The notes below the pieces were generated by a model, which was not told where the DNA came from, ran no database searches, and saw only the letters and a program-made list of their open reading frames with translations. A stretch of 64,000 nucleotides of DNA from an uncultured Alsobacter sp. (GTDB taxonomy: Bacteria > Pseudomonadota > Alphaproteobacteria > Rhizobiales > Beijerinckiaceae), in assembly GCF_945952055.1 (NCBI RefSeq), contig NZ_CAMFHB010000035.1, positions 1 through 64,000 of the forward strand, written 5' to 3'. How positions within the stretch are numbered: the first letter of the stretch is position 1; every line of letters starts with the position of its first letter. Positions 1-64,000 of this stretch are shown here, in pieces. Made by a program: the position numbers and the translations under genes.

Positions 1-1
1 G

Positions 2-1510
2 GCCGCCCCCGCGCGTCGCGAGCCGCTCGCGCCGCCGGCCATGCCGGTCGCCGCCGTCGCTCCCCCGGTGCTGTCCGCGCCGGCCGAGACCACGGCCGAC
101 GAGCTCGCCGCCGCCGTGGAGCCGATCGTCGCAGCCGCCGTCGCCGAGGCGCAGGCGAGCCAGACGATCGCGCTCGACCTTCCCCTGGAGCCGGGCACGG
201 GACGCCCGAACCCGGGCGAGGTTCCGGCGCCGGAGGTCGAGGCCGACACCGAGGCCGCCGCTCAGCCGGAAGCCAAGGGCGCGTCCAGCTTCATCGCCGC
301 CGCGCGCGAGGCCGCCCTTGCGGCCCAGACGTCTCGCCGCAGCCGGCGGGACCAGAAGGCGGCCGCCCGCCCCGCGCCGGCTTCGGCCGCCGAACCCAGC
401 AAGAGCGGCAGCCTCATCGAGCGCACGCGCCGGCCGATCCTGATCGGCCTTGCCGTCGTGGTCCTGGCTCTCGGCACGGCCCAGGTGCTGCGCACGGCTC
501 TCAACTCCGGCAACGAGCCGGCGCCGACGGGCGGCAAGCCCGCGAACGGCACGCCGGCTCCCGCAGCGCCCGAGCGCAGCTCCGATGCCGGCAAGACCGT
601 CGACGGCAACGACCCGGTGAGCACCGGCACGCTGCCGCAGGCATCCAGCCCGCAGCGCAACGTGCCGAAGGCGCCCTCCGTCCCGGCGCTCCCCCCCGGC
701 GCGTTGAACCCGGGCCCGGCCAGCGGGCAGAGCAGCGAGGTCACGCCCCCCAGGCTGACGCCGGACGCGGTCGCGTCGCTGGGCACCGCGCCCCAGCCGC
801 CCGGCGCCGCCATCGACCCCGCCCCGATGCCCGTGCCGCCGCTCGGCGACCTGGGCCGCGCCCTGCTGCCCACCGGCCTGCAGAAGGCCGCCACCTCCGG
901 CAATCCGGCCGCGGCCTACGAGGTCGGCGTCCGGCTCCAGGAGGGCAAGGGCATTCCGCGCGATCCCAAGCTGGCGGCCCGCTGGTTCGAACGCGCGGCC
1001 TCGATGGGCGTCGCCCCGGCCCAGTATCGTCTCGGCAGCATGTACGAGAAGGGCGTCGGGGTGACCGCCGACGCCGCCATCGCGCGCAGCTGGTACGAGA
1101 AGGCGGCCGTGAAGGGCAACGCCAAGGCCATGCACAATCTGGGCGTGCTCGCTGCCGACGGCGCGGGCGGCAAGCCCGACTACGTCGCGGCGGCCGCGTG
1201 GTTCCGCCAGGCCGCCGAACTCGGCGTCCGCGACAGCCAGTACAATCTCGCCATCCTCACCGCGCGCGGCCTCGGGATCGCGCAGAACCTGGCCGAATCC
1301 TACATGTGGTTCAGCCTGGCCGCGGCGCAGGGTGACGAGGACGCCGGGCGCAAGCGCGAGGACGTCGCGGCCCGCCTCGACGCCACCACGCTGGCCAACG
1401 CCAAGGCGGCGACGGACGGCTTCCGGCCCAAGACCCCCGACGTGAGCGCCAACGACGTGAGCCCGCCCCCGGGCGGCTGGGACGACAAGGGCAAGTCCGC
1501 CAAGAGCTGA
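2..1510 (+). CDS. Sel1-repeat membrane protein, C-terminal part (5' end outside window)
   Basis: The reading frame is open to the left edge, so this is probably the C-terminal part of a larger protein; the ATG at 41 is only the first one in the window. An Ala/Pro-rich low-complexity stretch is followed by one hydrophobic segment near residues 135-155 (counted from 41), a second Pro-rich linker, and then about four Sel1-like repeats (for example AAARWFERAAS-type and YEKGVGV) in the last 200 residues. Sel1 repeats are helical solenoids for protein contacts. One membrane span plus a repeat domain resembles the PodJ-like polarity and envelope proteins of Hyphomicrobiales, but that link is inferred from architecture only. 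Confidence 0.8.
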   Translation, partial: AAPARREPLAPPAMPVAAVAPPVLSAPAETTADELAAAVEPIVAAAVAEAQASQTIALDLPLEPGTGRPNPGEVPAPEVEADTEAAAQPEAKGASSFIAAAREAALAAQTSRRSRRDQKAAARPAPASAAEPSKSGSLIERTRRPILIGLAVVVLALGTAQVLRTALNSGNEPAPTGGKPANGTPAPAAPERSSDAGKTVDGNDPVSTGTLPQASSPQRNVPKAPSVPALPPGALNPGPASGQSSEVTPPRLTPDAVASLGTAPQPPGAAIDPAPMPVPPLGDLGRALLPTGLQKAATSGNPAAAYEVGVRLQEGKGIPRDPKLAARWFERAASMGVAPAQYRLGSMYEKGVGVTADAAIARSWYEKAAVKGNAKAMHNLGVLAADGAGGKPDYVAAAAWFRQAAELGVRDSQYNLAILTARGLGIAQNLAESYMWFSLAAAQGDEDAGRKREDVAARLDATTLANAKAATDGFRPKTPDVSANDVSPPPGGWDDKGKSAKS

Positions 1511-1695
1511 TCGGGCGAGCCGGCGCCGACGGCCCGGCGCGGCGGCCGGGCCACACCGGCCGCGTTCCGTCCGCTGCGGCGCCAGTCGATCGTTGACGCG
1601 GGCCGCACCTCTGCCCTTGATGCGTGCGGTCGCATGACTTGCGCTTGAGCAAACGCCCGAGGCGAGCATGCCCGGTCCCGGACGGAAGGGCTTGC

Positions 1696-2619
1696 GTGCA
1701 GATCTACCTGCCCATCGCCGAACTGCCCGTGAGCATCTTCCTGGTGCTTGGCCTGGGCGCGGCCGTGGGCTTCATCTCGGGCATGTTCGGCGTGGGCGGC
1801 GGGTTCCTGATGACCCCGCTGCTCATCTTCATCGGCATCCCGCCGGCCATCGCGGTGGCCACGGAATCCGCGCAGATCGCGGCGTCGTCGATGACCGGCG
1901 CGATCGCCTACTGGCGGCGCAGGGCGCTGGACGTGAAGCTCGGGACGGTGCTGCTCGTCGGCGGCATCGCGGGAACGGTCCTCGGCGTCTGGTTCTTCAA
2001 CGCCATGCGGCGGCTCGGCCAGCTCGAGCTCGTGATCGTCATCTCCTACGTGGTCCTGCTCGGCGCCGTGGGCGGGCTCATGCTCGTGGAGAGCCTGCGC
2101 GCGCTGATCTCGGCCCGGCGCGGCACGCCGCCGCCGCGGCGCGTCGGAGGGGCCCATCCCTGGTACTTCGGCCTGCCGTTGCGCATGCGGTTCCACCGCT
2201 CGAAGCTCTATCTCAGCGTCATCCCTCTCGCCGTGCTGGCCACGACGATCGGCTTCGCGGGCGCGGTGCTGGGCATCGGCGGCGGCTTCCTGATGGTGCC
2301 GGCGTTGATCTACCTGTTCCGCGTGCCGACGGCGGTGGTGGTGGGCACCTCGCTGTTCCAGATCCTGTTCACGATGGTCGCGGCGACCATCCTCCACGCC
2401 GTCACCAACCAGGCCGTCGACATCGTGCTCGCGCTGCTGCTGGTGGTGGGCGGCGTGTGCGGGGCACAGTTCGGCGCCCGCGCGGGCAAGAACGTCAAGG
2501 GCGAGCATTTCCGGCTGATGCTGGCCCTGATCGTGCTGGCCGTCGGAATCCGCTTCGCCAGCGACATCGCCCTTCCGCCCGAGGAGCGTTTCTCGCTCGG
2601 CGTGATGGAGGTGCGCTGA
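1696..2619 (+). CDS. TauE/SafE family membrane exporter
   Basis: About 307 aa of strongly hydrophobic sequence in two related halves, each with a Gly-rich motif (SGMFGVGGGFLMTP near the N-terminus and GAVLGIGGGFLMVPAL in the second half). This duplicated motif is the signature of the TauE/SafE (DUF81) family, inner-membrane transporters linked to sulfite or other sulfur-anion export. The GTG at 1696 is preferred over the GTG at 1624 because it has a GGAAGG ribosome site at suitable spacing and the protein then begins MQIYLP, close to the first membrane segment. The stop overlaps the next start (TGATG), so the two genes are probably co-translated. Confidence 0.9.
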   Translation: MQIYLPIAELPVSIFLVLGLGAAVGFISGMFGVGGGFLMTPLLIFIGIPPAIAVATESAQIAASSMTGAIAYWRRRALDVKLGTVLLVGGIAGTVLGVWFFNAMRRLGQLELVIVISYVVLLGAVGGLMLVESLRALISARRGTPPPRRVGGAHPWYFGLPLRMRFHRSKLYLSVIPLAVLATTIGFAGAVLGIGGGFLMVPALIYLFRVPTAVVVGTSLFQILFTMVAATILHAVTNQAVDIVLALLLVVGGVCGAQFGARAGKNVKGEHFRLMLALIVLAVGIRFASDIALPPEERFSLGVMEVR

Positions 2620-3374
2620 TGGGCCGGGCCGCGGCGCTGGCGATCATCGCCGTCCTGGCGGCGCAACCGGCCCGCGCCGAAGGCCTCGTGCTGTCCCTCT
2701 CCAGCCATCGCGTGCAGATCACTCAGACCTATACGGGCGCCGAGCTGGTGATCTTCGGCGCCATCATGCGCGATGCCAGCAGTGCCGGCCGGCAGGGCCG
2801 CTACGACGTGGTCGTGACGGCCAGCGGGCCGAAGGGATCGACGGTCGTCCGGGAGAAGGTACGGACAGGCCCGATCTGGGCCAACCTGTCGCAGCGCAAG
2901 TTCGTCAACGTGCCCGCCACGCTGGCCGTCCTGGCCACGCGCGAGATCGACGAGGTGGCGGAGCCGATCCTGCGGACGCGCTACGGCCTGGGACTGGACG
3001 CGCTCATCGTGCGTTCGGGGCCCGACCAGGTCGAGGACGCGCCGTTCCGCGAGGCGTTGATCCGGCTCAAGCAGGAGGCCGGCCTCTACGTGGAGGACGG
3101 GCGCGGGGTGACCTTCATCACGCCCGGTCTCTTTCGCGCCACGGTGCCGGTTCCCGCGACTGCGCCCGTGGGAACCTACGACGTCACCGTCGCGCTGCTG
3201 TCCGAAGGCGTCCAACTCGCCAGGGAGTCCACCCATTTCGAAGTGACCAAGGTCGGCTTCGAGCAGGCGCTCGCCCAGGCCGCCCGCACGAGGGCGTGGC
3301 TTTATGGCCTGTTGACGGCCAGCATGGCACTGCTCTTCGGGTGGATGGCCACCATCATCTTCCGGCGTGACTGA
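2619..3374 (+). CDS. TIGR02186 family exported/membrane protein
   Basis: A 251-aa protein with an N-terminal signal segment (ALAIIAVLAAQPARA) and a C-terminal membrane anchor (LLTASMALLFGWMATIIF). The body is beta-rich. It matches the TIGR02186 family, which is commonly found directly behind TauE/SafE exporters as it is here. The function is unknown; the topology suggests a periplasmic domain tethered at its C-terminus, perhaps a partner of the exporter. The longer ORF starting at 1668 is out-of-frame read-through over the exporter gene. Confidence 0.85.
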   Translation: MGRAAALAIIAVLAAQPARAEGLVLSLSSHRVQITQTYTGAELVIFGAIMRDASSAGRQGRYDVVVTASGPKGSTVVREKVRTGPIWANLSQRKFVNVPATLAVLATREIDEVAEPILRTRYGLGLDALIVRSGPDQVEDAPFREALIRLKQEAGLYVEDGRGVTFITPGLFRATVPVPATAPVGTYDVTVALLSEGVQLARESTHFEVTKVGFEQALAQAARTRAWLYGLLTASMALLFGWMATIIFRRD

Positions 3375-3394
3375 CGCCCAGCACGGAACAGGAC

Positions 3395-3892
3395 ATGACC
3401 CACGACACGCACCAGCATGCCGCCGCCGACGATCCCCGCGCGATTCCGCTCCCGGCGCTCCTTCTCGGGGCAGGAGGCGTCCTCCCCTTCGCGACGCTGG
3501 CGGTGGCCGCGCTGCTCGGCCTCGAATGGCGCTACGGCTTCGCACCGGGATCGGCACGCACCGGCCTGATCTGCTACGGCGCGGTGATCCTGTCCTTCCT
3601 CGGTGGCGTACGCTGGGGCCTGGCGCTGAAGCACGGTGCCGAGCACCAGACCGGCCTGCTGGTGGTTTCGGTGCTGCCCTCGCTCGCCGCCTGGCTGGCG
3701 CTGCTGCTGCCACGCCCCCACGACCTGACCTTGCTGATCGCCTGCTATCTCGCCCTCGCGGTCGCCGACTTCGCGATGGTACGGCGCGGCCACGCCCCGG
3801 CCTGGTACGCCACGCTGCGCCTGTTGCTCACGGCCGCGGTCGTTCTGGTGCTGATCGTGGCGCTGGCGTTCCTGCCGTTCGAGCCCGAGTGA
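3395..3892 (+). CDS. DUF3429 family membrane protein
   Basis: A 165-aa protein with five hydrophobic segments and the central motif FLGGVRWG, which is typical of DUF3429. Members are small inner-membrane proteins of unknown function in Proteobacteria. It lies 20 bp behind the TIGR02186 gene on the same strand and may share its transcript. The alternative frame 3367-3930 is Arg/Pro-rich and is a shadow. Confidence 0.85.
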   Translation: MTHDTHQHAAADDPRAIPLPALLLGAGGVLPFATLAVAALLGLEWRYGFAPGSARTGLICYGAVILSFLGGVRWGLALKHGAEHQTGLLVVSVLPSLAAWLALLLPRPHDLTLLIACYLALAVADFAMVRRGHAPAWYATLRLLLTAAVVLVLIVALAFLPFEPE

Positions 3893-3981
3893 GCCCATTG
3901 GACCGGCAGGACGCGATGGCGGCGGTATGAATTTATCCTACCAGATGCTACAGTGATCCAACGGAGTAGCTGGCATATCCG

Positions 3982-4256
3982 ATGTAACGAAAAGAAGCTT
4001 CAGCCTGCCGGTTGAGCATGCGGATTTCATCGATCGTCTCGTCGCAACGGGAGCTTACGCCTCCGGAAGCGAAGTCGTGCGTGCAGGCCTGCGGGCGCTG
4101 CAGGAACGCGACGCTGCCGTCGAGAGATGGCTGGCGGCAGAGGTGGCCACCGCGTTCGACTTGACCAAAGCCGATCCGTCGCGGACCTGCCAGGCAAGCG
4201 AAGTGTTCAACAGCGTCCGTGCGCTGCACGCCAAGCGTCTGACGTCCGGGACATGA
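3982..4256 (+). pseudogene. ParD-type antitoxin remnant (start codon followed directly by stop)
   Basis: The frame ending at the TGA at 4254-4256 encodes a ParD-like antitoxin: a short beta strand (KRSFSLP), the ribbon-helix-helix core with VATGAYASGSEVVRAGL, and an acidic C-terminal tail. The only reasonable ATG (3982) is followed at once by TAA, and no ATG, GTG or TTG lies in the antitoxin frame upstream of the domain. Adding one base to codon 2 would give M-x-T-K-R-S-F, so a 1-bp deletion is the simplest explanation. No ParE toxin gene follows: the next ATG opens only 11 codons before a stop. It was missed by the ORF track because it lacks a start. Confidence 0.7.
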
Positions 4257-4300
4257 GGTCGAGGACCGTCGACGACCTGCTGGGGTAGCCGTGCCGCCGG

Positions 4301-4987
4301 TCAATCCGGCGAAAGCTGGTGACCTGCCACGGCGTAGACACGGCCTGCCCCCAGCATGTGGGCGGTGAAGCGGCGGCCGGCGAAGAGGGGCGAGAAGGCG
4401 CCGTCCAGCACGTTGAGGCCTCCGGCATAAGTTCCGAAAGCCGGCATCACGCAGCGCCGGCCGTCGGACACGAAGCAGCGCCGGCGCACCGCCCTGCCGC
4501 GAAGCCGCACCTTGCCGGCAGGATGGAGATGGCCCGCGATTTCCGGGCCCGTCTCGCCAGGACGCGGCTCATGCCGCAGCATCACGCCCCCCAGCGCCAG
4601 CTCGGCCGCCACCGTGCCGCCGAGTGCCGGAACGGGGTCGGGATCGTGGTTGCCGGTCAGCCAGATCCAGTCGCGGCCGGCCTGAAGCCCGGCCAGGGTG
4701 GCGAGATCGTCCTGCGCGATGCGCGCGGCCGCGCCGCGGTCATGCAGCGTGTCGCCCAGCGCGACCACCAGGCGTGGCTGCCAGCGCCGCACGGCCTGCG
4801 CCAGCAGGGCCAGCGTCGCGCGACTGTCGTAGGGTGGCAGGAGCATGCCGCGCGCGGCATAGGCCGACCCCTTCTCCAGATGCAGGTCGGCGACGAGCAG
4901 GACGCGCTCGTCCGCATCCACCAGCGCGCCGCAGGCATCGGCGACGAACGCCAGCGGCCCGACGGCAAGCGACGTCGTCGCGGCCAT
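4301..4987 (-). CDS. pdeM: Ligase-associated DNA damage response endonuclease PdeM (metallophosphatase)
   Basis: A 228-aa calcineurin-like metallophosphoesterase. The metal-binding motifs are visible in order: DLHLEKGSA, GDTLHDRG, GNHDPDP and GHLHP. In bacteria this subfamily (ligase-associated PdeM) occurs with an Lhr-type helicase, an MBL-fold exonuclease and an ATP-dependent DNA ligase, all four of which are present within 8 kb here. It starts 32 bp behind the helicase stop on the same strand, so lhr-pdeM is an operon. The ATG at 4987 is chosen because it gives MAATTSLAV and removes the low-quality N-terminal extension of the ORF-track entry. Confidence 0.92.
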   Translation of the reverse strand: MAATTSLAVGPLAFVADACGALVDADERVLLVADLHLEKGSAYAARGMLLPPYDSRATLALLAQAVRRWQPRLVVALGDTLHDRGAAARIAQDDLATLAGLQAGRDWIWLTGNHDPDPVPALGGTVAAELALGGVMLRHEPRPGETGPEIAGHLHPAGKVRLRGRAVRRRCFVSDGRRCVMPAFGTYAGGLNVLDGAFSPLFAGRRFTAHMLGAGRVYAVAGHQLSPD

Positions 4988-5019
4988 CGCCTCGTCCTCC
5001 GCTCTCTCCGGTGCCGCGC

Positions 5020-7551
5020 TCACGCCAGGGCCTCTTCGAACAATTGCGCCTCGGCCTGCGCGAGGATCTCCTCGGCCGCCTCGCCATAGACCGCCTCGCG
5101 CCCGATCTCCAGAAGCACGGAGACGGCCAGCGGCGACACGTGGTCGAGGTTCTTGTGCACGATTCGCCCCCGGATGCGGGAGAGGCAATCGGCGAGCCGC
5201 CGCAGGTCGAGGAGACCCGTGGCCGCATCGGCACGCGTCGCCTCGAGCAGGACGTGGTCGGGCTCGTGCCGGCGCAGCACGTCGTAGACGAGGTCGGTGG
5301 ACATGGTGACCTGCCGGCCGGTTTTCTCCTGCCCTGGAAAGCGGCGCTCGATGAGGCCGGCGATGATGGCGCAATGGCGGAAGGTCCGCTTCATCAGCGA
5401 CGATTCGGCCAGCCACTCCTCCAGGTCGTCGCCCAGCATGTCCTGCGAGAACAGGCCGTCGAGCGTGAGGCGTCCCTGCGCCAGCGCGGCGCCGATGTCG
5501 GCGAGGCCCCAGACACCGAGGCCGTAGTCGGTGACCACGAAGCCAAGCGGCTTCAGGCGCGCCCGCTCGAGCCGCCGGGTGATCAGCATGCCGAGCGTCT
5601 GGTGCGCCAGCCGGCCCTCGAAGGGATAGGCCACCATGTAATAGCGACCTGACCGCGGGAAGGTCTCGACCAGCATCTCGTCGCGCCGCGGCAGCACCGA
5701 CTTGCGCCGCTGCGTCTCCAGCCAGTCGGCGACCCCGCCCGGGATCCGCCCCCATACGGCCGGATCGGCCAGCATCCCCCGCACCCGCTCGGCCAGAAAG
5801 GTGGAGAGGGGGAACTTCCCGCCGGCATAGGACGGGATCTTCGGATCCGTGCCCGGCGAGGTGCGCGACACGATCACGTCGGTTTCGGCGATCGCTTCGA
5901 AGCGCAGGACCTCGCCGGCGAACACGAAGGTGTCGCCGGGCAGGAGCGTCTCGGCGAAATACTCCTCCACCTCCCCCAGCACCCGGCCGCCGCGCACCGG
6001 CGCTCCCGGCGATCCCGGCGCGCTGCGGCGGATGCGCCCGAGGCGCACCTTGAGCATGGGCTCCTCGACGATGGTGCCGACGTTCATGCGGTACTGCTGC
6101 GCGATGCGTGGATTGGCCACGCGCCAGAGCCCGTCCTTGCCCTCGCGGATCTTGGCGAAGCGCTCGTAGGTGGCCAGCGCGTAGCCGCCGGTCGCCACGA
6201 AGCGCACGACCCGGTCGAAGGTCTCGCGCGGCAGCCAGCCATAGGGGGCGGCCGACACGACCTCGGCATAGAGAGCGTCGATGGAAAAGCCCCCCGCACA
6301 GGCCATGCCGAGAACGTGCTGGGCGAGGACGTCGAGCGCGCCCTTGCGCGCCTCCGGTGTGTCCTGCGCCGCGTCCGCCACGGCTTCGAGAGCCGCCCGG
6401 CACTCCATGACTTCGAAGCGGTTGGCCGGCACGAGAATGGCCTGCGAGGCCTCGTCGAGCCGATGGTTCGAGCGCCCGATGCGCTGCATGAGCCGGCTCG
6501 CACCCTTGGGCGCGCCGACGTTCACGACGAGGTCCACGTCGCCCCAGTCGATGCCGAGATCCAGCGTGGACGTGCAGACCACGGCCCGCAGCGCGCCCGA
6601 CGTCATCGCCGCCTCAACCTTGCGACGCTGGCCGACGTCGAGCGACCCGTGGTGCAGCGCGATCGGCAGGCCTTCGTCGTTGATGCGCCAGAGCTCCTGG
6701 AACACGAACTCGGCCTGCATGCGCGTGTTGACGAAGATCAGCGTCGTGCGGTGGGCGAGGATCGCGTTGTAGATCGGCTTCATGGCGTGCAGCGCCGTGT
6801 GCCCGGCGAGCGGCAGACGATTGGCCGCCTCCATGATGCGGATGTCGGCGCGGGCCCCGCCCCGCACCACCACATGGGCCGCCATGGCGGGTCCGATCGT
6901 TCCGTCGGGGCGAAGCTGCTGCGGCACGAGGAAGCGGCGCAGGTCGTCCGGTTCGCGCACCGTGGCCGACAGGCCGATCGCCGACAGGCCGGGCGCGAGG
7001 CGATGCAGGCGCGCCAGCCCGAGGGCGAGCAGATCGCCGCGCTTCGACGTGACGAGGGCATGGAGTTCGTCGAGCACGACGCGCTTCAGGCCGGAAAAGA
7101 ACTCCTCCGCCTCGCGGTGGGCCAGGAGGAGGGCGAGTTGCTCGGGCGTCGTGAGCAGGATGTGCGGCGGGCGCTCCATCTGCCGCGTGCGCTTGTGGGC
7201 CGGCGTGTCGCCGGTCCGAGTCTCGATGCGAAGCCCCAGCTCCATCTCGGCCGCAGGCATGTCCAGGTTGCGCGCGACATCGACGGCGAGCGCCTTCAGC
7301 GGAGAGATGTAGAGCGTGTGCAGGCCCTTGGGGGGCTGGCCCTCGGCGAGGTCGACGAGGCTCGGCAGAAACCCCGCGAGCGTCTTGCCGGCCCCGGTCG
7401 GCGCGTCGAGCAGCACCGATTGCCCCTGCCGGGCAAGGGCCAGCAGGTCGAGCTGGTGCCGCCGTGGGGTCCATCCACGCCCGGCGAACCACTGCGCGAA
7501 GCGCGGCGGCAGGACGTCCGGTGGCGGGGAAGTGTCGTCGATCACGCTCAC
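5020..7551 (-). CDS. Ligase-associated DNA damage response DEXH-box helicase (Lhr type)
   Basis: An 843-aa superfamily 2 helicase. Walker A is DAPTGAGKT near residue 50 and the Walker B/DEXH motif is DELH near residue 150. SATVREP and QRIGRSNH match motifs III and VI, and an Lhr-core winged-helix and Lhr-specific C-terminal half follow. The family unwinds DNA 3'-5' and is tied by gene order to an ATP-dependent ligase. It is the first gene of an lhr-pdeM operon and is transcribed away from the exonuclease-ligase pair. Confidence 0.93.
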   Translation of the reverse strand: MSVIDDTSPPPDVLPPRFAQWFAGRGWTPRRHQLDLLALARQGQSVLLDAPTGAGKTLAGFLPSLVDLAEGQPPKGLHTLYISPLKALAVDVARNLDMPAAEMELGLRIETRTGDTPAHKRTRQMERPPHILLTTPEQLALLLAHREAEEFFSGLKRVVLDELHALVTSKRGDLLALGLARLHRLAPGLSAIGLSATVREPDDLRRFLVPQQLRPDGTIGPAMAAHVVVRGGARADIRIMEAANRLPLAGHTALHAMKPIYNAILAHRTTLIFVNTRMQAEFVFQELWRINDEGLPIALHHGSLDVGQRRKVEAAMTSGALRAVVCTSTLDLGIDWGDVDLVVNVGAPKGASRLMQRIGRSNHRLDEASQAILVPANRFEVMECRAALEAVADAAQDTPEARKGALDVLAQHVLGMACAGGFSIDALYAEVVSAAPYGWLPRETFDRVVRFVATGGYALATYERFAKIREGKDGLWRVANPRIAQQYRMNVGTIVEEPMLKVRLGRIRRSAPGSPGAPVRGGRVLGEVEEYFAETLLPGDTFVFAGEVLRFEAIAETDVIVSRTSPGTDPKIPSYAGGKFPLSTFLAERVRGMLADPAVWGRIPGGVADWLETQRRKSVLPRRDEMLVETFPRSGRYYMVAYPFEGRLAHQTLGMLITRRLERARLKPLGFVVTDYGLGVWGLADIGAALAQGRLTLDGLFSQDMLGDDLEEWLAESSLMKRTFRHCAIIAGLIERRFPGQEKTGRQVTMSTDLVYDVLRRHEPDHVLLEATRADAATGLLDLRRLADCLSRIRGRIVHKNLDHVSPLAVSVLLEIGREAVYGEAAEEILAQAEAQLFEEALA

Positions 7552-7673
7552 GGTCCAGAGCTAACGCATGCGGCCAGAAGGTGGAATCCGGCTTGGCGAG
7601 GAAAAGAGGCTGCTGAGGCCGAAAAGTGTCGGTGCCGCGCGGGAGCGCGACAAGGGGACGCGGAGAGGCCCGC

Positions 7674-8621
7674 TCAGGAGCGCCGGCAGACGACCACGAG
7701 GCTCGGCAGCGGCTCGCCGCGCTCGCGCCGCTCCCAGGTCCGGACGCAGCGGATCACCGGCAGCCCGTGCGCGGCGCCGAGCGCGCGTAGCCGGTTTTCG
7801 CCGTGGCGAAAGCGCAGGTCGGCGCCGACCCCGATCCCGTCCTCCGGCTCCTCGCCCGGCGCAAAGGTCTGGCTGGTGAAGGCGAAGTGGCCGCCCTGCT
7901 TCAGCGCCGCCGCGACCTTGGCGAACAGCCCGTCCGGATCCCCCACATAGACGAGCACGTCCGCCGCCGTCACCAGGTCCAGCGAGGCCGCGGGTTCGCG
8001 GCCCAGCACGTCGAAGAGGCTCGCGGCCTCGACCCTGTCGTAGATGCCGCGGCGGTCGGCGGCGGCCACCATGACCGGCGAGAGGTCGCAGCCCCCGAGC
8101 CAGGACGCGCGGGCACGGATGGCCTCGCCCATGAGCCCGGTTCCGCAGCCCAGGTCGAGGACGCGCAGGCCGGAGCCCGGGGCACCGACTGCGTCCAGGG
8201 CGTCCACGATCAGCGACGGTCCGCGGTAGTCCAGATGCCGGGTGAGATGCCGCTCGAAGCGCGGCGCGTAGTCGTCGAAGAGGCTCGCGACATAGGCATC
8301 GGTCATCGCCTGCCCCGGGGAGCCCTGGCCGAGGCGGGCGAGCCGCGGCCCGACGCCCAGCCGATCGGCGGCATCGAGCACCAGGCAGCGACGAAAGGCC
8401 TCCACCGCGCCCGCGCGATCGCCGGACGCCTCCCGCGCATCGCCCAGCCCGAGCCAGATCGGGGCCCATCCGGGCACGATCTCCGCCGCCTGCTCGAAGA
8501 GGTCGATCGCCTCGGCGGCGGCACCGTCCTTCAGGGCGGCCATCGCCCAGGCATAGCGGCGATCGGCCGCGAGATCGCCCGAACTGCGCAGGGTGGCTGG
8601 AAACGGGCTGTGGTCATCCAT
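7674..8621 (-). CDS. TPR-containing class I SAM-dependent methyltransferase
   Basis: A 315-aa protein. The first 90 residues are a TPR-like helical region (AIDLFEQAAEIVPGWAPIW). A Rossmann methyltransferase domain follows, with motif I VLDLGCGTGLMG and the acidic residue of motif II in LGGCDLSPVM. Related proteins include predicted protein or small-molecule methyltransferases, and no substrate can be read from sequence. It sits between the two halves of the ligase-associated repair set but has no known link to it. Confidence 0.85.
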   Translation of the reverse strand: MDDHSPFPATLRSSGDLAADRRYAWAMAALKDGAAAEAIDLFEQAAEIVPGWAPIWLGLGDAREASGDRAGAVEAFRRCLVLDAADRLGVGPRLARLGQGSPGQAMTDAYVASLFDDYAPRFERHLTRHLDYRGPSLIVDALDAVGAPGSGLRVLDLGCGTGLMGEAIRARASWLGGCDLSPVMVAAADRRGIYDRVEAASLFDVLGREPAASLDLVTAADVLVYVGDPDGLFAKVAAALKQGGHFAFTSQTFAPGEEPEDGIGVGADLRFRHGENRLRALGAAHGLPVIRCVRTWERRERGEPLPSLVVVCRRS

Positions 8622-8679
8622 CCCCTAGCCCTGCCTGCGCGCCGGCCTGCTGGCAAGAGAAAGCGGGGCCGCCGAGGCC

Positions 8680-8697
8680 ATGTGCGGTTTCGCACAT
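8680..8697. promoter_or_regulatory. Perfect 7-bp inverted repeat between divergent genes
   Basis: ATGTGCG-GTTT-CGCACAT lies in the intergenic region between the methyltransferase (minus strand) and the Gly/Tyr-rich protein (plus strand). It may be an operator or a 5' hairpin of the plus-strand transcript. No regulator is assigned. Confidence 0.35.
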
Positions 8698-8775
8698 ACG
8701 CCCGGCGCGATGAGGCGCATGGTGACACCCATGCCGGACGCCACTCCGGACAACAGCTCGCAAAGGGAGCCCGTC

Positions 8776-9105
8776 ATGACCACGATTTCGCTGTCGCGCC
8801 GCCTGACCGCCTCGGCCGTTGCCGCCGTGGCTCTCGCGGGTGTCGCCCTCGCCTCCTCCACCTCCGCGGAAGCCGGCTACCGGTATGGCTATGGCTACGG
8901 TGGCGGCGCGGTGGCGGCCGGCATCGTCGGCGGCCTGGCGCTCGGCGCCATCGCGGCCTCGGCGGCCCGCCCGGCCTATTACGGCCCCGGCTATTACGCA
9001 CCGGCCTACTATGCGGGTCCGGCCTATCCGTCCTGCTACGTCGTGCGGCACCGCGTGATGACCCCCTACGGCTGGCGCCGGGTCCGCGAAACCGTCTGCG
9101 ACTGA
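8776..9105 (+). CDS. Small exported Gly/Tyr/Ala-rich protein
   Basis: A 109-aa protein with a clear Sec signal peptide (LTASAVAAVALAGVALASSTSAEA). The mature part has a Tyr-Gly run (YRYGYGYGGG), a Gly/Ala-rich hydrophobic patch, a Tyr/Pro-rich segment, and a conserved-looking C-terminus with two Cys (PSCYVVRHRVMT, RETVCD). Similar short exported proteins are frequent in Hyphomicrobiales and are of unknown function. The ATG at 8776 has a good AAGGGAG ribosome site; the longer ORF from 8680 adds no convincing sequence. Confidence 0.8.
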   Translation: MTTISLSRRLTASAVAAVALAGVALASSTSAEAGYRYGYGYGGGAVAAGIVGGLALGAIAASAARPAYYGPGYYAPAYYAGPAYPSCYVVRHRVMTPYGWRRVRETVCD

Positions 9106-9162
9106 GCCAGTTATCCCTCCAGACTTCGCGTTGCGTCTTCCTCCCCTCCGCAACGCCCAACT

Positions 9163-9190
9163 GGGCCCCGCCACCCGCGGGGCCCTTTTT
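9163..9190 (+). terminator. Rho-independent terminator
   Basis: GGGCCCCGC, a 5-base loop and GCGGGGCCC form a perfect 9-bp stem followed by TTTTT. It lies 57 bp behind the Gly/Tyr-rich gene and just ahead of the exonuclease start, so it insulates the repair genes from upstream transcription. Confidence 0.9.
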
Positions 9191-9216
9191 GTTGGCACCG
9201 CGCTTTGTCACGGGGC

Positions 9217-10299
9217 ATGACGCACCCTATCTCTTCCCCGATGAGACCCAGTGATCTGCTCGTGTCCACGCCCGCCGGCCTCTATTGCCCGCCGGCGGAC
9301 GTCCACATCGACCCGGTGCGTCCGGTGGCGCGCGCGCTCATCACCCACGGCCATTCCGACCATGCCCGCTCCGGCCACGGCGCCGTCCTGGCCACGGCCG
9401 AGACGCTCGCCATCATGGCGGTGCGCTATGGCGAGGACTTCGCCGGATCGACCCAGGCCGCCGATCTCGGCAAGCCGATCGACCTCGGCGGCGTGACCGC
9501 GACCTTTCACCCCGCCGGCCACGTGCTGGGCTCGGCGCAGATCGCGGTCGAATCGGGCGGACTGCGCATCGTCGCGTCGGGCGACTACAAGCGGGCCCGG
9601 GATCCGACCTGCCGGCCGTTCGAGCCGGTCCCCTGCGACGTCTTCATCACCGAGGCGACCTTTGGGCTTCCCGTCTTCCGCCATCCCGACACGCGGGCCG
9701 AGGTCGACAAGCTCCTGGCGTCGGTGCGCCTCTTTCCGGAGCGCTGCCACATCGTCGGCGCCTATGCCCTGGGCAAGGCCCAGCGGCTCATGAGCCTGCT
9801 GCGCGAGGCAGGCTGGGACGGGCCCATCCACATCCACGGGGCACTGGAAAAGCTCACCGCCTTCTACGAGGCGTCCGGCGTGCCGCTCGGCCCGGTCGTC
9901 AAGACGGCGGGACTGCCCAAGGCGGCGCTCGCCGGCGCCATCGTCATCTGCCCGCCCGGACAGATCCAGGACCTCTGGTCCCGTCGCTTCCCCGATCCCG
10001 TGACGGCCTTCGCATCGGGCTGGATGCGGGTGCGGGCCCGCGCCCGCCAGCGCGGCGTCGAACTGCCCCTCGTCGTCTCCGACCACGCGGACTGGAACGA
10101 CCTCATCGCGACGATCGGGGAGACCGGCGCCGGGGAGGTCTGGGTCACGCACGGCCAGGAGGACGCCCTGGTCCACTGGTGCATCACCCACGGCATCCGC
10201 GCCCGGCCGCTGCATCTGGTGGGCTACGGCGACGAGGGAGAGGCGGAGCCGGGCGACGAGCCGGCGCCCACGCCGGCGACACCGGAGACGGGCACATGA
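9217..10299 (+). CDS. Ligase-associated DNA damage response exonuclease (MBL fold)
   Basis: About 360 aa with a metallo-beta-lactamase core (THGHSDHAR zinc motif, HPAGHVLGSAQ and SGDYKRARD) and a beta-CASP-like half ending in VSDHADW and THGQ. This is the exonuclease partner of the Lhr/PdeM/ligase repair set. Three starts are possible (9205 TTG, 9217 ATG, 9241 ATG); family proteins usually begin near MRPSDLL, so 9241 is a serious alternative. Its TGA overlaps the ligase ATG (ATGA), indicating translational coupling. Confidence 0.92.
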   Translation: MTHPISSPMRPSDLLVSTPAGLYCPPADVHIDPVRPVARALITHGHSDHARSGHGAVLATAETLAIMAVRYGEDFAGSTQAADLGKPIDLGGVTATFHPAGHVLGSAQIAVESGGLRIVASGDYKRARDPTCRPFEPVPCDVFITEATFGLPVFRHPDTRAEVDKLLASVRLFPERCHIVGAYALGKAQRLMSLLREAGWDGPIHIHGALEKLTAFYEASGVPLGPVVKTAGLPKAALAGAIVICPPGQIQDLWSRRFPDPVTAFASGWMRVRARARQRGVELPLVVSDHADWNDLIATIGETGAGEVWVTHGQEDALVHWCITHGIRARPLHLVGYGDEGEAEPGDEPAPTPATPETGT

Positions 10300-11966
10300 A
10301 CCGCTTCGCCGCCCTGCTCGATCGCCTGGCCTACGAATCCGGTCGCAATGCCAAGCTGCGGCTCCTGACGGATTATTTCCGCTCGACGCCGGATCCGGAG
10401 CGCGGCTTCGCGCTCGCGGCCACGGCCGGCAGCCTCGTCTTCGCCAATGCCAAGCCGGGCCTGATCCGCGCCCTCATCGCCGAGCGGACCGACCCCGTGC
10501 TGTTCGGGCTGAGCTACGACTACGTGGGCGATCTCTCCGAGACGGTGGCCCTGATGTGGCCCACGCCGGCGGGGCCCGGCCCCGGCCACAACCAGCCGCC
10601 GCCGACCCTGGCGGAGGTGGTCGAGAGGCTGCAGAACGTCGGCAAGAGCGAGTTGCCGGGGCTGCTCGCGCGCTGGCTCGACGGTCTCGACGAAACGGGG
10701 CGGTGGGCGCTTCTGAAGCTGATCACCGGCTCGCTGCGCATCGGCGTGTCCGCGCGCCTCGCCAAGAGCGCGGTGGCGGCGCTCGGCCCGCTCCAGCCCG
10801 ACGACATCGAGGAGGTCTGGCATGGCCTCGAGGCGCCCTACGAGGCGCTGTTCGCCTGGGCCGAGGGGCACGGCCCGCGGCCGGAGGCCGACGACCCGGC
10901 TCCCTTCCGGCCGCCCATGCTCGCCCATCCGATCGAGGATGGCGACTTCGACGCGCTCGACCCGTCGGCCATGACGGCCGAGTGGAAATGGGACGGCATC
11001 CGCGTGCAGGCGGTGGCCGGCCGCAGGCCCGACGGGCGCTTCGTGTCGCGGCTCTACTCGCGCACCGGCGACGACATCTCCCAGAGCTTCCCGGACCTCG
11101 CCGACGCGCTGCAGATGGACGCCGCCATCGACGGCGAGCTCCTCATCCTGCGCGAAGGCCGCGTCCAGTCGTTCAACGTGCTGCAGCAGCGCCTCAACCG
11201 GCAGTCCGTCTCGCCCAAGATGCTGGTCGACTATCCGGCCCATATCCGGGCCTACGACCTGCTGCACCTCGACGGCGAGGATCTGCGTCCCCTGCCCTTC
11301 CGCGAGCGGCGGGCGCGCCTGGAGGCCTTCGTCGCGGGCCTCGCCGAGCCGCGCATCGACGTCTCGCCGCTGATCGGCTTCGGCAGCTGGGACGAACTCG
11401 CCGCCGCGCGGGCCGACCCCGGCTCGGCCGGGGCGGGCGAGGACGCCGGGGCGGTCGAAGGCTGCATGATCAAGCGGGCCGACAGCCCCTACGTGCCGGG
11501 GCGTCCGAAGGGTCTCTGGTACAAGTGGAAGCACGACCCCTTCGTCATCGACGCCGTGCTCATGTATGCCCAGCGCGGCCACGGCAAGCGCTCGTCCTTC
11601 TACTCGGACTTCACCTTCGGCGTCTGGACCGGGGAAGAGGGACCGGGCGACCTCGTCCCGGTCGGCAAGGCCTATTTCGGCTTCACCGACGCCGAGCTGC
11701 AGGAGCTCGACCGCTTCGTCAGGCGCAACACGGTGAACCGCTTCGGTCCGGTGCGGGAGGTCGTGCACGCCCCGGACCAGGGTCTGGTCCTGGAGGTCGC
11801 CTTCGAAGGAATCGCCCGCTCCGCCCGCCACAAGTCGGGCGTCGCCATGCGCTTCCCGCGCGTCTCGCGGATCCGATGGGACAAGCCGCCCGGCGAGGCC
11901 GACCGCCTGCCCACCCTCGAACGGCTCATCGCCCGGCATGAAACCGGACAGGCGCGCAGCGCGTAG
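10296..11966 (+). CDS. ATP-dependent DNA ligase (Lhr-associated type)
   Basis: A 556-aa ligase. An N-terminal helical DNA-binding domain comes first (about residues 1-190). The nucleotidyltransferase domain has the adenylation motif EWKWDGIR (Lys is the AMP acceptor), then DGELLI, a GCMIKRADSPY motif and the KWK motif LWYKWKHDP. An OB-fold C-terminus follows. It joins DNA nicks with ATP. Coupled to the exonuclease by an ATGA overlap, it probably acts as the sealing step of the four-protein repair pathway that includes the helicase and PdeM across the divergent gap. Confidence 0.93.
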   Translation: MNRFAALLDRLAYESGRNAKLRLLTDYFRSTPDPERGFALAATAGSLVFANAKPGLIRALIAERTDPVLFGLSYDYVGDLSETVALMWPTPAGPGPGHNQPPPTLAEVVERLQNVGKSELPGLLARWLDGLDETGRWALLKLITGSLRIGVSARLAKSAVAALGPLQPDDIEEVWHGLEAPYEALFAWAEGHGPRPEADDPAPFRPPMLAHPIEDGDFDALDPSAMTAEWKWDGIRVQAVAGRRPDGRFVSRLYSRTGDDISQSFPDLADALQMDAAIDGELLILREGRVQSFNVLQQRLNRQSVSPKMLVDYPAHIRAYDLLHLDGEDLRPLPFRERRARLEAFVAGLAEPRIDVSPLIGFGSWDELAAARADPGSAGAGEDAGAVEGCMIKRADSPYVPGRPKGLWYKWKHDPFVIDAVLMYAQRGHGKRSSFYSDFTFGVWTGEEGPGDLVPVGKAYFGFTDAELQELDRFVRRNTVNRFGPVREVVHAPDQGLVLEVAFEGIARSARHKSGVAMRFPRVSRIRWDKPPGEADRLPTLERLIARHETGQARSA

Positions 11967-12008
11967 ACAGGTCGCCGGTTGGCCCGGCCCCTCGTTTCCG
12001 GAGCGCCC

Positions 12009-12314
12009 ATGCCCCTTCGCATCCTCTTCGCCGCCGTCGCCCTCGCCCTGCTCGGTCTCATCGGCTGGGCCTTCGGCGCAGCGCCGTTTTGGGCGAGCGT
12101 CTCAAAGGTCGTGGCCGACCCGTGGGGCCTCGTGATGCTGGGCGATCTCTATGCCGGGTTCCTGGCCACCACGGCCCTGTTCTTCGTGGTGGAGAAGCCC
12201 GGCCGCGCGGCGGCCTTGTTCGTCGCCCTGATGGTCCTGGGCAACGTGGTCACGCTGCTGTGGCTGGCCGCCCGCGCCTGGCCCCTGCTGCGACAGCGCT
12301 TCGCGACTGCTTGA
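12009..12314 (+). CDS. Small three-span membrane protein (DUF1475-like)
   Basis: A 101-aa hydrophobic protein with three predicted membrane segments and the central motif DPWGLVMLGDLYAGF, which resembles the DUF1475 family. The function is unknown. The ATG at 12009 gives a clean N-terminus (MPLRILF); the ORF-track start at 11979 adds ten residues without a ribosome site. It lies 42 bp behind the ligase gene and may share its transcript. Confidence 0.7.
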   Translation: MPLRILFAAVALALLGLIGWAFGAAPFWASVSKVVADPWGLVMLGDLYAGFLATTALFFVVEKPGRAAALFVALMVLGNVVTLLWLAARAWPLLRQRFATA

Positions 12315-12317
12315 ACG

Positions 12318-13472
12318 TCAGCGGCAGCTTTCGACCAGGCGCCGGATGAACGCCACGCCGCGGTCGATCTCGGCCAGGGTGATGTATTCGTCCGGCTGGT
12401 GGGCCTGGTTGATCGAGCCCGGCCCGCACACCACCGTCGGCAGGCCCTGGCGCTGGAACTGGCCCGCTTCGGTGCCATAGGGCACCGTCACCGTCTGGTT
12501 CCGGCCTGCAAGGCGCAGCGCCAGGGTCTCGGCGGCGGAGCCCGGCTCGGGCTTCAGGCCCGGAACGTTGACGTCCATCACCGTCTCGATGGAGGCGGGC
12601 CACCCGTCGGCGCGCAGCCGCGGCAGCACGACACGGTCTCCGAACGCGGTGAGGTCGCGGGCGACGCCGAGTTCGTCCGTCCCGGGCACGCCGCGCACCT
12701 CCCAGTGCAGGGTGCAGAGCTTCGGCACGATGTTGCGCGCCGTGCCGCCGTGGATGGTGCCCACGTGCACGGTGGCGTAGGGCGGGTCGAAGCGGCCCGA
12801 CGGATCGCCCGCAGCTCGCAGCACGTCGCCGAGACGGTCGAGCTCGGCCACGAGCGCCGCTCCGCCCGAAACGGCGTTGGCGCCCAGATAGGGCTTGGAG
12901 GAATGCGATTCGTGCCCGTGCACGCTCGTCACGAAGGTGACCACGCTCTTGTGCGCGTCCGCCACCTCGAGTTCGGTGGGTTCGCCCACGAAGACGACAC
13001 CGGGGCGCGGCGCCTCGGCGCCCATCCTGCGGATGGCGTCGATGACGCCCAGGCAGGTCGTCTCCTCGTCGTAGCTCAGCAGAATGTGGATCGGCCGCTG
13101 CAGCGGCAGCCGCTTCATCTCGGGGATCTGCGACAGGACGATCGCGTCGAAGCCCTTCATGTCCACGGCGCCGCGGCCGTAGGCCCGACCATCCGCGATC
13201 CGCAGGGTGAAGGGGTCCGTGGTCCAGGCCTGCCCGGTGACCGGAACGACGTCCGTGTGCCCCGACAGCACGATGCCGCCGTCGACCATCGGCCCGAGGG
13301 TGGCATAGATGGCGGCCTTGTCGCCCGCCGCGTTCGGCAGCCGAACGTAGGGAACGCCCTGCTCGTCGAGATAGGCGCAGACGAAATCCACGAGCGGCAG
13401 ATTGGACTTCGAACTCTCCGTGTCGAAGCCGACGAGCCGGGACAGGAGGGCGAGAGGAGACGGATCGATCAT
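12318..13472 (-). CDS. argE: Acetylornithine deacetylase (M20 peptidase family)
   Basis: A 384-aa M20-family zinc hydrolase. Metal-site motifs are SGHTDVVP, the Asp in RGAVDMKG, the Glu pair in SYDEETTCLG, VGEPTE and a C-terminal His in INQAHQPDE. It hydrolyses N2-acetylornithine to ornithine in arginine biosynthesis; argF and argD also occur in this window (61.9-64 kb) but not adjacent. Length and motifs fit ArgE better than DapE, though substrate assignment within M20 is never certain from sequence. Confidence 0.88.
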   Translation of the reverse strand: MIDPSPLALLSRLVGFDTESSKSNLPLVDFVCAYLDEQGVPYVRLPNAAGDKAAIYATLGPMVDGGIVLSGHTDVVPVTGQAWTTDPFTLRIADGRAYGRGAVDMKGFDAIVLSQIPEMKRLPLQRPIHILLSYDEETTCLGVIDAIRRMGAEAPRPGVVFVGEPTELEVADAHKSVVTFVTSVHGHESHSSKPYLGANAVSGGAALVAELDRLGDVLRAAGDPSGRFDPPYATVHVGTIHGGTARNIVPKLCTLHWEVRGVPGTDELGVARDLTAFGDRVVLPRLRADGWPASIETVMDVNVPGLKPEPGSAAETLALRLAGRNQTVTVPYGTEAGQFQRQGLPTVVCGPGSINQAHQPDEYITLAEIDRGVAFIRRLVESCR

Positions 13473-13503
13473 GCCCTACCCTGCCGCCGCGGCCGGCTTG
13501 CGG

Positions 13504-13896
13504 TCAATGGACGACCCGGGCCGCATGCGGGCTGTCGAGCGAAAAGGCCGGGATGACGACCGTGAACGACTCGCCCGAGGAGGACTGCATGACGTAGTGC
13601 CCGGACATGATGCCCTGCGGCGTCGGCAGCGGGCATCCGCTGGTATAGTTGAAGCTCTCGCCCGGCGGCAGCTTGGGCTGCTTGCCGACGACGCCCTCGC
13701 CACGGACTTCCTGCACGCGCCCCTGCTCGTCACGAATGTGCCAATAGCGGGAGCGCAACTGGACGGTGTCCTTGCCGAGGTTGACGATCTCCACCGTATA
13801 GGACCAGAAATACCGGCCCTCGTCGGGCGACGACTGGTCTTCCATGAAGGCCGGCGTGACCGTGACCTGGATCTGGTTCGTGACGGCCCGATACAT
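13504..13896 (-). CDS. apaG: ApaG family protein
   Basis: A 130-aa single-domain protein with the ApaG fibronectin-III-like fold signatures FWSYTVEIVNLG, LRSRYWHI, EVRGEGVVGKQP and MSGHYVMQ. Length and sequence are full for the family. ApaG has been linked to divalent-cation (Co/Mg) phenotypes, and its biochemical role is not settled. It lies 31 bp upstream of argE on the same strand. Confidence 0.92.
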   Translation of the reverse strand: MYRAVTNQIQVTVTPAFMEDQSSPDEGRYFWSYTVEIVNLGKDTVQLRSRYWHIRDEQGRVQEVRGEGVVGKQPKLPPGESFNYTSGCPLPTPQGIMSGHYVMQSSSGESFTVVIPAFSLDSPHAARVVH

Positions 13897-14012
13897 CGCT
13901 CAGGAATCCAACTCCGCCGGCCGCCGCGCAGCACATGGCCCATGGTGTGTGCCCCATAAGCGGGACAGCAAGCCGCGTCAATCGGGGCGTGCATTCATCA
14001 TCGATCAAGCTG

Positions 14013-14630
14013 ATGCTTGACGGTATCGCCCGCAAGCTCGTCGATCCTGCCCTGGACGCCCTCGCGGACCGCCTGGCGCGGACCGGCATCGGCGCCAACA
14101 GCATCACCCTGGCGGCCTTCCTGGCCGGCATCGGTTGCGCGGCCGCGATCGGCGCGCGGTGGGACCTCGCCGCCCTGCTGCTGCTGGCGGCATCGCGGCT
14201 TTGTGACGGGCTGGATGGCGCACTGGCCCGCCGCACCGCCACCACGGACCGGGGCGGCTATGCCGACATCGTCGGCGACTTCGTCTTCTACGGGGCGGTG
14301 CCCTTCGCCTTCGCCTGGCGTGCGCCGGAGGTCAACGCCCTGCCGGCCGCGTTCCTGCTGCTCACCTTCTACGTCAACGGCGCGAGCTTCCTGGCCTATG
14401 CGGCGATCGCGGCCAAGCGGGGGCTCACCACGGCACCGCGAGGACCCAAGGCCATCCATTACACGGCCGGGCTGGCGGAGGGCACCGAGACGATCCTGGC
14501 CTTCGCCGCCATGATCCTCTGGCCATCGGCCTTCCCGCTCGTCGCCTGGGTGTTCGGCCTGGCCTGCGTCGTCACCGCCCTGTCGCGAGTGGCGCTCGCC
14601 TGGCGCGACTTCGCCGATCCGCCGCGCTGA
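14013..14630 (+). CDS. CDP-alcohol phosphatidyltransferase family protein
   Basis: A 205-aa integral membrane protein carrying the full CDP-alcohol phosphotransferase motif D-x2-DG-x2-AR-x8-G-x3-D-x3-D (DGLDGALAR then GGYADIVGD). It transfers a phosphoalcohol from a CDP-activated donor to an alcohol acceptor; the precise lipid is not evident. The ATG at 14013 is preferred because the ORF-track start adds 26 poorly coding residues. It is divergent from apaG across a 116-bp gap. Confidence 0.88.
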   Translation: MLDGIARKLVDPALDALADRLARTGIGANSITLAAFLAGIGCAAAIGARWDLAALLLLAASRLCDGLDGALARRTATTDRGGYADIVGDFVFYGAVPFAFAWRAPEVNALPAAFLLLTFYVNGASFLAYAAIAAKRGLTTAPRGPKAIHYTAGLAEGTETILAFAAMILWPSAFPLVAWVFGLACVVTALSRVALAWRDFADPPR

Positions 14631-14642
14631 CCGTGGCGGGCG

Positions 14643-15530
14643 TCAGCCCTTCAGCCCGCTCGTCGCGATTCCGTCGATGAGCCGCTTCTGGAAGAAGAGG
14701 AAGATCACGAACAGCGGGATGAGGGAGACGAAGGACATGGCCAGCAGCGGCCCCCAGGATCCCTGCCCCGTCGTCGACATCATCAGCCGCAGCCCCTGCG
14801 GCACCGTGTAGAGGCTGATCTCGGTCAGGTAGACCAGCGGCGAGAGGAAATCCTCGTAGGTCCAGATGAACGTGAAGATGGCCGTCGCCACCAGGGCCGG
14901 TCGCATCAGCGGAAAGATGATCTTGGCGTAGATCAGGGCCATGGACGCGCCGTCGACCAGGGCCGCCTCGTCCAGCTCGCGCGGGATCCCGCGGATGAAC
15001 TGGATCATCAGGAAGATGAAGAAGGCATCGACGGCGAGGAACTTCGGCACCACGAGCGGCAGGAACGTGTTGAGCCAGCCGAGGTTGAAGAAGAGCATGT
15101 ACTGGGGAATGAGCGTGGCGTGGTGGGGCAGCATGATGGTGCCCATCATCAGCGCGAACCACAGCTTCTTCAGCGGAAAGTCGAGCCGCGCGAAGGCGAA
15201 GGCCACCACCGAGCAGGCGAAGGTGTTGCCGATCACCGCCAGCACCGAGATGACGAGCGAGTTCGTCATGAATCGGCCGAAGCTCACCGCCGTGCCCTGC
15301 CAGCCGGTGACGTAGTTGTCGAACTGGATCCTGGACGGCAGCAGGCCGTTGCCGGAGAAGATCTCGGCCGGCGACTTGAATGAACTCGAGAACAGCCAGA
15401 TCAGCGGGTAGATCATCAGGAGCGCGCCGGCGATCAGGATCAGGTGCGGCGCCAGCGAGCGCAGCACGATGCGCCCCGTCTCGGCCAGGGTCGCCGGCAG
15501 GTTGACGCGGTCGTCGTCACTGGTCGCCAT
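14643..15530 (-). CDS. Carbohydrate ABC transporter permease (MalG type)
   Basis: A 295-aa permease with six predicted membrane spans and the EAA loop ELDEAALVDGAS. It is the second permease of a binding-protein-dependent uptake system. Its start (ATG at 15530, giving MATSDDDRV) overlaps the end of the upstream permease gene by 14 bp. The operon order on the minus strand is binding protein, permease, permease. No ATP-binding protein is encoded nearby, so a shared ATPase from elsewhere must be used. Confidence 0.9.
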   Translation of the reverse strand: MATSDDDRVNLPATLAETGRIVLRSLAPHLILIAGALLMIYPLIWLFSSSFKSPAEIFSGNGLLPSRIQFDNYVTGWQGTAVSFGRFMTNSLVISVLAVIGNTFACSVVAFAFARLDFPLKKLWFALMMGTIMLPHHATLIPQYMLFFNLGWLNTFLPLVVPKFLAVDAFFIFLMIQFIRGIPRELDEAALVDGASMALIYAKIIFPLMRPALVATAIFTFIWTYEDFLSPLVYLTEISLYTVPQGLRLMMSTTGQGSWGPLLAMSFVSLIPLFVIFLFFQKRLIDGIATSGLKG

Positions 15531-16521
15531 AGTGGACCCAATAGCGCGAGGTGATGAAGGTGACGGCCGTCGCCGTGCCGATGATCCCCACGAGGACCCA
15601 CGCCATCGCCGACGCATAGCCCATGCGGAAATGCGAGAAGCCCTCCTCGTAGAGGTAGAGCGTGTAGAACAGGGTGGAGTCGTCCGGCCCGCCCGTCCCG
15701 TTGCTGATCACGAACGATGGCGTGAAGGCCTGGAACGCCCCGATCATCTGCATCACGAGATTGAACAGGATGATCGGCGTCAGCAGCGGCAGCGTGACCC
15801 GCCAGAATTGCTGCCACGCCCCCGCGCCGTCGATGGAGGCCGCGTCGTACAGTTCGCGCGGGATCTGCTTCAGCCCGGCGAGGAAGATCATGGCCGGCGA
15901 GCCGAACTGCCACACGGCCAGCATCACGATGGTCGACAGCGCATAGTCGGGATTGGAGATCCAGCTCGGCCCGTCGACGCCAAACCACAGCAGGACGTCG
16001 TTCACCACCCCGTCATAGGCGAAGATCTTGCGCCACATCACGGCGACCGCGACGCTGCCGCCGAGCAGCGACGGCAGGTAGTAGATGGCGCGGTAGACGC
16101 CGATGCCGGCCAGGGCGCGGTTGAGCAGCATCGCCACCAGCAGCGCGAAGGTGAGCTTCAGCGGCACTGAGGTGAACACGTAGGTGAGCGTGACGCCCAG
16201 CGCGGTCCTATAGCGCGGGTCCTCGAACAGCAGGCGGTGGTAGTTCGAGAAGCCGACGAAGACCGGCTTGCTGAAGAGGTTGAAGTCGGTGAGCGAGAAA
16301 TACATCGAGGCCACGATCGGCCCCGCCGTGAGGCAGACGAAGCCGACGAGCCAGGGCGACAGGAACAGGTAGCCGACCAGTCGCGAGCGACCGGCGGTCG
16401 GCGCCTCGGCTCCGCCGGCCCGCCCGAACAGCGCGGACAGCGCCGCGCCGATGCCGCGGCGGGCGCGCGGCGGCGCCCGTCCAGCCTTCGTCCCGGCGTC
16501 CTGGGCGACCGACACCGCCAC
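15517..16521 (-). CDS. Sugar ABC transporter permease (MalF/UgpA type)
   Basis: A 334-aa permease with a cytoplasmic Arg/Ala-rich N-terminus of about 45 residues, six predicted membrane spans and the EAA loop ELYDAASIDGAG. It pairs with the downstream permease to form the membrane channel. It lies 7 bp behind the binding-protein gene. Confidence 0.9.
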   Translation of the reverse strand: MAVSVAQDAGTKAGRAPPRARRGIGAALSALFGRAGGAEAPTAGRSRLVGYLFLSPWLVGFVCLTAGPIVASMYFSLTDFNLFSKPVFVGFSNYHRLLFEDPRYRTALGVTLTYVFTSVPLKLTFALLVAMLLNRALAGIGVYRAIYYLPSLLGGSVAVAVMWRKIFAYDGVVNDVLLWFGVDGPSWISNPDYALSTIVMLAVWQFGSPAMIFLAGLKQIPRELYDAASIDGAGAWQQFWRVTLPLLTPIILFNLVMQMIGAFQAFTPSFVISNGTGGPDDSTLFYTLYLYEEGFSHFRMGYASAMAWVLVGIIGTATAVTFITSRYWVHYGDQ

Positions 16522-16528
16522 CGCCCCG

Positions 16529-17818
16529 TCAGCTCTTCAGCCGCTTTTCGGCTTCCTCGATGAACTGCGCCGAGGCGTCCTGCGCCTTCAGCCGGCCGAA
16601 GGCCACCGCCTCGTTCATGCGCCGCAGCATGTTCGACATGCCGACGACGCCCGGCGAGCGCGGCGCGGCCTGTTCCTTCTGCAGCACCTCGACATAGGCG
16701 ATGATCTTGCGGTCCACGTCCGTGCCCTGCGCACCGACGAGCTCGCGGGTGGCGCGGGAGCAGGGAATCATGCCGCTGCCCATGTAGCGCAGCCTGCTGC
16801 CCTCGGGGTCCTTCTGGGTGAAGCGGACGATGTCGACCATGCGGTCGGCATGGGGGGACTTGGCCGTGAGCCCCGTCGAGTTGCCGGCATAGACGAAATG
16901 GGTCTGCTTCATCGGCCCGCCGTCGAAACCGTTCGGCAGCATCTGCAGGAAGAGGTCGGAGTTGGAGACCAGCGCCTGCATGCCGGCGAACTTGTCGGTC
17001 AGGGCGGCCGTCATGCCCGCCCGGCCGAGCGACACCAGGAAGGTCGTGATGTCGCTGCCGTTCACGCTCGCCTGGATGTCGGCCGGCGGGCAGCCGCCCG
17101 ACTTTCTCAGCCGATCCCAATAGGCGAACCATTCCGCCATGTCGTCACGGGTGAAGCCGATCTGGCGGTCGGGCGTGAACAGGGTCTTGCCGCGGCCCCG
17201 CATGAAGAGTTCGCAGGGGATGTAGTTCGAGCCCGAGTCCTCCAGGCCCCAATAGCGCGGCCCGTTGGCCTTGGTGATGTCGGTGGCGGCCTTGGCCAGC
17301 TGCTCCCACGTCCACATCTGGTTGGACATGGTGATCCCCGCCTTCTTGAAGGCGTCGGAGCGGCAGACCAGCGCGGGGCCGATCGCGTCGTTGGGGAAGG
17401 CGAAGAGCTGGCCGTTCACGGTCGCGGCCTTCACGGCACCCTGGGCGTAGTCCGTGAGGTCCATCGGCTGCGGCACGTAGGCGGTGAGCGGCCGCAGCAC
17501 GCCGCGACGGCTGTACTCGTCCGTGATGTCGACGTTGCAGCTGAACATGTCGGGCGCGTTCCCGCCCGAGGTCTCGGTGGCGAGCTTGTCGATGAAGGAG
17601 CCGAAATTCGTCATCTCGGCGACGATCTCGACCTCGGGATGCTTGGCCATGTAGGCGTTCAGGGACGCCAGGAGCGTCTTCAGCTCACCGTCGGACTGCA
17701 CGAAGCCCGCATAGCGGATCCGCTGCTTGCCCTGGGCGCGCAGCACCGCCGGCATCGCCAGGCTCAGCGCCCCTCCCAGTCCACCCGCCAGCACACCACG
17801 GCGGCTGATCATGCCCAT
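16529..17818 (-). CDS. Extracellular solute-binding protein (family 1), ABC transporter
   Basis: A 429-aa protein with a twin-arginine-like signal (SRRGVLAGGLGG) and cleavage expected after PAVLRA. The rest is a family 1 solute-binding fold of the carbohydrate class. The ATG at 17818 is chosen because GGAGG lies at good spacing just upstream and the signal peptide starts there; the ORF-track start at 18130 runs back across the LacI gene. It is the first gene of the transporter operon and diverges from the LacI regulator, its probable controller. The ligand is unknown; the neighbouring enzymes suggest a sugar acid or related hydroxy-acid. Confidence 0.9.
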   Translation of the reverse strand: MGMISRRGVLAGGLGGALSLAMPAVLRAQGKQRIRYAGFVQSDGELKTLLASLNAYMAKHPEVEIVAEMTNFGSFIDKLATETSGGNAPDMFSCNVDITDEYSRRGVLRPLTAYVPQPMDLTDYAQGAVKAATVNGQLFAFPNDAIGPALVCRSDAFKKAGITMSNQMWTWEQLAKAATDITKANGPRYWGLEDSGSNYIPCELFMRGRGKTLFTPDRQIGFTRDDMAEWFAYWDRLRKSGGCPPADIQASVNGSDITTFLVSLGRAGMTAALTDKFAGMQALVSNSDLFLQMLPNGFDGGPMKQTHFVYAGNSTGLTAKSPHADRMVDIVRFTQKDPEGSRLRYMGSGMIPCSRATRELVGAQGTDVDRKIIAYVEVLQKEQAAPRSPGVVGMSNMLRRMNEAVAFGRLKAQDASAQFIEEAEKRLKS

Positions 17819-17863
17819 CGCTGCTTCCTCCAGTGGATTTGTGTGGTCTTCGACCTTATCTAG

Positions 17864-17875
17864 TGCAACGTTACA
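17864..17875. promoter_or_regulatory. Putative LacI-family operator 1
   Basis: TGCAACGTTACA is a near-perfect 12-bp palindrome centred on CG, as expected for LacI/GalR operators. It lies 46 bp upstream of the binding-protein start. A second copy of the half site (CGTTACA) occurs at 17978-17984. Confidence 0.6.
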
Positions 17876-17941
17876 CCAGCCCGAAAACCTGTCAATCGGC
17901 GTTCGATCTGGGCCAAGCTCTCGCCTGGAAAGAATTCCCGC

Positions 17942-17984
17942 TTGACGCGGCGTCGATTGGGCGCGTAGACGGTTTATCGTTACA
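17942..17984 (+). promoter_or_regulatory. Candidate promoter and second operator for the LacI-led operon
   Basis: TTGACG (17942) and TAGACG (17966) are spaced 18 bp apart and resemble -35/-10 elements. Directly behind them TTTATCGTTACA (17973-17984) repeats the right half of the palindrome at 17864. An operator at this place would block transcription of the regulator's own operon. This is a weak consensus match, supported mainly by the shared half site. Confidence 0.4.
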
Positions 17985-18005
17985 CACGAGCACTCGGGGA
18001 CCGGT

Positions 18006-19058
18006 GTGGGCGTCGGAATCGGCAGTGTCGCGAAGATGGCGGGCGTCTCGGTGACGACCGTGTCGAACCTGCTGAACGGCCGGGCCGAGCGCATGAGCCC
18101 CGAGACGCGCCAGCGGGTCATGCAGGCCATCGAGGCGCTGGGCTACTCTCCCAACACCAGCGCGCGCCAGCTCAAGACCGGCAAGAGCGAGACCCTCGGC
18201 CTCATCGTTCCGTCCGTCGCCAACCCCTTCTGGGGCCTGGCCGCCCATGAGATCGAGAAGGCCGCCATGGCGCGCGGCTACAACGTGGTCTTCTGCAACG
18301 CCGACCGCGATCCGGAGCTCGAGCGCCGCTACGCCGAGAAGCTCATGTCCTATGGCGTCCGCGGGCTGATCCTGGGCTCGTCCCCGCTGTCCTTCTCCCA
18401 CTTCAGCAGCCTGGTGGAACGCGGCCTCGTGATCGCGGCCTTCGACCGGTCCGCCGCCGACGCGGACATCTCGCTCGGCTGCAGCGTGAGCGTCGACAAC
18501 CGCCTCGGCGCGCGGCTCGCCGTGCAGCATCTCATCGGCCTGGGGCACCGCCGCATCGGCGCCATCTCCGGCCCGGTGCGCACCGCCAGCCGCATCGCGC
18601 GCATCGAGGGCTATCGCGAGGCCCTGCAGGCCGCCGGCCTGCCGGTCGGCGCGGACCTCATCTGGGAGGGCGCCGGGATCAGCGGCTTCGGCGACCGCGA
18701 GGGTGCCGATCTCGGCCGCGCCGGCATGCGCGAGCTGCTGACCCGCGCCGAGCCGCCGACGGCTGTCTTCGTCATCAACGATCTTTATGCGCTGGGAGCC
18801 TATGCGGGCGCCCGCGACATGGGGCGCTCGGTGCCGGCGGACCTGTCGATCGTGGGCTTCGACGACATCCTCCTGTCGGAGATCGCGCAGCCCCCGCTCA
18901 CCACCATCCGGCAGCCGATCGCGCCGATGGCCGCGAGCCTCGTCGACGCGCTGCTCGCCAGGATCCAGGGCGGTGTCGAGGGGGATCCCATCCACCTCAC
19001 CGCCCTGCCGGAACTCGTCGTCCGCGGCTCGGCCGCGCCGATCAACCAGCCAGGCTGA
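18006..19058 (+). CDS. LacI family transcriptional regulator
   Basis: A 350-aa LacI/GalR repressor. The N-terminal helix-turn-helix is SVAKMAGVSVTTVSNLLNG, followed by the hinge LGYSPNTSARQLKTG. A periplasmic-binding-protein-like effector domain follows (LGLIVPSVANPFW, GHRRIGAISG, SIVGFDDI). It heads a run of catabolic genes and diverges from the ABC transporter genes; the two CGTTACA-containing sites between them are its likely operators. The start codon is GTG at 18006. Confidence 0.92.
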   Translation: MGVGIGSVAKMAGVSVTTVSNLLNGRAERMSPETRQRVMQAIEALGYSPNTSARQLKTGKSETLGLIVPSVANPFWGLAAHEIEKAAMARGYNVVFCNADRDPELERRYAEKLMSYGVRGLILGSSPLSFSHFSSLVERGLVIAAFDRSAADADISLGCSVSVDNRLGARLAVQHLIGLGHRRIGAISGPVRTASRIARIEGYREALQAAGLPVGADLIWEGAGISGFGDREGADLGRAGMRELLTRAEPPTAVFVINDLYALGAYAGARDMGRSVPADLSIVGFDDILLSEIAQPPLTTIRQPIAPMAASLVDALLARIQGGVEGDPIHLTALPELVVRGSAAPINQPG

Positions 19059-19095
19059 GCCGCGCGAACGGCTCGGCGACAAGGGAGAACCGCCC

Positions 19096-19902
19096 GTGCA
19101 GATCGTCATGTTCACGAAGCTGTTCAAGGGACTGACCCTCGACGAGGTCGCCACGCATCTGAACCAGGTCGGCTTCCCCGGCGTGGACCTCCTGATCCGC
19201 GACGGCCACCAGGTCACGCCCGCACAGCCCGAAGGCATCGCGCCCGCCGTGGCGCTCCTGATGCGTGCCGGCCTCGCCGTGCCGATGGCCACCACCGACG
19301 TCGTCGAGGCGACCCCGCAGGCCGAGCGCGTCTTCGCGGCGTGCCGTGAAGCCGGCATCGGTACGATCCGGCTCGGCTACTACAAGTATGCTGGCCAGGG
19401 CTATCGGGAGATCTTCGACGACGCGCGCCGCAAGCTCGACGGCCTCGACGCGCTGGCGGGCCGCACCGGCGTCCAGCTCGCCATCCAGCTCCACGGCGAC
19501 ACCATCCACGCCTCCGGGGCGCAAACCCTGCGCCTGCTCGAAGACCACGATCCCGCGCGCATCTCGGCCTACCCCGACCCAGGCAACCAGGTCGTGCAGG
19601 ATGGCCGGGACGACTGGCGCTTCACCTTCGACGTCCTGAAGCCCTGGCTGTCCTGCGTCGGCGTGAAGAACGGCGGCTGGTATCCGGGCACCATCAATCC
19701 CATGGGCCAGCGGCAATGGCATTCGGACTGGACCGGCATCCCGGACGGCATGGTGCCGTGGGACGCCGTCATCCGCCATCTGCGCGAGACGGGCTTTGGC
19801 GGCTATCTCACCCTGCACAGCCACTACGAGATGCCGCTCGGCCAGGCGCTGGACCAGACCCTTCTCGACCTGCGCTACGTGAAGCGCCAGCTGGAGAGCT
19901 GA
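19096..19902 (+). CDS. Sugar phosphate isomerase/epimerase family (TIM barrel)
   Basis: A 268-aa xylose-isomerase-like TIM barrel. The GTG at 19096 has an AAGGGAGA ribosome site 8 bp upstream. Visible barrel motifs are IRLGYYKYAG, QLHGDTIH, YPDPGNQV, GVKNGGW and YLTLHSHYEM. In most family members the first metal ligand is Glu in an LExH-like context; here the strand reads LAIQLHGD, so the metal site may be altered. It lies in the LacI operon with dehydrogenases and an amidohydrolase. The substrate is unknown. Confidence 0.82.
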   Translation: MQIVMFTKLFKGLTLDEVATHLNQVGFPGVDLLIRDGHQVTPAQPEGIAPAVALLMRAGLAVPMATTDVVEATPQAERVFAACREAGIGTIRLGYYKYAGQGYREIFDDARRKLDGLDALAGRTGVQLAIQLHGDTIHASGAQTLRLLEDHDPARISAYPDPGNQVVQDGRDDWRFTFDVLKPWLSCVGVKNGGWYPGTINPMGQRQWHSDWTGIPDGMVPWDAVIRHLRETGFGGYLTLHSHYEMPLGQALDQTLLDLRYVKRQLES

Positions 19903-19905
19903 ACC

Positions 19906-20637
19906 ATGCCGCGTCCCCTCGCCGGACAGACCGTCGTCGTCCTGGGCGCCAGCAGCGGCATGGGCCGCGCCACCGCGTTGGCCGCGGCCGCCGCCGGCGC
20001 CACCGTTGCCGTCATGGCGCGCCGTCGCGACGCTCTCGACGCCCTGGCCGCGGACATCCAGGCCGAGGGCGGGGCGCGCCCACTCGTCCTCACCGTCGAC
20101 GCCACGCGCACGGACGCGGTCGAGCGCGCCCTCGCCGAGGTCGCCGGCACGACCGGCAGGATCGACGCCGTGGTCAACTCGGTGGGCACCAACATCCCGC
20201 GGCGCAGCCTGGGCGAACTCACGGCCGAGAGCTGGTCCGGCATGCTGGCCGACAATCTCACGGCGGCCTTCGCCATCACCCGTGCCGCAGTCCCCGTGAT
20301 GCGCGCGGCAGGCGGGGGTCTGCTGGTCCACATCTCCTCGGTGGCGGCGCGCAAGGCGGACAAGTCCGGCATCGCCTACCAGGCCACCAAGGCCGGCGTC
20401 GTCGCACTCGCCCACGGCACGACGGAGGAGGAGCGCGAGAACGGCATCCGGGTGACCGCGATCATGCCCGGGATGACCGACACGCCCCTGCTCGAACGCC
20501 GCCCGACGCCGCCCACGCCGGAGATGCTGCGCATCGCGCTCAAACCCGAGGACGTGGCCGCCGCCTGTCTCTACGTCCTGTGCCAGCCCGCCCGCGTGCA
20601 CATCCCCGAGATCATCCTGCAGCCCGCACGCACCTGA
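19906..20637 (+). CDS. SDR family oxidoreductase
   Basis: A 243-aa classical short-chain dehydrogenase/reductase. The nucleotide-binding motif is GASSGMGRA, NSVG follows beta strand 4, and the catalytic Ser-Tyr-Lys are in HISSVAAR and YQATK. An Arg pair (ARRRD) at the end of beta strand 2 suggests NADP preference. It begins 3 bp behind the isomerase stop, so it is co-translated within the LacI operon. Confidence 0.9.
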   Translation: MPRPLAGQTVVVLGASSGMGRATALAAAAAGATVAVMARRRDALDALAADIQAEGGARPLVLTVDATRTDAVERALAEVAGTTGRIDAVVNSVGTNIPRRSLGELTAESWSGMLADNLTAAFAITRAAVPVMRAAGGGLLVHISSVAARKADKSGIAYQATKAGVVALAHGTTEEERENGIRVTAIMPGMTDTPLLERRPTPPTPEMLRIALKPEDVAAACLYVLCQPARVHIPEIILQPART

Positions 20638-20672
20638 CGTCGCCTGGACGACGTAGGTCCGAGGAGGACGCC

Positions 20673-21689
20673 ATGCCCGAGAAGAACCGGCCGACCGTCG
20701 CCGTGCTGCTGACGCCGGAGTTTCGCGCCAAGATGCTCAGCGACGCCGCGCTGGAGCGCCTGGGCGGGCTCGCCGAGCTTCGCATGACGCAGGCCTCCGC
20801 CCTCACCCGGGCGGACCTGCCCGCGCTGGTGGCGGACGCGGACATCGCGCTGACGGGCTGGGGCACGCCGCCGCTCTCGGCCGAACTGCTGGCCGCCCAC
20901 CCGCGCCTGCGCCTCGTCGCCCATTCGGCCGGTTCGATCCGCCGGCTGGTGCCGCTCGATGCCATCGAGAACGGCCGGATCCGGGTCACCCATTCGGCTC
21001 ACGCCATCGCCGCCGCCGTGTCGGAGTTCGTGGTGGCCGAGATCCTGATGCATCTGCGCGAGCCGCACCGGCACGATGCAGGGATGAAGCAGGGAGAGGA
21101 CTGGTTCGTCCTGCGCCAGCGCCATCTGGGCCGCCTGCTCGGCGCGCTGCAGGTCGGCCTCGTCGGCGCGGGCTATGTCGGCCGCGCGGTCATTCGCCTG
21201 CTGCGCGGGTTCGGCTGCCGGATCGTCGTCGCCGACCCGCTGCTGTCTCCTGAGGGAGCCGCCGCCCTGGGCGTGACGGTCGTCCCCCTGGACGAGCTCC
21301 TGCGCACCAGCGACGTCGTCTCGCTCCACGCACCGGTCATCCCGGAGACGGAGAACATGATCGGCGCGCGGGAGTTCGCGCTGCTGAAGGATGGCGCGCT
21401 CTTCATCAACACGGCGCGCTCGCTCATCGTCGACCAGGCCGCGCAGCTCGATGCGCTGCGCCGCGGCCGGATCAGCGCGATGCTGGACGTGTTCGCGACG
21501 GAGCCGCTGCCGGCTGACGACCCTTTGCGCACGCTGCCCAACGTCGTCATCGCACCCCATGCGGCGGGCCACACGCGCGACACGTACCATCTCCAGGGCT
21601 CGGCCTGCGTCGACGAGATCGAGCGCTTCATGCGGGACGAAGGCCTGCAGTGCGAGGTGACCGCGCCGATGCTGCGAACCATGGCCTGA
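20673..21689 (+). CDS. D-isomer specific 2-hydroxyacid dehydrogenase (first copy)
   Basis: A 338-aa enzyme with the NAD-binding motif GLVGAGYVGRAV and the full catalytic triad: Arg in NTARSLIVD, Glu in FATEPLP and His in APHAAGHT. It oxidises a D-2-hydroxyacid or reduces the keto-acid. The ATG at 20673 has GAGGAGGA upstream. It stands 35 bp behind the SDR gene and is followed 7 bp later by a second family member, an unusual tandem pair. Confidence 0.9.
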   Translation: MPEKNRPTVAVLLTPEFRAKMLSDAALERLGGLAELRMTQASALTRADLPALVADADIALTGWGTPPLSAELLAAHPRLRLVAHSAGSIRRLVPLDAIENGRIRVTHSAHAIAAAVSEFVVAEILMHLREPHRHDAGMKQGEDWFVLRQRHLGRLLGALQVGLVGAGYVGRAVIRLLRGFGCRIVVADPLLSPEGAAALGVTVVPLDELLRTSDVVSLHAPVIPETENMIGAREFALLKDGALFINTARSLIVDQAAQLDALRRGRISAMLDVFATEPLPADDPLRTLPNVVIAPHAAGHTRDTYHLQGSACVDEIERFMRDEGLQCEVTAPMLRTMA

Positions 21690-21696
21690 CCCGGCG

Positions 21697-22692
21697 ATGA
21701 TCATCCTCCTCACCCACGTGCCCGAGGCCCGCATCCAATACTACGGAGAGCGCGCGCTGGCCGGCCTGCGGGCCCTGGCGCCCGTGATGCTGCACGAGGG
21801 GCCGCAGCCCCTCGACCCGGACGGCCTCGCCGCCGCCGCCGCCGCCGCGTCGGTGATCGTGGCGGACAGGGCGACGGCGGTCCCCGCCACCGTGTTCGAG
21901 CGACTGCCGCAGCTCCAGGCCGTCGTGCGGGTGGCCGTCGACATCCGCAACATCGACGTCGCCGCGGCCGGCAGGGCCGGTGTCCTGGTGACACGCGCGC
22001 GACCCGGCTTCATGGCCGCCGTGTCGGAGCTCGCCCTGGGCCTCATGGTCGACCTGTCGCGCGGCGTCTCCGCCGCCACCGCGGCCTATCGCGCCGACCG
22101 GGCGCCCGAGGTGCGCATGGGCCGCCAGCTCTCGGGCGCCACGGCGGGGCTGATCGGCTACGGCAGCATCGCGCGTCACCTCGCCCCGATCCTGCTCGCG
22201 ATCGGCATGCGCGTGGTCGTGGCGGATCCCTACGCATCCGTCGACGACCCTCGCCTGACCGCCATGCCCCTCGATCAGCTCCTGGGCGAAGCGGACTACG
22301 TGATCTGCCTCGCCGTCGCCACCGCCGAGACGGAGAACCTCATCGATGCCGCGGCGCTCGGCCGGATGAGGCCGCATGCGGTCTTCGTCAACCTGTCGCG
22401 GGGCAATCTCGTCGACGAGGCCGCGCTCGAAGGCGCCCTCGCGGCGGGCCGCATCGCCGGCGCGGCCATGGACGTCGGCCGGGCCCCCGACCAGATGCCG
22501 TCGCCGCATCTGGCGCGGCTGCCCGGCGTGATCGCCACGCCCCACATCGGCGGGCTCACGCCGCAGGCCGTCGAGGCCCAGTCGCTGGAAACGGTCGAGC
22601 AGGTGCGGGCAATCCTCTCCGGCGCCGTGCCGACGGGTGGGGTCAACGGCGAGACGTGGTCCCGCAGGCCGCGACCGGGACCACCGGCATGA
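21697..22692 (+). CDS. D-isomer specific 2-hydroxyacid dehydrogenase (second copy, Glu-less)
   Basis: A 331-aa family member with GLIGYGSIARHL as nucleotide motif, Arg in NLSRGNLVDE and His in TPHIGGLT. Where the catalytic Glu normally sits, the sequence reads AMDVGRAPDQMP, so the usual Glu is missing. The N-terminal substrate loop is also divergent. It could act on a different acid from the first copy or have lost dehydrogenase activity. Its stop overlaps the next start (ATGA). Confidence 0.85.
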   Translation: MIILLTHVPEARIQYYGERALAGLRALAPVMLHEGPQPLDPDGLAAAAAAASVIVADRATAVPATVFERLPQLQAVVRVAVDIRNIDVAAAGRAGVLVTRARPGFMAAVSELALGLMVDLSRGVSAATAAYRADRAPEVRMGRQLSGATAGLIGYGSIARHLAPILLAIGMRVVVADPYASVDDPRLTAMPLDQLLGEADYVICLAVATAETENLIDAAALGRMRPHAVFVNLSRGNLVDEAALEGALAAGRIAGAAMDVGRAPDQMPSPHLARLPGVIATPHIGGLTPQAVEAQSLETVEQVRAILSGAVPTGGVNGETWSRRPRPGPPA

Positions 22693-23534
22693 GCAGCCCC
22701 GCCTCGGATCGCAGGCCCGTCCTCCAGGCGCCGGCAGACGCCTGCGACTGCCACATCCATGTCTACGGTGCGCAGTGGCCGACGATCCCCGCGGCGCTGA
22801 CGCCGGGGCCGGACTGGGCGACCGCGGCGGCCTATGTCCGCCTGCGCGCGCGTCTCGGCATCACCCGCAGCGTCGTGGTGCAGCCCACCGCCTACGGGAC
22901 CGACAACCGATGCACGCTCGGCGCCATCGCCGAATTGGGCCTAGCTCACACGCGCGGCGTCGCCGTGATCGACGACCGGGTCGGCGACGCGGATCTGAGG
23001 GCCCTCACCGACGCGGGCATTCGCGGTGCCCGGTTCCAGATGCTGCCGGGCGGTATCCTGGGGTGGGACAGCCTCGCGCCGGTCGCCCGCCGCATCGCGC
23101 CCTTCGGGTGGCACATCCAGTTGCAGATGGACGGGCGGCTCCTGGCCGAACGCGAGGCGCTTCTTCGCGACCTTCCCTGCCCGCTGGTCATCGACCACGT
23201 GGGCAAGTTCCTCGAGCCGGTGCCGGTCGGCCATCCCGGTTTCCAGGCGTTGCTGCGCCTCCTCGACGGCGGCCGGACCTGGCTCAAGCTCAGCGCCCCC
23301 TACGAGGTCTCGCGCGCCGGCGCGCCGGACTATGCCGACGTCGCGGCGCTGGCGAAGGCGGCGGTCGCGGCTGCACCCGACCGCCTCGTGTGGGCCAGCA
23401 ACTGGCCGCACGTCTCCGTCAGCAATCGCCCCGACGACACGGACCTGCTCGATCTCCTGCTCGCCTGGGCGCCGGATCCCGCCGTGCGGAACCGCATCCT
23501 CGTCGACAATCCGGCACGGCTCTACGGGTTCTGA
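22689..23534 (+). CDS. Amidohydrolase family lactonase (2-pyrone-4,6-dicarboxylate hydrolase-like)
   Basis: A 281-aa amidohydrolase_2 TIM barrel with HxH in DCHIHVYG, the later His in IDHVGK and the catalytic-region motif WASNWPH. These fit the PDC-hydrolase/LigI-like group that opens lactones, including sugar-acid lactones. It is the last gene of the LacI operon, coupled by ATGA to the hydroxyacid dehydrogenase. With the dehydrogenases it suggests oxidation to a lactone and hydrolysis to the acid, but the substrate is inferred. Confidence 0.87.
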   Translation: MSSPASDRRPVLQAPADACDCHIHVYGAQWPTIPAALTPGPDWATAAAYVRLRARLGITRSVVVQPTAYGTDNRCTLGAIAELGLAHTRGVAVIDDRVGDADLRALTDAGIRGARFQMLPGGILGWDSLAPVARRIAPFGWHIQLQMDGRLLAEREALLRDLPCPLVIDHVGKFLEPVPVGHPGFQALLRLLDGGRTWLKLSAPYEVSRAGAPDYADVAALAKAAVAAAPDRLVWASNWPHVSVSNRPDDTDLLDLLLAWAPDPAVRNRILVDNPARLYGF

Positions 23535-23543
23535 GCTCCGCTC

Positions 23544-24737
23544 TCACAGCGCCCGGGCGGCGCGGTCGAGATCGTCGGCGAGATCGTCCGGATGTTCGAG
23601 GCCGATCGACAGGCGCAGCATGCCGTCGGAGATCCCGAGTTCGGCGCGGGCCTCGGGCGTCAGCCGCTGGTGGGTGGTCGTCGCCGGGTGGGTGATGAGG
23701 CTCTTGGCGTCGCCGAGATTGTTCGAGATCTTCACGAGCTGGAGCGCGTTGGCGAAGCGGAACGCGCCGGCCTTGCCGCCCTCGATCTCGAAGGCCACCA
23801 GCGTGCCCCCGCCCTTCATCTGCTTGCGGGCGATGGCGACCTGCGGATGATCCTCGCGGAATGGGTACAGGACCCGCTTCACGCCCGGCAGCCGGGCGAT
23901 GTGGTCGGCGAGCGCCTCGGCGCTGCGCCCCTGCCGCTCGACCCGGACGGGCAGGGTCTCGAGACCTTTCAGCAGCACCCACGCGTTGAAGGGCGAGATC
24001 GACGGCCCCGTCTGGCGCAGCAGGTTGTGCACCTTGTCGGTGATGAAGGCCTCGGAGGCCAGGATGACGCCACCCAGGCAGCGCCCCTGGCCGTCGATGT
24101 GCTTGGTTGCCGAGTAGACGACGCAGTCGGCACCGAGCGCCAGGGGCGACTGCAGCAGCGGCGTGGCGAAGACGTTGTCCACGACGAGGGTCGCGCCGGC
24201 CTCGTGGGCGATCGCGGCGACGGCCGCGATGTCGATGACGTCCAGCGTCGGGTTGGTTGGGCTCTCGAGGAAGAACGACTTGGTGTTGGGCCGCACGGCT
24301 GCCCGCCACTGCGCCAGGTCCGTCCCGTCGACCAGGGTCGAGGCGACGCCGAAGCGGGGCAGCAGGTCCTCCACGATGTAGCGGCAGCTCCCGAAGAGAG
24401 CCTTGGCCGCCACCACGTGGTCGCCGGACTTCACCTGGCCCAGCATCGCGGCCGTGACGGCGGCCATGCCGCTCGCGGTGGCGCGCGCGGCCGGCGCGCC
24501 TTCGAGCAGGCACATGCGCTGCTCGAACATCGCCACGGTGGGATTGGAGAAGCGCGAGTAGATGAAGCCCGGATCGGTGCCGTTGAAGCGCGCCTCGGCG
24601 GCTTCCATGGTGTCGTAGACGAAGCCCTGCGTCAGGAACAGGGCCTCGGACGTCTCCCCGAACGGGGACCTCGCCGTGCCGCCGTGCACCAGGAGCGTGT
24701 CGGGCCGGAGCCCGGTGGTATCGAGTTGCTGAGCCAT
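23544..24737 (-). CDS. metZ: O-succinylhomoserine sulfhydrylase
   Basis: A 397-aa PLP enzyme of the Cys/Met metabolism family. The PLP lysine lies in YSATKHIDGQGR, with YSRFSNPT at the N-terminus and the phosphate-binding region ATASGMAAV. It makes homocysteine from O-succinylhomoserine and sulfide in methionine biosynthesis. MetZ-type features (KHIDGQGRCLGG) favour it over cystathionine synthase. The ATG at 24737 follows a SAM-II riboswitch and a terminator in the leader, so it is shut off when SAM is abundant. It ends convergent with the amidohydrolase, 9 bp apart. Confidence 0.92.
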   Translation of the reverse strand: MAQQLDTTGLRPDTLLVHGGTARSPFGETSEALFLTQGFVYDTMEAAEARFNGTDPGFIYSRFSNPTVAMFEQRMCLLEGAPAARATASGMAAVTAAMLGQVKSGDHVVAAKALFGSCRYIVEDLLPRFGVASTLVDGTDLAQWRAAVRPNTKSFFLESPTNPTLDVIDIAAVAAIAHEAGATLVVDNVFATPLLQSPLALGADCVVYSATKHIDGQGRCLGGVILASEAFITDKVHNLLRQTGPSISPFNAWVLLKGLETLPVRVERQGRSAEALADHIARLPGVKRVLYPFREDHPQVAIARKQMKGGGTLVAFEIEGGKAGAFRFANALQLVKISNNLGDAKSLITHPATTTHQRLTPEARAELGISDGMLRLSIGLEHPDDLADDLDRAARAL

Positions 24738-24759
24738 CGTGGACCCCCGAACGAAAAAA

Positions 24760-24777
24760 CCCGGCCAAACGGCCGGG
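24760..24777 (-). terminator. Leader terminator of the metZ riboswitch
   Basis: On the minus strand CCCGGCC-GTTT-GGCCGGG is followed by TTTTTT (24754-24759). It lies between the SAM-II aptamer and the metZ start and would end transcription in the leader. The 5' arm CCCGGCC can instead pair with GGCCGGG at the 3' edge of the aptamer, see Findings. Confidence 0.85.
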
Positions 24778-24810
24778 TGTCTGGACGATCGAAACTGTCC
24801 ACAACCCCGG

Positions 24811-24868
24811 CCTTTTAGCAGTTTGATGACACGTGGCTGCAAGCCGGCCGGCACAAAGGACCACGTTG
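24811..24868 (-). ncRNA. SAM-II riboswitch aptamer upstream of metZ
   Basis: Read on the minus strand, the leader shows the SAM-II pattern in order: CGTGG for P1 (24861-24865), the loop with GCCGGCCGGC, then CTTGCAGCCACG closing P1 (CCACG at 24832-24836), and the conserved 3' strand CTGCTAAAAGG that forms the pseudoknot. SAM-II aptamers control methionine genes such as metA, metX and metZ in alphaproteobacteria, and metZ is the gene downstream. This identification is by pattern; a covariance-model search would confirm it. Confidence 0.9.
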
Positions 24869-24963
24869 GCTGTGATCTACGCCCCGCTGGCGTTGGCGTC
24901 AACCGCGCCGTTCGGCTAGGAGTGAAGGTCAATTTCTGTCGAACGGATCCTCTCGTGGCCCCC

Positions 24964-26049
24964 ATGCCCGGCATTCTTCCCTCCCAGGCCATCGAGGCCC
25001 TCGCCGCCAAGGGGCACGTGCGCATCGAGCGGCCGTTCGCGGATGGCCAGGTGCAGCCCGCGAGCCTGGACCTGCGGCTCGGCCGAAGGTGCTTTCGCGT
25101 GCGGGCGAGCTTCCTGCCGGGGCGCGACGTCCCCGTGGCCGACCGCATCGCGGGGCTGTCGCTCTTCGAGATCGATCTCACCCACGGGGCCGTCCTGGAG
25201 ACGGGCGCGGTCTATATCGCCGAGCTCCTCGAGGGCCTGGACCTGCCGGAGGACCTGGCGGCGGCGGCCAATCCGAAAAGCTCGACGGGGCGTCTCGACG
25301 TCTTCACGCGCGTCATCACCGACCGCTCGCGCGAGTTCGACCAGATCGCGCCGGGCTATCGCGGCCCGCTCTACCTGGAGATCTCCCCGCGGACGTTCCC
25401 GGTGCTGGTGCGCACGGGTTCGCGCCTGTCGCAGCTGCGTTTCCGGACCGGGGCCGTGCGCCTGGACGACGCGGAACTCGCCGCCCTGCACGCCCGCTCG
25501 CGACTGGTCACCTCGGCCGAGCCGAACATCCAGAGCGGCATCGCGGTCAGCGTCGACCTTTCGCCCTTCGATGCCAGCGGGCTCGTCGGCTACCGGGCCA
25601 AGCGCTACACGGGGGTCGTCGACGTCGATCGCGTGGGGGCCTTCGACGTGCTCGACTTCTGGGATCCGCTGCACGTGCGCGGGTCGCGCGAGCTGATCCT
25701 GGATCCGGGGCAGTTCTACATCCTGGCCTCCAAGGAAGCGGTGCACGTACCGCCGGACCATGCGGCAGAGATGACGCCCTTCGACCCGCTGGTCGGCGAG
25801 TTTCGCGTCCACTACGCCGGCTTCTTCGATCCCGGCTTCGGCCACGTGGACGCCGGAGGCGCCGGCAGCCGGGCCGTGCTGGAGGTCCGCTCCCGCGACG
25901 TGCCGTTCATCCTGGAGGACGGACAGACCGTGGGCCGGCTCGTCTATGAGCGCATGTCCGAGGAGCCCGCCCTGCTCTACGGCCGCGACCTCGGCTCCAA
26001 TTACCAGGCGCAGGGCCTGAAGCTGTCCAAGCATTTCAAGGCGGCCTGA
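24964..26049 (+). CDS. dcd: 2'-deoxycytidine 5'-triphosphate deaminase, long form
   Basis: A 361-aa protein, about twice the length of ordinary dCTP deaminase. The N-terminal half carries PASLDLRLG and NPKSSTGRLDVFTRVITD, which match dUTPase/Dcd fold motifs (the NPKSS/GR region). The C-terminal half repeats the fold (GFFDPGFGH, LEVRSRDVPFILEDGQ). Such duplicated Dcd proteins are usual in alphaproteobacteria. It deaminates dCTP to dUTP for thymidylate synthesis. The ATG at 24964 is used; the upstream 75 codons of the ORF overlap the metZ leader. Confidence 0.9.
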   Translation: MPGILPSQAIEALAAKGHVRIERPFADGQVQPASLDLRLGRRCFRVRASFLPGRDVPVADRIAGLSLFEIDLTHGAVLETGAVYIAELLEGLDLPEDLAAAANPKSSTGRLDVFTRVITDRSREFDQIAPGYRGPLYLEISPRTFPVLVRTGSRLSQLRFRTGAVRLDDAELAALHARSRLVTSAEPNIQSGIAVSVDLSPFDASGLVGYRAKRYTGVVDVDRVGAFDVLDFWDPLHVRGSRELILDPGQFYILASKEAVHVPPDHAAEMTPFDPLVGEFRVHYAGFFDPGFGHVDAGGAGSRAVLEVRSRDVPFILEDGQTVGRLVYERMSEEPALLYGRDLGSNYQAQGLKLSKHFKAA

Positions 26050-26196
26050 GCCGTCCTTGTGGGTTGCATGATCCGCGTCCTGCACGGGGTGGTAGCGGTG
26101 ATCCGGACGCGCCGCGGCAAACCGGCCGCATCGCCCCCGTTGCCCGCCGCGACGCGCTCCGCTATGGTCGCCGCTGACTCGGACGGCCCCCGGTGC

Positions 26197-28654
<2,458 letters not shown>

Positions 28655-28681
28655 CCGCGCCGGTCCAACAGGAGGCGGGCC

Positions 28682-29398
28682 ATGGAGCGGGATGTGGCGT
28701 TGAGGTGCATCTCCTCCATGGCGACGAAGACGCTGCTCGGCGAGCTGGCGCGGCTGCTCGGCGAACGGGCGGGCGGCGCCATCGACGTCGAGTCGATCGG
28801 CGGCGTCGACGCGGCCCGGCGGGTCCGGGCCGGCGAGGCGCTGGACCTCGTGGTGCTGTCGCACACGGTGATGGGGGCGCTGGAAAACGAAGGCCACGTC
28901 GCTCGCGGCAGCCTCGTCCCGCTGGCGCGCTCGTCCACGGCCTTCGCGGTCGCCGCGGGCGCCGCGCGGCCCGACCTGTCGTCGCGCGACGCGCTGCAGC
29001 GCGCGCTCCTGGAGGCGCCTGCGATCGCCTATTCGACGGGGCCGAGCGGGGACCATCTCATCGGCCTGATCGAGCGCTGGGGGCTGCGGGCCTCCCTCGA
29101 GGGCAAGCTCGTCAAGGCGCCCCCGGGCGTGCCCGTCGGCGGCCTCGTGGCGGACGGGCGGGCATCCCTCGGCTTCCAGCAGTACAGCGAACTCTTCGAA
29201 GTGCCGGGGATCGACGTCGTCACGGCCGTCGCGCCGGAGGCCACTGCGACGACGGTGTTCACGGGCGCCGTCGCATCGACCTCCGCCGAGCCGGATCTTG
29301 CCGCGCAGGTCCTGCGGGACATGGGGGCGGATGCGCTCGCCCCGGTCTACGCGCGGTGCGGCATGTCACTGGTTCGGGCAGACAGCCCGGGCCGCTGA
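28682..29398 (+). CDS. Cytoplasmic ModA-like substrate-binding protein
   Basis: A 238-aa type 2 periplasmic-binding-protein fold related to molybdate-binding ModA (LRCISSMATKTLLGEL, IGGVDAARRVRAGEALDLVVLS, GPSGDHLIGLIERWG). No signal peptide is present, so it appears cytoplasmic, and no ABC permease is nearby. Proteins of this kind are usually annotated as substrate-binding domain proteins of unknown role. It may share the katG transcript. Confidence 0.75.
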   Translation: MERDVALRCISSMATKTLLGELARLLGERAGGAIDVESIGGVDAARRVRAGEALDLVVLSHTVMGALENEGHVARGSLVPLARSSTAFAVAAGAARPDLSSRDALQRALLEAPAIAYSTGPSGDHLIGLIERWGLRASLEGKLVKAPPGVPVGGLVADGRASLGFQQYSELFEVPGIDVVTAVAPEATATTVFTGAVASTSAEPDLAAQVLRDMGADALAPVYARCGMSLVRADSPGR

Positions 29399-29421
29399 CG
29401 AAACCTTCGCGGCGGGCGACG

Positions 29422-29847
29422 TCAGGACCTGCGGGTCCAGGCCGGCCAGAGCGGGCGGGCCGCATAGTCGGGGGCCTCGTCGGCAGCGACCGCGGCGCCG
29501 GCGAAGGCGGGCACCAGCAGGTCGCGCGCGATCAACGACGTCGCCACGCCGAGCATGACCAGGCCCATCAGCAGGATCCCCGCGACAGCGAAACTGAAGC
29601 GCGGGGAAGAAGCCCCCGCGCCGGGTCCATGGGGCGCAACCCGGCGCGAGGGGTACCGCGCGCCCGAAGCGGGCGCGCGGATCAGGAGGTCCATCGACGC
29701 TCCGGCGAGTAGCGGCCCGCCGGTTTCCAGGCCCTCCTGAATGCTGCCGTCGGGCATGCGGCCAACCAGCCGGGACGCCCCGGTCAGGGCAGGATGCTCA
29801 CTGCCTGATCCGGACTGCGGCAAGGCTGCATGCTTCAAGCGGCGCAT
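29422..29847 (-). CDS. Hypothetical single-span membrane protein
   Basis: A 141-aa protein with a Gly/Pro/Ser-rich first half and one clear membrane segment (FAVAGILLMGLVMLGVA) followed by a short Ala-rich tail. The start at 29847 (MRRLKHAAL) has GGAG at suitable distance; the ORF-track start adds a low-quality extension across the next gene. It follows the CpxP/Spy-like gene on the same strand by 28 bp. No family is recognised; it could be a second exported target of the same control. Confidence 0.55.
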   Translation of the reverse strand: MRRLKHAALPQSGSGSEHPALTGASRLVGRMPDGSIQEGLETGGPLLAGASMDLLIRAPASGARYPSRRVAPHGPGAGASSPRFSFAVAGILLMGLVMLGVATSLIARDLLVPAFAGAAVAADEAPDYAARPLWPAWTRRS

Positions 29848-29875
29848 CGTCAAGTCTCCGTGTTCAAGAACGAGG

Positions 29876-30427
29876 TCAGCGGGGGGCGGGGCCGAAGCCC
29901 CGCATCTCGGGTCCACCGCCGTGAGGGCCGTGACCCGGGGGAGGCGGAGGCGGGGGAGGCGGCAGGAAGGCGAGGCCCGGACCCGGGCGACCGAGTTCCT
30001 GGGCCAACACCTGACGCTGGTTCTGCGTCAGCTGGTCGGAGAGGCGGCGCACGGCCTCCCGCATGCCGCCCGCGGCCGATGCCGCCGCCAGGAGCGGCGA
30101 CTGCCTGCGATCCAGCACCTGCACCGGATCGGTGCCGAGGGCCGGCTCGCCCGGGCGCGGCCCGCTGCGGCAGATGGCGTCGAGCGGGGCGACGGCGGTC
30201 TTGATCTCCTGGGCGAAGGTCGACCAGGCGCGCGCCTGGTCCCCCTGGATCTCGAGCTTGGTCTCGAGGAAGGCCAGGCGGCCGGCGAGCATCGCGGGAC
30301 CATCTTCGCAGCGCGGCGGCGGGCCGGGGGGCAAACCCTGCGCGCTGGCGGGCGCGGCGGAGAGAAGCCCCTGGCCGGCGATCTGGAGGACTGCGGTCGC
30401 GAAGGCGGCGCGCAACAGTCTGTTCAT
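29876..30427 (-). CDS. Spy/CpxP-like periplasmic LTxxQ protein
   Basis: A 183-aa protein with a Sec signal peptide ending SAAPASA, a helical core with the motif RLSDQLTQNQRQVLAQ (the LTxxQ signature of Spy/CpxP proteins) and a Pro/Gly-rich tail containing a nine-Pro run. In enterobacteria CpxP inhibits the CpxA sensor and Spy is an envelope chaperone. Here the gene diverges from a response regulator and histidine kinase, and an 8-bp inverted repeat lies between them, which fits a stress-sensor feedback arrangement. Confidence 0.8.
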   Translation of the reverse strand: MNRLLRAAFATAVLQIAGQGLLSAAPASAQGLPPGPPPRCEDGPAMLAGRLAFLETKLEIQGDQARAWSTFAQEIKTAVAPLDAICRSGPRPGEPALGTDPVQVLDRRQSPLLAAASAAGGMREAVRRLSDQLTQNQRQVLAQELGRPGPGLAFLPPPPPPPPPGHGPHGGGPEMRGFGPAPR

Positions 30428-30520
30428 GGTGAGCACTCCTGTGGACACGACCGGGCGGACCGGCCATGTGCAGCGGTTTACAGGAGGGCGGGCCGCGGAG
30501 AGTGACGGCGGCTTTGCCGT

Positions 30521-30539
30521 TTGTAACGCTCCGTTACAA
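30521..30539. promoter_or_regulatory. Inverted repeat, probable response-regulator site
   Basis: TTGTAACG-CTC-CGTTACAA is a perfect 8-bp inverted repeat in the gap between the CpxP-like gene and the two-component genes. A related GTAAC...GTTAC pair is found at 32851-32868, ahead of another probable target gene. Confidence 0.65.
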
Positions 30540-30607
30540 GGTGGCGCTTGAGCATCCGGCGACGATGGGGCACTGCCAGCCCGACCACAGCGCCACACGG
30601 ACCCGCC

Positions 30608-31352
30608 ATGTCGCAGCCCCCGCTTCCCCATGTTCTGGTCGTCGACGACGATCGCCAGATCCGCTCGTCGCTGGCCCGCTTCCTGGGCGACAATGGCCTG
30701 CGCGTCACCCAGGCGGGGGGGGGGCCGCGAGATGGAGAGCGCGCTGCAGGCCGGTCGCTTCGACGTCATCGTCCTGGACGTGATGATGCCCGGCACCGAC
30801 GGGCTGACGCTGTGCCGTCGCCTGCGTGAGAAATCGGCCACGCCGGTCATCATGCTCACCGCCGCGGCCACCGAGACCGATCGCGTCGTCGGCCTGGAGA
30901 TCGGCGCGGACGACTACGTGACGAAGCCGTTCAGCCCGCGCGAACTGCTCGCCCGCATCCGGGTCCAGTTGCGCCGCGCGCAGGCCGCTCCCGGCGCGGG
31001 GCGGCAGGTGCCCAACTCGTGCTACCGCTTCGAAGGCTGGACGCTGGACCCCGCCCGCCGCACGCTGGTGTCGCCGGCCGGAGCCCTGGTGGAAGTCACC
31101 AGCGGCGAGTTCGACCTGTTGCTCGCCTTCGTCACGCATCCGCGCATGATCCTGACGCGCGACCAGTTGCTGGATCTCGCCCATGGTCGGGCCGCCAACG
31201 TCTTCGACCGCTCCATCGACGTCCAGGTGAGCCGGCTGCGGCGCAAGATCGAGGTCAACCCGTCCGACCCCCTGCTCATCCGCACGGTGCGCGCCGGGGG
31301 CTACATGTTCACGCCGCAGGTGGACACGGTCGACCAGGACGACGGCCCGTGA
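30608..31352 (+). pseudogene. OmpR-family response regulator, frameshifted in a 10-G run
   Basis: The N-terminus (MSQPPLPHVLVVDDDRQIR, then FLGDNGLRVTQAG) lies in the frame starting at the ATG at 30608. The rest (MESALQAGRFDVIVLDVMMPG with the phosphoacceptor Asp, TAAATETDRVVGLEIGADDYVTKPF, and the winged-helix domain ending RTVRAGGYMF) lies in the next frame. The switch coincides with ten consecutive G at 30715-30724; nine G would give one intact 247-codon frame. It could be true inactivation, slippage-based variation, or a base-calling error. The last codons overlap the kinase start (GTGA). The domain order is typical of OmpR/PhoB regulators. Confidence 0.85.
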
Positions 31353-32818
31353 AGCCCGGTGCGGCCTTCGGCTGGATCCGGCATCGCTGGCGCACGCGGC
31401 GCCTCGCCACGCGGATCGGCCTGGCGATCCTGCTGGCGCTGGCGGCCATGCAGCTCCTGGCAGGCCTCGTCTTCATCCTGACGCCGCCGCCCCGCTTCGT
31501 GCTGCTGAGCGCACGCTGGGTCGCATCCTCCGTGCAGGAGGCCTATCGCGTCGCGGCCGCGGGCGGCACGGCCGAGGACCTGCGTCGCCTGCCCTCGGCC
31601 TCGCATCTCGACTTTTCGATCGCCCCCTCCCTGCCCCCCGCGCCCCCCGGCAACCCGCCGGGCGACGGGTTCTGGCCGCAGCAGCGGCTCGGGCCGATCG
31701 TGTCCCAGGCCCTCGGCGGAGCGATCCCGGTGCGCATGCTCGGCGCCGGGCCGATGCCGGGGGGCGGGCCGAGCCACGTCGCCACGGTCCCGCCGGACGC
31801 CGGCGCGTCCCTGCCGAGAGGACCGCTGCGCGAGGACGAGCCGGATCTCTTCACGCCCGAGGGGTTCACCCTCGCGGTGCAGCTTCCCGATGGGCGGGCG
31901 CTGGTCGTCGACTCCCGCCCCAACGGGGGGCCGCGACCCCGGCAGGGCATCCCGCTCTACCTGACGCTCGCCGGCGCGGCGATGCTGATCGCGCTGATGG
32001 CGATCCTGACCGCCAGGTCGCTGCTCGCGCCCTTGGGCAAGCTCGCCGCCCTGGCCGATCGCCTCGGCCGCGAGCGCAATCCCGTGCAGATGGACGACCT
32101 CGCCATCCCGGAGTTCCGCAGCATCGCGACCGCGTTCTCGACCATGCACGCGCGCCTGACGCGCTTCGTCGACGAGCGGACCCAGATGCTCGCGGCCATC
32201 TCGCACGACCTGCGCACGCCGCTCACCCGGCTCACGCTTGCGGCGGAATACGTGACGGACCCGCGCCAGCGCCAGGAGCTGCAGGCCAGCCTGAACGACA
32301 TGAAGGTCATGCTCGAGGAGACCCTCGCCTTCGCCTCGCAGGATGCCAAGCGCGAGGAGCACAGGCTCGTCGACCTCGCCGCCCTTCTGGCCAGCCTGTG
32401 CGACGAAGCCGAGGACAACGGCACGCCCTTCACCTACGAGGGGCCCCTGCACGCCATCATCTCGGCCCGGCCGGTGGCGCTGCGCCGGGCGTTCTCCAAC
32501 CTCGTGCGCAACGCGGCGCTCTATGCGGGCGGCGGGCGCATCACCCTCGTGGTCGAGGGGGCCGACGCGATCGTGACCATCGCCGACGACGGCCCCGGCA
32601 TCCCCGAGGAGGACCTGGAGCGCGTGTTCCAGCCGTTCACGCGGGGTGAAACGTCGCGCAACCGGGACACCGGCGGCACCGGCCTCGGGCTCACCATCAG
32701 CCGGGACCTGATCCTCGGCCATGGCGGTACGATCGACCTGGAGCGCGGTGGCGAGGGCCGGCTCGGAAAGGGCCTGGTCGTCAGGGTGCGCCTGCCGGAC
32801 GAGCCGCTCGATCCATGA
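31349..32818 (+). CDS. Sensor histidine kinase (HAMP/HisKA/HATPase)
   Basis: A 489-aa membrane kinase. The first span is near residues 22-42, followed by a periplasmic region of about 150 residues rich in Pro and Gly. A second span lies near 205-225, then HAMP, the HisKA domain with the phospho-His in AAISHDLRTPLTRL, and the ATPase domain with LVRNAALYA, DDGPGIPEE and GTGLGLTISR. The GTG at 31349 overlaps the regulator stop. Its output depends on a regulator whose gene is frameshifted in this sequence. The divergent CpxP-like protein may tune its periplasmic sensor. Confidence 0.92.
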   Translation: MKPGAAFGWIRHRWRTRRLATRIGLAILLALAAMQLLAGLVFILTPPPRFVLLSARWVASSVQEAYRVAAAGGTAEDLRRLPSASHLDFSIAPSLPPAPPGNPPGDGFWPQQRLGPIVSQALGGAIPVRMLGAGPMPGGGPSHVATVPPDAGASLPRGPLREDEPDLFTPEGFTLAVQLPDGRALVVDSRPNGGPRPRQGIPLYLTLAGAAMLIALMAILTARSLLAPLGKLAALADRLGRERNPVQMDDLAIPEFRSIATAFSTMHARLTRFVDERTQMLAAISHDLRTPLTRLTLAAEYVTDPRQRQELQASLNDMKVMLEETLAFASQDAKREEHRLVDLAALLASLCDEAEDNGTPFTYEGPLHAIISARPVALRRAFSNLVRNAALYAGGGRITLVVEGADAIVTIADDGPGIPEEDLERVFQPFTRGETSRNRDTGGTGLGLTISRDLILGHGGTIDLERGGEGRLGKGLVVRVRLPDEPLDP

Positions 32819-32850
32819 AACATTGTAACGGCGTGTTTCGTCGCCGGCGT

Positions 32851-32868
32851 TTGTAACTCCACGTTACG
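32851..32868. promoter_or_regulatory. GTAAC/GTTAC pair upstream of the Gly-rich gene
   Basis: TTGTAAC-TCCA-CGTTACG is an imperfect version of the 19-bp inverted repeat at 30521. A further TTGTAACG half site lies at 32823-32830. It probably marks the downstream gene as a target of the adjacent two-component system. Confidence 0.55.
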
Positions 32869-32955
32869 GTTCGACTCGCATTTTCAACGCCCAGTTAAGG
32901 CTGCCAGCCGTGGATGACCGCATCGGTCGCCAATGACCGGATGATGGAGATGGCA

Positions 32956-33492
32956 ATGACCTCGATTTCCGGGTCCTTTTCGACCCAACGGCCCTCGCCT
33001 CGCGACATGATGCAGGACCGGCTCACCGACGCGATCTCGTCGGGCAGCATCAGCGCCTCGGACAAGGACGCACTGACCTCGGCTCTCGACGACATCGACA
33101 AGAGCTTGCCGTCGCAGGCCGCCGCGGGAACGGGACGGCCCGATCCCAAGGCCATGAAGGCCAAGATCGACAGCCTGATCGACCAGGAAGTGAAGAGCGG
33201 CAAGCTGACCGACGACCAGGCGAGCGAGCTGAAGCAGCTCTTCGCCAAGGGACCCGGCGGCAAGGGCGGCCCCGGCGGGCCCGGAGGTCCGGGCGGAGCC
33301 GGCGGGCCGCGGCCCGACGAGGACACCTCCTCCACGGACGAGAGCTCCGACACCGACCAGACCACCAAGCTGCTGCAGGACTTCATGAAGCTCCTGAAGG
33401 AGAAGCAGTCGAGCGGCTCCAGCTACGGCTCGAGCGGCAGCCAGGACCTGCAGTCGGTCCTCAAGTCCCTTCTCGTCGACACGAGCGCCTGA
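32956..33492 (+). CDS. Hypothetical acidic, Gly/Pro-repeat protein
   Basis: A 178-aa protein with no signal peptide or membrane span. The N-terminal half is helical and acidic (DRLTDAISSGSISASDKDALTSALDDID), with two similar helix-loop-helix segments (SGSISASDKDAL and SGKLTDDQASEL). A collagen-like GGPGGPGG linker follows, then an acidic Ser/Thr stretch and a final helix. The paired acidic loops are loosely EF-hand-like, but calcium residues are not convincing. The ATG at 32956 has GGAGA upstream; 32914 is an alternative. It follows a site shared with the two-component promoter. Confidence 0.7.
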   Translation: MTSISGSFSTQRPSPRDMMQDRLTDAISSGSISASDKDALTSALDDIDKSLPSQAAAGTGRPDPKAMKAKIDSLIDQEVKSGKLTDDQASELKQLFAKGPGGKGGPGGPGGPGGAGGPRPDEDTSSTDESSDTDQTTKLLQDFMKLLKEKQSSGSSYGSSGSQDLQSVLKSLLVDTSA

Positions 33493-33512
33493 CGCGCTCC
33501 GCGTCGGCGACC

Positions 33513-33555
33513 CTGCGTCCTCCGGCACTCCCCAACGCCGCGCCGGAGGACGCAG
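33513..33555. terminator. Strong hairpin behind the Gly-rich gene
   Basis: CTGCGTCCTCCGGC and GCCGGAGGACGCAG form a perfect 14-bp stem with a 15-base loop 20 bp behind the stop codon. There is no T-run, so it is a factor-dependent terminator or RNA-stabilising hairpin rather than a classical terminator. Confidence 0.6.
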
Positions 33556-33647
33556 ATCCGCCTCGTCGGCCTTGTTGGCGAAACGGCGGCATTTCCTTTA
33601 CACTGGCCGCGCTAATGTCCCGGACGCTCCTGGAACGGACGATCCCC

Positions 33648-34034
33648 ATGGACCGCAGGCAGTTCGTACTCGCCACCTCCGCAGCACTGCTCGCGCCGAC
33701 GGCCGCGTTGGCCGACGGCCTGCGCAAGGACGTCTTCATCCTCGCCGTGATGGCGCGCGATTGTCCCTTCTGCATCGAGTGGAATGCCTATGAGCGCGCC
33801 CGCCTCGAGCGGCTGTGCCGGGAAGCGCGGGTGCGTTTCCGTGAGGTCGAGGTCTTGCGCTTCACCGACATCCGCGAGGACGGTGCCTGGCCCTCGGACC
33901 TGAAGCCCGTGCTGGCGAAGATCCCCTACACGGACGGAACCCCCCGGTTCCTCGTGGTCCACGAGGGCAGGATCATCCAGCACACCGTCGGCCTGGAACA
34001 GTACCGGCGCGGCATCCTGCCCATGTTCGTGTGA
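33648..34034 (+). CDS. Exported thioredoxin-like protein (SoxS-like)
   Basis: A 128-aa protein with a twin-arginine-like signal (MDRRQFVLATSAALL, cleavage after ALA) and a short thioredoxin-type fold with the redox motif DCPFC and a cis-Pro-like GTPRFLV segment. Small CxxC proteins of this sort act as periplasmic thiol reductases, for example SoxS in thiosulfate oxidation, but no sox genes are seen here. The ATG at 33648 is chosen because the signal peptide starts there. Confidence 0.8.
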   Translation: MDRRQFVLATSAALLAPTAALADGLRKDVFILAVMARDCPFCIEWNAYERARLERLCREARVRFREVEVLRFTDIREDGAWPSDLKPVLAKIPYTDGTPRFLVVHEGRIIQHTVGLEQYRRGILPMFV

Positions 34035-34163
34035 TCCCGGACGGGGCTGGCCAAGGCGCACGCCCCATGGCAGTTTGCGCCGCCGCGACGTGACGGCACG
34101 TCGCCCGGTGGACCGGGCGCGGCCGTTCACGAAAACGCCGCAGAGGCAGTTCAGGACCCCGCC

Positions 34164-34361
34164 ATGACGGCCGTTCCATCGCCGGGCCCGCAATCCGACG
34201 CGCCGACAGCCGGTCCTTCATCCGGCTTCAGCCGGTTGGGACTGGTGCTGTGGGCGGGCGCGGCCGTATGCCTCGTGGCGGCGGGTCTCGTGCTGTGGAA
34301 TGCCCGCGGCGCTGGCGTGTTCACCGACGTGCTGGCCGCGGCCATCGCCTGGTGCTTTTGA
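34164..34361 (+). CDS. Small single-span membrane protein
   Basis: A 65-aa protein with a Pro/Ser-rich N-terminus and one to two hydrophobic segments (LGLVLWAGAAVCLVAAGLVLW). It lies 17 bp ahead of the SCO gene on the same strand and is probably co-transcribed with it. No family is recognised; such small proteins can accompany cytochrome oxidase assembly factors, but that is inference from position. Confidence 0.5.
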   Translation: MTAVPSPGPQSDAPTAGPSSGFSRLGLVLWAGAAVCLVAAGLVLWNARGAGVFTDVLAAAIAWCF

Positions 34362-34378
34362 GAGAGCGATCGTTCCCC

Positions 34379-35005
34379 ATGTCCGTGAAGCCTGGCCCAG
34401 ACCCGTCAGCCAAGGAAAAAGCCCTGGCACGCCGGCTGGCGCTGCCCCTCCTCGCCTTCGTCTTCGGGGCCGTGGCCCTGCTGATGGCCGTCGCCGTCGT
34501 GTTCATGCCCCGGGAAGGCCAGCAGGTGGCCGCCGTCGGCGGTCCGTTCAGCCTGGTCGATCAGGACGGCAAGGCGTTCACCGAGAAGGACCTGCTTGGA
34601 AAGCCGAGCCTCGTCTTCTTCGGCTTCACGCATTGCCCCGACGTCTGCCCCACGACGCTCTACGAGATCACGCAGGTCTATTCCGAACTCGCCGCCAAGG
34701 GAGACAAGGTCCGGGCGGTGTTCGTGACCGTCGATCCCGCGCGTGACACGCCGGAGCTCATGAAGACCTATCTGTCGAGCTTCGACCCGCACATCGTCGG
34801 CCTCAGCGGCAGCCAGGCCGCGGTCGACGGCATCATGAAGGCCTATCGTGTCTTCGCACGGAAGGTGCCCGGCGAGAACGGCAACTACACGATGGACCAC
34901 ACCGCCCTCGTCTACCTGATGGACGCGAAGGGGCGTTTCGTGGGGGCGTTCAATCTCCAGAAGTCCCCCGCCGAAGCGGCGAAGGAACTCGAGCGCTACA
35001 TGTAG
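34379..35005 (+). CDS. SCO family protein (SCO1/SenC)
   Basis: A 208-aa protein with an N-terminal membrane anchor (LPLLAFVFGAVALLMAVAVVF) and a thioredoxin-like domain with the copper-binding motif FTHCPDVCPTT and the distal His in TMDHTALVYL. It delivers copper to the CuA site of cytochrome c oxidase from the outer face of the inner membrane. The C-terminus overlaps the 3' end of the split glycosyltransferase gene on the other strand by 10 bp. Confidence 0.92.
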   Translation: MSVKPGPDPSAKEKALARRLALPLLAFVFGAVALLMAVAVVFMPREGQQVAAVGGPFSLVDQDGKAFTEKDLLGKPSLVFFGFTHCPDVCPTTLYEITQVYSELAAKGDKVRAVFVTVDPARDTPELMKTYLSSFDPHIVGLSGSQAAVDGIMKAYRVFARKVPGENGNYTMDHTALVYLMDAKGRFVGAFNLQKSPAEAAKELERYM

Positions 35006-35430
35006 CCGGGAGGGCCCGCCGGCCCGTGCTCGGTCTTGTTCCAGCGAAACGGGGCATCGAGCAGCTCCCACAGCGCCACCCAGGCCGCGACGGAAATCAG
35101 GGCGAGGTAGGGCAGCGCGAGGAGCGCGTCGAGCGCGCCCAGCCGGATCGCCCTTCGCCTGGCGGCGATCCAGGCGGGTCCGGCGACCGTCACCGCCCCG
35201 GCCGCCAGCACCACCCACGACAGCGCCACGCCCGAGAGGTCGAGCATGCCGTCGGGGTGCAGGCTGCTGCCGTCGACGAGGCGGACGACCAGCGATCCCA
35301 TGAAGAGCGGGGCGCCGATGGCGGCGAGCACCGTGCCCCACCCGTGCGTGACCACGGCCAGCCGCGCCACCGGCCCGCCCGGCCAGGGCTTGCGCCACTC
35401 CCGACTGTGGACCAGGGCAGTCTGCATCCA
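34996..35430 (-). pseudogene. Glycosyltransferase, C-terminal fragment (split by the island)
   Basis: The minus-strand frame GWMQTALVHSREW... through several membrane segments (LFMGSLVVRLV, WVVLAAGAVTVAG, LPYLALISVAAWVAL) to the stop at 34996 is the missing C-terminus of the glycosyltransferase at 47289-48690. Joining the two at the shared GCATCCA gives exactly 610 codons in one frame, with a continuous RVRWMKGWMQT motif. The fragment has no start of its own; the ORF-track entry reads back into the island. The coding half is probably silent. Confidence 0.92.
35424..35430. repeat. attL core (GCATCCA)
   Basis: This is the left copy of the 7-bp direct repeat at the island boundary. Rejoining the island's two ends gives the attP core AAAGGcGCATCCAaCCTTT, where AAAGG and CCTTT are perfect inverted arms around the overlap, as in core sites of tyrosine recombinases. 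Confidence 0.8.
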
Positions 35431-35551
35431 ACCTTTTCGCTTCGGTTTCGGAAGTGATCCGCCTGTTGCTGAATGTTTCGATTGCCAAGCGTTTTCAAGC
35501 ACGTAATTGTTCGTCCGCGTTTCCCGATGTTCCGGTCGGTTCCGGAATTCT

Positions 35552-35570
35552 GTTGCGACCGTGTTGCGAC
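35552..35570 (+). repeat. Left pair of integrase arm-type repeats
   Basis: GTTGCGAC occurs twice, 11 bp start to start, between attL and the integrase gene. The same pair with the same spacing and orientation occurs near the right end (47196-47214). Paired octamers one helical turn apart near both ends suggest arm-binding sites for the integrase N-terminal domain. Confidence 0.7.
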
Positions 35571-35595
35571 GGAGGGATCTCGGAGGATCGACGCG

Positions 35596-36867
35596 ATGCC
35601 GAAAAGCGGTTCCGGAGCGACGCGGGAGGCCCGGCCTCTCACCTCCCGGGCGATTGAGGCGATGCTGCCGGAGGCGGCCCCCTATCGGGTCCCGGATGCA
35701 CGGACGAAGGGCCTTGCGGTGCGGGTCGCCACTGACGGCAAGAGGACCTTCGACCTTGCGTTCCGCGTCAAGCACGGGAAGGTCCGGCGGACCTCGCTCG
35801 GTGAGTGGCCGGGGACCACGCTCGAACAGGCCCGCGACCGCGCACATGCCCTCACCTCGGCAGCCCGGAAGGGGGTCGACCTGCTCGCGGACGAGGAGGA
35901 GGCTCGCATCGAGGCCGCGCGGCGGGTGACGGTCTCGGCCCTCATCGCGGAGTACATGAAGCGGTCCGTTCGGAAGAATGGGTTGAGGACAGCGGACGAG
36001 ATCGAGCGCCGACTGAAGCGGGCGCTCGCCTCGCTCCTCGACACCCGGGCGGCCGACGTGAAGCGGCGGGACATTCGGGACGTCCTCGACGCAGTGTCGG
36101 ACGAGGGCCTCGAACGAGAGGCTGAGAAGCGCCGGCAGGTCATTGGCGCGATGTTCAAGTGGGCAGTTGGGCGCGACCTGATCGAGAATGACCCCACGGC
36201 AGGGTTGAAGGCGTACGACACCGGGGCGCCTCGGGACCGGGTCCTGTCGGACGACGAGGTCCGCGCCCTGTGGGCTTGGTTGGATGCAGCAGACCTCCCC
36301 GGAGGCCACCCGGAGGTCCTCCGGTTGCAACTCCTGCTTGGTGCGCGCTGCGGCGAGGTCGCCGGCATCGAGGCCGGCGAGGTTGATCGAGAGACGTGGG
36401 TCTGGACGCTCCCGGCCGCGCGCTCGAAGAACAAGAGGCAGCGCCTCACCCCGCTGGTCGGTCTCGCCCGGGAGATCGTCGAGGCCAACTGGCCGGCGAG
36501 CGGACGCGGGCCGCTTTTCACGACCGAGACGGGGCGCGCGATGCGCGCATCGAACGTGGGCCAGAGCCTCTTGAACCGAGAGGACCGGCTCCCGATCGCA
36601 AAGTTCACAACCCACGATCTCAGGAGAACCGCCGCGACGAAGCTCGCCGAGATGGGCATACAACTCGACCTTGTCGCGGCCATCGTCGGTCACGAGGCGG
36701 GCGGGAAGAACGTCCGGACGCTCGTCCGCCACTACGTTCACACCGACCAGATCGAGAGAAAGGCTACGGCGCTTCTCGCGTGGGATGCCCGAGTGCGTGA
36801 GATCGTCGAGGACCGCCAGCCGGCGTCGAAGGTGGTCGACTTCGCTTCTGCCCGGGGCGTCGCATGA
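35596..36867 (+). CDS. int: Tyrosine-type site-specific integrase (DUF4102 arm-binding type)
   Basis: A 423-aa integrase. The N-terminal DUF4102-like arm-binding domain (DARTKGLAVRVATDG, TSLGEWPGTTLEQARDRA) precedes a core-binding helical domain and the catalytic domain with Arg in LLLGARCGEVAG, His-x-x-Arg in THDLRRTAAT, His in VGHEAG and the nucleophile Tyr in VRHYVH. All catalytic residues are present, so it should be active. The ATG at 35596 has GGAGGA upstream; the ORF-track start at 35473 would read through the arm repeats. Its stop overlaps the next gene (ATGA). Confidence 0.93.
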   Translation: MPKSGSGATREARPLTSRAIEAMLPEAAPYRVPDARTKGLAVRVATDGKRTFDLAFRVKHGKVRRTSLGEWPGTTLEQARDRAHALTSAARKGVDLLADEEEARIEAARRVTVSALIAEYMKRSVRKNGLRTADEIERRLKRALASLLDTRAADVKRRDIRDVLDAVSDEGLEREAEKRRQVIGAMFKWAVGRDLIENDPTAGLKAYDTGAPRDRVLSDDEVRALWAWLDAADLPGGHPEVLRLQLLLGARCGEVAGIEAGEVDRETWVWTLPAARSKNKRQRLTPLVGLAREIVEANWPASGRGPLFTTETGRAMRASNVGQSLLNREDRLPIAKFTTHDLRRTAATKLAEMGIQLDLVAAIVGHEAGGKNVRTLVRHYVHTDQIERKATALLAWDARVREIVEDRQPASKVVDFASARGVA

Positions 36868-37484
36868 GAGGCCCTCCGCTCGTCACCGACAAGGCCGCGC
36901 GGTGGGCCATCGATGTCCCGGTCGCGGATCTCGAACGGCTCCTCTCCCTTCCCGAAGGCGTCCTGCGGGACCGAATGCGGTCCGTCGTGTACGCGTGCAA
37001 CATGCAGGCACTGCGAGCGGACGACGCCGCAAGCAGGCGTCGCGCCGTCCGGATGGCGTCAGCCGCTCGTCCGGTTCTCGAACGGTTGCAAGGCATCCTC
37101 GACGAGCCTGAGACGCTCCGCGACCTACGCCGAGCGTCGGCGGCCCTTCGGAGAGCAGGGCACGGGCAGGCCGAAGTGATCGACGGGATAGTCGCGGCGC
37201 TCCTGACCGTCCCTGCCACGCTGGCCGTGGTCGAGCACGTCTCCGAAGGCAAGCGCGGCACGCCGGGGAAGGTCTGGCAGGTTGAGTTCCTCAAGGCGCT
37301 CGCCCGGGAATGGACGCAGGTCACTCGGCTGCCGCCCGCGAAGGCTTCGCGCGCTGCCGCCTCGCGGCGTTCACCCCGCGCCCTGTTCCTTCCGTTTGCC
37401 GAAGCAGCACTGGCTGACGTTGGCGTCGAGGTGAAGAACGCTGCGCGAGCTATCAAGCACGCCCTATCCGATGTGGACAAATAA
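36864..37484 (+). CDS. Island protein of unknown function, coupled to integrase
   Basis: A 206-aa, mainly helical, Arg/Ala-rich protein without signal or membrane segment (AARWAIDVPVADLERLLSLPEGVLRDRM). It overlaps the integrase stop by ATGA and should be translated with it. A role in integration control or as an accessory protein is possible, but nothing in the sequence identifies it. Confidence 0.7.
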   Translation: MRGPPLVTDKAARWAIDVPVADLERLLSLPEGVLRDRMRSVVYACNMQALRADDAASRRRAVRMASAARPVLERLQGILDEPETLRDLRRASAALRRAGHGQAEVIDGIVAALLTVPATLAVVEHVSEGKRGTPGKVWQVEFLKALAREWTQVTRLPPAKASRAAASRRSPRALFLPFAEAALADVGVEVKNAARAIKHALSDVDK

Positions 37485-37657
37485 TCGGCGAGACGAGCGG
37501 TCAGTCTGCAACTCGGAAAATCCCTTGCCGCGATTGGTGTAGCGGCTCGATTGGGAAAAAACTTCGTCGGTGAATTTTTCGCCGTCGTTACAGGCGCTCA
37601 GAGTTCCGCGACCTTCCCGATGTCGCCGCGCCGTTTCGCGGCTCGAAGGGAAGCAAA

Positions 37658-37897
37658 ATGAACCACTCGAACAAGATCAGCGACAGCGGCGGCGACAGCC
37701 GTTCCGCCATCGCCCCGCGCCTCCTCACCGAGGAGCAGGCGCGCGCCGCGCTCGGCGGTATCAGCCGCACCACGATGCATCGCATGATGGTCGGCGGGCG
37801 CATCCGCGTCGTGAAGCTCGGACGCCTGAACATGGTGCCGGTCGAGGAGATCGACCGCGTCATTGCCGCCCTCCCGGCCGCGCGCGAGGTGGCCTGA
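37658..37897 (+). CDS. AlpA/excisionase-like helix-turn-helix protein
   Basis: A 79-aa MerR-type winged helix protein: LLTEEQARAALGGISRTTMHRMMVGGRIRVVKLG, then a second helix VEEIDRVIAAL. This is the helix-turn-helix_17 (excisionase/AlpA) pattern. In P4-like elements AlpA switches on excision and early genes. It starts the gene block after a 173-bp AT-richer gap and has a good AAGGGA ribosome site. Confidence 0.8.
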   Translation: MNHSNKISDSGGDSRSAIAPRLLTEEQARAALGGISRTTMHRMMVGGRIRVVKLGRLNMVPVEEIDRVIAALPAAREVA

Positions 37898-37899
37898 TC

Positions 37900-38181
37900 A
37901 TGGCGCGCACCGTGAAGAAGACCGAGACGGCCGGCGAGGTCTTCGCCCGGCTCGACGCGGCGAAGGTCGAAGCCCAGCGGGCCGTCCTCGCCGCCGCCGC
38001 GATCTACAGCCAGTTGCTCGCGATGTGGGACCTGCATTCCATCGAGGCCATCCATCAGCGTCCGGACTGGGACGAGGTGCTCACCGCCCGCGAGGCGGCC
38101 GACGAGGCGCGGATCGCTTTGGCGAAGCTCGGCGACGAGCGTGCCGCCGCGCAGGCGGCCGTGAACGGGGGGCAGCAGTGA
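37900..38181 (+). CDS. Small island protein, unknown
   Basis: A 93-aa helical protein (KTETAGEVFARLDAAKVEAQRAVLAAAAIYSQLL) whose ATG lies 2 bp behind the AlpA-like gene stop. It is rich in Ala, Glu and Arg and may form a coiled coil. No family is recognised. It shares its final base with the start of the next gene. Confidence 0.65.
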   Translation: MARTVKKTETAGEVFARLDAAKVEAQRAVLAAAAIYSQLLAMWDLHSIEAIHQRPDWDEVLTAREAADEARIALAKLGDERAAAQAAVNGGQQ

Positions 38182-38816
38182 TGGCCTCCCGGTTCTTCAA
38201 GTCGATCCCGGGCGGCGCTGTGTCGCTCGCCGAGCGCGTCGCCGCGATCGTGGCGTCGCTGACCCCCAAGGCGTCCGCCGTGACCAAGGCGGGAGAGATC
38301 GTCGGTCTGGCGCGGCAGGTTGCCGAGGAGCGGCCGAAGCAGCAGGCTGAACTCGACGCGGAAGCGGACGAGGCCGAGCGGGCGGCGATCCGCGAGGCTG
38401 GCCTGCTCGCCGTCGGGCTCACGACGGACGCGAGCGCCGTCGAGGCCAAGCGGGCGGACGCGAGCGTGAAGCGGACCACCGCCCTCGCCGGGAAGGTCGC
38501 GGCGCAGGCCGACGCGGACGTCGTCAGGATCGCCGAGGAGCGCCGCCGCGACGCCGGCCGCGCGCTCCACGAGGCGATGGAGGCCGAGATCGCCCCGCTC
38601 CGCGAGGAGGCGTTGGCGCAGTTCCGCGAGACCGTCGCCGCGCACGTGCGGGCGCACGACCTCGCCGCTGCCCTCGGTCTGCCCGTCGGTGAGCGTCCCC
38701 AGATCATCGACCCCATCAGCCACGAGCGCCTCACCCCGCCCGAGCCCGACGCCGAGGCTCGGGCCATCGCCGAGGCGCTCGAACCCGTGCGGTGGCAGAT
38801 CCGCGTCACCGCCTGA
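38181..38816 (+). CDS. Coiled-coil island protein, unknown
   Basis: A 211-aa protein with a long Ala/Glu/Arg-rich helical central region (residues about 50-160, for example RREERRRDAGRALHEAMEAE-like heptads) and a short C-terminal segment with RPQIIDPISHERLTPP. No signal peptide or membrane span. The ATG at 38181 overlaps the preceding stop by one base. The function is not known; the position before the replication gene suggests a role in the early operon. Confidence 0.65.
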   Translation: MASRFFKSIPGGAVSLAERVAAIVASLTPKASAVTKAGEIVGLARQVAEERPKQQAELDAEADEAERAAIREAGLLAVGLTTDASAVEAKRADASVKRTTALAGKVAAQADADVVRIAEERRRDAGRALHEAMEAEIAPLREEALAQFRETVAAHVRAHDLAAALGLPVGERPQIIDPISHERLTPPEPDAEARAIAEALEPVRWQIRVTA

Positions 38817-38994
38817 ACCTATCCCCATCCGGCCCGGCAGCCCTCCGGAGGCCTTCGCATCGAGGCCAACAACGGCACGCCCCCTCCCGGCCGGGCCACG
38901 TTCTTTGGACGGGTCAAGGGGGCGAACGGTGCAGGCCGGCGGCGCGACGAGCGTGGCGTGCCGCCGGCCAGACCTTCCAACGAGAACGGACGCG

Positions 38995-39974
38995 ATGACC
39001 GAGCCCATCACCCTCTTAGCAAAGTGGCGTCTCGCGCAGGCCATTGCGGCTGACCCGAACACGCCTCCGTCGGCTCTCCGGGTCGCCCTCCGGCTGCTCG
39101 ACCACCTGAACGGCAAGACGGGCCGCTGCGACCCCGCCCACGCGACAATCGGTGCCGCCCTTGGCATCGGCCGCCGCACCGTTGTCGATGCAATCCACGC
39201 GCTTGAACGGGCCGGTTGGCTGCGGGTCGAGCGTGGCGGCGGCGATCCGAACGCCCCGAACGGCTACTCGACGAACTCGTATCAGTTCGCCGTGGAGAGG
39301 CTCGGCGAGGTTCCCGAGGCCGGACGGGACGACGATCCCCCCCGTGCAGAAACTTGCACCCCGGGGGGTGCGGAAGTTCGCACCTCCCCCCGTGCGGGAA
39401 TTCGCACCCCCCCGGTGGTCATTTCCGCACCCCCCCGGGGTGCGGAAATCCGCACACAAACTATGAACAGGTCTACCGGGAAGAGAAACCGGGAACGGGA
39501 AACACTTATCCCCCTTCCCCCTCACCTCGTTCTTCGCGCGACCGGGCGACCGGACTGCCGGACGAACTCCGGGCCGACTTCTCCCTCTTCTGGTCGATCT
39601 ATCCGCGCCGTGAGCGCGTCGGGGCGGCCGAGGCTGCTTTCGCTCAGGCGGTCGCCAACGGCGCGGACCCCGCCGACCTCATCCACGGGGTCCGCGCCTA
39701 TGCCCGGTCTGTGAAGGGGAGCGAGCCGAAGTACGTCGCGGGTGCTGCCCGCTGGCTCGCCGAGCGTCGCTGGACGGACGAGCCGCCGGCCCCGTCTACC
39801 GGCCCCGACCCCATCACACTGGACGGCGACGGCAACATCGTCGCCGTCCCGCCTACGGCGCAAGCCGCACCTCGTCGGCGCATGACACCTGCCGAGGAAA
39901 TCCTCTCCGCCTTCACCCCCGATGCTCTCGAAGAAATGGACGCCAATTGGAGGGCTCGCCGCAATGGCCACTGA
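38995..39974 (+). CDS. Lambda-O-like replication initiator, split over two frames
   Basis: The N-terminal 110 residues carry a helix-turn-helix of the replication-protein type (NTPPSALRVALRLLDHLNG, HATIGAALGIGRRTVVDAIHALERAGWL). The C-terminal part (DELRADFSLFWSIYPRRE ... YVAGAARWLAERRW) is in another frame, as in phage and plasmid replication proteins with a FWxxYPRR motif. The frame changes somewhere in the C- and G-run-rich block around 39338-39540, which also holds five iterons. A one-base difference would fuse the frames; slippage, decay or base-calling error are possible. Frame 1 alone ends at 39714. The likely role is binding the iterons to start replication of the element. Confidence 0.7.
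39344..39455. repeat. Five 24-bp iterons inside the replication gene (putative origin)
   Basis: Five 16-bp near-palindromes occur at 39344, 39368, 39392, 39415 and 39440 (steps 24, 24, 23, 25). The examples GTGCGGAAGTTCGCAC and GTGCGGAAATCCGCAC are separated by C/G runs; the fourth is the least conserved. This matches the arrangement of lambda ori inside gene O. Each could form a hairpin. Confidence 0.8.
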
Positions 39975-40551
39975 CATCGTCTCGTCGAACTCCCGGACAG
40001 AACTCGCGCCGTACATCAAGGCTCACATCGCGACTGCGCACCGTCTACGCCAGCTCAAGGCGGAGATCAGCGTCGACGGAGGTCACCGGTACAACGAAAT
40101 CCGGGCGCTGGAATTGGTCCGCTCCGGCGAAGTCACCCGCGCCGGCATGCAGACGACGGTCGCGACCTTGACCACCGCGATCTACACGCCGTCCCCGCCC
40201 GTCTCGCTGCTCGCCGTCCTCGTGGAGCGAATGACGTCGCTGCCTCGTGCCAACGTCGATCTGGTCGCGTGGGCCCGGCACACGGTCGAGCTTCTCTCCG
40301 AGGAGGAGGTCGACGAGGACAGCGCCGAGGCTTGGTACGACGTTGCGGGCGGCTTCTCGGCCGCGATCGTTCACGTCGCGGCGACGAACATCCTTGCGAG
40401 CGAGCGATGGCTGCCTCCGCCCGCCGCTGTCCTCGAAGCCTGCAAGGCCGTCCGTCTCGCGCTGATCCACGACCTCTCGGTGGCCCGCTACTTCGAGAAG
40501 CTGGCCGCCAAGACGGACCCGGACGCCCCGGGCGTCTGGGATCTCGACTAA
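39964..40551 (+). CDS. Island protein following the replication gene, unknown
   Basis: A 195-aa helical protein (MATDIVSSNSRTELAPYIKAHIA ... LDLVAWARHTVELLSEEEVDED). Its start overlaps the end of the replication gene, so it is translationally coupled. By position it could be a helicase loader comparable to lambda P, but no P-loop or other motif is visible. The ATG at 39964 is preferred to 39922. Confidence 0.65.
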   Translation: MATDIVSSNSRTELAPYIKAHIATAHRLRQLKAEISVDGGHRYNEIRALELVRSGEVTRAGMQTTVATLTTAIYTPSPPVSLLAVLVERMTSLPRANVDLVAWARHTVELLSEEEVDEDSAEAWYDVAGGFSAAIVHVAATNILASERWLPPPAAVLEACKAVRLALIHDLSVARYFEKLAAKTDPDAPGVWDLD

Positions 40552-40614
40552 CGCACCACCAACCCGATCGCGCGCCAGAGGGGCGCGCGGCATAGCCTGA
40601 AAGGAGGCCGCAAC

Positions 40615-40872
40615 TTGCAGCCCATCACCGCCAACGAACTCACCTCCGGGACGCTCGGGCGAGCCCTTGAGATGCGAGCCACGACCACCCGTGGCCCCGT
40701 CTCGAAAGAGTTCATCGCTGGGGCTCTCGCCCTGCTCCGCGTCAAGCCCGACGCGCTCGCGGAAAACCTCTTCGCCGCCGGCCTCTGCGCCGAAGCGGAC
40801 GTCCCCGTCGACTTCGGCAAGACCGAACGGAGCGGTGACTTCACCATCATCACGAGCCGCAACCACCGCTGA
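40615..40872 (+). CDS. Small island protein with TTG start
   Basis: An 85-aa protein beginning TTG with a strong AAAGGAGG ribosome site 6 bp ahead, which decides the start. It is Ala/Leu-rich with two short helices (GPVSKEFIAGALALLRVKPDALAE). The function is unknown. Confidence 0.65.
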   Translation: MQPITANELTSGTLGRALEMRATTTRGPVSKEFIAGALALLRVKPDALAENLFAAGLCAEADVPVDFGKTERSGDFTIITSRNHR

Positions 40873-40883
40873 AGGAACACAAC

Positions 40884-41276
40884 ATGACCACCCTCGAAAT
40901 CACCGCCAACAACGCCGCCCGCGTCGGCGCGGCCATCGCCCTCGCCGCCAAGCAGGGGCACGCCCTTTCCCCCGAACTCATGAGCGGCCTTTCCGCCGGA
41001 GCCGAGCACTCCCCCGGCTTCACGGCCGAGCAAATCGTCGACTTCGGTCTCGACTTCCAGCGTGGCGTCCTCGAAACCCGAACGCGCCTCTGCGACGTCG
41101 GCGCTGTCGCCCTCGCCGCCGGACGGTTCGACGAATTCAAGGTGCTGCTCGGCAAGGGCGTCGCCATCGAGGTGATCGAGACGGTGTTCGCGATCTACAG
41201 CGCGCCGAAGGCGGCCGGTCAGGGCACGAGCCCGCAGACCGGATGGCCTTCCTTCGGCGACCGCCGCCAGCACTGA
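40884..41276 (+). CDS. Small island protein, unknown
   Basis: A 130-aa helical protein (TAEQIVDFGLDFQRGVLETRTRLCDVGAVALAAGRFDEF). The start at 40884 is preceded by AAGGAA and lies 11 bp behind the previous stop, so it is in the same operon. No family is recognised. Confidence 0.6.
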   Translation: MTTLEITANNAARVGAAIALAAKQGHALSPELMSGLSAGAEHSPGFTAEQIVDFGLDFQRGVLETRTRLCDVGAVALAAGRFDEFKVLLGKGVAIEVIETVFAIYSAPKAAGQGTSPQTGWPSFGDRRQH

Positions 41277-41337
41277 CCTCCACCGCCGTCCGCCTCGCGG
41301 GCGGCGGTCCCCCTGTCTCACCGAATGGAGAACGCAC

Positions 41338-41724
41338 ATGATCGACGACATGTGGACAGACGAGAGGCTCGCGCAGGTGGCGGCGATGACGCCGACCGAT
41401 CGCGCTCACGAATTCGATGCGAGGGTCGCGGCGGGCCACCGACTGGCCGAGGTTCGGCTCGCCTTCAACACGCCGAGGTTGAACGCGGCCGAGATCCGGG
41501 AGGCGTTCATCACCGGGGCGGTGGGCTTTGAGGCGTTCGAGGCGCACGACATCTTCCCGCTCCTCGCCGCTCCGGCCACGGACGCCCTTCCCCGCCCCGT
41601 TCCCCCTGCTCCTCCCCCGCCGTCCCCCGCCGAGCGCGACGACGGGGCCGACGGACGCGACGCGTGGGCGCGGGCCGTCGAGCGCATCAACGCCCGGCTG
41701 GCGCAGCCGCAGAGCGGGCCCTGA
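41338..41724 (+). CDS. Small island protein with Pro-rich linker
   Basis: A 128-aa protein with an N-terminal helical part (MIDDMWTDERLAQVAAMTPTDRAHEFDARVA), a run of prolines ([13 protein letters not shown]) and a C-terminal helix (WARAVERINARLAQ). The ATG at 41338 has GGAGA upstream. The function is unknown; in phages such small proteins often precede tail genes as chaperones, but here that is only a positional idea. Confidence 0.6.
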   Translation: MIDDMWTDERLAQVAAMTPTDRAHEFDARVAAGHRLAEVRLAFNTPRLNAAEIREAFITGAVGFEAFEAHDIFPLLAAPATDALPRPVPPAPPPPSPAERDDGADGRDAWARAVERINARLAQPQSGP

Positions 41725-41911
41725 GGCAGGCTGGGGGTCTCGGCGGGTAGCCCCGTAGCGGGCCGAGTGCTCGAGGCCCCTCACTCACGCCCCCTCAGCG
41801 ACGGCGGGGCGGCCGGAGGGGGAGGCCCCCGGAAGTGGACGGGTCCTCCCGGCGGTCTCGGTCGGGTGCGGGCGTAGGCGGCCGCAGTTTTCGAGCGTTT
41901 TTGGGGAAATG

Positions 41912-41925
41912 AAAACCGCGGTTTT
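41912..41925. promoter_or_regulatory. Perfect 14-bp palindrome upstream of the tape-measure gene
   Basis: AAAACCGCGGTTTT lies in an AT-richer patch of the 284-bp gap before the tape-measure gene. It is a likely operator for a dimeric regulator, perhaps one controlling the late gene. The rest of the gap is GC-rich and shows no ORF of substance. Confidence 0.5.
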
Positions 41926-42008
41926 ATTCAGCGAGATCGACGCTCGTCATCAGCAAAAACAGCGACTTAGCGTCCCCAAATGGCAACTTCGGAAAGGACA
42001 GGAACACC

Positions 42009-44474
42009 GTGACGAAGATTATTGAAGCACAGGCGATCATCTCCGCGAAGGACAACACGGGCGGGGCGTTTGCCGCCGTCTCGAAGAAGCTGACGGACAT
42101 CTCCAGAGCGGGGAAAGTCGTCGGCGAGAGCATGTCCGGGATGGGTCGGCAGATTGGTCTCATGCAGGACAAGCTTGCGAAGATCCAAAACTTCAGGGCG
42201 ATGCACACCGGCCTCGTCGAGGCTCGGACGAAGTTCCGGGACGCGCAGCGCGAGGTCGAGCGGCTCGGGCGGGCGGTCGGGGAGGCCGCGAAGCCGAGCC
42301 GGGATCTGGCTCGCGCCTATGAACAGGCGCAGCGCGCGGTCAAGGGAGCATCGCAGGCGTTCAAGCAACAGGCCGAGGCGGTCTCGGCGGCGAAGCGCGA
42401 ACTCGGGTCTGCCGGGGTCCCGATCAATCGTCTCGCGAGCGCGCAGGATCACCTCCGCAAGTCGATCGACAGCGCGAATGCGAGCCTCGCGAGGCAGGCG
42501 TCCTACCGGCGGCTCATTCAGGCTTCGCCCGACGTCCGCTCGCCCGTCGCGACCCGCGCCGGCGTCGGCTCCGGGGCGGGTGACCTCGTCGGCGGCGTCG
42601 CCGGAGTGGTCGGAGCCGGCAAGCTCGGTCAGGTCGCCGGGAGGGCCGTCGAGGGCTGGACGACGATGGACGAGGCGCTTCGGCGTCAACAGGCCATCAT
42701 GTCGATCTCGCCCGAGACGCAGGGCCCGCTTAAGGCGCAAGCGTTCCGGATCGGTCAGGACACGCGGTTTACGAACCCTGACGTGGTCCGGGCGCAGACC
42801 ACGATCTCGACCCGTCTCCCGAAAGAAGCGCAGACCGTCGGCGTCGTCTCGGGGATCACCGAGGCCGCGCGCGACTACGCCCTCGCGATGGGCACGACGA
42901 TGGACGAGGGAGCCGAGGCGATCATCGCCCGGATGCTCGCTCGTCGGATGGACATGAGCACGCCCGAGGCGGCCGGCGCGAGCGCGCGGCACGCCGCGAA
43001 CCGGCTCGTCCAGCGCGCGAAGATCTCGGGCGCGAAGCACGACGACCTGATGGGCTCGACGAAGTTCGGCGCGGCCCCGGGGCAGGTCGCCGGGTTCTCG
43101 GAAGAGTTTCAGGACGCGTTCGAGGCGCAACTTCAGCGTATCGGTTACGAGGGCTCGATGACCGGCAACTTCGCCCGGGCAGCGGCCATGAAGCTTTCGA
43201 CGCCGACGACGAAGGGGCTCGCGGCCATCGCGGCGAGCGGCCTTCGGTACGACGACTACGTCAAGCCGGGGACGAACTTCTCGGCCGGCGGCCTCTCCGA
43301 CATGCTGAAACTCAAGTTCGGCCGAGCGATCTCGGGCGATCAGATCTCGAAGCTGAACGAGATCTTCGACGACGAGACCGTCACGGGCGACCGGGGCGAG
43401 TTCGTCTCGCGGGTCTCGGGCGTCCTCGGGGAGAGCTTCGCCCGGAAGACCAAAAGCGGGAAGGTGAACGCGCAGGACGCGGAGCGGATCGCGAAGACCG
43501 CCGACCAGTTCTACACCCTCAACGCGCAGGGCGTTCAATCCGAGCGCCTGATGGCCGACCTCGTCAAGCAGGGGCTCTCGCCGGCCGTCGCTCGATACCT
43601 CTTCGGGCAAGAGCACGGCGGTCGAGCGCAGTCGCTCAATTACGAGCAACTGCTCCGCGACCAGCAGACGATGAAGGACACGCCGGGGAACCGGGCCGCG
43701 AAGATCGGCGAGGACATCAACGCGGGTGCCTATGGCGCTTATCAGCGGATGATCGGCTCGATCGAGACCTTCACGACCCGGCTCGGCGAGGCGAACGACC
43801 GGATCATGACCGTCGGCTTCGACAAGCTCGGGAACGCGATCGACGCGATCTCGAACCTGCCGAACCCGATCGTCGCGTTCGGAACGGCGGTCACGGCGGC
43901 AACCGGCGGCCTCGTGGCTCTGGCGGGAGCCTCCCGGATCGCGGCCTTCGCGGGGATCCCGGGCGCGGCCACGGTCGGAGCGGCGGCCGGCGGCATCCTC
44001 GCGTTCGGCGGCCGAGTGGTTGGTGCGCTCGTCCCGCCCCTCGGGGCGGCGGCGACCGGCTACTACCTCGGGAACAAGGCCGGCGAGGGTCTCTCGGTCG
44101 TCGGCGAGGCCGCTGCCGGGAAGCACTGGACGCCGAAGGGCGACGCCGAGCGCGCCGACCTGAAGGAGCGGGCCGCGAAGCTCGAAATGATGATCAAGAA
44201 CACCGAGGAGCGGTCGAAGCTCCCGGACGTGGCGGCGGTCGTCACCGGGCCGATGAGGTCGGAGCTTCAGGACATCCGGAACCGCCTCAATTCCGAGGTG
44301 AAGGTGCAGGGGACCGCCGAAGTGAAGGTGACGATCGAGCCCTCGGGAGCCTTGAGCGATCTCCTCAAGCGGGCCGAGAGCGCCGGGAAGATGGCGATCT
44401 CAAACGGTCCCGGGTCGAACGGGACGACGATGCCCGAGGCCGCCCCTCCGCGTCGGGGACGTGGGGACCTCTGA
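42009..44474 (+). CDS. Phage tail tape-measure protein
   Basis: An 821-aa protein beginning GTG. The N-terminal 200 residues are long amphipathic helices (AREVERLGRAVGEA-like heptads, ARAYEQAQRAVKGASQAFKQQ) of the tape-measure type. A central globular part follows, then near residues 615-690 a Gly/Ala-rich hydrophobic region (AFGTAVTAATGGLVALAG, GAATVGAAAGGILAF). This is the pattern of TP901-type tape-measure proteins, which set tail length and enter the target cell envelope. It is the only structural gene in the island. The frame is intact across 2.5 kb with no stops. Confidence 0.85.
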   Translation: MTKIIEAQAIISAKDNTGGAFAAVSKKLTDISRAGKVVGESMSGMGRQIGLMQDKLAKIQNFRAMHTGLVEARTKFRDAQREVERLGRAVGEAAKPSRDLARAYEQAQRAVKGASQAFKQQAEAVSAAKRELGSAGVPINRLASAQDHLRKSIDSANASLARQASYRRLIQASPDVRSPVATRAGVGSGAGDLVGGVAGVVGAGKLGQVAGRAVEGWTTMDEALRRQQAIMSISPETQGPLKAQAFRIGQDTRFTNPDVVRAQTTISTRLPKEAQTVGVVSGITEAARDYALAMGTTMDEGAEAIIARMLARRMDMSTPEAAGASARHAANRLVQRAKISGAKHDDLMGSTKFGAAPGQVAGFSEEFQDAFEAQLQRIGYEGSMTGNFARAAAMKLSTPTTKGLAAIAASGLRYDDYVKPGTNFSAGGLSDMLKLKFGRAISGDQISKLNEIFDDETVTGDRGEFVSRVSGVLGESFARKTKSGKVNAQDAERIAKTADQFYTLNAQGVQSERLMADLVKQGLSPAVARYLFGQEHGGRAQSLNYEQLLRDQQTMKDTPGNRAAKIGEDINAGAYGAYQRMIGSIETFTTRLGEANDRIMTVGFDKLGNAIDAISNLPNPIVAFGTAVTAATGGLVALAGASRIAAFAGIPGAATVGAAAGGILAFGGRVVGALVPPLGAAATGYYLGNKAGEGLSVVGEAAAGKHWTPKGDAERADLKERAAKLEMMIKNTEERSKLPDVAAVVTGPMRSELQDIRNRLNSEVKVQGTAEVKVTIEPSGALSDLLKRAESAGKMAISNGPGSNGTTMPEAAPPRRGRGDL

Positions 44475-44979
44475 CCCCTGCTCCCGGATAGCCCCGCGCC
44501 TTCGCAGGCGCGGGCGCTGGCGGGCTCGGACAGTGCCTCGGCTACTCGGGTGGCGGATCGCCCACGCGGCCCCCACGGGCCTCCGTTGCGAGAGGCGTTT
44601 AAGCAGAACCGGGATCACCGCCGAGATCGACGAAAACCTGATCCGCCGGAGCCTCTCCCCCGCCATCCGCTCGCGCCTGACGGACGAGCGGAAGGCGATC
44701 TTCGAGGAGGAGCATCCGGAGACGAAGCACGGTGGGGATCGGCGTTCAAGTGCTCAAGTTGAGCACTTGAACGTGACGGACCGCTTCACTCGCGAGGTCT
44801 CGCGCCGGACCGGCCGGTCGGAGCAGAGCGTCCGCCGCGACGCCCAGCGCGGGAAGATCCTCGGCCCCGCTCTCCTCGACCGGGTCGCCGGGACGAGCCT
44901 CGACAAGGGCTCGAAGCTCGACGCCCTCGCGAAGCTCCCGGAGCCCGAGTGGAAGGCTACTGTGTTGCTCGAAACTTGA
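44461..44979 (+). pseudogene. ParB-type partition protein, C-terminal fragment
   Basis: From about 44611 the frame encodes AEIDENLIRRSLSPA, ERKAIFEEEHPETKHGGDRR, FTREVSRRTGRSEQSVRRDAQRG and TSLDKGSKLDALAKLPEPE, the central and C-terminal part of ParB/Srx-like proteins found on phages and islands. The nuclease domain that should precede it is missing; the ORF's first 50 residues are Arg-rich and out of keeping. It ends early at the stop at 44979. It is best read as a deleted remnant. Confidence 0.7.
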
Positions 44980-45105
44980 GGTCGCGCCATGTTCCCGCAG
45001 GACTTGCTCGTTCCGTCGATGGTCGCGCACTGATTTGGAAGACTTTCAGGGGACAGGTCTCGATCAAGGGCCTCGGGGTTTGCCCGGCAACTTAAAGGGT
45101 GGGGA

Positions 45106-45351
45106 ATGACCGACGAACTCGATCCTCTCGACGAACTCCTCGACCTGATCTCTCCGCGCTTCCGGGTGGCGCACGTAGGCTACGAGTGGCACGTCGTGCT
45201 CCACACGCCCGCCTCTCACATTCCGCCGACCCGGCCGGAATTCGACACAGTCGTCCAGAGCTTCCCGCACCCGGATGGCAAGCCGGAGGGCGAGGCGAAG
45301 TCGAAGGCGATCCGCCTCGCCCGGGCGTTGAACGCCGTCTTGCGAATGTAG
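45106..45351 (+). CDS. Small island protein, unknown
   Basis: An 81-aa acidic protein (MTDELDPLDELLDLISPRFRVAHVGYEWHV) with a strong AAGGGTGGGG ribosome site 3-10 bp ahead of the ATG. A C-terminal helix is Lys/Arg-rich. No family is recognised. Confidence 0.65.
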   Translation: MTDELDPLDELLDLISPRFRVAHVGYEWHVVLHTPASHIPPTRPEFDTVVQSFPHPDGKPEGEAKSKAIRLARALNAVLRM

Positions 45352-45413
45352 ACGGGGGGAGGCTTTGGGCCTACCCGCTCCACTTCACACCCTTCATTGG
45401 GGAGCCACCCATC

Positions 45414-45869
45414 ATGAAGCTCGACAAGGCCGTCGCCGCTCTTGAGGTCGCCGGAGCCCGCAAGCGGGTCCGCGCGGCCGAGGCGGAGGCGCGAGCGACG
45501 AAGCTCTCGGCGAGGCTCCGACTGTCCCGGCAGCGCGAGGCTCCCCGCCGCCGCTACCTCGCCCCCGACGTGATCCGCGCGGCGATGCTTGCCGGTGAGG
45601 GACGCTCTGCCGCCGAGATCGCGACGGAGCTTGGCGGCACCACCGCCCGCAGGGTCGCGGCCCTCTGCCACAAGCACGGCATCCGGCTCGTGCCGAAGCG
45701 CAATAGCGAGGCGTGTGTCCGCGTCGTCATTCCCCGGTCTTCCCTCGACGCCCTCGCCCGGATCTCCGTCGATCGAGACGAGACACCGGAAATCGTCATG
45801 GCCTCCGCGCTGGCCGCTCTCGCGGCCGAGCCGACCGTGCTCGCGAACCTGCTCGACGACGACGCATGA
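45414..45869 (+). CDS. Small helix-turn-helix island protein
   Basis: A 151-aa protein. The N-terminal 45 residues are basic and helical, followed by a GcrA- or resolvase-like helix-turn-helix (YLAPDVIRAAMLAGEGRSAAEIATELGG), a basic strand (HGIRLVPK), and an acidic ribbon-helix-like C-terminus (VVIPRSSLDALARISVDRDETPE). It may be a regulator of the right-hand genes. The ATG at 45414 has GGGGAG upstream; the ORF-track start runs through another gene. Confidence 0.7.
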   Translation: MKLDKAVAALEVAGARKRVRAAEAEARATKLSARLRLSRQREAPRRRYLAPDVIRAAMLAGEGRSAAEIATELGGTTARRVAALCHKHGIRLVPKRNSEACVRVVIPRSSLDALARISVDRDETPEIVMASALAALAAEPTVLANLLDDDA

Positions 45870-46003
45870 CATTCTGGGGGGAACGCGGTCCTCGGACCCG
45901 AAATCCCCCAGTATTCCCCCACCTGAAATCCCCCGAAATCTCCATATTGCGCAACGGCTGCGCTCACTCGATGCTTTGGATCGTCTCGAACAGGAGCGAT
46001 CCC

Positions 46004-46264
46004 ATGTCATTCATCTCCGCGATCTCCACCTTCTACCTTTCCGAGCGCCGCGACGCCCGCCTCCGGGACGATCCCAACGCCACGCACGAACAGGTCCACG
46101 CCGCGATCGACGCCTCGCGGGCGGCGATCGACGCCGTGGCCTCGATCGTCCCCCGATCGCCCGAGGAGCGTGACGCCGCTCTCGGGCTCTTGCAGGACCT
46201 CACGGCGGCCGGGGAGTGGCAGCAGCAGGGGGCGAGGATCAGGGCGAACCTGTCGGGGCGGTGA
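46004..46264 (+). CDS. Small island protein, unknown
   Basis: An 86-aa helical protein (MSFISAISTFYLSERRDARLRDD). The ATG at 46004 has AGGAG at suitable spacing; the longer ORF-track version overlaps the preceding gene with a low-quality N-terminus. Its end overlaps the end of the reversed HEPN-like gene by 26 bp. The function is unknown. Confidence 0.6.
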   Translation: MSFISAISTFYLSERRDARLRDDPNATHEQVHAAIDASRAAIDAVASIVPRSPEERDAALGLLQDLTAAGEWQQQGARIRANLSGR

Positions 46265-47054
46265 GAGCGTCCCACTCCGCGTCGGCGAACAGCGCGAACC
46301 GCAGGAGTTGAACTCGGCAGGTATCGGCCTCGGCGTCGGTGATCGCGGTGGCGCGTCCGTGCCCCGCCTCGTCGCGCCAGACCGCAAGCAGGCCGACGAA
46401 GCTTTCGAGAGGCTCGCGCAGACTGCCCTTGAGGCGGGAGCCGATGAGGTCGGTCATCTTCTTCCGCCCCTGCGCCGAGCGGTAGTCCCGCAGGACCGCG
46501 TCCTCGTCCCCCGTCTTCGCGATTGCCAGCGCGAGGAGGATCGCCTCCGCCGCCGCCCCGCACATGACGCAGGCCGCGAGGTATCTCCCGGCGCGGTAGC
46601 ACCCGATCGCCTCCTCGGCCCGTTGCATGAAGCCGGGGCCGAACCGCCGGCCGGGACCCGCGATCACGTCCATGAACCGGGAGGGGTCTCGCGGAACGCT
46701 CTCCGGGCGAGCCGCGATCCACTTGCGGCCGAGGGCCGTCAGGGCGAAGCCGCCGTCTATCGTCCCCCCTATGCGCCCGCCGTCGACGATGACGGGGCCG
46801 GGTCTAAGGACGCCCATTCGGCATAGCTCGGCGACCGCGTCGGCGACGCTGATCAGGTAGGGGCGTTGGCGATCCGTGTCGTCGTGCCAATTCCCCACCC
46901 CTCCCCCTGATCGCCAGAGAGCATCGGCGACGCTGGGGATGAAAAGGTCGAAGCCTTGATCGCCCTGAGGGCGGCGCAGGGCATAGGGGTCGGGCGCGCT
47001 CTTCAACCTCTCGCAGACGAAGTCGAAGGCGACGTCGAAGTCGACAGTGTCCAT
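46239..47054 (-). CDS. HEPN-like cargo protein with Rx4H motif (possible defence RNase)
   Basis: A 271-aa protein, reversed relative to the rest of the island and last before attR. The C-terminal half is helical with CYRAGRYLAACVMCGAAAEAILLALA, similar to HEPN/DUF4145-type domains, and later WRDEAGHGRA gives the R-x4-H motif with a polar residue after Arg, the active-site pattern of HEPN ribonucleases. The N-terminal half may be a sensor (PYLISVADAVAELCRMGVL, DGGFALTALG resembles a winged helix). The ATG at 47054 has AAGGAGA upstream. HEPN RNases are common in toxin and abortive-infection systems, so a defence role is inferred. Confidence 0.55.
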   Translation of the reverse strand: MDTVDFDVAFDFVCERLKSAPDPYALRRPQGDQGFDLFIPSVADALWRSGGGVGNWHDDTDRQRPYLISVADAVAELCRMGVLRPGPVIVDGGRIGGTIDGGFALTALGRKWIAARPESVPRDPSRFMDVIAGPGRRFGPGFMQRAEEAIGCYRAGRYLAACVMCGAAAEAILLALAIAKTGDEDAVLRDYRSAQGRKKMTDLIGSRLKGSLREPLESFVGLLAVWRDEAGHGRATAITDAEADTCRVQLLRFALFADAEWDALTAPTGSP

Positions 47055-47195
47055 TCCGTCTCCTTGGGTTGGTGGCCGAAGGTATGCCGCTCGGGCGGGC
47101 GTAGGAAAGCGCCCCCGCGCCCGGGGTAGGACGAGCGCGGGGGGCTCCCGCTGCTCCCGAAGGGGTCGATCCGGGAGACGCGAGCTTGTGCAGTT

Positions 47196-47214
47196 GTTGC
47201 GACGGCGTTGCGAC
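47196..47214 (+). repeat. Right pair of integrase arm-type repeats
   Basis: GTTGCGAC occurs at 47196 and again at 47207, the same spacing of 11 bp and the same strand as the pair at 35552. It is located 74 bp inside the attR core. Confidence 0.7.
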
Positions 47215-47288
47215 GGGGGCGTTGCTCGGCGGCAACATCGGGACGATCGCACTGCAATGATTGGGAAATTTCTGACGTCGCCAAAGGC

Positions 47289-47295
47289 GCATCCA
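47289..47295. repeat. attR core (GCATCCA)
   Basis: This is the right copy of the boundary repeat; see the entry at 35424. The host sequence resumes at 47296 with GCCCTTCATCC, the codons for WMKG of the glycosyltransferase on the minus strand. Confidence 0.8.
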
Positions 47296-48690
47296 GCCCT
47301 TCATCCACCGCACGCGCTGCGGAAACCATCGCCGCAGGGTCGCGGGCGCCTCCTCCAGCGTGGTCGACGCCAGCATCGCGGTCCGGAACCCGCGCCGCGC
47401 CAGGCGGAGCCCGACGTCGGCGTCCTCCGTCACGTTCCAGGCGTCCCAGCCGCCCGCGGTGATCAGGGCCCGGCGCCGGAAGTGATTGGAGGTGCCGCCG
47501 AGCGGAACGGGCACCGCGAGCCGTGTCATCCCCGGCAGGGTCACGTCGAAAAGCATCGCGTATTCGAGGCGGAACAGGCGCGCCAGCCATCCGTCGCCGC
47601 CATTGTGGATGGCCAGCGAGGCCTGCAGGCAGCCGACGTCCTCGCCCAGCCGGGCGAAGGTGGCGGCTGAAAGCCGCAACTGCGCCGGCTCGGGGCGGTC
47701 CTCGGCGTCGTAGACGACGAGCAGGTCCCCACGCGTCAACGCGAGGCCGATGTTCAGGGCCCGGGGCTTCGTCCGCGGAGTGCCGTCCGGGCACGTCACG
47801 GTGCGCATGCCCGTCGGCAGGAGGAGGCGCGACAGGGACGCCCGGGTCAGCCGGTCTCCCGCCTCGACGAGAAGCAGGATCTCCAGGCGGGCCCGCGGAT
47901 AGTCCAGCCGCGCCAGGGCCGCGACCAACCCGCGCACGACCGCGTCCCCCTCGCGGTAGAGCGGCACGAGCACGGTGTAGGTGGGAACAGGGCGGTCGTG
48001 CGGCGCCGTGGCCCGATCGCGCACCCGTGGCTCGCCGGCCGCGGCCAGGCGCAGCGACATCGCCGACAGGAACAGAAGACCGAGGACGGCCTGCAGGATG
48101 GCGAGCGCCGCGCCGGGGTCGATGGCCGACCCCGCGGCCGACAGCGCGACGCAGGCGAGGCCGGTCCGGGCCTCGCGCGCGGTCGCCTCGCTCCTGTACG
48201 ACGCGCTGCCCGATGCCTCCGGCAGGCCGTCCGCGCCGTGGCTCGCCACGGCAGCGGCCGACCCCGCCAGCACGGCCGCCTCGAGGCGCCCGGGCGTGGT
48301 GACCGCGAAGTCCCGCGGCGCGCGCCCGGCCAGGGAGAGACCGATGAGCACCCTGATCGCCGCGGCGCGGGGCGCCACCACGACGCGATGGCCCAGGCCG
48401 GGCACCGCCCGCGCATGGCCGGTGGCGATGATGACCGGCACGTCGGCGGCCTCGCAGACGACCCTCGGCGTCGCCACGAACGGAAACCCGCACTCGCCGG
48501 CAAGGGCACGGTAGAAACCGTCCTCCGAGATCGCGCCGGACGCGATGAGGACCCTCTCGGTGCTGGCGCCCGTCTTGCGCGCCTCGATGGCCGCGCCGGC
48601 CAGTTGCAGGGCCGAGACGCCGTGGCCCATGAGGAACATCAGGTCTCGCGCGTGCAGGCGATGGGGATCGGGATCGGGATCGTGGATCAT
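47289..48690 (-). pseudogene. Glycosyltransferase family 2, N-terminal fragment (split by the island)
   Basis: The minus-strand frame from the ATG at 48690 has an N-terminal GspE-N-like domain (HARDLMFLMGHGVS, GASTERVLIASGAISEDGFYRALA) and membrane segments. A GT-A domain follows, with VLVPLYREGD, VVYDAEDRPEP (DxD), GGTSNHFRRRAL, TEDADVGLRL and the QxxRW motif QRVRWMKGW. At that point the island interrupts it; the frame continues into island sequence to a stop at 46804. The missing C-terminal domain is at 34996-35430. The reconstructed gene would encode 609 aa of a processive glycosyltransferase. Confidence 0.92.
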
Positions 48691-48810
48691 CGGCGCCTCC
48701 GATCTCCCTCGGGACTTCCCGTCGCGACCGCGACGGTGCTACGCAGGAGAGGACGCGAGTCAGTGAAGGACGGATGTCGCGCCGGTGCCACGGAGCCGCA
48801 GTTGAACTCG

Positions 48811-49668
48811 ATGGGTCTGCGAGGATCGAAAGGGTTGCGCCGGGCCATCGCGCTCGCCGCCGCCCTATGGGCCCTCGTCGCCGCGACGCCGGTGGTGCGG
48901 GCCGCCGACGTCTTCATCCCCGGCTTCTGGGAAACCAACCAGCGGCTGGAAAAGCCGGAAATGTCCGGCCTCAAGGCGATCCGCTTCCTGACCGACGACG
49001 ACTATCCCCCGATGCACTTCCTGTCGGAGGACGGCCGGCTGTCGGGCTTCAACGTCGATCTGGCGCGCGCGCTCTGCGACATCCTGAACGTGGCCTGCAC
49101 CATCCAGGCCCGGCGCTGGGACACGCTCCTGGATGCCTTGAAAGAGGGCCGCGGCGATGCCGTCATCGCCTCGCTGCGCGCGACCAAGGAGCTGCGCTCC
49201 TCGTTCGGGCTGACGACCCCCTACCTGCGCACGCCCGCCCGCTTCGTCGGCAAGCAGAACGCGCCCGGCTCCCTCACCGCCGACGCGCTCGCGGGGCGGA
49301 CCGTCGCCGTCGTCGAGGGCAGCGCGCACGAGTCCTTCCTGCGGACCTTCTTTCCCAAGGCCACGCTGGTGCCGGTGAACGACCTCGAGCGCGCCAAGTC
49401 CGCGCTCCAGCGCGGTGACGCGGAGCTGCTGTTCGGCGATGGCCTGACGCTCGCCGTGTGGCTCAACACCGAGGACGGGGCACGCTGCTGCAGCTTCGCC
49501 GGCGGCCCCTACACCGAGTCCCGCTGGTTCGGCGAAGGCGTCGTGATCGCGCTGCGCTCGAACGATCCGCTGCTGCGCCGGGCCCTCGACTATGCCCTGC
49601 AGCGGGCGGCGGAGACGGGCGTCCACGCCGAACTCTATCTGCGCTGGTTCCCGGTCGGCTTCTACTGA
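48811..49668 (+). CDS. Transporter substrate-binding protein (family 3)
   Basis: A 285-aa protein with a Sec signal peptide (AIALAAALWALVAATPVVRA) and a type 2 periplasmic-binding fold of the amino-acid class: IRFLTDDDYPPMHF, GFNVDLARALCDILN, LDALKEGRGDAVIASLRATKE. No ABC permease or ATPase is nearby. The TTG at 48802 has a better placed GGAG and may be the true start, adding three residues. Confidence 0.85.
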   Translation: MGLRGSKGLRRAIALAAALWALVAATPVVRAADVFIPGFWETNQRLEKPEMSGLKAIRFLTDDDYPPMHFLSEDGRLSGFNVDLARALCDILNVACTIQARRWDTLLDALKEGRGDAVIASLRATKELRSSFGLTTPYLRTPARFVGKQNAPGSLTADALAGRTVAVVEGSAHESFLRTFFPKATLVPVNDLERAKSALQRGDAELLFGDGLTLAVWLNTEDGARCCSFAGGPYTESRWFGEGVVIALRSNDPLLRRALDYALQRAAETGVHAELYLRWFPVGFY

Positions 49669-49781
49669 CGCGGATTGACCCCGCGCCTCTGCATTCCTAG
49701 TGTGCGCGCCGCTTCCGGGCCCGTCAGGGCCCGCGTTTGCTTGACGCACCCTCAATCGGCAACCCGACGGACACAGCGCCC

Positions 49782-51485
49782 ATGACCGCGCCCGAGACGA
49801 CGCAATCCTTGATCGAGGCCGCCGCCCAGGCGACGGCCTGGCCTTTCGAGGAGGCGCGCAAGCTCATCGAGCGGGTCAAACGGACGGGCCAGACGCAGGT
49901 GCTGTTCGAGACCGGCTACGGACCCTCGGGCCTGCCGCACATCGGCACCTTCGGCGAGGTCGCCCGCACGACGATGGTGCGCCACGCCTTCCGCGTGCTC
50001 ACGCACGACACGATCCCCACGCGGCTGGTCGCCTTTTCCGACGACATGGACGGCCTGCGCAAGGTGCCCGACAACGTGCCGAACAAGGAGCTGCTCGCCG
50101 CGGCCCTCGGCAAGCCGCTGACGCAGGTGCCGGACCCGTTCGGCACCCATGCGAGCTTCGGCGAGCACAACAATGCCCGCCTGCGGACCTTCCTCGACCA
50201 CTTCGGCTTCGACTACGAGTTCATGTCGTCGACCGAGTGCTACAAGGGCGGGCGCTTCGACCAGACGCTCCTGCTGATGCTCGAGCGCTACGACGAGGTC
50301 ATGCGCATCATGCTGCCCTCGCTGCGCGAGGAGCGGGCGCAAAGCTACTCTCCCTTCCTGCCGATCCATCCGGTGACCGGCATCGTGATGCAGGTGCCGC
50401 TCGACGAGATCCGGCGTGAGGCAGGCACCGTCGTCTGGCGCGATCCGGCCACCGGCGAACGCTTCGAGACGCCCGTGACCGGCGGCCACTGCAAGCTGCA
50501 GTGGAAGCCCGACTGGGCCATGCGGTGGGTCGCGCTCGGCGTCGACTACGAGATGGCCGGCAAGGACCTGATCGACAGCGTGAAGCTGTCGGGCGAGATC
50601 GCGCGTGCGCTGGGCGCCGCGCCGCCCGAGGGCTTCAACTACGAGCTCTTCCTGGACGAAAAGGGCCAGAAGATCTCGAAGTCGAAGGGCAACGGCCTGA
50701 CCATCGACGAGTGGCTGCAGTATGCCAGCCCCGAAAGCCTGTCGCTGTTCATGTTCCAGAAGCCGCGGGAGGCCAAGCGGCTCTACTTCGACGTCATCCC
50801 GCGGATGGCGGACGACTACCTGACCTTCCTCGACAAGTATCCCCAGCAGGCCGCCCGCGAGCGGCTGGCCAACCCGGTGTGGCACATCCATGCCGGGGAC
50901 CCGCCCGCGCCGGAGACGGTGGCGGCCGGCGGCAATGCGCCCGCCGCGTCGATCTCGTTCGGCATGCTGCTGAACCTGGTGGCCGTGGCCAACAGCGAGG
51001 ACAAGCAGGTGCTGTGGGGCTTCATCCGGCGCTACGCGCCGGGCGTCACGCCCGACAACCACCCGCGGCTCGACCAGCTGGTGGGCTACGCGGTCGCGTA
51101 TTTCCGCGACTTCGTGCGCCCGTCGAAGACCTATCGCGCACCGAGCGAGGCCGAGGCCGCGGCCCTGGCCGACCTGTCGGCGTCGCTGGAAACCCAGGCC
51201 GGATCGGTCGATCCGGAGGCGCTTCAGGCGGTGGTCTACGAGGTCGGCCGCAGGCACTTCCCCGATACCAGCGGCAAGTCAAAGAGCCCGGACGGCCGCC
51301 CCGGCGTGTCGCAGCAGTGGTTCCAGACCATCTACCAGATCCTCCTCGGACAGGACCGCGGCCCGCGGTTCGGATCCTTCGTCGCGCTCTACGGCGTCGA
51401 GGAAACGCGGCAGCTGATCGAGAAGGGGCTCAGCGGAGCGCTCATGGCGGAGCACGCCGCGTTTCTCGCGGCGCGCAAGGCGTGA
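49782..51485 (+). CDS. lysK: Lysine--tRNA ligase, class I
   Basis: A 567-aa class I aminoacyl-tRNA synthetase. The HIGH motif is PHIGT in [13 protein letters not shown] and the KMSKS loop is KISKSKGNG. These identify the class I LysRS, which replaces the class II enzyme in alphaproteobacteria and archaea. It charges tRNA-Lys. The ATG at 49782 is used; the upstream codons of the ORF have no ribosome site. A perfect inverted repeat follows the gene. Confidence 0.95.
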
Positions 51486-51503
51486 GGCGATCCTGACAGG
51501 GCG

Positions 51504-51527
51504 GCGTGAGATCGAGCGATCTCACGC
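51504..51527. terminator. Bidirectional hairpin between lysK and the S24 regulator
   Basis: GCGTGAGATC-GAGC-GATCTCACGC forms a perfect 10-bp stem in the 44-bp gap between two convergent genes. It has no T-run on either side, so it may act with Rho or as a shared 3' stabiliser. Confidence 0.6.
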
Positions 51528-51529
51528 GG

Positions 51530-52159
51530 TCACTGGCTGGCCCACATCACCCGGACGACCCAGATCACGTCCTGCGCCGGGATGGCGCGGTCGGGATGGC
51601 TGGGATTGAGCGAGACGAGTTCGATCAGCTTGGCGGTCCGCCGCTTGAGCTCCTTCACCATCACCTCTCCGGCAACGGTGCGGACGACGACCCTGTCCCC
51701 TCGCCGGATCGATGCCGATGGCGAGCAGATCAGGATGTCGCCGTCGCGATAGAGCGGCAGCATGGAGTCCCCGCTGACCTCGAGCGCGTAGGCGTCGTTG
51801 CCGGGCAGGTCCGGGAAGTTGACCTCGTCCCAGGACGTGCCGGCGGGCACGCCCCGATCGTCGAAGTGTCCTTCTCCCGCCTCGGCGATGCCGAGCAGAG
51901 GAATGGTCTTGCGGTCCGGTCCGCCCGTGCCGTTCGACACGAGCGTCATGAATTCGTCCAGCGAGGCACCCGTGGCGTCGAGCACCTTTGCCAGCGATTC
52001 CGTTGAAGGCCAGCGCAGGCGTCCGTCTACCGACACCCGCTTGGACTTGTTGAAGGTCGTCGGGTCCAGACCGGCCTTTTTGGCTAGTCCGGAAGCCGTC
52101 AAACCGTAGCGTGCGGCGATCGCGTCAATCGCCGACCAGATTTGACCGTGCGAAAGCAT
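51530..52159 (-). CDS. Self-cleaving helix-turn-helix regulator (S24/LexA-like)
   Basis: A 209-aa protein with a Cro/CI-like helix-turn-helix (LTASGLAKKAGLDPTTFNKSK) and a C-terminal S24 peptidase domain. The catalytic Ser is in VSGDSMLPLYRDGD and the Lys in GEVMVKEL. An Ala-Gly cleavage bond is present in GIAEAGEGHF. Such proteins are phage-type or chromosomal repressors inactivated after DNA damage. It is divergent from the DUF952 gene across 166 bp; no phage genes adjoin it, so it is probably a chromosomal regulator. Confidence 0.85.
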   Translation of the reverse strand: MLSHGQIWSAIDAIAARYGLTASGLAKKAGLDPTTFNKSKRVSVDGRLRWPSTESLAKVLDATGASLDEFMTLVSNGTGGPDRKTIPLLGIAEAGEGHFDDRGVPAGTSWDEVNFPDLPGNDAYALEVSGDSMLPLYRDGDILICSPSASIRRGDRVVVRTVAGEVMVKELKRRTAKLIELVSLNPSHPDRAIPAQDVIWVVRVMWASQ

Positions 52160-52325
52160 GGCCCCCCCAATAGGCCGACAGCGCCCAGGATCACCGCCCC
52201 CTGCGGTAATCCAGACCGCCGCCGAATGGAAATCGTCTTGATGCGAGCATCGCGGTGGGCAGGCTGCTAGAACCTGCTTCAGGCCGGTTTATGAGCGGTC
52301 CGGCCGTGTCCGTGAGGTTCGTATC

Positions 52326-52670
52326 GTGACAATCATATATAAGGTATGCCCCATCGCGGAATGGAATGCAGCACAAAACGCGTCGACATACGAAGGGTCG
52401 GCCGTTGATGAGGCCGATGGCTTCATCCATTTTTCGTCACCATTGCAGGTGCGAGAGACGGTTCGTCGCCACTTCAAGGCGCAAACGGGCCTGGTGCTGC
52501 TGACCGTCGAGGCGCGGGTCCTGGGCCCCGCCCTGAAATGGGAACCGTCGCGGGGCGGCGATCTTTTCCCGCATCTCTATGGCCCCCTGCCCGTCTCGGC
52601 TGTAACGAAAGTCGATCCGCTTCCGCTCGATTCCAGCGGCGAGCACGTGTTCCCCGCGGAGGTTCCGTGA
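52326..52670 (+). CDS. DUF952 family protein
   Basis: A 114-aa protein with [17 protein letters not shown] and [13 protein letters not shown], the signature motifs of DUF952, found in many bacteria next to pyrD. The biochemical role is unknown. It starts with GTG at 52326, and its TGA overlaps the pyrD start (GTGA). Confidence 0.9.
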
Positions 52671-53767
52671 TCCTGTCGTCACTCGTCGGGCGCTTCGGCG
52701 CACTGGCACTTCCCCTGCTGCATCGCCTGGACGCCGAGACGGCGCACGGCATGACGATAGCGGCCCTGAGAACGCTTCCGCCCACGCCGGCACCGGCGAG
52801 CGATCCCGCGCTCGCGGTCGAGGCCTTCGGCCTGTCGTTTCCCAATCCGGTCGGCATCGCCGCCGGGTTCGACAAGAACGCGGAAGTTCCCGACGCGTTG
52901 CTCGGGCTCGGGCTGGGGTTCTCCGAGGTGGGCACGGTGACGCCGCTGCCGCAGGCCGGCAATCCACGGCCGCGCATGTTTCGCCTGCCTGCCGACATGG
53001 CGGTGATCAACAGGCTGGGCTTCAACAACGAAGGCCATGCGGCGGCGCTGGCACGGCTCAAGCTGCGGGGAGCCCGGCCCGGGATCGTCGGCGTCAACAT
53101 CGGCGCGAACAAGGACAGCACGGACCGCATTGCCGACTACGTGAAGGGCATCGAGCTGTTCGGGCCCGTGGCCGCATACTTCACCGTCAACGTCTCGTCG
53201 CCGAACACGCCCGGTCTGCGCGACCTGCAGCACGAGGCGGCGCTGGACGAACTGCTGGCCAGGGTGATGGACGCCCGCGCCCGCGCGGCGACCGGGCGAC
53301 CGGTGCTCGTGAAGATCGCGCCGGATCTCCTTCCGGCCGACCTCGACACCATCGTCGCGGTGATGCGCCGGCGGCAGGTCGACGGCATGATCGTCTCCAA
53401 CACCACGATCTCGCGGCCGAACGGCTTGCGCGAGACGGCGACGGCCCGTGAACAGGGGGGCCTTTCCGGGCGCCCGCTCCTGCCGCTGGCGAACCGAACC
53501 CTGGCCGAGGTGTTCGTGCGGGCCGAGGGGCAGTTTCCCCTGATCGGCGTGGGCGGCATCCACTCCGCCGCGAGCGCCCTTCAGAAGATCGAGGCCGGGG
53601 CGACCCTGATCCAGCTCTATTCCGCCCTCGTCTATCGCGGCATGCCGCTCGTCGACGAGATCAAGGCGGAACTCGCCAGGGCCGCGAAGGCGGCGGGGCC
53701 GGGGGGACTGGCGCGCCTGGTGGGACGCCGGGCGGCAGACCTCTGCGCGCAGCCCTACCCGGGCTGA
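52667..53767 (+). CDS. pyrD: Dihydroorotate dehydrogenase (quinone), class 2
   Basis: A 366-aa flavoenzyme of pyrimidine biosynthesis. The N-terminal helices for membrane contact ([16 protein letters not shown]) mark class 2; the FMN barrel has [23 protein letters not shown], the catalytic Ser in [15 protein letters not shown], and GVGGIHSA. It oxidises dihydroorotate and passes electrons to quinone. The GTG at 52667 overlaps the DUF952 stop. The 3' end overlaps the MATE gene by 13 bp. Confidence 0.94.
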
Positions 53768-55104
53768 GGCCCGAAGGTCCGGCGGAACAGGCTCGGATAG
53801 GCGATGGCCTGGCCGATGCCGCGTGAGCCCAGGAAGACCAGGAACGCCAGCCAAAGCCCGGCATTGCTCCATCCGGCCGCCGCCCACCACGTGGTCAGGT
53901 AAAGCGCGAGCGAAACCAGCATCAGGTTGCGCATCGCGCGGGTCCAGGTGGCCCCCACGAAGATCCCGTCGAAGGCGAAGGCGGCCGCGCCGGCCAGCGG
54001 CGTCAGCGCGGCAAACGGCAGGAACGCGAGACCCGCCTCGCGAACCTGCGGGTTGGTCGTGACGAAGTGGACGAAGGCCGATCCCCCGGCGAGGAAGATG
54101 CCCGCGACGGCGAGCCCGGTCACCAGGCTGAGCATCAGCGCGTTGCGCACCGTCCGGCGGAAACCCTCGCGGTCGCGGGCTCCGACGGCCTGCCCGCACA
54201 ACTGCTCGGCGGCGGTGGCGAAGCCGTCGAGGAAGTAGCCGCCAAACATGAAGAGGTTGTAGAGGACCGCGTTCGCGGCGAGCGTCACGTCCCCGGCCCG
54301 CGACCCCTGGGCCGTGAAGAAGCCGAAGGCGCCCATCAGGGCGAGGGTCCGGATCGCGACGTCGCGGTTGACGGCGAGCATGCGGCGCACGGCCGAGGGC
54401 GTGGCCACGTCGGCGAAGCGCAGGCCGCGCGGCAGGCCGCCGATATGCCACAGGATGCCGAAGCCCGCGGCCGCGCCGATGGCTTCGGCGACGACCGTGG
54501 CCGTCGCGACGCCCGCGATGCCGAGCTGGGCACCGACGACGAGAGCGAGCGTGATCGCGATCTTCGACAGATTGATCAGGACCTGGAGCATCAGCCCGAG
54601 ATCGGTGCGCGCCCTGCCGATGAGCGAGCCCAGGATGGCGTAGTTGGCCAGGGCCAGGGGGGCCGACCAGATGCGGATGCCGATATAGGTCCGCGCGGCG
54701 CTCTCGACGGCGGGGCTGGCCTCCATGAGCGCGAAGGCGGCCCGCATGATCGGGCCCTGCAGGGCGATGAGCAGGACGCCCAAGACCGCGGCGAAGGCCA
54801 GCGCGCGAGCGAGCGCCCGGGCGGATTCCGCGTCGTCGCCGGCCCCGTGCGCCTGCGCGGTCAGACCCGCCGTGCTCATGCGCAGGGATCCGAGCCCCCA
54901 GAAGAGCACGTCGAACACGATGGCGCCGATCGCCACCGCGCCCAGCAGGGCCACGTCGCCCAGGCGGCCGATCGCGGTGGCGTCCACCAGCCCAAGCATG
55001 GGCTGGGTGACGTGGGCGAGCATCATCGGAATGGCGAGGCGCACGAAGTGCGCGACGCGTGCGTCCACGGGCCGGGCCCGCGGCAGGGAGTCGGCGGCGC
55101 TCAC
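53755..55104 (-). CDS. MATE family efflux transporter
   Basis: A 449-aa membrane protein with 12 predicted spans in two halves, with the MATE/DinF pattern ([25 protein letters not shown]). It exports cationic drugs or metabolites using a sodium or proton gradient. It ends convergent with pyrD and follows the DUF6460 gene on the same map side by 18 bp. Confidence 0.92.
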
Positions 55105-55122
55105 GCCATCACCTGCGATCCG

Positions 55123-55392
55123 TCACGCCCGGCGTTGACCGAAGAGACGCATCACCAGCCACAGCGGGATCACGATCACGGCGCCGTACACCAGCCAGCG
55201 GAACACTTCGCGGAAGGCGCCGAAGCCGAAATCCATGATGCTGTCGACGAGATGCTTGATGCCGCGCAGCAGGTCGGGCGGCGTCAGCCCGAGGAGCGAC
55301 AGGAACGCGCCGACGAGGATCGACAGGAAGACGAGCTTCACAAGCACCGCGCCCGGCGAACCGCCGAGGAAGCGCGTCACGTTCTGGTCCAT
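55123..55392 (-). CDS. DUF6460 small membrane protein
   Basis: An 89-aa protein with two membrane segments (VLVKLVFLSILVGAFLSLLG and LVYGAVIVIPLWLVMRLF) and the motif RFLGGSPGAVLVKL at the N-terminus, typical of DUF6460 in Hyphomicrobiales. The ATG at 55392 is preferred over 55431. Its function is unknown. Confidence 0.85.
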   Translation of the reverse strand: MDQNVTRFLGGSPGAVLVKLVFLSILVGAFLSLLGLTPPDLLRGIKHLVDSIMDFGFGAFREVFRWLVYGAVIVIPLWLVMRLFGQRRA

Positions 55393-55489
55393 CGACGTCT
55401 CCGGCGACCGGGTCCTGACAGGCCGTCGCACCGCGCCGGCCGCCTTTAGATGCCTTCGGGGCGCGGCAAGTGCAACCCCTGCGGTCCCC

Positions 55490-56161
55490 TTACTCGAACC
55501 CGAGCGGAACGGGCTGGCCGGCGGCGATCTTCGATGCCGCGATCACGGCCTGCGTGCGGCTTTCGACACCCAGCTTCTGCAGGATCGCGGAGACGTGCGC
55601 CTTCACGGTGGCCTCCGACACGCCGAGCTCATAGGCGATCTGCTTGTTCAGCAGCCCCTCCGACAGCATCATCAGCACGCGAACCTGCTGCGGCGTGAGC
55701 GTGGCGAGGCGCTTCACGAGGTCGCTGGTCTCGCGGTCGGCCGGCGTCGACAGGTCGACGTCGGACGGCGTCCACGCGCCGCCGTCGAGCACGCTGCGGA
55801 TCGCGCCGCGCATGGTGTCCACGTCGACCGACTTGGGGATGAAGCCGGACGCGCCGAACTCGATGCAGCGACGGATGACGCCGCGGTCCTCGTTGCCGGA
55901 CACGATGACCACCGGGGTTCCCGGATGCTGGGCGCGCAGATACATGAGGCCGGAAAAGCCCTGGACGCCGGGCATGGTGAGGTCGAGCAGCACGAGGTCG
56001 ATGTCGGCGCCCTTGCCGAGCATGTCGCTGACCTCGTCGAAGGTTCCCGCCTCGACGATCTGGATGCCGTCGACAAGACCGGAGACCGCCTCGCGCAACG
56101 CGCCCCTGACGAGAGGATGGTCGTCGGCGATCATGATCCTCGTCTGCGACGCATCTGCCAC
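55490..56161 (-). CDS. LuxR/NarL family response regulator
   Basis: A 223-aa response regulator. The receiver domain has IMIADDHPLVRG and the phosphoacceptor Asp in LVLLDLTMPG; the C-terminal helix-turn-helix is LTPQQVRVLMMLSEGLLNKQIAYELGVSEATVKAH. The GTG at 56161 (VADASQTRIM) has a GGGGGGA ribosome site. No kinase gene adjoins it; it diverges from the membrane transporter at 56257, its probable target. Confidence 0.92.
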   Translation of the reverse strand: MADASQTRIMIADDHPLVRGALREAVSGLVDGIQIVEAGTFDEVSDMLGKGADIDLVLLDLTMPGVQGFSGLMYLRAQHPGTPVVIVSGNEDRGVIRRCIEFGASGFIPKSVDVDTMRGAIRSVLDGGAWTPSDVDLSTPADRETSDLVKRLATLTPQQVRVLMMLSEGLLNKQIAYELGVSEATVKAHVSAILQKLGVESRTQAVIAASKIAAGQPVPLGFE

Positions 56162-56256
56162 GGCCAGTCCCCCCGCTCTTTGTCCGATCTTTGCGGATCG
56201 CGGTGCCATTGTGACGCCTCAGGGGTCGGACAAGCAAGCCGTTCCAAGGTAGACTT

Positions 56257-57714
56257 ATGATTCAGTTGGCGGTTCGGCGCTCGCGCCCCGCCGGATCCGG
56301 CACAGTCACGAAGATCCCGTCCATGGAACCGCAGTCAGGGCATCTCGGCCGGCAGGCCAGCCTGAGCCTCTTCATCCTCATCGTCGCCGCGACGCTGGCG
56401 GTGGTGCTGGACCGGGTCGGGGTCGCCGTCGCCGTCCTGGTGTCGCTGGCGCTCGTGCTGGTGATGGCCGTCGGCACGGTGTCCGGCCTCCTGGCCGGGA
56501 CCATGCGCCTGCCCGTCTACCTCACGGGCGGGGGTGACCTGCCGGTCGGTGCGGTGGGCCTGATCGTCGCCGTCCTGGTGGCCGGCGAGCCGCGCCTGCA
56601 GCCCGTGGCGGCCATGGCCGCCCTCGCCCTGTGGGCGCTCTTCGTCGCTCCGCTGATGCGGCGGACCGGCATGCCGGGGCTCCCGGGAGCGCTCGGGCAC
56701 GCCTTCGGCAGCCGGGTGCTGCAGGTCCCGCTGGCGATCCTGGCCGCGGGGTGGTGCATCGTCTTCGCGGCCTCGCATCTGGCGCGTGCCGTCCAGGTGA
56801 TGGCCCCGATGCTGTCGCTGCGCGACGGCACGGCGGTGGCGCTGGCGGGCGCCATGCTGGCCTTGGTCGTCGTCCCCGGCGGGCTGCGCGGGGGGACACG
56901 CATGGCCGTGTCGCTGGGCCTGGTGGCTCTCCTCGCCGCCGCCGCGGTCGTGACGTCTGGCCTGGCCGGCGGCGGCCTGACGCTGTCGAGGATCGTCCAG
57001 GCGACCGCGGTGGGCACGGGCACCGGCATGGAGCAGGCGCTGGCCCTCGCCGGCCTGGTGGCCGCGCCCCACCTTGCGGCCGTCGCCGCGGCCGGCCGCT
57101 CGGCGGGCACGGTCCGCGAAGGCGGGCTGTGGGGAGCCCTGTCGTCGATCCTGATCGCCGCGGCCCTGATCGCCACGGACACGACCAAGACCCCCTCGGG
57201 CCTCGCGGTCCTTCTGCCCATGGCGACGGCGGGCGCAGGCCTTGCGGTCGATCTCGCCTCGGCAGGCCTCCTGCTGCACGCGGCGGGCGTCGCCCTCGGC
57301 TACGAGCTGCGCGGGCCGGTGGACCGGCGCCGCAATCCCATGTCGCAGCGCTTCGCCACGGTTCGCGTGGCAGGCCTCACCTGCATCGTGGCCGCGAGCA
57401 TCCTCGCCGTGTGGCGGCCGGCCCTGATCGAGGCGATGACGGGTCCCGCGACCGCTCTCCTCGTGGCGGGGATGGGACCGCCCCTGGTCCTTGCCGTCGC
57501 AAGCCGCGCTCCCGGGCGCTGGGGCGGACTCCTGGGCAGCACGGTGGGGCTCGTCACCACGCTGGTTCTGCTGACGGGGCAAGTGATGCCGGCCTGGCTG
57601 CCGGAGCCGGCGGGCTTTGCCGGACTGCTCTTCGGCCTCGTGGTCGGGCTGTTCCCGGCCCTCGCGTCCCGGCGTCGCGAGCCGGCGGTGACGGTGGAGG
57701 AAGGCGCGCTCTGA
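56257..57714 (+). CDS. Sodium:solute symporter-like membrane protein
   Basis: A 485-aa protein with 12-13 predicted membrane segments, rich in Ala, Gly and Val. It resembles the sodium:solute symporter group of the VC_2705 or ActP type found in Hyphomicrobiales beside a LuxR regulator. Motifs diagnostic of substrate are not evident. The ATG at 56257 has AAGGT upstream; 56323 (MEPQSGHL) is an alternative. Confidence 0.7.
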   Translation: MIQLAVRRSRPAGSGTVTKIPSMEPQSGHLGRQASLSLFILIVAATLAVVLDRVGVAVAVLVSLALVLVMAVGTVSGLLAGTMRLPVYLTGGGDLPVGAVGLIVAVLVAGEPRLQPVAAMAALALWALFVAPLMRRTGMPGLPGALGHAFGSRVLQVPLAILAAGWCIVFAASHLARAVQVMAPMLSLRDGTAVALAGAMLALVVVPGGLRGGTRMAVSLGLVALLAAAAVVTSGLAGGGLTLSRIVQATAVGTGTGMEQALALAGLVAAPHLAAVAAAGRSAGTVREGGLWGALSSILIAAALIATDTTKTPSGLAVLLPMATAGAGLAVDLASAGLLLHAAGVALGYELRGPVDRRRNPMSQRFATVRVAGLTCIVAASILAVWRPALIEAMTGPATALLVAGMGPPLVLAVASRAPGRWGGLLGSTVGLVTTLVLLTGQVMPAWLPEPAGFAGLLFGLVVGLFPALASRRREPAVTVEEGAL

Positions 57715-57732
57715 GCCTTGGAGAGGCCGGCT

Positions 57733-58188
57733 TCACCCGGCCCGCTCGGGAACGGCCAGCACGCTGCGAATGGCGAAGCTCGACTGGATGCGGGCGACGC
57801 CGGGCAAGCGCGACAGGATCTCCTTGTGGATCACCTCGTAGTGGGCCGCGTTGCGCGCCTCGGCCCGCAGCAGATAGTCGGCGATGCCGGTCATCAGGAA
57901 GCATTCGCGGATCTCGGGGTGCTTGCGCACCGCCTCCTCGAACCGGTTGAGCGACTCCTCGCTCTGCCGGTCGAGGGTGATCTGCACGATGACCACCATC
58001 GCGTCCGTCGCATCGTCGGCGACGATCGCGGTGTAGCCGCGGATGACCCCGCCCGTCTCCAGCGCCTGGACGCGGCGCAGGCACGCCGATGGCGACAGCC
58101 CCACCTCCCGGGCAAGCTCCACGTTGCTCATGCGCCCGTCACGCCGCAAGGCCCGGATGATGCGCCTGTCGAAGTCGTCGATCTTCAC
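57733..58188 (-). CDS. dadR: Lrp/AsnC family regulator (DadR-like)
   Basis: A 151-aa Lrp-type regulator. The helix-turn-helix lies in residues 5-60 (MSNVELAREVGLSPSACLRRVQALE) and the ligand-binding RAM domain follows (FLMTGIADYLLRAEARN). The GTG at 58188 has GGAGGATC at the right distance. It diverges from alr and dadA, so it probably senses an amino acid such as alanine and controls them. The 134-bp gap contains AT-rich patches (CAATAATTGAG, GTTTCG) that could hold Lrp sites. Confidence 0.88.
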   Translation of the reverse strand: MKIDDFDRRIIRALRRDGRMSNVELAREVGLSPSACLRRVQALETGGVIRGYTAIVADDATDAMVVIVQITLDRQSEESLNRFEEAVRKHPEIRECFLMTGIADYLLRAEARNAAHYEVIHKEILSRLPGVARIQSSFAIRSVLAVPERAG

Positions 58189-58322
58189 GCAATGATCCTC
58201 CGCTTGTCGCAATAATTGAGCGCAAGACGTCTATTTCTGCAAGTTTCGATCGAGGAACGAAAACACATTCGAACGAACGTGTGCGATGCTTCCTTCATTC
58301 CAGGCGGCTGCGGAGTGGCGTG

Positions 58323-59447
58323 GTGTTGGACAGGGCTTCGCTTACGGTCGATCCCGTGCTCCTGGGCGCAGGCGAGATGCTCGTCGACCTCGGAGCGCTG
58401 GCCGCCAACTACCGCGCCATCGCCGCCCTGCAGCCGAACGCCCGGATCGCCGGCGTGGTCAAGGCCGACGCCTATGGCCTCGGCGCCCGGCCCGTCTCGG
58501 CCACGCTCTACAACGCGGGTTGCCGAAACTTTTTCGTCGCCCATCTCGTCGAGGCGATGGATTTGCGCCCGACATTGCCGGCCGACGCGCGGGTCTTCGT
58601 TCTGAACGGCCTGGCGCCCGGGGCGGAGAGCGCCGCCGCGCAGGCCGGCGTCATTCCGGTCCTCAACAGCCTCGACCAGGCCCACCGCTGGGCCGACGAG
58701 AGCCGGCGTTGCGGCATGCGGCTTGCTTCGGCTCTGCAGGTCGATAGCGGCATGACGCGCCTCGGCCTTTCGGAACCCGAAGTGGACGCGCTGGCCGGCG
58801 ATCCGGCTCTGCGCTCGCACCTGGACGTGATCCTGCTGATGAGCCACCTCGCCTGCGCCGACGAGAGCGAGCATTCGGCCAACCTGCAGCAGTTCGCGTG
58901 CTTCGAGACCCTTGCCGCGCGCCTGCCGGAGGCGCCCCGCGCCCTGGCCAATTCGGGCGGTGCGTTTCTCGCCGGCTTCGGCCTCGACATGGTTCGTCCC
59001 GGCCTGGCGCTGTACGGCGTGCATCCCGTCGAGGGGCAGTCCGGCCCGCTGCGGCCCGTGCTGGCCCTGTCGGCCCCGATCGTCCAGACCCGCGACGTGC
59101 CGGCCGGAACGGGGGTCGGCTATGGTTTGGCCCACACCACGGAGCGGGCCTGCCGCCTGGCCACCGTGGCCATCGGCTACGCCGACGGCTGGCCGCGCAG
59201 CCTGTCGGGGCGAGGCAGCGTCTTCTGTGGCGGCGTTCGCGCCCCGATCGTGGGCCGCGTCTCGATGGACAGCATCGTCATCGACGTGACCGACGTGCCC
59301 GCCGAGGCGGTTCGTCCTGGCGCGATGGTGGAACTGATCGGCCCCCACCAGTCGCTCGCTGACGTGGCCCGCGACGCCGGCACCATCCCCTACGAAATCC
59401 TGACAGGGCTCGGGCAGCGCTTCGCGCGCCGCACCCTGCCGGCCTGA
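58323..59447 (+). CDS. dadX: Alanine racemase, catabolic type
   Basis: A 374-aa PLP enzyme. The PLP lysine is in VVKADAYGLGA, and GYGLAHTTER, AIGYADGWPRSLSGRG and RVSMDSIVIDVTD match the C-terminal domain with the second catalytic Tyr region. It interconverts L- and D-alanine. Divergent to dadR and followed by dadA, it fits the catabolic racemase. The GTG at 58323 has GGAG 7 bp upstream; the ORF-track ATG at 58281 adds 14 residues. Confidence 0.9.
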   Translation: MLDRASLTVDPVLLGAGEMLVDLGALAANYRAIAALQPNARIAGVVKADAYGLGARPVSATLYNAGCRNFFVAHLVEAMDLRPTLPADARVFVLNGLAPGAESAAAQAGVIPVLNSLDQAHRWADESRRCGMRLASALQVDSGMTRLGLSEPEVDALAGDPALRSHLDVILLMSHLACADESEHSANLQQFACFETLAARLPEAPRALANSGGAFLAGFGLDMVRPGLALYGVHPVEGQSGPLRPVLALSAPIVQTRDVPAGTGVGYGLAHTTERACRLATVAIGYADGWPRSLSGRGSVFCGGVRAPIVGRVSMDSIVIDVTDVPAEAVRPGAMVELIGPHQSLADVARDAGTIPYEILTGLGQRFARRTLPA

Positions 59448-59471
59448 CCGCACACTCCGGGAGAGACGACG

Positions 59472-60728
59472 ATGAAGGTTCTGGTTCTGGGCGGCGGCGT
59501 GGTGGGCGTCACGACGGCCTATTATCTGGCCTATGCCGGCCACGAGGTCACGGTCGTCGACCGCCAGAGCGGTCCGGCCCTGGAAACGAGCTTCGCCAAT
59601 GCCGGCGAGATCTCGCCCGGCTACGCGTCGCCCTGGGCCGCGCCGGGCATTCCCGTCAAGGCGGCGAAGTGGCTCTTCATGCGCCACGCCCCGCTGATCC
59701 TGCGCCCGACGCTCGATCCGAACATGTATCGCTGGCTCATTCAGATGCTGGCCAACTGCACGTCCGAGCGCTACGCGGTCAACAAGGGCCGCATGGTGCG
59801 CCTGGCGGAATACAGCCGCGACTGCCTGATCGCCCTGCGCCAGCGCACCGCGATCAAGTACGACGAGCGCACCAAGGGCACGCTGCAGCTGTTCCGGACC
59901 GAGGCCCAGCTCGCGGGCGCCGACAAGGACATCGCCGTCCTGCGCCAGGACGGTGTCCCGTTCGAGGTTCTCGACCGCGACGGCTGCATTCGCGCCGAGC
60001 CGGCGCTCGCCAACGTCCGCGAGAAGTTCGTGGGAGGCCTGCGCCTGCCCAACGACGAGACCGGCGACTGCTTCAAGTTCACCAACGCCCTCACCTCCAT
60101 CGCCGAAAGCCTGGGCGTCACCTTCCGCTTCGGCGTCACGATCCAGGGCATCGAGCGCACGGGCGAGACGGTGACCGGCGTACGCACGGACGCCGGCCTC
60201 TTCACCGCCGACGCCTACGTCGCCGCCATGGGGAGCTACACCCCGCTGCTGCTGCGCACGCTGGGCATGCGCCTGCCGGTCTACCCCGTGAAGGGCTACT
60301 CGATCACCGCGCCGGTGATCGACGCGGCGCGCGCGCCGGAATCCACGATCATGGACGAAACCTTCAAGGTCGCGATCACCCGCCTCGGCGACCGCATCCG
60401 CGTGGGCGGCATGGCGGAGATCTCGGGCTTCTCGACCGACCTGCCGGAGGCTCGTCGTGGCACGCTCGAGCACTCGGTGGGCGATCTGTTCCCGGGCGGC
60501 GGCGACCTCGCGGCGGCGAGCTTCTGGTCGGGCCTGCGCCCGATGACGCCGGACGGGACGCCCGTCCTCGGCGGCACCAAGCTGCGCAACCTGTGGCTCA
60601 ACACCGGCCACGGCACGCTGGGCTGGACCATGGCCTGTGGTTCGGCGAGCGTGCTCGCTGACCTCGTCAGCGGCCGCAAGCCCGAGATCGCCACCGACGA
60701 CCTGGGCCTGTCGCGCTACGCGGCGTGA
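59472..60728 (+). CDS. dadA: D-amino acid dehydrogenase
   Basis: A 418-aa FAD enzyme with the dinucleotide motif [15 protein letters not shown] at the N-terminus and the DadA-type sequence [23 protein letters not shown]. It oxidises D-alanine to pyruvate and passes electrons to the respiratory chain. It lies 24 bp behind dadX with GGGAGAGACG as ribosome site. The dadX-dadA pair lets the cell use L- or D-alanine as carbon source. Confidence 0.94.
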
Positions 60729-60769
60729 GGGACTGAACGTCCCTGTCCAGGTCTCCTCCATCTCTCAAC

Positions 60770-60858
60770 CGTCCTGGCCGGGCTACGGCCCGGCCATCCA
60801 CGACTTCGGGACGGCCCCGGCAAAGTCGTGGGTGCCCGGGCCAAGCCCGGGCAGGACG
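60770..60858. repeat. Mosaic REP-type inverted repeat
   Basis: CGTCCTG at the start pairs with CAGGACG at the end, and CCACGACTT with AAGTCGTGG in the middle. Within each arm is a shorter hairpin (GGCCGGGC/GCCCGGCC and TGCCCGGG/CCCGGGCA). This is the usual form of dispersed palindromic repeats in alphaproteobacteria. It lies between dadA and hslO on opposite strands and can serve as a 3' hairpin for both. Confidence 0.75.
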
Positions 60859-60917
60859 CGTTGAGGATGAATGATGAAGCATGAGCGACAGGCGAAACGT
60901 GACGCCGCTGCCGCTCC

Positions 60918-61895
60918 TCACGCCTGCGGATCGTCGATCCCCACCTCGCCCGGCTCGACGTGGTAGTGTGTCGAGCAGAACTCGCAGGTGATGCCGATGC
61001 GGCCGTCGTCGCCGACCATCGCGCGCCGCTCCTCGTCGGAGAACTGCCGCAGCATCGACAGGATGCGCTCGCGCGAGCAGCGGCAGCGCTCCACCACGGG
61101 CTGGGCCTCGAACACCCTCACGCCGCGCTCATGGAAGAGACGGTAGAGGAGGTCCTCGCTGGTCAGCGTGGGATCGACGAGTTCATGGTCCTCGACGGTC
61201 TCCGTGAGGAGCCGAGCCTCGGTCCAGGCATCGTCCTCCTGGAGGGGAGAGGCCTCGACGCCGTCCGGGGCATCGCCGGGCGGCAGATCCGCCTGCCGCA
61301 TGCGGTCCACGGAGGTGGGCAGGAACTGCGCGATGATGCCGCCGGCGCGCCAATGCGTCCCCGCGGGCTCGCCTCCCAGCGTCTCGGCCACCGCGATCCT
61401 GACACGCGTCGGAATCTGCTCGGACTGCCTGAAATACTGGTGCGCCGCCTCTTCGATCGACTGGCCTTCGAGCGCGACGATGCCCTGGTAGCGCGACATG
61501 TCGGCGCCCTGGTCGATCGTCAGCGCGAGGTGCCCGCGCCCCAGCAGGGCGGGCGGCGACGGAGCGGCCCCCAGCTGGGACAGCCGGGTTTCGTCGAAGC
61601 GCGCATAGGCGCGCACCCGGTCGGGGGCTTCGAAATCGACGACCAGCATGTCGACGGGACCGTCCGTGCGGGTCTGGAGCTGGAAGCGCCCCTGGAACTT
61701 CAGGGACGTTCCGAGCAGCACCCCGAGCACGACCATCTCGCCGAGCAGGCGGGAGACCGAGGCCGGATAGGCATGCCGCGTGAGGATCCGGTCGACCAGG
61801 GGCCCGAGCCGGACGATACGGCCACGGGCATCGAGCGCTTCCACCGCGAAGGGGATCACCCGGTCGTCACGGTCCGGGTGCGTCGAAGGCGTCAT
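60918..61895 (-). CDS. hslO: Redox-regulated chaperone Hsp33
   Basis: A 325-aa protein with the Hsp33 core ([52 protein letters not shown]) and the zinc-binding C-terminus with CRCSRERI and CEFC, the four conserved Cys of the redox switch. Oxidation releases zinc and activates chaperone function. Its ATG overlaps the argF stop (ATGA), so it is the last gene of argD-argF-hslO. The ORF-track start is in argF. Confidence 0.93.
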
Positions 61896-62821
61896 CGGTC
61901 CAGCGCGCCGAGGCACCAGGCCAGGACGCCCTTCTGAGCGTGAAGCCGGTTCTCGGCCTCGTCGAACACGACGGACTGCGGGCCGTCCATGACCTCGTCC
62001 GTGACCTCCTCGCCGCGATGGGCGGGCAGGCAGTGCATGAACACGGCCTTCTCGGACGCGGCCTTCATGAGCCGGGAGTTCACCTGGTACGGCGCCAGCA
62101 GGTTGTGGCGTCGCCCGGCATCCTCGTCTCCCATCGAGACCCAGCAGTCGGTGACGACGCAATCGACGCCGGACACCGCCTCGATGGGATCCTCCATGTA
62201 GGCCACGCGCGCGCCCTCGCGGCGCGCCCAGGCGAGCAGGTCCGCCGGCGGCGCCAATTCGTCAGGCGACGCGATGTTGACGCGGAAGTCGAACCGCGCG
62301 GCCGCGTGGACCCACGACGTCAGGACGTTGTTGCTGTCGCCGACCCAGGCCACGGTGCGGCCCTGGATGGGGCCGCGGTGCTCCTCGTAGGTCATCACGT
62401 CCGCCATGATCTGGCAGGGATGCGAGGACTTGGTGAGCCCGTTGATCACCGGCACGGTCGCGTGCTCGGCCAGCTCGCGCACGGCGTTCTGGTCGAGCAT
62501 GCGGATGACGATGGCGTCGACGTAGCGCGACAGGACGCGCGCGGTGTCGGCGATCGTCTCGCCGCGGCCGAGCTGCATCTCCTGGCCCGTGAGCATGATC
62601 GTCTCGCCGCCCAGTTCGCGCATGGCGAGGTCGAAGGAGACCCGCGTCCGCGTGGACGGCTTGTCGAAGATCATGGCGAGGGACTTGCCCTCGAGCGGAC
62701 GCTCCGGCTGCGGCTTGCCGCGCTGGCGCGACTTCTTCAGGGCGACCGACGCATCGAGAATGCTGCGCAGGTCGTCCGTCGAGAACGACGAGATGTCGAG
62801 GAAGTGCCGGGGCGACGTCAT
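61892..62821 (-). CDS. argF: Ornithine carbamoyltransferase
   Basis: A 309-aa enzyme with the carbamoyl-phosphate motif [12 protein letters not shown], the ornithine motif [13 protein letters not shown] and the [11 protein letters not shown] segment. It converts ornithine and carbamoyl phosphate to citrulline in arginine synthesis. It overlaps argD upstream and hslO downstream by ATGA, so the three are translationally linked. argE is 48 kb away in this window. Confidence 0.95.
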
Positions 62822-64000
62822 TCCGCCGCCCCTTTCATCGCCGCTGCCTCGAGCGCCGACGCGGCCCGGTCGAGGCTGGCCAGCGCCGCCGCGACCTCGG
62901 CCTCGCCGATGATCAGCGGGGGCAGGAGCCGCAGCACGTTGTCGCCGGCCGGCACGGAGAGCAGGTGCTCCTTGCGCGCCGCCGCCGCGAGATCCGTGTT
63001 CGGCACGACGCACTTCAGGCCGATGAGCAGGCCCTCGCCGCGCACCCCCTCGATGACGGTGGGGTGCCGATCGCAGAGCTCGGCCAGACGCTGCTTCATC
63101 AGCAGCGCCGTGCGCTCGACCTTGTCCAGGAAGCCGGGCTCGAGGATCACGTCGAGCACCGCGTTGCCGACCGCCATCGCCAGCGGATTGCCGCCGAAGG
63201 TGGTGCCGTGCACGCCGGCCGTCATGCCCTTGCCGGCCTCCGCCGTCGACAGGCAGGCGCCCATCGGGAAGCCGCCGCCGATGCCCTTGGCGATCGCCAT
63301 GATGTCGGGCGTGACGCCGTACTTCTGGTGCGCGAACAGCTTGCCCGTGCGCCCGACGCCGGTCTGCACCTCGTCGAAGATGAGGAGCAGGCCGTGCTCG
63401 TCGCACAGCTCGCGCAGGCCGCGCAGGCACTGCGGCGGCACGGGACGCACGCCGCCCTCGCCCTGGATCGGCTCGATCAGGATCGCGCCCGTCTCCGGCC
63501 CGATGGCGGCCTTGAGTGCCTCGTGGTCGCCGAACGGCACCTGGTCGAAACCTTCGACCTTGGGACCGAAGCCTTCCAGGTACTTCTTCTGGCCGCCCGC
63601 GGCGATCGTCGCCAGCGTGCGCCCGTGGAAGGCCCCTTCGAAGGTGATGATGCGGTAGCGCTCGGGCTGGCCGTTCGCATGATGATACTTGCGCGCCATC
63701 TTGATGGCGCACTCGAGCGCCTCCGCCCCTGAGTTCGTGAAGAACACATGGTCGGCGAAGGTGTTGTCGACCAGCCGCTGGGCGAGGTCCCGCCCGTTGG
63801 GGATCTGGTACAGGTTGGAGACGTGCCAGAGCTTCTTCGCCTGGTCCGTCAACGCCTCGACGAGGTGGGGATGGCAATGGCCGAGCGCATTCACGGCGAT
63901 GCCCGATCCGAAGTCGAGGTAGCGCTCACCTCGGTCCGTGACGAGCCACGCGCCCTCGCCTCGCTCGAAAGAGAGCTCGGCGCGCGCGAAGGTGGGGAGG
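62818..64000 (-). CDS. argD: Acetylornithine/succinyldiaminopimelate aminotransferase (5' end outside window)
   Basis: The frame is open to the right edge; sequence upstream of the ORF-track ATG (63894) reads [15 protein letters not shown] and [15 protein letters not shown], the normal N-terminal region, so the true start lies just beyond 64000. A class III PLP aminotransferase with [12 protein letters not shown], the Asp of [12 protein letters not shown] and the PLP Lys in [13 protein letters not shown]. It makes acetylornithine and is the first known gene of the argD-argF-hslO operon. Confidence 0.94.

Follow-up and report, generated by a model that had tools for sequence, protein, structure and literature searches.

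A standalone winged-helix HEPN protein at the end of an integrase island, a candidate anti-phage RNase

Introduction

Among bacterial suicide effectors HEPN RNases form one of the main classes, and to our knowledge the triggers of the standalone ones are mostly unknown. HEPN proteins typically work as dimers and use an arginine and a histidine to cut RNA (PMC3710099, PMC11087260), and the pattern was formulated in a survey of these proteins as R-x4-6-H in which the arginine is followed by a polar residue (N, D or H) (PMC3710099). The Tha protein of Staphylococcus phage 80alpha is a single-gene anti-phage HEPN RNase which is activated by phage tail proteins (PMC11087260). BxaP, a HEPN protein of the DUF4145 type, guards E. 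coli against phage T4 (PMC10799925), and DUF4145 proteins as well as the EC042_2821 HEPN family are present in restriction operons (PMC3710099). Here we describe a gene at the end of an integrase island in an uncultured Alsobacter sp., which codes for an N-terminal winged helix followed by a predicted HEPN domain (wHTH-HEPN), and compare it with these systems. The stretch of 64,000 nucleotides that was analysed is referred to below as the window.

Results

The wHTH-HEPN gene (46239..47054, minus strand) is complete and encodes 271 amino acids between an ATG start and a TGA stop, with an AAGGAG ribosome-binding site 5 nt 5′ of the ATG and a GC content by codon position of 0.71/0.53/0.85, which is a coding pattern. 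The intergenic stretch in front of the gene (47055..47288) contains this ribosome-binding site and presumably the promoter. A consensus scan, which is not suited to every high-GC organism, gave no sigma-70-like match within the stretch, and no strong operator-like palindrome was seen in front of the gene, only G+C-rich stems. Tail-to-tail with the HEPN gene lies an 86-aa ORF (46004..46264, plus strand), which has an AGGAG ribosome-binding site, a GC content by codon position of 0.68/0.53/0.91 and a 3′ end that shares 26 nt with the HEPN gene. Pfam, PHROGs and a further search returned neither relatives nor a family match for this ORF, whose product is a candidate regulator or inhibitor.

The island that carries the gene measures 11.9 kb (35424-47295), contains an integrase and interrupts a glycosyltransferase gene. 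No exact direct repeat of more than 11 bp was found at its ends, which were placed on account of a 7-bp core, GCATCCA, present as attL (35424..35430) and attR (47289..47295), together with the restored target gene: when the flanks are joined at the core, a single open glycosyltransferase frame results, '...RVRWMKGWMQTALVHSREW...'. The uninterrupted stretch in congeners reads 'RTRWQKGWMQTTLVHARG', and the congener sequence '...RWQKGWMQTTLVH...' aligns with '...RWMKGWMQTALVH...' in the restored frame of the window. The split gene, a family-2 glycosyltransferase on the minus strand, now occupies 34996-35430 and 47289-48690, with its N-terminal part continuing into island sequence. The tyrosine integrase (35473..36867, plus strand) is matched by Pfam Phage_integrase (6e-15) and PHROG 1 (1.5e-51), and the plus strand also carries the Xis/AlpA-like, replication-O-like and tape-measure-like genes and a ParB-like fragment. 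The HEPN gene is the rightmost one, and all other recognisable island genes run in the opposite direction; a reversed gene in the cargo position, the last of the island, is what the initial annotation had described.

Several further features of the island were observed. The tape-measure-like tail gene (42009-44474, plus strand, 821 aa) is accompanied by no other recognised tail genes in the island; a second copy was not found in the genome, and phage records held almost no relatives. The island is either a satellite equipped with a tape measure of its own or what remains of a prophage. The frame of the replication-O/DnaD-like gene (38989-39974, plus strand) appears to continue in another frame at about 39216-39974, which suggests a frameshift or two overlapping genes. 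No related island was found in the host's family with the 206-aa protein adjoining the integrase as the query.

Single-sequence Pfam scans of the window protein gave sub-cut-off matches to HEPN (E = 0.099) and DUF4145 (E = 0.27), the latter (PF13643) at 11.8 bits with a cut-off of 23.1; among 14 relatives the DUF4145 E-value reached 9e-4 at best, and the relative shown in full likewise stayed under the Pfam cut-off for DUF4145. The AlphaFold model, built from 12 sequences, has a four-helix HEPN fold at residues 124-265, with a pLDDT of about 90-97 across most of the domain (89-97 in blocks over residues 131-220). In Foldseek it matched the solved HEPN structures 2hsb (probability 1.00, TM 0.70 of the target), 2q00 (probability 1.00, TM 0.75, rmsd 3.2) and 1ufb (probability 0.97), with weak E-values of 0.4-0.8, probably because the query was the full two-domain chain. 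Viral proteins that appeared as fold matches were set aside as uninformative, and sequence searches of the PDB gave no credible match. A profile of the HEPN half aligned by hhalign with 15 genuine DUF4145 domains at 91% (E = 1.1e-6, 106 aligned columns), against 0.04-0.78% for the controls (reversed, column-shuffled and N-terminal). The C-terminal half, residues 121-271 (46242..46694, minus strand), is thus very probably a DUF4145-like HEPN domain, judging from the model, the profiles and the conserved motif described below. The initial annotation had proposed a DUF4145/HEPN-like helical domain and set a comparison of the predicted structure with HEPN folds beforehand as a check; the HEPN fold was found, the model fits the solved structures, and the likeness to DUF4145 is borne out as profile-profile homology. 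Because the window protein fails the Pfam cut-off it is filed beside DUF4145 and not inside it, as a sister and not a member.

The predicted RNase active site is the segment W226-R-D-E-A-G-H-G233 (46356..46379, minus strand), with R227 and H232 as the putative catalytic residues. Trp226, Arg227, His232 and Gly233 are invariant in all intact family members (16/16), the residue after the arginine is Asp or Asn in every aligned member, and the window motif R-D-E-A-G-H satisfies the R-x4-6-H rule. One genome scan had taken the motif as its search pattern, and the invariance was rechecked with motif-free queries. The R-x4-H pattern is kept in the two plasmid copies, at locus L014 (as WRNESGHG), at locus L021, which was recovered in a motif-free scan, and in two cyanobacterial copies found by a motif-free profile; a search artefact was accordingly rejected as the source of the invariance. 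Even the degenerate copies at L017 and L020 still carry WRDDAAHG. The arginine and histidine that had been singled out at the start are therefore conserved in all intact relatives across phyla, and the protein is likely a catalytic RNase.

The N-terminal half, residues 1-120 (46695..47054, minus strand), had been described as not recognised. A separate AlphaFold2 model of this half (pLDDT 79, pTM 0.76) gave top Foldseek matches that are nearly all winged helices (F-93, NsrR, PadR, 2obp and linker histone); those to F-93, NsrR and 2obp have probabilities of 0.94-0.97 and TM scores of about 0.4-0.6, with E-values of at least 0.05, so that no single match is significant. The winged helix is conserved across the family, and the earlier description is refined in that the half is recognisable by its fold. 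The domain carries a net charge of -2 to -6 in 12 of 13 members, with helix 3 and the following loop about neutral. Being net acidic, it is not an obvious DNA-binding domain, and it may as likely be a switch that binds protein or RNA.

The family comprises about 20 copies, all standalone genes, in Proteobacteria, Cyanobacteria, Deinococcus and a CPR bacterium. A Pseudanabaena and a Deinococcus plasmid yielded the first relatives, and the further ones came from 14 loci in genome contigs, with a reordered alignment as the query, from one viral contig and from two more cyanobacteria; when the genome contigs were scanned with a single sequence and the viral contigs with three, no relatives were found. 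Two weak matches in the host's family (G188 and G215) were dropped for partial coverage, one of them also having stops. The relatives align over their full length, with the N-terminal consensus 'AAWELCRRGILRPG ... GYSLTxFGxxWL' and the C-terminal consensus 'EAxxCYxAxxYLACCVMCGAAAESILL' and 'YWRDEAAHG'. The family is rare, the window's own copy being the only one among 385 genomes of the class and 399 of the phylum; true DUF4145 domains are present in 14 of 96 class genomes. Since the copies in Proteobacteria, Cyanobacteria, Deinococcus and the CPR bacterium nevertheless share about 30-40% of their residues with the window protein, the sequences indicate that the family spread horizontally. Every checked genome with a full-length copy has just one. 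Of the about 20 copies, those at L016, L017 and L020 are broken or reduced to remnants; the break at L016 may be a sequencing error, and broken copies are common for accessory cargo.

The neighbouring genes of the relatives were named by eye from translations, save where a tool is cited. An integrase adjoins the relative at L016, a tRNA-Glu lies about 250 bp from the one at L018, and a prophage and a tRNA-Pro are near that at L021. Toxin-antitoxin clusters surround the relatives at L007, L009, L053 and L054, and type I restriction is found near the one at L010. Convergent HNH-type and other genes adjoin the relative at L014 (8079-9866), where HigBA-like, Fic-like and integrase genes are also seen nearby by eye, and this neighbourhood resembles a cluster of defence or toxin genes. 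At L010 a co-directional 215-aa ORF (10774-11421) overlaps the stop of the relative and is a possible operon partner at that locus only. As the neighbours vary from locus to locus, no obligatory partner is seen; the relatives stand alone, in agreement with the single-gene unit originally suggested.

Single-sequence scans of the window protein against Pfam, PHROGs, PADLOC and NCBIfam gave nothing above cut-off, and with PADLOC 2.0 the window protein had no match and the 14 relatives a single one at chance level. The wHTH-HEPN family is new to Pfam, NCBIfam and PADLOC, and no description of a family with this architecture was found in the literature searched. Being absent from the defence library that was searched, it would be missed by surveys built on such libraries.

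Discussion

The locus is best explained as coding for a standalone wHTH-HEPN RNase effector that would cause abortive infection when a phage infects the cell, to which we assign a probability of about 0.52; an anti-phage role of this kind is the best single reading, at roughly even odds. In the resident state the protein would be held inactive. By analogy with HEPN biochemistry two chains would pair so that R227 and H232 of each lie in a cleft, and the RNA would be cut without metal. A product of the infecting phage would switch the RNase on via the N-terminal domain, cellular RNA would be degraded, and the phage burst would fail as the infected cell stops or dies, which would benefit both the island and its host. 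The antisense, tail-to-tail position of the gene with respect to the island's own operon might in turn lower its expression upon induction of the island. Because PADLOC lacks the family, the case for defence is drawn from the motif, the genomic contexts and the resemblance to Tha. Several observations count against an anti-phage role: PADLOC and NCBIfam gave no match, the genes around the relatives are of mixed kinds and do not form defence islands throughout, the toxin-antitoxin genes among them are common in cyanobacteria anyway, and the conservation across phyla is higher than is usual for fast-evolving phage sensors.

An alternative is that the HEPN protein acts as a toxin, kept in check by a partner (perhaps the 86-aa product), in a toxin-antitoxin or addiction module which stabilises the island. 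HEPN-MNT modules have toxins that are RNases of a like kind (PMC4621449, PMC3710099), toxin-antitoxin clusters enclose several relatives, and a small gene does overlap the 3′ end of the HEPN gene. However, the family members have no conserved partner gene beside them, the 86-aa ORF is without a detected relative, and full-length copies are found only once per checked genome, which makes such a module unlikely.

The fold of the N-terminal domain raises a second possibility. A winged helix followed by a helical C-terminal domain is also a common architecture of transcription regulators, and the N-terminal fold matches are mostly to DNA-binding ones, so that the winged helix could bind an operator or a partner, with the HEPN domain serving in dimerisation or ligand binding in the manner of MtlR. 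Non-catalytic HEPN families do exist (PMC3710099), but these lose the motif, whereas here R-x4-H is invariant together with the Asp or Asn after the arginine and the glycine after the histidine. The net acidic N-terminal half in 12/13 members and the lack of a strong operator-like palindrome before the gene, beyond the G+C-rich stems, likewise argue against a regulator or adaptor, which we consider quite unlikely. Finally, the gene might be a decaying passenger that no longer has a function, on a defective element that could be a remnant prophage and not a satellite. This would be in line with the lone tape-measure-like gene, the apparent continuation of the replication gene in another frame and the three broken or remnant copies among about 20 relatives, but it is improbable for a copy that is full length and has a ribosome-binding site, a coding pattern and all of the invariant residues.

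As this small and compact family is conserved across phyla and its N-terminal domain is defined, the sensor and the effector of the proposed abortive-infection RNase would be testable in one protein. The geometry of the gene on the island likewise makes it testable outside Staphylococcus by what means mobile elements escape RNases of their own.

Of the described systems, the DUF4145 proteins including BxaP have a HEPN half which, by profile comparison, is homologous to that of the window protein. The motifs differ, with R-x4-H and an invariant Trp and Gly in the window protein and mostly an R..GN...H spacing in the fetched DUF4145 set, and so do the N-terminal partner domains. Some members of the EC042_2821 family have, like the window protein, an N-terminal wHTH followed by a HEPN domain with an intact R-x4-6H (PMC3710099); compared by description, that family adds a restriction-nuclease-type domain and a zinc ribbon, whereas the window protein stops after the HEPN domain. 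DS-11 also fuses a regulatory domain to a HEPN RNase in one protein (PMC13092281), although its sensor, again compared by description, is a CBS nucleotide domain and not a winged helix.

Of the characterised systems Tha stands nearest, and the resemblance extends over both protein and locus. Tha-1 and the window protein (301 and 271 aa, respectively) are both single-gene products with a C-terminal HEPN domain and an R-x4-H motif, RNSIMH in Tha and RDEAGH in the window protein. Their HEPN halves align in register at 30.8 bits, above all 3000 shuffles, and the family profile places Tha-1 at rank 3 of 5001 (itself and 5000 shuffles); hhalign gave only 1.5%, and the similarity is weak, local and confined to the HEPN half, not running along the whole of Tha. 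Tha, with the forms Tha-1 and Tha-2, occurs in Staphylococcus aureus phages (PMC11087260) and has no recognisable N-terminal domain, whereas the window protein is found outside Staphylococcus and has a conserved winged helix. Each gene resides on an integrated phage element, phage-like in the case of the window, and each overlaps a small antisense gene tail-to-tail, by 64 nt for tha/ith in 80alpha and by 26 nt in the window. The HEPN gene and the 86-aa ORF could, very tentatively, be a tha/ith-like pair, in which the winged helix would be the receptor of a phage protein and the ORF an off-switch of the RNase when the island is mobilised; since the island has its own tape-measure-like gene, the trigger of such a receptor would possibly be a tail component. 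Such a pair, if real, would give a satellite outside Staphylococcus a self-tolerant HEPN defence with a new sensor domain. Taken by analogy, the comparison supports the notion that the window protein may work like Tha, without being a Tha.
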